Below are positions 1-32,241 of a stretch of 32,241 bases of DNA, in pieces. Under the pieces are notes generated by a model that had not been told where the DNA came from, ran no database searches, and saw only the letters and a list, made by a program, of their open reading frames with translations. Location: assembly GCA_016935235.1 (NCBI GenBank), contig JAFGRJ010000086.1:1-32241 (forward strand), in the 5' to 3' direction. The first letter of the stretch is position 1, and every line of letters starts with the position of its first letter. The position numbers were made by a program, and so were the translations under genes. This DNA is from Candidatus Cloacimonadota bacterium (lineage in GTDB: Bacteria > Cloacimonadota > Cloacimonadia > Cloacimonadales > TCS61).

Positions 1-918
1 CTGGCACAGACTATAATCATTGTAAGCATCAGCATATCTCAGGTAATTTCCCCGATACTTTTTAAACAGGTCTGTCAGATGATGATTGATTATATCCTGA
101 TCACTGACCTTTTTTTTCCGGAGGGCGTTAACTGACCATAATCTGGTGAAGAACTTGTTTAACATGATCATGATAAACGCTGCTGGTTCGTAATTTTCGA
201 TCAGATTTTCCAGGATCTGGAATGCTTTATTACGGTCTCTGATCCCCAGAGCGTCCTGCAGTTCGAATATTGAATTAGCTTTTGTCTTCCCAACGACTGC
301 ATAAACATCATCTTCAGTTATGACGCCTTCATTTTTCTTGAAAAGAATCAGTTTTTCCAGTTCACTGGCTGCCGTTAGAAAATGGCTGTCAATAAGGTTA
401 GCAAGAGTTTCGACAGCTTCACTTTTCATTTTGAGCTTACGTTGCCGGATTTCAGCACGAAGCCACTGGAGGAGATCTTTAGTGCCAAAGGGCTGTCTGC
501 ATTCTATTATAATGCCATTTTCTGTCATGATTTTATTCAATCTTGTCCTGGCGTCGAACTTTTCGCAGGTCAGGACCAGGAGGGAAGTGGGGGACGGAGT
601 ATGCAAATAGGCTTCCAGACCCGGATTATCTACAGATTTGAGCATATCGAAATTTTTTACTACAATAATGCGTTTATCGCTGATAAAGGGCATCATTTCA
701 AGCTGTTCACAAATTTCCAGGGCAGTGGTGTTGTCACCGTACAGAGTAACAAGATCAAATTCCTGCAGGTTCTGTTTGCCGTAGTGTTCAAGAATTGTGT
801 GCAGAATCTGGTCCTTGATGTAGCCTTCACTTCCGAAGATCACGTAGAGCTGGGATGAACGCAGGTTTGAGAATCTCTGCAGAAATTCATAATGACGCAT
901 TATCTTATCTGCTTTCAT
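1..918 (-). CDS. holA: DNA polymerase III subunit delta, 3' end cut by window edge
   Basis: The delta subunit opens the beta sliding clamp within the DnaX clamp-loader complex. The visible 306 codons show the family's N-terminal pattern: a start of the form YEFLQRF, then LYVIFGSEGYIKDQIL, the region around LEMMPFISDKRIIVVKN, and the later part with AASELEKLILF and IFELQDALGIRDRNKAF. Delta proteins are usually about 330-345 residues, so some 30-40 residues are missing past base 1. I chose the ATG at 918 because AGGA lies 7 bases upstream; a second in-frame ATG at 903 has a weaker site. The start overlaps the end of the upstream membrane-protein gene by 14 bases, which suggests translational coupling. 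Assignment rests on overall pattern, since delta has a degenerate ATPase core with no diagnostic motif. Confidence 0.85.
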   Translation of the reverse strand, partial: MKADKIMRHYEFLQRFSNLRSSQLYVIFGSEGYIKDQILHTILEHYGKQNLQEFDLVTLYGDNTTALEICEQLEMMPFISDKRIIVVKNFDMLKSVDNPGLEAYLHTPSPTSLLVLTCEKFDARTRLNKIMTENGIIIECRQPFGTKDLLQWLRAEIRQRKLKMKSEAVETLANLIDSHFLTAASELEKLILFKKNEGVITEDDVYAVVGKTKANSIFELQDALGIRDRNKAFQILENLIENYEPAAFIMIMLNKFFTRLWSVNALRKKKVSDQDIINHHLTDLFKKYRGNYLRYADAYNDYSLCQ

Positions 919-3400
919 TTTTATGTCCTGTTTCCCCCAGGGTCAATTCAGTGAAGATTGAACCCCAGACAGAGAAGATGCAGAAGAAGAAGAGCAGCCA
1001 GATACTGCGGTAAATCATGAATTCATCGTTATTGAGATATTGTTCGATAAATGAAACCAGTACGGTCATAACGAGGCCTCCGGACAGAGACAGCAATAAT
1101 CTCTGCCAGATAATCATACCACCTGCAAATCTTGTCAATAAACTACCTGCCAGGCAGGGCAGGATGACAAGTGCCCACCAGATATCCTTTAATTGAGGTA
1201 GAACCAGGTGGTGCTGTTGCCAGAGGTATTCAATTACGCCCATCAGGAAGCTGCCTAAAATCAGGATGAAGGGTGCATGCCAGATACGGGGAGGGATATT
1301 TCTGCGCCAGGCTTTTCTTTCCTGCATTTGTCTGCGGATAGTAAGAGGCCAGTTGTAGAAAAGTCTAAAAATCCAGTGCTCCAGAAGGGCTCCTTTTTCT
1401 CCGAAGACAGGTATCATATGCACTGCTTCGGTGGCCCAATGACCAGCCATGAAACGGGCCAGGGCAGGATAACGATAAGTCATCTGAATGGGGAAGGCCA
1501 GGTATCCGATATATTTGAAAAAGCTTAGAAAAACAGCAATATTGTAATTACGGAAATCCCTTTCTTTGATAACCAGATAAACAACATACAGTCCCCTGGC
1601 CAGTGATCCCGGTGATATCGGAATCACCTGGAACAGAGCGATGATGCTGAGACCGATAGCCCAGGCTTGAGCTGGAGGGAGTTCAGGGTGTGCCGCAGTA
1701 TAGAGTATGGCAAGCATAACAGATACGATCTGTGTTATAGGGATAGTGCACACATGTACTGCCAGGCTTTTCAGGTATTTCTGGATAAAGGGTTCATCTA
1801 TATGGGATTCGATGGTCATTGCATCATGCCGGGTAAGCATGTTTTTTCTGATACCATCAGCCAGCATATCCCGCAGCCATTTTTCTCTCAGGCTGGAGTT
1901 AAAATACAGTTGTAATGGCCTGATAAAAATATGATGCAGTCTTTGCCGGAAATAAAAACTATCAGTAAGGAACCTGTGGATGCTGGTAGGAAGAACAGAA
2001 AGGAGGCAGTGGATAAAATAGGCAATGACCTTACTTTCGATTCCAGCTATCTGCTGTGGCTTGATCCTGCGGGAGATTAACCAGTGGGAAAGGTTCTGCA
2101 GGAGGTTGGCTTTCCAGGTCAGACGAAGATAATGAAATGATGATGCCATTTTCCACAGGTGTTCTCTCTGCAGTGAGTTACAGGAGAATTTTATCAGAGC
2201 CTTGCCCAGCAGGGGTATAAATCCAGCAAGAAAGAGCAAAAAGGTGAGAAACATTGTTTTCTGCAGCTTATCTCCTGCTGTCTTATCGCAGATACCCGTG
2301 ATCTGCCAGCTTCTGATGGAGTTAACCAGGATCACCCGCCATAAACAACGGCTGTGAAATACCCTGATGTGATTATGGGTAATATCGATCTGGGAATTTC
2401 TATATTCTGCCTCCTGTTCCTGCAATTCGGACCGGAGTGCAGCCATATCTGCAAAATCCTGAGGGTGCTTATCCATGAAGGTTGCCAGTTTTTTAAGATT
2501 TCCCCGGTCGAACTGGACGATACTGCCTCTCAGGATTCCTCTGATGATTATAGAAAAGTCACCGGGGCTCATGGGCAGGAAGGGGAGCAGAGCAAGTCCT
2601 GCCCGGAAGTCGACTGCCACCAGGCCGGAGGCAGGATCATCGTTGGTGCTGTTCCTTTTCAGGCAGTTAGGCTGACTTTTCATGGTTGACCATTCATATT
2701 GACGGGCAATCTCACTGGCGCCGATTTCATGGAGAAGATCAACCAGTGCATGCATGAACCTGAATTTGGCTTTGAATTCAGGAGAATATTTTTCCCAAAG
2801 ATCTTTTTTATCTGTTTTCAGACTTCCAGACAAGAAATTGATCCGGTCGTCTGCTTCGAGTCGCCAGGTTCTGCCGTCAATCCACTCCAGCAGTTCTCCG
2901 CAACTGCCAAGATCATGGTCAATAAGGGTTCCCAGGATATCTGTGACATATTTATCGGAGCCAAATCTAATCCGGGCAGCTCGATGGATAAATTTCTGCC
3001 AGAGGGCGCCAGCCCTTGCTGCAGCGGGATTAACCTGTAATTGAAAAGGAGCCTGGAATCCGATTCGGTAAAGCAGATTACGAAATAATCTGGCCAGGAA
3101 TGTGGGGGGAATAAGTATTTTCAAGGCATAGGAATTATTTATCTGCAAAAGAGAGGAAGGGTTATTGCTATTATGTTTCAGGAGCTTGACCTGGTAAACC
3201 TGTCCTGCAAAGCCTCCTCCGACAAAATCAGTTACCTGAAGGGTAATACGAAGCGTATTTTCCCCGGCACCGAATGTTTTCAGATCATAGTTGAGTATGG
3301 AACCGGGCAGATACCGGAAATATTTATAGGGGCGCAATACGCCCAGGGAGATGAATTTTTGGTGAAGTTGCTCAAAATATTTCAAGACGGGTTCATCCAT
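905..3400 (-). CDS. Kinase-like domain fused to a polytopic membrane protein
   Basis: Function unknown. Residues about 55-275 look like a protein-kinase fold: glycine-rich loop VGGGFAGQVY (60-69), lysine strand YALKIL (91-96, Lys94), a hinge-like LLEWIDGRTW (170-179), SQPN with Asn245, and VDFRAG with Asp264 in the DFG position. No HRD-type catalytic aspartate is visible before Asn245 (the local sequence is EWSTMKSQPN), so this may be a pseudokinase or an atypical kinase. After a charged stretch (about 300-340), hydrophobic segments follow near 383-402, 456-472, 548-570, 580-596, 603-612, 621-640, 709-728, 740-757, 764-786 and 799-816, so the C-terminal 450 residues look membrane-embedded. 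There is no signal peptide, and the kinase-like part should be cytoplasmic. It begins 13 bases after the deacetylase gene and overlaps holA by 14 bases. Envelope polysaccharide or lipid handling is a guess from the neighbour. The kinase resemblance is by motif only. Confidence 0.75.
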   Translation of the reverse strand: MDEPVLKYFEQLHQKFISLGVLRPYKYFRYLPGSILNYDLKTFGAGENTLRITLQVTDFVGGGFAGQVYQVKLLKHNSNNPSSLLQINNSYALKILIPPTFLARLFRNLLYRIGFQAPFQLQVNPAAARAGALWQKFIHRAARIRFGSDKYVTDILGTLIDHDLGSCGELLEWIDGRTWRLEADDRINFLSGSLKTDKKDLWEKYSPEFKAKFRFMHALVDLLHEIGASEIARQYEWSTMKSQPNCLKRNSTNDDPASGLVAVDFRAGLALLPFLPMSPGDFSIIIRGILRGSIVQFDRGNLKKLATFMDKHPQDFADMAALRSELQEQEAEYRNSQIDITHNHIRVFHSRCLWRVILVNSIRSWQITGICDKTAGDKLQKTMFLTFLLFLAGFIPLLGKALIKFSCNSLQREHLWKMASSFHYLRLTWKANLLQNLSHWLISRRIKPQQIAGIESKVIAYFIHCLLSVLPTSIHRFLTDSFYFRQRLHHIFIRPLQLYFNSSLREKWLRDMLADGIRKNMLTRHDAMTIESHIDEPFIQKYLKSLAVHVCTIPITQIVSVMLAILYTAAHPELPPAQAWAIGLSIIALFQVIPISPGSLARGLYVVYLVIKERDFRNYNIAVFLSFFKYIGYLAFPIQMTYRYPALARFMAGHWATEAVHMIPVFGEKGALLEHWIFRLFYNWPLTIRRQMQERKAWRRNIPPRIWHAPFILILGSFLMGVIEYLWQQHHLVLPQLKDIWWALVILPCLAGSLLTRFAGGMIIWQRLLLSLSGGLVMTVLVSFIEQYLNNDEFMIYRSIWLLFFFCIFSVWGSIFTELTLGETGHKNESR

Positions 3401-3413
3401 GAAAAAAGTCCAA

Positions 3414-4601
3414 TCAGAGGATTTCCGGTAATTCAGACTGGAATAGAGCGGAGACAGGGACTATTTGGAAATTCAGTTTGGTTATTTCAGCAATGAATTT
3501 TTTCAGGTATTCATAATGTTTACTGGAAGCGCAATGTGATATGACCAGCATCTTCTCCCTGGAATTGCTGAGTTTCTGTAGCCTGTCCAGCTTGATCTGC
3601 AGTGTATTACCGGAGATGGTTGGGGTATCAAGGAAAAGTGTATTCTCGAAGGCAGGGATCATCATATCCATTGCCATCTTATAAGCGATTGACTCCTGGG
3701 TTGTCCGGCTGTCGACGAAATAGAGGCCGTTCTTTTTGAGAACACTGAGCACAGCGTTCATCACATCTCTGTCTGCCGTTGCGAGGGAGCCCATGTGATT
3801 ATTGGCACCAACACATAGAGGAAGGTTTTTCAGATAACCCTGGACTCTTTTCCTGATCTCTCCGCTGCTGTTGTGAGTATAGATAGCATCAGGGCCTGGA
3901 TCTATCTTAGGGTAGTTAAGGGGTTCCATTGGCATATGAATGATTATTTCGTGACCCGTTGCTGCAGCTCTGTTCATTACAGTGCGAGAATATTTCAAAT
4001 GAGGCAGGATGGCGAAGGTGACATTTGAATCGAGGCTGCAGAAAGCTTCCAGCAATTCTCCCTCGTAATAGCCGAAATCATCGACTACAATCGCCAGTTT
4101 TATTTGCCCGGATTTGTCTTTCTGGCTGTAGCGAGTGTAGTAGAGATTGACTGTATGGGAAATGGAATCAGCCTTGTCTTTGTATTCCAGAATCTGACGG
4201 TTACTGTTATTGGTTTCCAGTCCCTTTATTACCTGACCGCCAACGATTTCTACCTGACCGGTGATGATACTGTTGGCAAAATTAAGGTCCATGATATTAC
4301 TGTCTATGCCAATAGTATAGGAGATATTATTACTTTTCTTATTGATACTGTATTTATTATCCGGTACTCCCAGCAGTATTCTGGCATGATCGATAGCTTC
4401 AGTGATGGTCCTGGATTTATCTATATTCTGGGCGGGTACCTGAGACACTTTATATTTTGAGCGAAAAGGCATATTGACACGGTTATTAACCAGGAAATAA
4501 AGGACAAGAAGCAATAAAATTACAAAAAGAAAGGTATAGATCTGTTTTCTATCTGTTTTCTTCTTTCTGCGAATATTTTTTCTTCTTGTTTTTTTAAGCA
4601 T
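3414..4601 (-). CDS. Divergent polysaccharide deacetylase family protein (YibQ-like)
   Basis: This 395-residue protein has a very basic N-terminus (KKTRRKNIRRKKK), one membrane anchor (about 21-38) and a periplasmic C-terminal domain of the divergent polysaccharide deacetylase family (Pfam PF04748). Visible family motifs are LAIVVDDFGYY with Asp173-Asp174, FAILPHL, IIIHMPMEP (His222), GANNHMGS (His269) and LYFVDSRTTQES. The family shares the NodB fold, but its substrate is not established; a role in cell-wall or surface glycan processing is an inference. Residues about 50-165 form an N-terminal region I do not recognise. The ATG at 4601 has GGGAG 6 bases upstream. It is the first gene of a probable three-gene unit with the kinase-like membrane protein and holA. 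Confidence 0.85.
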   Translation of the reverse strand: MLKKTRRKNIRRKKKTDRKQIYTFLFVILLLLVLYFLVNNRVNMPFRSKYKVSQVPAQNIDKSRTITEAIDHARILLGVPDNKYSINKKSNNISYTIGIDSNIMDLNFANSIITGQVEIVGGQVIKGLETNNSNRQILEYKDKADSISHTVNLYYTRYSQKDKSGQIKLAIVVDDFGYYEGELLEAFCSLDSNVTFAILPHLKYSRTVMNRAAATGHEIIIHMPMEPLNYPKIDPGPDAIYTHNSSGEIRKRVQGYLKNLPLCVGANNHMGSLATADRDVMNAVLSVLKKNGLYFVDSRTTQESIAYKMAMDMMIPAFENTLFLDTPTISGNTLQIKLDRLQKLSNSREKMLVISHCASSKHYEYLKKFIAEITKLNFQIVPVSALFQSELPEIL

Positions 4602-4752
4602 ACTGAACTCCCAAATTGTTTATGACAATTTCTGCGCTGTTTTTTGAGTCAAGAAAATAATTGGGTAAAAACCGCAGAAACACTAAACAAAACCTGCCTG
4701 ATCTCTGACAATATCCGGCAGAAAATAGACAGCAGGGAAAAAATAGGCAATA

Positions 4753-4784
4753 ATATACCTTTTTTTACTTATTTCGGAAATAAA
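4753..4784 (-). promoter_or_regulatory. Possible promoter/operator upstream of the deacetylase gene
   Basis: A 15-base palindrome, TTATTTC-G-GAAATAA, spans 4770-4784. On the minus strand it is followed 11 bases later by TATATT (4758-4753), a good -10 match. The palindrome covers where a -35 box would sit, as expected for an operator or a factor-dependent promoter. The implied leader to the ATG at 4601 is about 145 bases. A separate TTGACT lies at 4652-4647 without a convincing -10. The rest of 4602-4852 shows no gene. The region is AT-rich, so a chance palindrome cannot be excluded. Confidence 0.25.
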
Positions 4785-4852
4785 GAGCGAAAAGTTGATC
4801 TTAAAAATTTTACCAAGAGTACTTTCCCTGCCGGAATGTAAAACAAAAAAAA

Positions 4853-4928
4853 TGGTGGGCGCTGAGGGACTTGAACCCCCGACCACCTGCTTGTAAGGCA
4901 GGCGCTCTCCCAACTGAGCTAAACGCCC
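4853..4928 (-). tRNA. tRNA-Val (anticodon UAC)
   Basis: The minus strand folds as a 76-base cloverleaf with encoded CCA. The acceptor stem is GGGCGTT with AGCGCCC, the D arm contains TAGCTCAGTTGGGAGAGC, the anticodon arm is CCTGC-CTTACAA-GCAGG, and the T arm contains GGTTCAAGTCC. The anticodon TAC (UAC) reads GUA and, with wobble, other valine codons. An eight-T run begins one base after CCA, which may act as the transcript end. It lies 68 bases after tRNA-Pro on the same strand. Confidence 0.96.
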
Positions 4929-4995
4929 TTTCGAGATGATAGAGAAATTTTTTTATTTCTCTTTGCTGTCAATTCTTTTTTCCGTATCCAGTACA

Positions 4996-5074
<79 letters not shown>

Positions 5075-5135
5075 CAGGCTTGTCACCAAAAAAAAGGGGG
5101 TAAGTGGAGTCAAGTTTTTTTGGATTCGAACCTGG

Positions 5136-7376
5136 TCAGAAGGTGGTGCCAAATTGAAAATGAGGTTCCCAGGTGTTTTCATCCAGGTTATAGGCATAAT
5201 CGAATCCGATGAGGCCAAAGGGACTGCGCACTCGCAATCCGAGGCCGGTGCCCTTCTTCATGGTCCAGAAATTGAATTTTTTCAGGCTGTTATAGCTGTC
5301 TCCCGCATCGAAGAAAAGGAGGCCAACAACCTGATCGCCAGCGATCGGCACCCCCAGTTCGGTGGAGAATAATATCTCGCGCAGACCACCTTCATCTGGT
5401 CCAACGGATCTGTCTGCATATCCCCTGATGCCATCCGGACCTGTCCCTCCCAGGTAGAAACGTTCATCGGGAGGAACATCCTTACCTCCATAACCAGTAA
5501 CGTAACCAAAACGCCACTTCGTTCTCAGAGCCAGTTCCCAGACGGTTTTGGAAAACCAGCTGACCTGGAGAATCTGTTTGAAGTAGTTAAAGTCACCCTG
5601 CAGCAGACCACCGGCAAACTCATTATAAATTGTGAATTGTGAGCCACTCGTAGGGAAAAAGATATTGTCACGGCTGTCTCGAGAAAAGGTCAGTGATAGG
5701 GCGCTCGTGTTCTGCCAGCCCTTGGCGTCGAGTTCCTGCAGGTTATTGGAGGCTTCGTCTTCCTCTCCTTTCAGGATGGAGTACCTTTTTGAATAAAGTG
5801 AATATCCGCCGACCAGCCGGGAATAATTCAGAAAACCCAGAGGATGTCCGAACCTTATTGATCCTCCGTTGGTCCTTACTTTATAAGTTTCCCATTCCTT
5901 TGTGGTATGATAAATATCGAAACCCATCAGTGTTGCGCTATCCATGAAATAGGGATTGGTGAAGTTAAAGCTGAAATTCTGGGTTTTCCCGCCAAATTCC
6001 CATTGTGCTCCTGCCTGCCAGGAATTACCAAAAAGGTTATTGTGTGATACGGCGAGTTGACCGACCAGCCCTTCCTGGCTGTTCAAGGCAACGCCACCGT
6101 TCGCTGAGCCCGACACCTTGTCGGTGAGATTGATGGTTATATCGATGTCACCGTTACGGTTTATGGGAGCGGAGGGTTCGGGATAAAGGTCAGGCTCGAA
6201 AAAACCCATGTTGTAGATATTGGACAATGTGCGGCGTAGTTTGGATTGCTGGTAGTAGTCACCCGGTGAAATTGCCAGGTGCCGTCGGATGATTTTCTCC
6301 TTGGTCTTGCGGTTCCCGGTGATGAATATTTTCCTGATCCTGGCTCTGGTATTCTCATTGATATCGAGTCTGATGTTGATATGATCGTCTTTCTTCTCCA
6401 GTTCGTGATCAAAATTGGAATAGATATAACCGTCTTCATAATACATGGCGGCAACACCGGAAAGCTGATCGTTGAATTTCTGCAGATTAAAGGTTTCATC
6501 TTCTTTGAATTTGAACTGGGAAGTTATCACCTCATCTGTAAAACGCTTGTTACCTGTAACAGAGACCTGCCCGAATTTATAGGAATCTCCTTCATAGAGG
6601 TAGATATCCAGAGCAAAACCATCTTCCTTGATGGTTTTATCCCAGGAAATAATTCTGGCATCGACAAATCCTTTCCTGTTGTAATATTCCACGATAAGAT
6701 CGAGATCCTGCTCAAATTTATCCTGCTCGAATTTGCCAGAACGGAACAGGCTGGCTTTCTTGGTTTTCATTTTTCCCAGGAGTTTCTTTTCCGGTATATC
6801 CTTGTTCCCATGGATGTTGATGGTACGAATCACAATCTTGCTGCCTTCCTGGATGATTATATTGAGATCAACAGCGTTATTAGTCTTCTCCAGGACTTCG
6901 AAATCGATCTGAGCCAGATGATAGCCTTTCTGCTTGTACTCATCAGCAATTTTCTTCTTAACCTCTTCCTGCAGGAAAGGAGACCAGTAATTACCCAGGT
7001 TCAGGGAGAGCAGTTCTTCCAGTTTTGCTGTCTTGATTTTATCATTTCCCTGGAAAGTTACATTTTCGATGAGGGGATACTCTGCGATGTCGATATGTAT
7101 AATAATCCCTGCTGGTAACTGTTCCCGGGAAATCAGGATATCTTTGAAGACTGCTAACTGGTAAAGGTCCTTGATAGTCTTGGCAACATCAGCATCATCT
7201 AGAATATCTCCTATCTGAAATACGATGAAGGACCTGATCAATTCGGTGTCAATATTGACATTGCCATTGACTTTAATATCCAGAATGAGATTGCTGCTGA
7301 ATTCGTCTTCTGCCCCAAGTACAACAGGGATTATTATCAGAAGCAGTAATAATCCTCTCCAACTGGTTCTTAACAT
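5136..7376 (-). CDS. bamA: Outer membrane protein assembly factor BamA (Omp85 family)
   Basis: BamA folds and inserts beta-barrel proteins into the outer membrane. The 746-residue protein starts with a signal peptide (SWRGLLLLLIIIPVVLGA, cut near residue 21-22). Five POTRA domains follow, at roughly 30-100, 101-180, 181-262, 263-342 and 343-420, each with the VTFQGN, INIHGN, VSVTGN or IFITGN type strand. The 16-strand barrel covers about 424-746. The loop-6 signature appears as GTGPDGIRGYADRSVGP, matching the (V/I)RGY/F motif, and the last residue is Phe, as in the beta signal. The ATG at 7376 has GGGAGG 4 bases upstream. Unlike many genomes, no skp/ompH or lpxD gene lies next to it: two tRNA genes follow and the rimP operon diverges upstream. 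Confidence 0.95.
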   Translation of the reverse strand: MLRTSWRGLLLLLIIIPVVLGAEDEFSSNLILDIKVNGNVNIDTELIRSFIVFQIGDILDDADVAKTIKDLYQLAVFKDILISREQLPAGIIIHIDIAEYPLIENVTFQGNDKIKTAKLEELLSLNLGNYWSPFLQEEVKKKIADEYKQKGYHLAQIDFEVLEKTNNAVDLNIIIQEGSKIVIRTINIHGNKDIPEKKLLGKMKTKKASLFRSGKFEQDKFEQDLDLIVEYYNRKGFVDARIISWDKTIKEDGFALDIYLYEGDSYKFGQVSVTGNKRFTDEVITSQFKFKEDETFNLQKFNDQLSGVAAMYYEDGYIYSNFDHELEKKDDHINIRLDINENTRARIRKIFITGNRKTKEKIIRRHLAISPGDYYQQSKLRRTLSNIYNMGFFEPDLYPEPSAPINRNGDIDITINLTDKVSGSANGGVALNSQEGLVGQLAVSHNNLFGNSWQAGAQWEFGGKTQNFSFNFTNPYFMDSATLMGFDIYHTTKEWETYKVRTNGGSIRFGHPLGFLNYSRLVGGYSLYSKRYSILKGEEDEASNNLQELDAKGWQNTSALSLTFSRDSRDNIFFPTSGSQFTIYNEFAGGLLQGDFNYFKQILQVSWFSKTVWELALRTKWRFGYVTGYGGKDVPPDERFYLGGTGPDGIRGYADRSVGPDEGGLREILFSTELGVPIAGDQVVGLLFFDAGDSYNSLKKFNFWTMKKGTGLGLRVRSPFGLIGFDYAYNLDENTWEPHFQFGTTF

Positions 7377-7542
7377 CTGACCTCCCAGTGTAAGCCTTTT
7401 CTAAACTGTGTTTAAAATATTTACTGCCTAATAAAGTCAATATTTTTTCCTGCGATTAATATCATTTCCCCGGAACAGGGATATTTTTAGCAGGGCAGGG
7501 ATTAAGTAGATGTAATTTTAAGAAATGTAAATAAATAACTGC

Positions 7543-7572
7543 TTGACAGAATACATGTCCCCAATTTTTTTG
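7543..7572 (+). promoter_or_regulatory. Candidate promoter of the rimP-nusA-infB operon
   Basis: TTGACA at 7543-7548 is a perfect -35 hexamer, but no TATAAT lies 16-18 bases on. TTTG at 7569-7572 sits 23 bases after the TTG, the arrangement of Bacteroidota promoters (-33 TTTG and -7 TAnnTTTG). The implied start near 7579 gives a leader of about 114 bases containing two hairpins. Confidence 0.4.
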
Positions 7573-7611
7573 AAAAGGGTTAAATATTTTACTGGAATGA
7601 TAGGTAAAAAA

Positions 7612-7637
7612 GCTGACACAAAGGTCAGCATTTTTTT
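7612..7637 (+). terminator. Terminator-like hairpin in the rimP-nusA leader (possible attenuator)
   Basis: GCTGAC (7612-7617) pairs with GTCAGC (7624-7629) around a 6-base loop, followed by A and seven T (7631-7637). This is a short intrinsic terminator shape. The minus strand also has a T run after the stem. No gene upstream on either strand needs it, because bamA and rimP diverge here. It therefore probably acts inside the rimP leader or ends a short RNA starting near 7579. A 6-bp stem is on the weak side. Confidence 0.5.
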
Positions 7638-7651
7638 GATATGGATATTAC

Positions 7652-7670
7652 ACCACTGGTTTTCAGTGGT
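7652..7670 (+). promoter_or_regulatory. Second hairpin in the rimP leader
   Basis: ACCACTG (7652-7658) pairs with CAGTGGT (7664-7670) around a five-base loop. The hairpin ends about 22 bases before the rimP start and has no T run, so it is not a terminator. It could protect the mRNA or compete with another fold. Confidence 0.35.
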
Positions 7671-7692
7671 TTAGTATTATTATAGGCATGAT

Positions 7693-8157
7693 ATGATGAA
7701 AAATGACCTGATGTTGAGGTTGGAAGAACTGACGAATGAAGTGTGTCGTGACCAGGGCGTATCCCTTTACGATATTGGGCTAAAGAATGCTCAAAAGGGC
7801 AAGATCCTGGTCGTTTACATCACCAAGATCGGCGGAGTGAGCCTGGGTGACTGCCAGCAGGTGAGTATTGAATTGGGTAATATGCTGGAAGTCGAAGACC
7901 TGATCCCGGAGAGATATTTCCTGGAAGTATCTTCACCCGGGCTGGAACGTGATCTCAGACTGAAAAAACATTATGTCAGTGCTATCAATGAAAAGGTCAA
8001 GATCACCTATAACAGAGAAGGGCATAATATTACCAGCCTGGGGACACTGAAGGAAGTACTGGTTGATCACCTGATTCTTGATATCGAAGGTGAAGAAGTC
8101 GCTATTTTTTTCACTGATATCAAGAAAGCCAGAACATATTTTGATTATAAAAGGTAG
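7693..8157 (+). CDS. rimP: Ribosome maturation factor RimP
   Basis: RimP assists assembly of the 30S subunit, at the step involving the S12/S5 region. The 154-residue length is normal for the family. The N-terminal domain shows YDIGLKNAQKGKILVVYI and the signature DCQQVSIELGNMLEVEDLIPERYFLEVSSPGLERDL (read in overlapping pieces around residues 55-95), and the C-terminal Sm-like domain covers about 100-154. The first of two adjacent ATG codons (7693, 7696) was chosen; AGG lies 6 bases upstream. It is the first gene of the nusA-infB operon, as in most bacteria, with nusA 26 bases downstream. Confidence 0.95.
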   Translation: MMKNDLMLRLEELTNEVCRDQGVSLYDIGLKNAQKGKILVVYITKIGGVSLGDCQQVSIELGNMLEVEDLIPERYFLEVSSPGLERDLRLKKHYVSAINEKVKITYNREGHNITSLGTLKEVLVDHLILDIEGEEVAIFFTDIKKARTYFDYKR

Positions 8158-8183
8158 ATTTAAGTTCTAAAGAGGTAATTAGA

Positions 8184-9410
8184 ATGAATTTGATGGGAAC
8201 GCTTTCAGAATTAGCCAACCTGAAACAGCTGGATAAGAATAAATTGCAGGAAATAATCAAGGATGGTTTGCATCAGGCGATAGCCAAGAAGATGATGCCG
8301 GAGAACGAACTGGAGATAATAGCGGATTTCGAGACCAATAGAATCATGGCCAGGTTCAAGAAGATAGTTGCCCAGCAGGATTTTTCTCTGGGTGAGATAT
8401 CCCTGCAGGAAGCCAGAAAGATCACCGATGATGTGGAAATCGGTGATAAAATTCCGGTAGAGATGCAGATATTTGAATTTGAACCCAAGGTCATCAGAAA
8501 TGCCCGTAAGGCTATTCTGGAAAGGATCAAATCCCTGGAAGAAGACCGCATCATGTTCGATTATGAGAAACAGAAGAATCAGCTTGTATCTGGTAAAATA
8601 ACCAAAGAAGACTATAATGGTTACGTGCTGGAAATTGGTTATGCGGAAGCACTGCTACCCAAGGATGAACAGATCGAGGACGAGTACTACAAGGTCGGGG
8701 ATATCATCAGAGCTTATGTGGTGAATATCCGTAAACGCAAGAATGATGTGGTGGTTATTGTCTCCAGGACCAGACCGGAATTTGTGAAGAAGATATTTGA
8801 AACTGAGATTCCTGAAATAAACAGTGGCTTGATCGAAATCAAGAAAATAGTGCGGGAACCGGGCATCAGAACCAAAGTGGCTGTTAAAACCCTGGACAGC
8901 AAGATTGATGCTACCGCCAGCTGTCTTGGTCAGAAAGGCATCAGGATTGAACAGATCCGTAAAGAACTCAATAACGAGCTGGTTGACATCGTCCTCTGGG
9001 ATGATTCCCCGGAGCAGCTTATAGCCAATGCTATTGGACCCGATCTGGTTGAAAAGGTATATCTGGCTGACAGGGGTAACTTTGCCCGGATAATTGTGAG
9101 TGAGGAGAACAAGAATCTGGCTATCGGCAAAAAGGGAAAGAATGTAAAACTGGCAGCAAAGCTAACCGACTACAAACTGGATATTTACACGGAAGATGAA
9201 TTTGAGGAGAAGATATCGGAGGAAAGAAGAATAACCAGTCATATAAGTGATCTGGATGGAGTAAGCAACAAGATTGCCGAAATCCTGAAAGCTCACGGTT
9301 ATACTTCCGTACAGGATATCTTTGAGGCATCCATAGAAGAATTATGTAATCTGGAAGGACTGGGCACAAAAACAGCAACCAAGATCAAAGAATCGGCAAA
9401 GCATTTCTGA
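8184..9410 (+). CDS. nusA: Transcription termination/antitermination factor NusA
   Basis: NusA binds RNA polymerase and nascent RNA and controls pausing, termination and antitermination. The 408 residues comprise an N-terminal polymerase-binding domain (about 1-130), an S1 domain (about 132-200, VSGKITKEDYNGYVLEIG), two KH domains (about 205-345, with VREPGIRTKVAV, GQKGIRIEQIRKEL and NLAIGKKGKNVKLAAKL) and a C-terminal helix-hairpin-helix segment (about 350-408, LEGLGTKTATKI). It lacks the two full acidic repeats of the E. coli protein. GAGGT lies 7 bases before the ATG. Its stop codon (9408-9410) shares one base with the ylxR start. Confidence 0.96.
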   Translation: MNLMGTLSELANLKQLDKNKLQEIIKDGLHQAIAKKMMPENELEIIADFETNRIMARFKKIVAQQDFSLGEISLQEARKITDDVEIGDKIPVEMQIFEFEPKVIRNARKAILERIKSLEEDRIMFDYEKQKNQLVSGKITKEDYNGYVLEIGYAEALLPKDEQIEDEYYKVGDIIRAYVVNIRKRKNDVVVIVSRTRPEFVKKIFETEIPEINSGLIEIKKIVREPGIRTKVAVKTLDSKIDATASCLGQKGIRIEQIRKELNNELVDIVLWDDSPEQLIANAIGPDLVEKVYLADRGNFARIIVSEENKNLAIGKKGKNVKLAAKLTDYKLDIYTEDEFEEKISEERRITSHISDLDGVSNKIAEILKAHGYTSVQDIFEASIEELCNLEGLGTKTATKIKESAKHF

Positions 9411-9643
9411 TGCCCAACCAAAAATCCAGAGCAGGTCACATACCGCTCAGAACCTGTGTTGTTTGCCGGCGGAAAGCTCAGAAAAATGAATTTTTGCGCT
9501 TTATCCTGAGCAGGTGGGGTATTGTTTTTGATTTGGACAATCTTTTCCCGGCACGGGGAAGTTATGTGTGTGATAGCAATGAATGTCTTTTGAAACTGGA
9601 GAAATGGAAGAAGAAAAGAAAATTGAGAATATGGCACGGATAA
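9410..9643 (+). CDS. ylxR: YlxR family RNA-binding protein (DUF448)
   Basis: A 77-residue protein with the family signature RTCVVCRRK (14-22) followed by ELxRF-like NEFLRF, and ARGSYVC (48-54) with a further cysteine at 59. YlxR is a small basic nucleic-acid-binding protein nearly always placed between nusA and infB. In other bacteria it has been linked to transcription regulation and to RNase P, so its exact role here is open. The four cysteines could bind a metal; that is an inference. It starts on the last base of the nusA stop and overlaps ylxQ by 13 bases. Confidence 0.9.
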   Translation: MPNQKSRAGHIPLRTCVVCRRKAQKNEFLRFILSRWGIVFDLDNLFPARGSYVCDSNECLLKLEKWKKKRKLRIWHG

Positions 9644-9924
9644 TGTCCTTACTGCATCTGGCCAGGAAAGCTGGCAGACTGATCACCGGTAGAGACGCAG
9701 TCTTGCGTTCTGTAAACAGTGGCAGGGCAAAGATGGTGCTCTATGCCAGGGACTACTCCCGTGGTGCCTTTATCAGGTTCAGGCAGTTAACGCAGCATGC
9801 CAATATCAGGATGGTAGCTCTGAGCAGTATGGCAATGCTGGGGAAGGAATTTTCCAGCAGGGATATCGGTCTGCTTTGCTTGGAAGATGTGAATTTTGTC
9901 AGGGGAATAGAGCGGTTATTGTGA
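9631..9924 (+). CDS. ylxQ: YlxQ, L7Ae-family ribosomal-type protein
   Basis: A 97-residue L7Ae/L30e/S12e-type RNA-binding protein, recognised from LLHLARKAGRLITGRDAVLRSV, the AKMVLYARDYS strand and a position after ylxR and before infB. Members bind kink-turn-like RNA; the biological role of YlxQ is not well defined. The frame is open back to an ATG at 9583, but the homology-like part begins with MARIMSLLHL at 9631, so I start there. No start in this frame has a strong ribosome-binding site, and translation may be coupled to ylxR, which it overlaps. Confidence 0.85.
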   Translation: MARIMSLLHLARKAGRLITGRDAVLRSVNSGRAKMVLYARDYSRGAFIRFRQLTQHANIRMVALSSMAMLGKEFSSRDIGLLCLEDVNFVRGIERLL

Positions 9925-9937
9925 AATTGGAGGAATG

Positions 9938-12373
9938 ATGCCGATAAGAGTGCATGAGTTAGCAAAAGAATTTAAAATATCAACCGCTGCCTTAAAAAAA
10001 CATCTGAGCGATATGGGTGTTGTCGTGAAAAGCCATATGAGCCCTGTAGATGATGATATTGTAGACAAGATCCGGGCAAAGTTCAATGAGGAAGTTGCTG
10101 CAGTCAAACAGAGGCAGAGAGACATTACTGATTATCATAAGAAAATTGTTCTGGCAGAAAAGAAAAAGGAAGAGGAACGAGAGGAAAAAGTCAAGCAGGA
10201 GTTGGAAGAAGCCAGACTGAAGAAGGAAAGGGAAGAAATACCGGTATTTGTGGAGAAAAAAATTAGAAAGGCTGTTGAAAAGCCTGTTCCTGCAGCTGAT
10301 GAAATAGAGCTGGAATCAAGAACAACATCGAGAAAGCTTCCTCCCGAACCACCTGTACCACCTCCACCCGATCAGGTTGATGAATCAATAGATAAAAGAC
10401 TGAAAGCAGAAAAGAAGATTAAAGACAAGGAGCATGTCGAACAGAACAAGCATCTCAAAGCTGTGTTGCAGCACTTAAAGAAGAGCAGTCGCAAAAAGAA
10501 AGTTCTCCCCACAGAACTTGAGGAAGCTGAAATATCGCGCAGTATTAAAAGGACTTTGAGTACTTCCGTCAAGAAGAAAAGGTATAAGAAAGATGATAAG
10601 AAAGAAGACGAGAAGGATACGAAGATCATAATCAGTGAATTCACTTCTGTGAGCGAGCTGGCGAAGATGATGGATGTATCTGCTACTGAAATCATAGCCA
10701 AGTTCTTTAAAATGGGGCAAATGGTCACCATCAATCAACGCCTGGACAAGGATTCACTGGAGATGATCTGTCATGAGTTTGAGTTCGATGTGGAGTTCGA
10801 AGAGGAGTATGGCAAGGAAATTCTGGAATCGCAAGCAGAAGAGATAGCTGCAACGAACAGGATAAAACGTCCCCCTGTCGTCACGGTTATGGGACATGTA
10901 GATCACGGGAAAACTGCTATTCTGGACAGGATACGCTCCACCAATGTGATCGCCGGGGAAGCAGGTGGCATAACCCAGCATATCGGGGCATACCAGGTCG
11001 CTCATAATGATGAGAAGATAACCTTCTTGGATACTCCGGGACACGAAGCCTTCACTGCCATGAGGGCACGCGGAGCCAATATCACTGATATTGCGATCAT
11101 CGTTGTCGCTGCTAATGAAGGGGTAAAAAAGCAGACAATTGAGGCGATTGATCATGCTAAGGCGGCTGGAGTTCCAATAATCGTAGCCATCAACAAGATT
11201 GATCTGAAGGATGCCAATGTGGACCGGACGATCAACGATCTGATGAAGCAAAATCTGATGCTGGAAGGTTACGGTGGTGAAATACTTTGGGTCAAATGCT
11301 CGGCTCTAACCGGAGAAGGTATAAACGAGCTTCTGGATACTATCCTGCTGGCAGCGGAAATGATGGAGATCAAGGCAGCTGCGCATACCCCGGGTAAGGG
11401 GATAGTCATCGAATCACGCAAGGATCAGCGTATGGGTACACTGGTCACCGTGCTTATCAAGGACGGTGAATTGAAAAAAAGCGATAGTGTGATTTGTGGT
11501 GCGACCTATGGCAGAATTCGCAAGATCGAGGATGAGCGAGGTAATGAACGCGATATGCTGCTGCCATCTGATGTAGGGATACTCTACGGAATCAATGAAG
11601 TGCCCAAAGCAGGGGATTTCGTGGATAAGGTGGATAATGAGAAAATAGCCAGGCAGATCAGCGCGGAACGTATGCATATCAGAAAGGAGAGGGAAAAATT
11701 CCAGAGCAAGACCAGTCTTGATAACCTTTTCCAGAAGATCAAAGAACATGAAATGGCAGAGTTGAGGCTTATTGTGAAGGGTGATACGGATGGTTCTGTG
11801 GAGGCATTATGTGATTCCCTGCAGAAATTATCCAATAATGAGGTACTGGTTAATATCATCAGTCATGCAGTAGGTGGAATAAATGAGGCGGATGTAAGCC
11901 TGGCAACGGCTTCGGATGCTGTTGTCATCGGTTTTCATATCAGGGCTAACAGTGCGGCCAGAAAGCTGGCGGAAGAAGAGAATGTCGAAATCAAGTTATA
12001 CCAGGTAATCTATGAGGTTATCGAAGATATTGAAAAGGCTATTCAGGGTATGCTGGCTCCGGAGATGGAAGAACGGTTCCTCGGTTCTGCCACGGTGAAG
12101 CAGATTTTCAAGATAAAGAAAGTAGGTACGGTTGCCGGTTGCTTTGTGGAAAAAGGTAACATGACCAGCAGCGGGAAAATCAGGATATATCGTAATGACA
12201 TTCAGATCCATGAGGGTAAGATATCATCTTTGAGACATTACGCTGAGGAGGTTAAGGAAGTTAAAGCAGGTTCTGATTGCGGTATTGCCATTACCGATTT
12301 CAACGATCTCAAGGAAAATGATATTATCGAGAATTTTGAGATCGTGGAACTGGAAAGAAAACTCAGACCTTAA
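9938..12373 (+). CDS. infB: Translation initiation factor IF-2
   Basis: IF-2 is the GTPase that brings initiator tRNA to the 30S subunit and promotes subunit joining. The 811-residue protein has an N-terminal IF2_N domain (about 1-55, [12 protein letters not shown]), a long charged linker with a proline patch (about 130-150), a second IF2_N domain (about 230-290, [17 protein letters not shown]), and the G domain with GHVDHGKT (about 319-326), DTPGHEAF and NKID. The domains that follow end in the fMet-tRNA-binding C2 region. ATGs stand side by side at 9935 and 9938. I prefer 9938 because GGAGG (9929-9933) is then 4 bases away instead of 1; the difference is one residue. Confidence 0.97.
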
Positions 12374-12389
12374 CATTCCTTAAAAAGCC

Positions 12390-12755
12390 ATGCCACGTAT
12401 TAGAATTCAGAGGCTCGAAAAAGTACTGCTCAGGTTGATCAGCAATGTGATAAATCTGAAACTGCGGGACAAATATCTTGAATTGGTCAGTATTACACGC
12501 ATCAAAGTATCCAATGACATGTCTCATGCCCGTATTTATTATACTCATCTGGATACATATCCCAATGAGGATGTGCAAAAGGCTCTTGAAAAGAGTTCCG
12601 GTTTTATTAAAAATGAGATCGCTGCCGCCAAGATCATGAGGGTAATTCCTGAGATCAAATTCATTTACGATGAATTTGAGGAAAAAGCCCGGCATCTGGA
12701 TGACATATTCCGTCAGCTGGAATCTGAGAAAGAACAACAGAATAAGGATTCATGA
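12390..12755 (+). CDS. rbfA: Ribosome-binding factor A
   Basis: RbfA binds the 30S subunit near helix 1 of 16S rRNA and helps its late maturation, especially in the cold. The 121 residues fit the family length and its KH-like fold. Typical parts are RIQRLEKVLLRLISNVI, VSITRIKVSNDMSHARIYYT and the C-terminal IMRVIPEIKFIYDE with the basic-acidic tail. It follows infB by 16 bases and lacks an obvious Shine-Dalgarno sequence. Its last four bases overlap the nrnA start (ATGA). Confidence 0.94.
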   Translation: MPRIRIQRLEKVLLRLISNVINLKLRDKYLELVSITRIKVSNDMSHARIYYTHLDTYPNEDVQKALEKSSGFIKNEIAAAKIMRVIPEIKFIYDEFEEKARHLDDIFRQLESEKEQQNKDS

Positions 12756-13738
12756 AACCATCTTCCCAGGAAGAACTCAAAAGTGCACTGGTACAGCTAT
12801 TTTCAGAAGACAGGGAAATTGCCATCCTGACTCATAAAAATCCTGATGGAGATGGGCTGGCTTCAGCCCTGGCTTTACAGCAGCTTTTCTCCGATCGGTT
12901 CGCCGGGATACACATCATTCTGGAAGAACCAGCTCCGAAAAATTATGACTTTCTGGACGTTCGCAAAAGAACAAGTGTATACGACCCACACCAATCCTTC
13001 CCGCATATAGTCATGCTTGATTGCCATGAAGTCAAGAGGCTGGGCAGATGTGCATTATTAGTGCCAGGAGCGGAAAAGGTCATAGCCATAGATCATCATA
13101 TTGCAGGGGAGATCATACCCGGGGCTTGCACATATCTGGATCCGGATGCGGTAAGTGTGGGATTCATTCTCTATTCCATATTCCGTGATGAAATCTGGAG
13201 CAGGGAGTCGGGAATCAGGAGATATCTGGCTACCTGCTGTTATGTATCGATCATTAATGATACTGATAACTTTCAGAATCTCAACCTTAATACTGCCACC
13301 TTTCAAACCTGTACTGAACTTGTCTCAATGGGAATAAATCCGGGAAGAATTTCGCAGAATTTTTTTGCCAGATCAATCCGGGAGATCAGATACGCTGGTG
13401 ATATTCTCTCCAGTATGGAAATCCGTGCAGAGGGCAGGATTTTACTTTTATATTCATCCCTCGACCTTGTTGATAGGCATGGAGTGACCATGGCGGCGAA
13501 TTCAAAATTCACCCGCTGGGTCAAAGGTGCCCGTGGTGTCGAGGTCGTTATTTTTCTGCAGCAGGTAGATAATGATCTGTACAGAATAAGTCTGCGCTCG
13601 CAGATGATCGATGTAAGGGAGATAGCAGCCCGTTTTGGCGGGGGAGGACATTCCCGGGCAGCAGGATTCGAGAGTAATGAATCTATGGACAACATCAAGG
13701 AAAAACTGTTCAGGGAGATAGAAAAAAGACTCCCATGA
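12752..13738 (+). CDS. nrnA: DHH-family phosphoesterase, NrnA-like (oligoribonuclease/pAp phosphatase)
   Basis: This 328-residue enzyme carries the DHH/DHHA1 motifs: HKNPDGDG (28-35), LDCHE (89-93), IDHH (113-116), NDTDNF (169-174) and the C-terminal substrate motif GGGGHSRAAGF (about 296-306). In Bacillus and others, NrnA degrades 2-5-mer RNA and dephosphorylates pAp. Its position between rbfA and truB is common in Gram-positives and in other phyla that lack Orn. The DHH motif I variant with Gly-Leu-Ala in place of Ala-x-Gly is within family variation. It overlaps both neighbours by 4 bases (ATGA), with AAGGA before its own start. Confidence 0.9.
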   Translation: MKPSSQEELKSALVQLFSEDREIAILTHKNPDGDGLASALALQQLFSDRFAGIHIILEEPAPKNYDFLDVRKRTSVYDPHQSFPHIVMLDCHEVKRLGRCALLVPGAEKVIAIDHHIAGEIIPGACTYLDPDAVSVGFILYSIFRDEIWSRESGIRRYLATCCYVSIINDTDNFQNLNLNTATFQTCTELVSMGINPGRISQNFFARSIREIRYAGDILSSMEIRAEGRILLLYSSLDLVDRHGVTMAANSKFTRWVKGARGVEVVIFLQQVDNDLYRISLRSQMIDVREIAARFGGGGHSRAAGFESNESMDNIKEKLFREIEKRLP

Positions 13739-14598
13739 AGGACTGTGGGATCATCCTCGTTGATAAGCCTGCTGCAATTACTTCCTTTGATGTTATTCGC
13801 AGATTACGGCATCTAACCGGGATGAGAAAAATGGGTCATACCGGTACACTTGATCCTTTTGCTACCGGGCTTTTGCCAGTATGCCTGGGTAAGGCTACCA
13901 GAATTGCCGACCGGCTGCTAGGAGCGAAAAAGGAATATCTGACGGTCCTGAAATTCGGAGTGGCTACGAACAGTGGTGATATCACCGGTAAAACAGAGTC
14001 TACCCGACCTATTCCACACTGGAACCATGCTCTTGCCGATTATATTACACATGAAGTAATGGCTTTGCAGGAACTGAATCCTCATCCTTATTCTGCCATC
14101 AAACTGGATGGCGTAAGAGCATATAAGAAAGCGCGCCAACAGGAGGAATTCACAATCCCTTCTCGTCCGGTGAAGATTTTCGACTTCCAGATCCTGTCCT
14201 ATGAAGCTCCTTACCTCACTTACAGGGTCATCGTAAGCAAAGGAACTTATATTCGTTCCTTATCAGAGAAAATAGGGAAACTGGCAGGTTCAATAGCTAC
14301 CTGTACCGAGTTGAGACGTTTAAGAACAGGAGCGTTATCCGTAGATAAAGCGGTGGCGCTGGATCAGATCAGCAGTGAGAACTGGCAGAATTACCTGCGT
14401 GATGTAGCTGAAATACTTACCGATACACCGAAAATGGTGGTGGAAAATAAAAATATTGCCAGTTTCGGAAGTGGTCGCACGATCACAACAGGTCATGATG
14501 ACGAAAAAGACATCATGCTGGTGAATGAAGCAGGAGACTGCATTGGATTTGGTGAGATCTCTGCACACCAGTTACAGCCAAGAGTAGTGTTGATATGA
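13735..14598 (+). CDS. truB: tRNA pseudouridine-55 synthase TruB
   Basis: TruB converts U55 in the T loop of tRNAs to pseudouridine. The 287-residue protein has the N-terminal GIILVDKPAAITSFDV, the catalytic motif GHTGTLDPFATGLLP with Asp40, the PYSAIKLDGVRAY segment and the SKGTYIRSLSEKIG motif. The C-terminal 50 residues are a short bacterial-type tail. It overlaps nrnA and ribF by 4 bases at each end (ATGA), so it is probably translated by termination-reinitiation; no strong ribosome-binding site is visible. Confidence 0.96.
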   Translation: MKDCGIILVDKPAAITSFDVIRRLRHLTGMRKMGHTGTLDPFATGLLPVCLGKATRIADRLLGAKKEYLTVLKFGVATNSGDITGKTESTRPIPHWNHALADYITHEVMALQELNPHPYSAIKLDGVRAYKKARQQEEFTIPSRPVKIFDFQILSYEAPYLTYRVIVSKGTYIRSLSEKIGKLAGSIATCTELRRLRTGALSVDKAVALDQISSENWQNYLRDVAEILTDTPKMVVENKNIASFGSGRTITTGHDDEKDIMLVNEAGDCIGFGEISAHQLQPRVVLI

Positions 14599-15551
14599 AA
14601 TATTTCAGGAATCAGAATTGCAGGTTTACGCGACCGGTGGTTACCATGGGCACATTTGATGGTGTTCATCTTGGCCATCAGAAACTTCTGCAGCAAATGA
14701 AGGATATCGCCCGGCGAACCCAGGGAAAGGTAATAGTCATAACATATTATCATCATCCCCTGGAAATCATCCACAGCAAGACATTTCCCTACCTTCTTAC
14801 TGAAAGGGAGGAAAAGGAAAAGCTTTTAAGAAAATATGGAGTTGAATGCGTTTTATATCTGAATTTCAACAGAACGATGGCGCGGATGTCACCACAGGAT
14901 TTTCTCGAAAGCATCATTATAAATGAAGTCAATGCCAAAGAACTGGTGGTTGGCTATGATACTCATTTCGGGATTAATCGTGAAGGCAATTACAATTTTC
15001 TGCAGGAGCACGCTTCCCAATACGGTTATAATGTAAACGTTGTGGAACCATATTTTATCAGAAACCGCATTGTCAGCAGCAGTCTCATCAGGGATCTGAT
15101 CAGGGAAGGGGATGTGAATTCTGCAGCGGAATACATGGGCAGGGAGTATTCCCTGAGCGGTGAGGTGAGTACCGGGCACCGGATCGGCAGGAACCTTGGT
15201 TTTCCCACTATAAATGTCATCCCGGCAGATGCAAATAAATTGATCCCGGCGATAGGAGTTTATGTTTGTCTGATCAGCATAGGTAGCGGTATATTCCAGG
15301 GTGTAACCAATATAGGATACAGCCCGACCTTGAAAAAAACCGGTATCAAGGAAGTGGAATCGCATATCATGGATTATGATGAAGATTTATATGGCAAGAA
15401 AGTGGAAGTATATTTTTTGCAACGGTTAAGGGATGAGAAGGTATTCAATAGCGAGCACAATCTGGTGAAGGCGATCAAGGAGGATATCGCTGCCGCCAGA
15501 AGGTTTTTTCTAGAGCGGGATAAGGTAAAAAATGAAAAACAAAGGCAGTAG
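14595..15551 (+). CDS. ribF: Bifunctional riboflavin kinase / FAD synthetase
   Basis: RibF phosphorylates riboflavin to FMN and adenylates FMN to FAD. The 318 residues contain the nucleotidyltransferase motif MGTFDGVHLGHQKLL (around 18-32) and the domain ends with SSSLIRDLI. The riboflavin kinase domain begins near 185 with TGHRIGRNLGFPTINV, and continues with GVTNIGYSPT and ESHIMDYDEDLYG, where the catalytic Glu and metal-binding Thr/Asn region lie. It overlaps truB by 4 bases and radA by 20 bases. In many genomes rpsO follows ribF; here radA does. Confidence 0.95.
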   Translation: MKYFRNQNCRFTRPVVTMGTFDGVHLGHQKLLQQMKDIARRTQGKVIVITYYHHPLEIIHSKTFPYLLTEREEKEKLLRKYGVECVLYLNFNRTMARMSPQDFLESIIINEVNAKELVVGYDTHFGINREGNYNFLQEHASQYGYNVNVVEPYFIRNRIVSSSLIRDLIREGDVNSAAEYMGREYSLSGEVSTGHRIGRNLGFPTINVIPADANKLIPAIGVYVCLISIGSGIFQGVTNIGYSPTLKKTGIKEVESHIMDYDEDLYGKKVEVYFLQRLRDEKVFNSEHNLVKAIKEDIAAARRFFLERDKVKNEKQRQ

Positions 15552-16899
15552 TTTTTTCTGTACAGAGTGTGGGGCAGAAACAGGCAAATGGTCAGGCAAG
15601 TGTCCTGCCTGCGGTGCCTGGAATACGCTGCGAGAAACCGAGAGAATAACCGGCAGGTCCAATGTTACCGGTATTCTGACGGTATCAGGGAAGGTGAATA
15701 TCAAGCCCTGTCAGATGAGTGCAGTGGGGATGGGAAATTACAGGAAGATAACCACGGGAATCATGGAATTCGACCGGGTAATAGGGGGCGGAATTATTCC
15801 TGGTATGGTGGTTCTGATCGGCGGTGAACCGGGCATCGGCAAATCGACTCTGATGTTGCAGATAAGCAGCCTGATATCTGCAGGGGGCATTCCCGCACTC
15901 TATATTTCCGGTGAGGAAAGTGATGAACAGGTTGCGGTAAGGAGCAAGCGCCTGAAGTGCCAAACTGAAAATATGCAGCTCCTGTGCAGTGGCGATATCA
16001 ATGACATCCTCTCCTCCCTGGATGAGCTGAAGCCAGGGATCGTGGTGATCGATTCCATTCAGTCTGTCTACAATCCGGACCTTAATTCCGCGCCTGGCAC
16101 CATTTCCCAGCTGCGTGACTGCACTGTCATTATTATGCAGAGAGCAAAGCAGGATAGAATTCCCGTTCTGTTGATAGGTCATGTGACCAAGGATGGTCTG
16201 GTGGCAGGACCAAAGATGATAGAGCACATGGTAGACACGGTGATGTATTTTGAAGGTGAGGTCCATAATCAGTTCAAAATTCTGCGTACTGTGAAGAATC
16301 GTTTCGGTTCGACGAACGAGATCGGTCTTTTTGAAATGACTTCCCAGGGTCTGCAGGAAGTTAAGGATCCATCGGGGATATTCCTGCAGAGGGATAAATC
16401 CGGCAGCGGTCTGGCAGTGGGATGTGTGCTGGAAGGTACAAGGACTTTCCTGGTGGAGGTACAGGCTTTATCTTCTCCCGCCAGTTACGGAACGCCGCAG
16501 CGGGTTTCCCTGGGGCTTGATCATCGCCGTCTGGCAATGTTGCTGGCAGTGCTGGAAAAGAATCTGGCGTTGAAGATCAGGTTCAACGATGTATTTGTCA
16601 ATCTGGCAGGAGGCATCCGTGTTTTTGAAACCGGTCTTGACCTGGCGGCAGCAGCAGCAATATTATCAAGTCACAGGAACATAGACCTGCCTGTGGACAC
16701 GATATTTCTTGGCGAGGTTGGTCTCAATGGGAATATAAGACCTGTCCTGCAGCAGGAAAAGCGTTTACAGGAAGCGAAGCGTCTCGGTTTTAACAGAGCG
16801 GTAATACCGGATATGAAAATGAAGAAAGATCCCGGATTGATCATATTCAAGATCAAGCATATTAAAGAGTTGTATTCGCATATCATGAAAGAGAAATAA
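15532..16899 (+). CDS. radA: DNA repair protein RadA
   Basis: RadA is a RecA-like ATPase that drives branch migration at recombination intermediates. The 455 residues show a zinc finger with Cys10, Cys13, Cys24 and Cys27 (CTECG and CPACG), Walker A GGEPGIGKST (97-106), the RadA-specific KNRFG motif (255-259), and a C-terminal Lon-protease-like domain (about 270-455) with DLAAAAAILSS and FLGEVGLNGNIR. Length and domain order are standard. The ATG at 15532 has AAGG 6 bases upstream and lies inside the end of ribF. It is the last gene before a convergent hairpin. Confidence 0.97.
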   Translation: MKNKGSSFFCTECGAETGKWSGKCPACGAWNTLRETERITGRSNVTGILTVSGKVNIKPCQMSAVGMGNYRKITTGIMEFDRVIGGGIIPGMVVLIGGEPGIGKSTLMLQISSLISAGGIPALYISGEESDEQVAVRSKRLKCQTENMQLLCSGDINDILSSLDELKPGIVVIDSIQSVYNPDLNSAPGTISQLRDCTVIIMQRAKQDRIPVLLIGHVTKDGLVAGPKMIEHMVDTVMYFEGEVHNQFKILRTVKNRFGSTNEIGLFEMTSQGLQEVKDPSGIFLQRDKSGSGLAVGCVLEGTRTFLVEVQALSSPASYGTPQRVSLGLDHRRLAMLLAVLEKNLALKIRFNDVFVNLAGGIRVFETGLDLAAAAAILSSHRNIDLPVDTIFLGEVGLNGNIRPVLQQEKRLQEAKRLGFNRAVIPDMKMKKDPGLIIFKIKHIKELYSHIMKEK

Positions 16900-16903
16900 A
16901 AAA

Positions 16904-16926
16904 ACCCGGGCACAGGCGGCCCGGGT
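16904..16926. terminator. Bidirectional-type terminator between radA and the TPR gene
   Basis: ACCCGGGC (16904-16911) pairs with GCCCGGGT (16919-16926) around a 7-base loop. On the minus strand the stem is followed by a run of seven T, so it is a strong intrinsic terminator for the TPR gene ending at 16952. On the plus strand the tail (ATATTG) is poor in T, so it would end the radA transcript less efficiently. Confidence 0.85.
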
Positions 16927-16951
16927 ATATTGACAATCCTTTCCTGTACCT

Positions 16952-18538
16952 TTAGAAGAAGTCTTTTTTAGTAGCATCCAATAGTTGTTTCAGGGTTTCC
17001 TCGTTAGATGCGAGATATCTCAATTCGTTCCTGTTATCCGTGCGATTGCGTGCTTCTGTCAGGTATTCCATGGATTTGATGAAATGGTTGTGAGAAACGT
17101 CCTTGGTTTGATCTCTTCTCTCGACGAGTTCATCGGCTTCCTTACCGTAAGCGTTACGGGCGCGTTCTTCCAGGTCGAGGTATTCTTCGTATTTGCTGTA
17201 CCCACGTGACTGATATATTTCAGAAAGAATACGGTAAGGTTGGTAGAGAGCCGGATCCATATTTATGGCAGTATTGGCGTTGTCTTCTGCCCGTTGCAGA
17301 TTGTTGAGGGATTTGTAGCTGTTTGAGATCAATATGTATACTCTGGGATCGTCAGGTGCGATGTCTCTGAGTCTGAAAGAAGTATTGAGAGCATCCTGAT
17401 ATTTTTCGGTTGCATTGTAGGCATTAGCAAGGTTGACGTAGGCTCTGAAATTATCGGGTTGTTCTGCTATGATCTCTTTGTATTGAGCAATAGCACTTTC
17501 CAGTTGTCCTGTTTTCCTGTAACAGTAGGCTAATTTCTTTTGCAGATCGTCTTCTTCAGGTAGTGCTCTAGCGGCGAATTCAAAGTAGGGAATGGCATCG
17601 TTGTAATATTCCTGCCCGTAAAAAAGGTTACCCAGAGCTACGTGAGCATCTATGTAATCCGGATCATATTCCAGGGCTTTCTGGTATGATTCCTCCGCTT
17701 CTTCATAATATTCCAGGTCGATATAGATATCCCCGATCTTTAGCCAGATTTCCTTGTCTTCTTCATTCTCGGCGATCTGGCTGAGGGCATCGATGGCTTC
17801 ATCGTATTTTCCCTGTTTCAGGTATGTCTGACTGAGGTAATCAAGCACATCCTTATTGCCGGAATCAATTTCCAGGGCTTTCAGATAATAGGATTCAGAA
17901 GTTTCGTAATTCTTATTGATGTAATTGATCAAACCCATATAGAAATTTGCTTCCAGATTTTCCGGGTCAATTGCCAGAAGGTCAAGAAAGGATTCCTCCG
18001 CAGAAGCATAATTCTTACTGTTGAAATGCTGAACGGCAATACTCAGCAATTTATCGACTTCACCGCTGCTGAATTCTTCTATCTTGCTGAGCAGGTTTTC
18101 CTGGATCGCCTGTTTTCTCTGTTCGGTATCTTTCTTAACATTGAAGGTGATAGCCACTACATCATGAGACTTCATGCTGAATATCTTTGCCAGGACTTTA
18201 TAATCTGAACTGCTGAGCGAGGACACATTTCCCCAGATAACAACATCAGCTCCAAGTTCATTTCCCATCTGGGCAATTTCTTCCTTGCCCATGTAGGAGG
18301 GATTGGAATAGCCCGTTTTCTTGAACGCTTTTTCGCTATCTTTTATCTTGATCAGTTCCATACCTTCGTATTCTGTAAAAACATCGCTGAAATCTCTTTT
18401 CATCATGCTGTTAACAACGTAATCACTCTCTCTGTCACTTTTTTCAAATGCTATGATGGCAACTTTCAGGTTTTCCATTCCAGCCAGGGTGCAGAAAATG
18501 AAGATCAATGCCAATATCAAAAAGTATATCTTTTTCAT
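16952..18538 (-). CDS. Exported CsgG/LpoB-like protein with TPR repeats
   Basis: The 528-residue protein begins with a signal sequence (KKIYFLILALIFIFCTLAG). Residues about 22-160 resemble the CsgG/LpoB-type alpha-beta domain: VAIIAFEKSD, SMMKRDFSDVF, and the strand ELGADVVIWGNVS. Tandem TPR units follow at roughly 175-450, seen as repeated LEANFYMGLI, DAHVALGNLFY, AYVNLANAYN-like helices spaced by 34 residues. A C-terminal charged helical region ends the protein. TPR scaffolds mediate protein contacts; a periplasmic assembly or lipoprotein-partner role is an inference. The frame is open to 18583, but I start at 18538, where GGAGG lies 4 bases upstream and the signal peptide begins directly. 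It converges on radA. Confidence 0.8.
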   Translation of the reverse strand: MKKIYFLILALIFIFCTLAGMENLKVAIIAFEKSDRESDYVVNSMMKRDFSDVFTEYEGMELIKIKDSEKAFKKTGYSNPSYMGKEEIAQMGNELGADVVIWGNVSSLSSSDYKVLAKIFSMKSHDVVAITFNVKKDTEQRKQAIQENLLSKIEEFSSGEVDKLLSIAVQHFNSKNYASAEESFLDLLAIDPENLEANFYMGLINYINKNYETSESYYLKALEIDSGNKDVLDYLSQTYLKQGKYDEAIDALSQIAENEEDKEIWLKIGDIYIDLEYYEEAEESYQKALEYDPDYIDAHVALGNLFYGQEYYNDAIPYFEFAARALPEEDDLQKKLAYCYRKTGQLESAIAQYKEIIAEQPDNFRAYVNLANAYNATEKYQDALNTSFRLRDIAPDDPRVYILISNSYKSLNNLQRAEDNANTAINMDPALYQPYRILSEIYQSRGYSKYEEYLDLEERARNAYGKEADELVERRDQTKDVSHNHFIKSMEYLTEARNRTDNRNELRYLASNEETLKQLLDATKKDFF

Positions 18539-18580
18539 AAGGCCTCCAAAAGGATACTTTAATAATATTTCTTTTTTGAG

Positions 18581-18610
18581 CAAATTTTAAAAAAATATGG
18601 ATAAGGGCAA
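18581..18610 (-). promoter_or_regulatory. Candidate promoter of the CsgG-like/TPR gene
   Basis: On the minus strand TTG (18610-18608) is followed after exactly 23 bases by TTTG (18584-18581), within AAAATTTG. This fits the Bacteroidota -33/-7 arrangement and predicts a start near 18574, 36 bases before the ATG at 18538. Read as sigma-70, TTGCCC with AAATTT at 17 bases is weak. Confidence 0.35.
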
Positions 18611-18679
18611 GTTTTTTTTAATGAAGATTTTGCCGGGAGTGAAATGAAACAGGGAAGTTGATGAAATTTCCTCTGTATA

Positions 18680-19321
18680 TTAAAGCTGGGTTTGATGAAG
18701 AAGGTACATGCACAGGATTCCGCTGCGGAATTTTATTATGCATTTTTCTGCATTGCAGATGTTACTGATCCCACAAAAATTTTCCGGGTAATTCTGCGAG
18801 GAAAGGGCATAGACAAAACCCTGCAGGCTGAGGTCAAGAATAGGACCGAAGGAGAAGAAAGAGACTGTCTGATTTTTGGGGAGCCGTATATGGTGTATCC
18901 CCGGTCTCAAGAAACGGGTGATCCCCTTGTTGTCTACTATCTCAACGGGAATGGTATTCCTTGCACAAAAATTCATAAGGGAGATCATATTACCAAAGGT
19001 ATGATCGCTTCTGAGTCCGAAGGCAGCGAAAAACTGGATTCGGACAGGGGCGAGAGACAAAGCAAAAGCCAGTGCCTTATCAAGGTCGGTGGTATCTTGG
19101 TCAGTAGATCTGATAATTTTTGTTGAAACCTGGATTTCTGATACTGAATCAGCTGAATCCAGATCGCCCAGAAGGTAATCCGGCGAGACCTGCAGCTCCC
19201 TGCAGTTATGCAATCCACCGTCAACGGCGATAATCAGAGCTGATTTATCCCGCAAACGCTCAAAAATTCTGGCTTCTACCTGTTCACCATTCAACAGGAT
19301 AACTACTGATCTCTTTTTCAA
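18680..19321 (-). CDS. thiN: Thiamine pyrophosphokinase
   Basis: This cytoplasmic enzyme transfers pyrophosphate from ATP to thiamine, giving TPP. The 213 residues have the family motifs ALIIAVDGGLHNC, LLGDLDSAD (51-58), STDQDTTDLDKAL (72-84) and AAFGLRSDHTFGN (99-111), with a C-terminal beta-sandwich domain. The start appears to be TTG at 19321: the frame upstream reaches a stop without any ATG, and AGGA lies 10 bases before the TTG. A candidate promoter is just upstream. No thiamine synthesis gene lies beside it and I see no TPP riboswitch, so any link to the ABC transporter genes upstream is speculative. Confidence 0.9.
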   Translation of the reverse strand: MKKRSVVILLNGEQVEARIFERLRDKSALIIAVDGGLHNCRELQVSPDYLLGDLDSADSVSEIQVSTKIIRSTDQDTTDLDKALAFALSLAPVRIQFFAAFGLRSDHTFGNMISLMNFCARNTIPVEIVDNKGITRFLRPGIHHIRLPKNQTVSFFSFGPILDLSLQGFVYALSSQNYPENFCGISNICNAEKCIIKFRSGILCMYLLHQTQL

Positions 19322-19367
19322 TACTGGATGATCCTGTTCAAATTTATGTTACTCATTATTGATTTTC

Positions 19368-19396
19368 TTTAAAAAATAACAAGATACTAAAGTCAA
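19368..19396 (-). promoter_or_regulatory. Candidate sigma-70-type promoter of thiN
   Basis: TTGACT (19396-19391) and TTTAAA (19373-19368) are 17 bases apart on the minus strand, lying just after the stop of the TPR lipoprotein gene. The start would fall near 19361, 40 bases before the TTG start of thiN. The -10 matches 4 of 6 consensus positions. Confidence 0.4.
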
Positions 19397-19403
19397 GAAT
19401 AAG

Positions 19404-20438
19404 CTATTTATTTTCCAGTAAGCGGAGTCTGGCAAGATAGTTTTCGAACAGGGAAGGTCTATCCAACCTGGAGGGCCCGGTTGCATTGACAAGCAGATAG
19501 AGTGGATTCTTATTATCAGGTTCGAGTTGATGCCAGCGTTCTGCATAAGGCAGCAGTTTTTCCCAATTTTCCGCTGAGTTCAAAGCGTAGCACAGGGCAG
19601 AGAGAACGTTGATATTTTCCGGTTCCAGTTCATGAACCCTGATATAGTATTCACTGGCTGAAAGGAACTCTCCATTATTATATTGGAGGGATGCCAGTTC
19701 CAGAAGTGCTTCTGTGTCTTCGGGATAAACCTGTACGAGCTTTTCATAGGCATGCAAGGCTGAGTTGAGATTATCTGTCTCCTGATAAAGTATGGCAAGA
19801 TTGCTCAGGGCATCTCTATTATCCGGTTCCCGGGAGAGGATATCCTGGTAGATATTGATGGATTCCTGATAATTTTCAGTGGAATAGTAGAGGTAGGCAA
19901 GCTGCAGTTTAACAGAAATGGAATTAGGGTCAAGTTCGGAAGCTTTCTGAAAAGCATTCAGGGCTTCCTGGAGATCATCGGTTATGCGATAAAGAGTCCC
20001 CAGAGCTATGTATACCTGCACGCTGTCCGGGGATAAATCCTTTAACTCCTGGAAAGCGATCACAGCCTTATCATATTGCTCAGTATCGAGTAGATTTTTG
20101 GCATCCTGGAACAGGAAGAGCCAGCTGTTTTTCAGCAGTTGATTGACATCTTGCTGGTATTCTCGGTATTGAGCAGGATCAGACTTTATCTTGGTGTTAC
20201 AGATCCCGTAGTAATGATAAGCTTTTACATATTGCTTTTCTTCATAGTAGATACCGGCAATGTTCTTGTAAGCCTCCAGATTATCTGGATTCTGTTCAAC
20301 TTCCAGTTGAAATTGCTCCATGGCTTTATCGTACAGGTTCTGTTGAAGATACACATTTCCAGAACGCATATACTGACTTTTACAGTTAGATAGTACCAAA
20401 AGAATCATCAGGGAAAGCAGCATCAGGTTTTTTCTCAT
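19404..20438 (-). CDS. TPR-repeat lipoprotein
   Basis: The 344-residue protein has a lipoprotein signal: a hydrophobic stretch ending LSNC with Cys19 as the lipidated residue. The rest is almost entirely TPR repeats, seen as 34-residue units with NPDNLEAYKNIAGIYY, DSVQVYIALGTLYRI, DPNSISVKLQLAYLYY, EPDNRDALSNLAILYQ and EPENINVLSALCYAL. It resembles BamD- or NlpI-like adaptors in style, but I cannot assign it to a named family. The ATG at 20438 is preferred over a GTG at 20444, because GGAGG sits 5 bases before the ATG. It probably faces the periplasm from a membrane anchor. Confidence 0.85.
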   Translation of the reverse strand: MRKNLMLLSLMILLVLSNCKSQYMRSGNVYLQQNLYDKAMEQFQLEVEQNPDNLEAYKNIAGIYYEEKQYVKAYHYYGICNTKIKSDPAQYREYQQDVNQLLKNSWLFLFQDAKNLLDTEQYDKAVIAFQELKDLSPDSVQVYIALGTLYRITDDLQEALNAFQKASELDPNSISVKLQLAYLYYSTENYQESINIYQDILSREPDNRDALSNLAILYQETDNLNSALHAYEKLVQVYPEDTEALLELASLQYNNGEFLSASEYYIRVHELEPENINVLSALCYALNSAENWEKLLPYAERWHQLEPDNKNPLYLLVNATGPSRLDRPSLFENYLARLRLLENK

Positions 20439-20737
20439 TTTCACCTCCGGTTACACGACAATCAGCTTTACCGGAATTGAATAGTTCTTGCCGGTAATAA
20501 ACACCAGCCCCAACTATGAAAACGGAATGAGACATCCTTTTCTATTTATTAGGAGTGCCTATGTTGACCGCTGCATTTTTGGGTAGACAATTCCAAGTAT
20601 ATTCCACATAAAAACCAGATTATTGAAAAACATGATTCAAGTCAAGCCGGAAAGAGATATTGTATGACCTCAATGATTTTCAGAAAAGATGAGAGTCTTC
20701 CTGGGGAAAGATCAGGTATGCTTGTAGGCAATAAGGG
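20439..20737. other. Intergenic region between the TPR lipoprotein and the ABC permease
   Basis: This 299-base gap has no gene I can support. On the minus strand it holds a possible promoter for the TPR lipoprotein and an inverted repeat: TTACCGG (20468-20474) and CCGGTAA (20491-20497) with a 16-base loop, about 30 bases before the lipoprotein start. No terminator hairpin with a T run follows the permease stop. Confidence 0.6.
20617..20645 (-). promoter_or_regulatory. Possible promoter of the TPR lipoprotein gene
   Basis: TTGACT (20645-20640) and TAATCT (20622-20617) are 17 bases apart on the minus strand. The -35 is good and the -10 fair (starts TA, ends T). The implied leader is about 170 bases and contains the inverted repeat at 20468-20497. 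Confidence 0.3.
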
Positions 20738-21451
20738 TCAGAGGTATTTGGAACGGAAATACGTGATCAGTGAATTCAAGCCCCAATCGGCAAGAATGCC
20801 GCAGAGTCCCATGCAGAAGAGGTAAAAAAGCATCTCGGGGTATTTTAACAGGTAGCGCAGGTCGAGCAGGCGGAACCCCAGGCCATTATGAACACCCAAC
20901 ATTTCAGCAGCGATAATAGTGGACCAGGCCAGCCCCCAGATTATCCGGTAGAGGTGCACCAGATTGATTAGATTGAGGGGAAGCCTGATTTTTACAAGAA
21001 TCTGCCAGTGGGTCGCTCCGGAGACAATGGCTTCGTCTATATATTCCTGGGGTGTTTGAGCAAAGAATCCGGCTGTAGCCAGTATAACCGGAAAGAAAAG
21101 AGTTATCAGCATTATGAATGCAACCGGCAGCTCCCCCAGTCCAAACCAGATAATGGCAAAGGGGAGCCAGGCAAAGGGCGATATATTACGGACATAATTT
21201 ATCAGTGGAAGGCACAGAGCTTTTATTATCTTCCATTTGAAAAGGCAGTAACCGGCAATTATGCCAGACAGCCAGGCAACCAGGGAATAGACCATAACCC
21301 TGGTCAGTGAGTAATAAAGGTCATACAGAATTTCCCGGGGAATTCTTATACTGGCTAAATCATCCGCTTCTATGTCCAGTGATCTCAGCAGAAAAAGAAG
21401 GAGTATCAAGAGCGGAATCAATCCCAGCCATCTTCTGCTATCTGATTTCAT
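20738..21451 (-). CDS. ABC transporter permease, SsuC/TauC/ThiX type
   Basis: This 237-residue inner-membrane protein is a binding-protein-dependent permease. It has about six hydrophobic segments and the ATPase-contact loop (EAA motif) as EAIVSGATHWQILVKIRLP (140-158). The pattern around NYVRNISPFAWLPFAIIWFG matches permeases for nitrate, sulfonate, taurine or thiamine-precursor uptake. It starts inside the end of the substrate-binding protein gene (14-base overlap), with GAGG 6 bases before the ATG. No ATPase gene accompanies the pair, so the ATPase must be encoded elsewhere or shared. The substrate cannot be told from sequence alone. Confidence 0.88.
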   Translation of the reverse strand: MKSDSRRWLGLIPLLILLLFLLRSLDIEADDLASIRIPREILYDLYYSLTRVMVYSLVAWLSGIIAGYCLFKWKIIKALCLPLINYVRNISPFAWLPFAIIWFGLGELPVAFIMLITLFFPVILATAGFFAQTPQEYIDEAIVSGATHWQILVKIRLPLNLINLVHLYRIIWGLAWSTIIAAEMLGVHNGLGFRLLDLRYLLKYPEMLFYLFCMGLCGILADWGLNSLITYFRSKYL

Positions 21452-22337
21452 AGAAAACCTCTTCTGCTGCCACGGTCCTGTCCAGATATTTCCTTGACTG
21501 CATTATTTCAGCCATTTTCGTCTCGAAGAGAATATCCTCCGTACTCAGGGCAAGGTGATACACGGTTTTTTCTACAGATTTACGGGCAATATCAGGTTCC
21601 AGGCTGAATAGGATTTGCACTAATGCATAAACTGAATCCGGATTCCGTGCAATGAATTCACAACTTCTGGCAAGACCTGCCATTATCTTCTTTAGATCTT
21701 CTTTTCTACTGTAAATTACTTTCTCACTGGCAGCCAGATCACAGCAAGGATGCCGGGGGAAATCCCGAGCGATCCAGTGAAGTATGTTGAAGAAGGGATG
21801 AAGATGGAAGAGGCTGGGAACATAGAAACAGATAGCATCAACTTCTCCTGCTGATAAAGCACTGGCCATATCCAGGGGGGTCCGGAAATAAATGATCTCA
21901 GCTTGAAGTGAATATTTTTCACACACTGCTTCAGTAAATATATCCAGTGTGGAGGCTTTCAGAACGCCGATAGATTTATTATTGAGTTCCTGGAGGGATT
22001 GAATATCAGGCTGACAGATGAGGGCATCGCTTTCTCTTTCCAGACACGAAATTATTCTTATACTCCTGTCCTTAGCAGCGTCCAGCCAGATATAGGTAAA
22101 CGGCAGTATTGCCAGATCAACTTTATCATTTATCAGCGCTTCGTTGGTTTCCCAGCCGGAAAGGAATTCGTGAATCTCATAGTCAGCAGGGGAAAGATAT
22201 TCATACTGAAAGGCTATATCCAGGGGAAGGTGATTTAAGGATGGTTTTATGATACCGATTCTTAACCGGGTTTCATGTTTTTCACAACCGAAGGAACCCA
22301 GGAGCAGAATCATCAGGGGGAATAAAAAATACTTCAC
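21438..22337 (-). CDS. ABC transporter substrate-binding lipoprotein (NMT1/SsuA-like)
   Basis: A 299-residue protein with a signal ending LLLGSFGC, so Cys18 is the likely lipid anchor. The mature part follows the NMT1/SsuA type: IGIIKPSLNHLPLDIAFQYEYL, a middle with DLAILPFTYIWLDAA, then NNKSIGVLKASTLDIF and LSAGEVDAICFYVPS. A Cys-Cys pair (198-199, HPCCDLAAS) lies where relatives bind ligand. Relatives bind sulfonates, nitrate, bicarbonate or pyrimidine thiamine precursors, and I cannot choose. The start is GTG at 22337 with GGAGG 4 bases upstream. A terminator-like hairpin ends only about 15 bases before the GTG, an unusual placement. Confidence 0.85.
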   Translation of the reverse strand: MKYFLFPLMILLLGSFGCEKHETRLRIGIIKPSLNHLPLDIAFQYEYLSPADYEIHEFLSGWETNEALINDKVDLAILPFTYIWLDAAKDRSIRIISCLERESDALICQPDIQSLQELNNKSIGVLKASTLDIFTEAVCEKYSLQAEIIYFRTPLDMASALSAGEVDAICFYVPSLFHLHPFFNILHWIARDFPRHPCCDLAASEKVIYSRKEDLKKIMAGLARSCEFIARNPDSVYALVQILFSLEPDIARKSVEKTVYHLALSTEDILFETKMAEIMQSRKYLDRTVAAEEVFYEIR

Positions 22338-22352
22338 AGTGCCTCCATGAAT

Positions 22353-22384
22353 AAAAAAACCACCCTGCCATCAGTCAGGGTGGT
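22353..22384 (-). terminator. Intrinsic terminator after the aminotransferase gene
   Basis: On the minus strand, ACCACCCTG (22384-22376) pairs with CAGGGTGGT (22367-22359) around an 8-base loop, and seven T follow (22359-22353, the first being in the stem). It lies 38 bases after the aminotransferase stop. Because the GTG of the next gene is at 22337, the hairpin also sits in that gene's leader. Confidence 0.85.
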
Positions 22385-22422
22385 TAAAGAACCTATTTCT
22401 TAACTGAAATCTGGTTTTTTGT

Positions 22423-23667
22423 TTATGCTAGATTTTCGATAGTATTCTTGATAATTGCAATAGCTTTATTCAATTCATCCTCGCTGATAACAAGGGGAGG
22501 AGCGAAGCGGATGATATGCTCATGAGTTGGTTTAGCCAGCAGCCCATTATCTTTGAGCTTGAGACAGACATCCCAGGCTTTTATATCACCTGTTGGTTTG
22601 ATCACGATTGCGTTGAGCAGTCCTTTGCCTCGAACTTTTTCTATGAGAGGAGAATCGATTTTCTGCATGGCATCGCGAAATATCCAGCCCAGATGTTCAG
22701 CTTTCTCCGTCAGTCTCTCATCCCTGATAACTTCCAGGGCAGCTTGAGCTACAGCACAGGCCAGGGGAAATCCGCCAAAGGTGGACCCATGCTGCCCAGG
22801 CTTGATCACCAGCATGATCTCCCTGCTGCTGAGAACCGCTGAAACAGGCAACACTCCTCCTGAAATAGCCTTACCCAGCAGGAGTACATCCGGATGGACA
22901 CCTTCCCATTCGCAGGCAATCAATCTACCTGTTCTGGCTATACCTGTTTGAACTTCATCAGCTATGAACAGAACATTGTATTTCTTACAGAGATCATAGG
23001 ATCGTCTGATATATCCTTCCTGCGGCACATTTACTCCCGCTTCACCCTGGATGGGTTCAACAATGAAAGCTGCAATGGAATCTCCTTTTTCTGCCAGAAT
23101 ATTTTCCAGGGCAGGGACATCGTCATAGGGTATTTTTTCTATGCCGGGCAGAAAAGGACCGTAGTCGCCATAAGACTCCGGATCTGTGGATGCTGATACT
23201 GACGCCAGGGTGCGACCGTGAAAGTTCTGTTCACAGAAGACCAGGAGAGCCTCATTTTCAGGAATGCCTTTTTCCATGTAACCCCATTTCCTGGCCAGTT
23301 TCATGGCCGTTTCAACAGCTTCAACACCAGTGTTCATGGGAAGGACCATCTCGTAACCGAAAAAGTCAGTAATGAATTTTTCATATTCACCGAGCTTGTT
23401 ATTGAAGAAGGCACGTGAGGTCAATGTTAGTATCTGTGCCTGTTCGACGAGAGCTTGAATGATACGGGGATGGCAGTGTCCCTGGTTGACTGCTGAGTAG
23501 GCAGAGAGAAAATCGAAATATTCGTTACCTTCAGGATCCCATACTTTAGCTCCCTGTCCCCGGGCGATCACGACTGGTAGGGGATGATAATTATGGGCAC
23601 CATAGGTTTCTTCCAGGTGCATGGCTTTCTGGCTGCCTATATTACCATAGACCAATTTCTCAGTCAT
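22423..23667 (-). CDS. rocD: Class III aminotransferase, ornithine aminotransferase-like
   Basis: This PLP enzyme probably moves the delta-amino group of ornithine to 2-oxoglutarate, giving glutamate semialdehyde. The 414 residues contain the family opening [36 protein letters not shown], the PLP motif FIADEVQTG (Asp237) and [10 protein letters not shown] with Lys266 as the Schiff-base lysine. The [13 protein letters not shown] segment favours RocD over ArgD. Acetylornithine or other omega-aminotransferase activity cannot be excluded. The frame is open to 23721, but I start at the ATG at 23667, preceded by GGAGA at 4 bases. A terminator follows. It diverges from the glycosyltransferase gene. 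Confidence 0.88.
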
Positions 23668-23794
23668 AATGTCTCCTGCAATTTTTCTTTTCTCAATCTC
23701 AGAGTGATATTTTGATGTCAATGTATTTCTGATATTGATTTCTTGACATAAGTTTATGGTAAATTTCTTTTATTTTTCATGGAAATAAAGAGAG

Positions 23795-24490
23795 ATGCAA
23801 GCTGATTACGATAATACAGCAATCATTATACCAGTTTACAACTGCGATCCCTATCTGAGAAAACTGATTGAAGAGGTCTCTGTTTTTATCCCGATGAGAA
23901 GCATATTTATTATAAATGACGGTTCCACGGATAATTCGGAGAGAATTTGTCTGGAGACTGGCGCGAATCTAATAAGTTTTCCTGACAACCGTGGGAAAGG
24001 TGCGGCTCTAAGAGCTGGATTTGCTCAGGCTTTGGGGGAGGGTTTCATATTTGCCATAACCATTGATGGTGATAGACAGCATGAACCCAGCCTGGTACCG
24101 GATCTGATCACTACCCAGCAGAAAACCGGAGCCCAAATGGTGATAGGCAGAAGGCGATTTTCCCTGAATGATATGCCACTGCCACGGATATTAAGTAACG
24201 CCATAACAAGTTTCCTGGTATCTATGCTGGTGGGTTCCAGAATTTATGACTCCCAGTCTGGTTACCGCCTGTACGACCTGCGTGTTTATCGTCAGTTACA
24301 GCTGACTGCTGATAAGTATCAGTTCGAGACGGAGATCATCCTTAAATATGGTCGTAGACAGGGCAGGTTTGCTTTTGTACCTATGGCTACTATTTATAAT
24401 GGACAGATAAGTTATATATCCCACTTTCGTGACATCGGAAATTTTCTGCGGATTATCTGGAAAGAGATGAAAGAAAGGATGAATCAATGA
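23795..24490 (+). CDS. Family 2 glycosyltransferase (dolichyl-phosphate mannosyltransferase-like)
   Basis: A 231-residue GT-A glycosyltransferase. Visible motifs are AIIIPVYNCDPYL, the nucleotide-binding FIINDGSTDNSE (NDGSTD at 41-46), NRGKGAALRAGF, and the DxD metal site DGDRQHEP (91-98). It has no membrane segments at the C-terminus, unlike full polyprenyl-phosphate transferases. It likely transfers a sugar from a nucleotide donor to a lipid carrier or surface glycan on the cytoplasmic side; the donor and acceptor are unknown. It ends in an ATGA overlap with surE. A TTGACA at 23743-23748 could be the -35 of this unit, though no clear -10 follows. Ribosome-binding sequence is weak (AGAG). 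Confidence 0.85.
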   Translation: MQADYDNTAIIIPVYNCDPYLRKLIEEVSVFIPMRSIFIINDGSTDNSERICLETGANLISFPDNRGKGAALRAGFAQALGEGFIFAITIDGDRQHEPSLVPDLITTQQKTGAQMVIGRRRFSLNDMPLPRILSNAITSFLVSMLVGSRIYDSQSGYRLYDLRVYRQLQLTADKYQFETEIILKYGRRQGRFAFVPMATIYNGQISYISHFRDIGNFLRIIWKEMKERMNQ

Positions 24491-25254
24491 AGATAATGTT
24501 AACCAATGATGACGGGATCGATGCTCCCGGCATCAATATTCTGGCAGAAGAACTTGATAAGAGCGGTCACGAGATCATAATAATTGCACCGGATAAAGAA
24601 CAGAGTGCGAGCTCCCATTCCATTACCCTGCACGAACCGCTGCGCATCCATGAAAGGGGGCGTCATCGTTATGCTGTGACGGGTAGTCCGGCGGATTGTG
24701 CCATTCTAGCTTCCCGGGTTATCCTGAATGACAGTATCGATCTGGTGATATCGGGAATAAACGGTGGTCAGAACATGGGTGAGGATATCCTCTACTCGGG
24801 CACAGTGGCAGCAGCTCTGGAAGCTATGTCCATGGGTTTCCGGGCTATGGCTGTCTCCCTGGCATCTTATATTGATCAGAGATTTGAGACGGCAGCCTAC
24901 TACCTGAGCTGGATGCTGAAAATGGGTTTACACAGGTTGATCGGTGAAAGAGAAATTTTCAATATCAACGTACCCAATGTGGAGGTTCCTGAGATCAAGG
25001 GAATTAAGACTACCAGAACCGGTCACAGGCTTTACAAGGATTTCGTTACCGAGCAGCGTGATCCCCGCGGCAGGACCATATACTGGATTGGGGGTAAGAA
25101 ACCACTATGGGTGGATGAAGAAGGAACGGATTTCAAGGCGGTGTCAGAGAATTATATTTCTGTAACACCGATCTTTCCCACCTTTACTGTAGATACATCG
25201 GAAGCTAAAATAAAGCACTGGATCAATAGAAATATCCACGAGAGCAAGGCTTGA
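24487..25254 (+). CDS. surE: 5'/3'-nucleotidase SurE
   Basis: SurE is a metal-dependent phosphatase acting on nucleoside monophosphates and exopolyphosphate. The 255 residues begin MLTNDDGIDAPGI with the metal-binding Asp pair (NDDG at 7-10), then APDKEQSASSHSIT, VTGSPADCA, and the SGINGGQNMGEDILYSGT signature (89-106). Length is standard. It starts inside the glycosyltransferase stop (ATGA) with AAGGA upstream, and pcm begins two bases after its stop. The surE-pcm pair is also found in gammaproteobacteria. Confidence 0.97.
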   Translation: MKIMLTNDDGIDAPGINILAEELDKSGHEIIIIAPDKEQSASSHSITLHEPLRIHERGRHRYAVTGSPADCAILASRVILNDSIDLVISGINGGQNMGEDILYSGTVAAALEAMSMGFRAMAVSLASYIDQRFETAAYYLSWMLKMGLHRLIGEREIFNINVPNVEVPEIKGIKTTRTGHRLYKDFVTEQRDPRGRTIYWIGGKKPLWVDEEGTDFKAVSENYISVTPIFPTFTVDTSEAKIKHWINRNIHESKA

Positions 25255-25255
25255 T

Positions 25256-25897
25256 ATGAGATTCACCGAACAGCGCGAATGGATGGTAAAGGCACAGATA
25301 AAGGAACGGGGAATAACCTCTGAATCTCTGTTGCAAGCCATCCTGAACGTTCCCCGCCACCTTTTTGTCCCGGAAGATATCCGTCATCTGGCCTATATTG
25401 ACAGACCCCTCAGCATAGGAGAGGGTCAGACCATATCTCAGCCTTATATCGTGGCTTTGATGCTGGAACTGCTGGACCTGCAGCCAGGAGATAAGGTACT
25501 CGAGATCGGTACCGGTTCAGGTTATCAAACAGCCATAATAGCGGAAATGGTGACGGAAGTCTTCACCATGGAAAGAATCCCTGCCCTGATGCGCGGGGCT
25601 GAGGTCATTCTCAAAAAACTGGAATATGATAACATCAGGTTTAAAATAGGTGACGGTACCAGGGGGTGGGATGAGCAGGAGCAGTTCAGCAAGATCATTG
25701 TTTCAGCAGCATCGCCGGAAGTGCCGAACAGTCTTATCAGACAACTGTCTGCAGGGGGCAGGCTGGTTATACCAATAGGAAACCGTTTCATGCAGGACCT
25801 GATCCTCATTGAAAAATCAATTGATGGTATCAGGATGACAAATCATGGAGGTTGTGCTTTCGTGCCTTTGATCGGAACAGAAGGCTGGCAGGAATGA
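25256..25897 (+). CDS. pcm: Protein-L-isoaspartate O-methyltransferase
   Basis: Pcm repairs damaged proteins by methylating L-isoaspartyl residues with S-adenosylmethionine. The 213 residues hold the family's GQTISQPYIVALM (57-69), SAM motif I VLEIGTGSGYQTAI (81-94), VFTMERIPAL and the post-motif region IIVSAASPEVPNSLI. Length is normal. AAGG lies 6 bases before the ATG. The last four bases overlap the start of the next gene (ATGA), so it is part of the GT2-surE-pcm unit. Confidence 0.96.
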   Translation: MRFTEQREWMVKAQIKERGITSESLLQAILNVPRHLFVPEDIRHLAYIDRPLSIGEGQTISQPYIVALMLELLDLQPGDKVLEIGTGSGYQTAIIAEMVTEVFTMERIPALMRGAEVILKKLEYDNIRFKIGDGTRGWDEQEQFSKIIVSAASPEVPNSLIRQLSAGGRLVIPIGNRFMQDLILIEKSIDGIRMTNHGGCAFVPLIGTEGWQE

Positions 25898-26520
25898 AAA
25901 GTATCCTGGTTCTTATTATCATATTCCTGATTCTCGGCAATCAACTTGCGGGTCAATCATTAAAGGAAAAAATCACAGGCTATGTTAATGAATTCCACTT
26001 ATCCAGTGAGATAAAGGTCTTTATGATTGCCATGATCCCGATTTTCGAGCTCAGAGGAGCCATCCCGATTGGTATTACTGTCTACGAACTGCCTGTATGG
26101 AAGGTTTTTCCCCTGGCAATTGCCGGCAATATGGTTCCGATAGCTTTTATTTTACTGTTTTTCGATGTGGTAACCCGTTTCTGTTTTCGGATTCCTCTGC
26201 TGCAACGAATACTGCAGGCAATTTTCCGCAGAACCCGCAGTAAAAGCAGACTCATTGAAAAATACGAGGAAGTTGGCCTGATGTTATTTGTCGCCATTCC
26301 TCTGCCCATCACGGGAGCCTGGACAGGTTCCCTGGCTGCCTACCTCCTGGGATTGTCTTTCTGGAAATCTCTTTTCTTTATCTTCCTGGGAGTAATAATA
26401 GCCGGGATAGTGGTGACATTTCTTACCTCATTGCGATGGTTGGGCGCTCTTATTGCTGGAGCAGCCCTGCTGGGTGTCATAATCAGGGGAATAATGGATA
26501 GGCAAAGGGGGAGAGCATGA
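25894..26520 (+). CDS. COG2426-type small multidrug export family membrane protein
   Basis: This 208-residue protein fits the Sm_multidrug_ex family (Pfam PF06695, COG2426), seen in MIAMIPIFELRGAIPIGI, LPVWKVFPLAIAGNMVPI, IEKYEEVGLMLFVAIPLPITGAWTGSLAAYLLGL and a C-terminal GVIIAGIVVTFL. It has about five membrane segments plus an N-terminal hydrophobic stretch that could be a signal peptide. The family name comes from a weak link to export, and the true function is unsettled. A longer frame starts at 25852, but 25894 overlaps the pcm stop as ATGA with AGGA upstream. It couples in the same way to the next gene. Confidence 0.82.
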   Translation: MKSILVLIIIFLILGNQLAGQSLKEKITGYVNEFHLSSEIKVFMIAMIPIFELRGAIPIGITVYELPVWKVFPLAIAGNMVPIAFILLFFDVVTRFCFRIPLLQRILQAIFRRTRSKSRLIEKYEEVGLMLFVAIPLPITGAWTGSLAAYLLGLSFWKSLFFIFLGVIIAGIVVTFLTSLRWLGALIAGAALLGVIIRGIMDRQRGRA

Positions 26521-28286
26521 AAAAAAACATTCTGCTTTTACTGTTTTTAGTGCCGATTGCCCTGGTGGCTATTGAAATATCAGGTGTGCAGTCTGGCAGC
26601 TGGGATGCTGTTAATAATCCCCATCTTCTGATCGGGGATGTCACTGTTCCAGATGGAGAAGAATTGCTGGTTAATCAGGGAGTGGAAGTTATTGCTCAGG
26701 GGAATTACAAGATTACTGCAGAAGGAATTATCCTGATTCAGGGGACTGTAACCGATTCAGTCATATTCTATGGGAATAACGGGCTTTATTGGGGTGGATT
26801 AAGGCTGGAATCCACAACAGGTTGCAATCTGGTGAATTATTGCAGAATATCCAACACCAACGATGACAATAATTATGCTGTTCATTCTGTAGCCAGTGCA
26901 GTGTTGATCGAAAATTCCGTATTCAATGATCATAAGAAGGCAGTAGCATTTTCGGGAATATCGACTGATCTGCCACCCAGCATGGAAATAAGGAAATCCG
27001 GGATTTATAACTGTGAGCAGAATGGCATTCTGATCACTGACAATTCTAATGCTGTGGTTGATTCCTGCGAGATAACCCTCTGCGGACTGGGTACTCAATA
27101 CCGGGGAGCAATACAGTTAGCCCTTCAGACAGCAAACCATAACTGCTCACCTCAAATCAGCAATAACTGGATCCATCACAATGGAAAACAGGGGATCATC
27201 ATGGGTAATTTGTTTAATTACAGTGAAATGTCTCCTGATTTCATCAATAATGTTGTTGAATTCAACCTTACCGGTGTTTATTTATTCAATGCCGGTGGAA
27301 TCTACCGGGATAACAGGATTCTGAATAACTACGAGTTAGGCAACACCAATTCCGGGGCTGGAGTGATGCTCTGGGGTTCAGGAGCAGACGGAACCTTCAC
27401 AGGTAACGAGATCAGTGGGAATTTTACCGGTTTTTATCTGGGAGATGGTGCCACAGCCAATCTGGGGAATATATGGAATGGTTCCGATCTGGACGACGGG
27501 ATGAATTATATCCATGATAATGTTGATCAATCGGGTAATCTTTACAGTATCTACAATATTTCGGATCAGGATGTCATGGCTCAGAACAATATCTGGGACA
27601 GCTTTGATCCAGCGGAGATCGCTGAAACAATAATAGACGGGCAGGATAATCCCGGTTATGGTAATGTAAATTTTCAACCCATGGCAGAATTGGAGTTTCC
27701 CGAGGCAGTCGGGCTGGCATGTGAAATTATGGATGATATTGCTGTTCTCAGCTGGGGAGAACCGGATATATCCTTTCCCCTGATTCTGGACAATTATGCA
27801 ATATATCTGGATGATGACCTGATTGAAGAGAGTATTGACACTCTGTACGTTTTGGAAGGTTTGATCAACGGGCAGACTTATGAAGCCGGTGTTGCCGTTA
27901 TTTACAATCTGGGTATTTCAGCGATGGCAATGGTCGAGTTTGTGTACACCGGGGCTGCAATAATAGATCAGGAAATCCCGGCAGCTGTTGCCCTGCTGAG
28001 TTTTCCGAATCCTTTTCAGCATCAGGTGGAAATCAGTTATCGGATTGTTGATGCTGGACACAAACTTTCAGGCGATAGATCAGACTATTCTGTAAAGCTT
28101 GGAATTTACAATGTGAAAGGGCAGTTAGTCAAAATTCTGGTCAAGGAAAGCGAACCATCCGGCATACACGGAGTGGTCTGGGATGGCAGAGATCTGAAGG
28201 GGGTGCCGGTTGCTTCAGGTAATTATTTATGCAGGTTGAATGTTGGCGATCGGCAATTCTGCCGCAGGATATGTCTTATTAAATAG
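26517..28286 (+). CDS. Secreted beta-helix protein with FlgD-like sorting domain
   Basis: The 589-residue protein has a signal peptide (KKNILLLLFLVPIALVA). Residues about 40-385 look like a right-handed parallel beta-helix, with repeated ISNNWIHHNGKQGI, FINNVVEFNLTGV, YRDNRILNNYELG and FTGNEISGNFTGF turns. A fibronectin-III-like segment follows (about 395-480). The last ~90 residues are a FlgD-Ig/type A sorting domain: FPNPFQHQVEISY (497-509), LGIYNVKGQLVKIL, GIHGVVWDGRDLKGVPVASGNY and a final ICLIK. Such beta-helices often bind or cut polysaccharides; no catalytic site is evident. It starts with an ATGA overlap. Export by a type IX-like route is an inference, as no such machinery is in the window. 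Confidence 0.82.
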   Translation: MKKNILLLLFLVPIALVAIEISGVQSGSWDAVNNPHLLIGDVTVPDGEELLVNQGVEVIAQGNYKITAEGIILIQGTVTDSVIFYGNNGLYWGGLRLESTTGCNLVNYCRISNTNDDNNYAVHSVASAVLIENSVFNDHKKAVAFSGISTDLPPSMEIRKSGIYNCEQNGILITDNSNAVVDSCEITLCGLGTQYRGAIQLALQTANHNCSPQISNNWIHHNGKQGIIMGNLFNYSEMSPDFINNVVEFNLTGVYLFNAGGIYRDNRILNNYELGNTNSGAGVMLWGSGADGTFTGNEISGNFTGFYLGDGATANLGNIWNGSDLDDGMNYIHDNVDQSGNLYSIYNISDQDVMAQNNIWDSFDPAEIAETIIDGQDNPGYGNVNFQPMAELEFPEAVGLACEIMDDIAVLSWGEPDISFPLILDNYAIYLDDDLIEESIDTLYVLEGLINGQTYEAGVAVIYNLGISAMAMVEFVYTGAAIIDQEIPAAVALLSFPNPFQHQVEISYRIVDAGHKLSGDRSDYSVKLGIYNVKGQLVKILVKESEPSGIHGVVWDGRDLKGVPVASGNYLCRLNVGDRQFCRRICLIK

Positions 28287-28304
28287 CCTGTAATTAATAT
28301 TTTA

Positions 28305-28334
28305 TTGACAGTGTAAAATATGAAATCCTATTTG
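28305..28334 (+). promoter_or_regulatory. Candidate promoter of the serine-palmitoyltransferase-like gene
   Basis: TTGACA (28305-28310) is a perfect -35. TTTG (28331-28334, in CCTATTTG) lies 23 bases after its TTG, the same spacing as at rimP and at the CsgG-like gene. A sigma-70 reading gives TATTTG at 18 bases. The predicted start near 28341 leaves a 19-base leader with AAGGA before the ATG at 28360. Confidence 0.45.
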
Positions 28335-28359
28335 AATCAAAAAATGGAAAGGAACGAAA

Positions 28360-29538
28360 ATGAGTCTACTGGATAAATGCTATAATTTTCAGGATGCAAA
28401 GAGAGCTATGGCACTGGGTCATTATCCCTATTTCCGTGTTATCAGTTCGGAACAGGACACCGAGGTCATTGTCAACGGGAAAAAGATGTTGATGATGGGC
28501 TCGAACAGTTATCTTGGTCTGACCAACCATCCCCGCATTATGGAAGCTGCCCGGAAGGCTGTCACTAAATATGGCACTGGTTGTGCCGGCTCCAGATTTT
28601 TAAATGGTACTCTTGATATCCATATCGAACTGGAGCATGAACTGGCGCAGTATGTGGGAAAGGAAGCCTCGTTGGCTTTTGCAGCCGGGTATATGGCCAA
28701 CCTGGGCACTATTTCAGCCATGGTGGACAGGGGTGAATATATAGTTACCGATAAACTGGATCATGCTTCCATTATCGATGGGTGTATGTTATCTTTTGGT
28801 AAGATGCTGCGTTATAATCATAACGATATGGAAAACCTGGAAGATGTTCTGCAGCGTATTGAGGGTAAAAATGCTCTTATTGTTGTGGACGGCATCTTCA
28901 GCATGGAAGGTGATATAGCTGATATCCCGCATGTATGTGATCTGGCCAAGAAATATAACACCAGTGTGATGGTGGATGAGGCGCATTCACTTGGAGTTCT
29001 GCACGAAACGGGAGCAGGTGCAACCATGTGTTGCGGGAGAACCAGGGATGTGGACCTTATAATGGGAACATTCAGCAAATCACTGGCGTCCGTGGGCGGA
29101 TTCATCGCTGGAGATACCGATATCATTCATTATTTGAAACATAAATCCCGACCTCTCATCTTCAGTGCTTCGTTACCCCCTGCCTCTGCAGCTACAGTGC
29201 TGGAAGCCCTGAATATCATCAAGGAAGAACCGGAACGCATAGTCCGTCTCTGGGACAACACCCATTTCATGGCAACAAGCTTCAAGGAAATGGGCTACGA
29301 CATCGGGACTTCTTGTACACCTGTAATACCTCTGCATGTGGGAAATGTGGAAAATGCCTTCGGTATGTGGAAACGTCTTGATGAAGAAGGGGTTTTCATC
29401 AACCCGATTATCCCTCCCGCTGTACCTCAGAATGACTGCCTGATCCGCTGCAGCTTCATGAGTACTCATACCCGCCCGCAACTGGAAAGGGCACTGGACA
29501 AATTCAAAGAAATCGGCAAGGAACTTCATATTATATGA
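28360..29538 (+). CDS. Alpha-oxoamine synthase, serine palmitoyltransferase-like
   Basis: This 392-residue PLP enzyme condenses an amino acid with an acyl-CoA or acyl-ACP. The family is shared by serine palmitoyltransferase (SPT), KBL (Gly + acetyl-CoA) and BioF. SPT is favoured by GSRFLNGTLDIHIELE, DKLDHASIIDG and GVFINPIIPPAVP followed by STHTRPQLE, which resemble the Bacteroidota SPT. The catalytic lysine is Lys240 in TFSKSLASVGG, and DEAHSLG holds the PLP-binding Asp-His region. KBL cannot be excluded: no threonine dehydrogenase, biotin or other sphingolipid gene is adjacent. It is probably a single-gene transcript with its own promoter and terminator. AAGGA lies 6 bases before the ATG. 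Confidence 0.75.
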   Translation: MSLLDKCYNFQDAKRAMALGHYPYFRVISSEQDTEVIVNGKKMLMMGSNSYLGLTNHPRIMEAARKAVTKYGTGCAGSRFLNGTLDIHIELEHELAQYVGKEASLAFAAGYMANLGTISAMVDRGEYIVTDKLDHASIIDGCMLSFGKMLRYNHNDMENLEDVLQRIEGKNALIVVDGIFSMEGDIADIPHVCDLAKKYNTSVMVDEAHSLGVLHETGAGATMCCGRTRDVDLIMGTFSKSLASVGGFIAGDTDIIHYLKHKSRPLIFSASLPPASAATVLEALNIIKEEPERIVRLWDNTHFMATSFKEMGYDIGTSCTPVIPLHVGNVENAFGMWKRLDEEGVFINPIIPPAVPQNDCLIRCSFMSTHTRPQLERALDKFKEIGKELHII

Positions 29539-29540
29539 AG

Positions 29541-29568
29541 AAAAGCGGCTTGAAAAAGCCGCTTTTTT
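29541..29568 (+). terminator. Intrinsic terminator after the SPT-like gene
   Basis: AAAAGCGGCTT (29541-29551) pairs with AAGCCGCTTTT (29556-29566) around a GAAA tetraloop, ending in six T (29563-29568). It begins two bases after the stop codon, and the A-rich 5' arm would also work in the opposite direction. Confidence 0.93.
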
Positions 29569-29623
29569 GCAGTGGGAATAATAATTGCTTACATGAGATA
29601 ACACGAAGAGATGGGGAGGTTCC

Positions 29624-32241
29624 ATGAAGGGCTTGAAATTATCTGTTCTCCTTATAATAATAAGCTGTAATCTGCTTTCCCTTCCTGTTGACCAGGATTA
29701 TGCGCGGAATGTGGCATTCAGCTTCCTGGAATACAAAAATATTGATGCCAATATCAACAGTGAATATACTGTTTCCGGTGACAATCTGGACCTGGTTTAT
29801 GTCTATAACCTGGAACCTGCTGGTTTCATCGCAGTAACAGCGGATACAGATGTCTATCCCCTGCTGGCATATTCTTTTCATCAGATCCTCGCGCAACCAG
29901 GAGAAGATGAAAATCCGCTCTTTACCCTGCTGACCCGGGATGTTCAGGAAAGACTGATCTACAGTAATGCGAACCCGCAGCATGCTCGCGAAAACAGGCA
30001 GCTCTGGGACGGGTTTGTGTCACATCAATTGCCACAGCGAGATTTTCAACAGTGGCCTGCTGCAGGGACCACAATAACAGATGGCTGGATCGAGACCACC
30101 TGGACCCAGTCGGGTGTCTTCAACCAGATGTGTCCCCTGGACAGCAATGGCGAAAGGTCCGTAGTGGGCTGTGTCGCCACAGCAATGGCAATGATCATCG
30201 ATTTTCATGGTCACGTGGGTAATATCAGTTTCGATGACAGTGATGATTATTCCTATGGCTGGTGGAACCCCGTTTACATCGATGATGATTATCTGGAAAG
30301 AGATTTTCCCTCCTTTCCTGAACTGAATATATATCTCGATGAACTGCAGGAACATTATGAAGACGGGATCGAACTGACGGCTCAGGATAAGGCAGCGCTT
30401 TCCTTTGCCTGCGGTGTATCGGTGCACATGTATTACAGTGCAGATGGTTCGGGAGCCTGGACGGAAGAGGTGGCTCCGGCATTACTGTATAAATTCGGTT
30501 ACGATTCTGCCTACTGGATAGACAACTGGGGGGACAGTTTTTACGAGCAGCTCAGCCAGAATATGATCGAAATGCGTCCGGTAGAGATATCCATAGAAAC
30601 AGCGAGTGGTTCGGGAGGGCATGCCATCATTGTTGATGGTTATAATACAGATGAATATTACCATTTGAATTATGGCTGGGGCACTTCCAACAACACTTGC
30701 TGGTACCTGCTCCCCGCAGGTATGCCCCATGGTTATGAGAACGGAATAATTCACGGGGGAGTGGTGGAAATTGAAGGTGGAGAGATCCCAGTACAGGTTT
30801 CCGGTTATGTCCTGGCAGGGGATCAATCTCCGGTTGGTACTCATATTACTCTGCAGGGTGATAAATTCTTTGAATGCTATGTCACGGAAGAAGATGGTAG
30901 TTTCCTTCTTCCCTCCGTACTGGCAGGAACATATACGGCAACCGCCATTCTGGAGAGCCGCATCTACTACCAGCAGATCGAAGACCTTTATATTGATGAG
31001 GATAACAACTATATCTTTTTCAATCTGGGAAATTTTGAGTGTCTGAGTGGCATTGTGTCCGCTCCCGTGGCAGCGGATAATACTCATATCAGACTATATC
31101 AGGAAGATGAGATAAAATATGAGGGAATAGCAGGTCCGGGCGGATATTATACCATCCCTGATGTCATACCCGGATTTTACATGGCTACGGCCAGCCTGGA
31201 GGGTAATTATTTCCAGATCAAGGAGATGGCAGTGACCCTGGAAGATCAGGTCGAGGATTTCGACCTGCAGGAATTCGCGGGTAATATACCCGTTTCCTAC
31301 GCCAGCAGTCCCGCCGGTATCTGGAGTCTGGGCCCGGGATTTACGCTGTCCTGCGCCATTAAACTCACCGCAGGGGAACTGACGCTTCATGAGGGAGATA
31401 TTTTCGCGCAGATACAATTCAAATCTCCTATTGCTCCCGAGGAGGGAGAGATCTGGATCCAGGTATGGGAGGAGGAAGACCTGTTGGAGGAAGTCCCGGT
31501 TACAGATTTCAGCAAACATGAGTGGGTAGCCTGGAATTTGCATAATTTCATTCAGATTGATCCTGCCGGCACTTACTATATGGGTTATAAAATTCACTCC
31601 CAGACAGGTGAACTGGCTTATCATGATGCTGGTCCCCGCCTTGAGGAAAGAGGTGCTTTTTTCAGGGTCAACAGCTGGGTGGAGCTTCCGGCTGCCGTCC
31701 ACGATTTTAATTTCTGCATCGAACCGGTCATTATAACAGCAGAATATGGTTCGGTCTCCGGAGATGTAATCCTGCAAGGTGGCAATGGCGAAATAACGGA
31801 TGTAGCTGTGTCAACCGGAATCTATTGCTGCCATCCAGATGATCAGGGCAATTATGAACTTGATCTCAAACCGGGCAATTATGATATCACCGCCCAACTC
31901 ACTGATTACATGCCCGACATGATTAATGACCTGAATATTGTATCCGGTCAGCAGCTTGTCGGCAACAACTTCGTTCTGGTCTACGGACTTCCAACCCAGG
32001 AGAACGAGATCGTGCCATTGACCGGGCTGCTGGGTAACTATCCCAATCCCTTCAACCCGGAAACTACCATAAGATTCACTCTGGCTGAAAATTCGCGGGT
32101 TATCCTGGTCGTTTATAACTGCAAAGGACAGAAAGTAAGGACCTTGATTGATGGTCAGAGGGATAGTGGAAGCCATTCGATAAACTGGAACGGCAGGGAT
32201 GACTCGGGAAGAAAGGTCAGTTCCGGGGTTTATTTATATTC
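29624..32241 (+). CDS. Secreted C10 (streptopain-type) cysteine peptidase with repeats and sorting domain, 3' end cut
   Basis: The frame is open from the ATG at 29624 (GGGGAGG 5 bases upstream) to the window edge: 872 codons. The signal sequence ends near LLSLP; IIISC could also read as a lipobox. Residues about 22-145 look like the Spi-type pro-region. The C10 catalytic domain (about 146-385) has Cys183 in VVGCVATAMAM, His333 in GGHAIIVDGY and the following LNYGWG (348-353), so its catalytic residues appear intact. Carboxypeptidase-regulatory-like domains lie near 390-465, 467-540 and 707-787, with a region around 550-700 I do not recognise. A FlgD-like sorting domain starts at 804 (GNYPNPFNPETTIRF) and runs on to SSGVYLY; 15-20 residues are probably missing. 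This suggests an exported, surface-bound or released protease. The upstream terminator implies its own promoter, which I could not place in 29569-29623. Confidence 0.9.
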   Translation, partial: MKGLKLSVLLIIISCNLLSLPVDQDYARNVAFSFLEYKNIDANINSEYTVSGDNLDLVYVYNLEPAGFIAVTADTDVYPLLAYSFHQILAQPGEDENPLFTLLTRDVQERLIYSNANPQHARENRQLWDGFVSHQLPQRDFQQWPAAGTTITDGWIETTWTQSGVFNQMCPLDSNGERSVVGCVATAMAMIIDFHGHVGNISFDDSDDYSYGWWNPVYIDDDYLERDFPSFPELNIYLDELQEHYEDGIELTAQDKAALSFACGVSVHMYYSADGSGAWTEEVAPALLYKFGYDSAYWIDNWGDSFYEQLSQNMIEMRPVEISIETASGSGGHAIIVDGYNTDEYYHLNYGWGTSNNTCWYLLPAGMPHGYENGIIHGGVVEIEGGEIPVQVSGYVLAGDQSPVGTHITLQGDKFFECYVTEEDGSFLLPSVLAGTYTATAILESRIYYQQIEDLYIDEDNNYIFFNLGNFECLSGIVSAPVAADNTHIRLYQEDEIKYEGIAGPGGYYTIPDVIPGFYMATASLEGNYFQIKEMAVTLEDQVEDFDLQEFAGNIPVSYASSPAGIWSLGPGFTLSCAIKLTAGELTLHEGDIFAQIQFKSPIAPEEGEIWIQVWEEEDLLEEVPVTDFSKHEWVAWNLHNFIQIDPAGTYYMGYKIHSQTGELAYHDAGPRLEERGAFFRVNSWVELPAAVHDFNFCIEPVIITAEYGSVSGDVILQGGNGEITDVAVSTGIYCCHPDDQGNYELDLKPGNYDITAQLTDYMPDMINDLNIVSGQQLVGNNFVLVYGLPTQENEIVPLTGLLGNYPNPFNPETTIRFTLAENSRVILVVYNCKGQKVRTLIDGQRDSGSHSINWNGRDDSGRKVSSGVYLY

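Follow-up and report, generated by a model that had tools for sequence, protein, structure and literature searches.

KIN, an unnamed family of kinase-like membrane proteins, probably substitutes for UppP/BacA in Cloacimonadota and other bacteria

Recycling of the lipid carrier and the KIN locus

The lipid carrier used in the building of the bacterial cell wall is normally recycled by the enzyme UppP/BacA. This carrier, undecaprenyl phosphate (C55-P), serves peptidoglycan and other envelope polymers, and the dephosphorylation of undecaprenyl diphosphate (C55-PP) is an essential and drug-relevant step. The established role of BacA is that of a phosphatase converting C55-PP to C55-P, and BacA and PAP2 are the two families generally credited with this reaction (PMC5088576). 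The re-entrant helices of BacA contain Pro/Ser/Gly loops (FLPVSS and WPGFS), and an arginine is its putative catalytic residue (PMC5852022).

The window, i.e., the whole stretch of 32,241 nucleotides analysed here, is an entire contig of a Cloacimonadota genome (2.23 Mb in 221 contigs). It encodes a protein of kinase-like and membrane parts, to which we gave the working name KIN (Table 1). The KIN gene overlaps by 14 bases with a gene named holA on the basis of the first-pass annotation and its conserved context, and is separated by 13 bases from the gene of a Polysacc_deac_2 protein (PDA2). A BamA/Omp85 gene lies at positions 5136-7376 of the minus strand, followed by RimP and NusA genes on the plus strand; the genes of tRNA-Val and tRNA-Pro (4853-5074) are placed between the deacetylase gene and bamA.

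The KIN of the window has no match in Pfam at E<1 and no credible match in NCBIfam, no family of these two collections matched the other KIN members tested, and a sequence search of the PDB with KIN profiles gave no meaningful match. The first-pass annotation had known of no named family with such an architecture, and we found no earlier description of the family in the open-licence literature.

KIN has homologues, 39-55% identical to it, in about ten phyla. At least 298 relatives were revealed by scanning named genomes; of these, 80, nearly full length and 47-55% identical, were kept. They are labelled as Cloacimonadota, Desulfobacterota and other deltaproteobacteria, and Planctomycetota (Phycisphaerae, Sedimentisphaerales), as well as Latescibacterota, Fibrobacterota, Aminicenantes, KSB1, SAR324, Acidobacteria and others; most genomes in the survey are metagenome-assembled (MAGs). 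The alignment used below (n=99) comprises 79 sequences of one scan and 20 sequences, down to 39% identity, that were mostly fetched by profile. Since the first 79 were gathered with patterns spanning the glycine-rich loop and the KSQPNCLK motif, the conservation of these two regions is partly due to selection; residues K94, E230, E236 and D264 lie outside the collection patterns, and the 20 added members come from profile searches.

In the KIN tree the sequences cluster roughly by phylum, with some mixing, and those of Cloacimonadota make up a single group, nested among others, to which two MAGs labelled Armatimonadota also contribute. The loci of these two MAGs (L019 and L020, titled Armatimonadota/Armatimonadetes) have the BamA, PDA2, KIN gene order of Cloacimonadota, and the MAGs are probably misnamed. 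In two members from unrelated phyla, a Cloacimonadota one (L031:4301-6799) and a deltaproteobacterial one (L095:9989-12484), the reading frame is interrupted once, by TAA and TAG, respectively. Both stops fall in one and the same column of the alignment, around window residue 430, and the remainder of the aligned sequence is intact; this may reflect a coincidence, a natural split or recoding.

Table 1. Positions in the window of the KIN gene, its flanking genes and the regions of the KIN protein
Feature	Positions	Strand	Basis and conservation
KIN, 831 aa, kinase-like + membrane protein	905..3400	-	ORF; full-length homologues in about ten phyla
Polysacc_deac_2 gene (PDA2)	3414-4601	-	Pfam E 9e-66; upstream flank of the slot; adjoins KIN or BacA, conserved
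holA (DNA polymerase III delta)	1-918	-	Open at contig start; downstream flank
Kinase-like domain, residues 49-290	2531..3256	-	AlphaFold, Foldseek; hhalign to Pkinase profile E 2.4e-4
Glycine-rich loop GGGFAGQVY, residues 61-69	3194..3220	-	Near-invariant; aligns with Pkinase G-loop
Lys94, VAIK-type lysine, in YALKIL	3119..3121	-	98/98
Hinge-like ELLEWIDGRTW, residues 169-179	2864..2896	-	W173, G176, R177 99/99; opposite Pkinase hinge in extended hhalign alignment
Degenerate catalytic loop without HRD Asp, residues 227-248	2657..2722	-	E230, R233, K241, Q243, N245, K248 99/99
DFR replacing DFG, residues 264-266	2603..2611	-	D264 99/99
Conserved core of membrane half, residues 531-706	1283..1810	-	Mean column conservation 0.79-0.80, equal to kinase active-site regions
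SPGSxxRG motif, residues 596-603	1592..1615	-	S596, P597, G598, S599, R602, G603 99/99; predicted break between two membrane helices (model)
C-terminal four-helix membrane stretch, residues 707-820	941..1282	-	Poorly conserved, mean 0.47

The kinase-like and membrane parts of KIN

The family alignment and structure predictions support the assignment of the N-terminal part of KIN as a highly altered kinase-like domain, in which the nucleotide-site residues are kept and the catalytic base is lost. The first-pass annotation had recognised here, in the order of a protein kinase, a glycine-rich loop, Lys94, a hinge-like LLEWIDGRTW (within GELLEWIDGRTW, residues 168-179), Asn245 and a DFG-like DFRAG, and had pointed out the missing HRD-type Asp; both observations were borne out. 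Lys94, Asn245 (in KSQPNCLK) and Asp264 (in VAVDFRAG) are invariant down to 39% identity, which argues that the kinase motifs are not a matter of chance. Gly268 is conserved in 99/99 and Glu236 in 98/99 of the aligned sequences, and the canonical DFG is found in two divergent members (L226 and L229). The position of the HRD Asp (residue 240, five before Asn245) is occupied by C in 80 of the 99 sequences, W in 9, A in 5, M in 3, L in 1 and another residue in the remaining one, but never by Asp.

AlphaFold models of this domain (residues 1-345: pLDDT 81, pTM 0.84) present beta1-beta3, helices, beta4-beta5, the hinge, the catalytic loop and beta7-beta8 in the kinase order. Every one of the best 50 Foldseek matches in the PDB is a protein kinase (prob 0.96-1.00; E<=0.001 for 49 of them), but at TM values of only 0.24-0.38, so the global similarity is weak and the overall domain is much altered. 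A comparison with the Pkinase profile by hhalign gave a weak local match over the glycine-rich loop and the lysine (prob 44%), as compared with 0.2% for a membrane-protein control. Membership of the UbiB/ABC1 family (PF03109) was rejected (hhalign prob 0.5%, no Pfam match). The domain is probably cytoplasmic, as no signal or membrane segment is predicted ahead of it.

The elements that KIN shares in order with the Ser/Thr kinases (PF00069), from the glycine-rich loop to the DFG Asp, are accompanied by differences: the lack of the HRD Asp and of a Pfam match, a TM of about 0.3, no conserved alpha-C Glu (none in the predicted helix 125-146 in the alignment and AlphaFold model), and a longer catalytic loop, in which Gly227 and Asn245 are separated by 18 residues, as opposed to about 10 in the equivalent segment of usual kinases. 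Bacterial pseudokinases of the ActPs1-3, GLW, CP1, DYD and DLHK families, considered as relatives and rejected, are described in the passages compared as degraded in ATP/metal motifs (PMC12599244). By these descriptions, KIN is set apart from them, as it lost only the HRD Asp of the three catalytic motifs.

In the case of the membrane half, family-averaged hydropathy indicates about eight segments, near residues 390, 555, 590-600, 630, 715, 745, 775 and 805. The first-pass annotation rightly noticed this half, but its estimate of about 450 residues of membrane segments was too strong, since residues 409-530 are helical and not clearly membrane-spanning. Matches to several divergent members stop near residue 694-712. 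The LPG_synthase_TM/MprF-type flippases (PF03706) have, like KIN, a PGS/PGG-type motif ahead of a membrane helix; the membrane half shows no profile similarity to them (hhalign prob 0.4-0.6%). Likewise, its interpretation as a divergent BacA has no profile support (hhalign prob 0.5%): the KIN of the window has no PF02673 match, and the EFLPxSS and PGxSRS motifs are absent from 99/99 KIN members. The PAP2 (PF01569) signature K-x6-RP ... PSGH ... SR-x5-H is found in 0/99. The Pro/Ser/Gly/Arg loop of KIN at a predicted helix break recalls the re-entrant loops of BacA (PMC5852022), but this likeness is only a lead, because the profile comparison reveals no homology. KIN is three times as large as BacA and, unlike it, contains a kinase-like domain. 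What the two have in common is that they are integral membrane proteins, occupy the same gene slots and exclude each other nearly completely.

Distribution and gene slots of KIN and BacA

The distribution survey covered KIN and BacA (PF02673). Among 125 Cloacimonadota genomes, a profile search identified KIN in 16 and BacA in 100, both in 0 and neither in 9 (p 3e-14 for zero overlap by chance, kinship ignored). In the case of Phycisphaerae (n=248), KIN is present in 55 genomes, BacA in 189, both in 0 and neither in 4 (p 8e-51, kinship ignored), so that 244 of the 248 have exactly one of the two. Kinship among the genomes inflates these counts. The Phycisphaerae matches are nearly all strong and long, which indicates that the KIN family is discrete. 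Of 49 KIN genomes sampled across many phyla (41 outside Cloacimonadota and Phycisphaerae), 45 lack BacA and four contain both genes (loci L021, L033, L060 and L087 of genomes G387, G125, G405 and G414, respectively; L033 is on a single-contig chromosome). These four are possibly intermediates of exchange.

The exclusion has a counterpart in gene order. The first-pass annotation had suggested that the deacetylase gene, KIN and holA form a conserved envelope unit. This pointed in the right direction, as the PDA2-KIN-holA order is kept in Cloacimonadota wherever the flanks reach, with the exception of genome G117 of a second family (f13), where a single additional gene precedes holA, but in relatives the same slot holds uppP/bacA. 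In KIN-negative Cloacimonadota of the same family with enough flank, BacA lies between PDA2 and holA, and PF02673 matches adjoin HolA matches, confirming its presence in the slot. In the f13 family, the PDA2-KIN-x-HolA-Era order of G117 corresponds to PDA2-BacA-x-HolA-Era in its sisters. On the HolA tree the state of the slot switches 7 times by parsimony, and at least 4 of these switches are forced by supported branches.

A second, unrelated operon was found in Phycisphaerae, where KIN follows pgpA (PF04608, E 4e-34) in 21 loci, and where the order dGTPase-PgpA-KIN-c4-c2-PurA is matched in genome G308 by dGTPase-PgpA-BacA(inverted)-c4-c2-PurA; PgpA adjoins BacA in three further BacA genomes sampled. 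In Planctomycetota, the KIN neighbourhood includes pgpA, a UppS-like gene and a cdsA-like gene. As a discriminating partner PgpA was rejected: it is present in 12/15 genomes and common everywhere, and therefore its adjacency alone says little. Downstream of KIN or BacA, the pgpA-purA neighbourhood of Phycisphaerae contains two conserved genes of no Pfam family (L029:7477-7983, about 170 aa, and L081:6936-7745, about 270 aa). A phosphomannomutase/phosphoglucomutase-like gene, identified by eye, adjoins KIN in loci L028, L037, L039, L040, L075 and L096, which belong to Desulfobacterota, Aminicenantes and an Acidobacteria bin.

Repeated switches within one slot, found in each of two unrelated operons, resemble an exchange of functionally equivalent genes, and the replacement of UppP by KIN is well supported. 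The exclusion could also be a by-product of lineage history, with KIN serving an unrelated envelope function and BacA having been lost otherwise; related genomes are not independent, and four genomes have both genes. Such an explanation is extremely unlikely in view of the repeated switching of the slot in two different operons and of the Phycisphaerae genomes, almost all of which have exactly one of the two genes.

Proposed function of KIN

As BacA converts C55-PP to C55-P and KIN takes its place, KIN can be inferred to meet the same need, and we consider it likely that it replaces UppP/BacA as a functional but non-homologous substitute, returning C55-PP to C55-P. The reaction proposed for it would be common also to the PAP2-type C55-PP phosphatases (PgpB, BcrC type), and other enzymes may share this job in KIN genomes. 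The kinase-like domain, presumed cytoplasmic, retains the residues that usually bind nucleotide and metal (Lys94, Asn245 and Asp264) and lacks the catalytic base, and the membrane domain fused to it, with its invariant SPGSxxRG motif, may bind the lipid diphosphate. The retention of the three residues without the base is compatible with a regulatory nucleotide switch acting on a membrane phosphatase, or with a phosphotransfer in which a nucleotide takes the phosphate of the lipid diphosphate and for which an activated alcohol would not be needed. KIN may thus bind a nucleotide, either of its parts may perform the chemistry, and this chemistry may be hydrolysis, phosphotransfer or flipping.

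A specific form of the phosphotransfer would be a kinase fold working in reverse, in which the terminal phosphate of C55-PP is passed to ADP or another nucleotide to give C55-P and ATP. Such a reaction would account for the retention of the nucleotide- and metal-binding residues and for the loss of the base, which is needed to activate an alcohol acceptor. The energy of the anhydride bond would be saved, which could pay in anaerobic sediment lineages, from which many KIN bearers come; nevertheless, we regard this particular reaction as doubtful. Alternatively, KIN could be an active lipid kinase and supply C55-P to the pool, for instance by phosphorylation of undecaprenol, relying on the invariant Lys, Asn and Asp in kinase-like order and on E230 (99/99) or E236 (98/99) as the base. 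However, the usual base position carries no acidic residue, and dephosphorylation of C55-PP would still be needed, so the loss of BacA would not be explained; we find this reading very improbable.

The large membrane domain raises another alternative to a C55-PP-dephosphorylating KIN, namely a pseudokinase-gated flippase of C55-P (or C55-PP), which would replace a transport role of BacA and leave the phosphatase step to PAP2 enzymes. The fold of BacA is itself transporter-like, with an inverted repeat, and a flippase role has been proposed for this protein (PMC5852022), although its established role is that of a phosphatase (PMC5088576). Envelope proteins in which a pseudokinase-like domain is fused to a membrane protein of envelope lipids do exist, as exemplified by mycobacterial MviN, whose membrane part is MurJ (PMC12599244). 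The MviN kinase domain belongs to the ActPs3 family, and all its motifs are described as degraded and its ATP/Mg binding as deficient (PMC12599244). In KIN, by contrast, the kinase-like domain stands at the N-terminus and the residues of its nucleotide site do not vary, and a flippase of this kind appears unlikely.

Altogether, KIN is an unnamed, strictly conserved family and probably an unrecognised substitute for UppP/BacA. If C55-PP dephosphorylation is indeed its role, it would be a third family for this step, kinase-like and spread over about ten phyla, and would explain how many bacteria that lack BacA manage. A conserved unannotated protein would thereby gain a function, and an unexpected fold would enter the C55-PP step.
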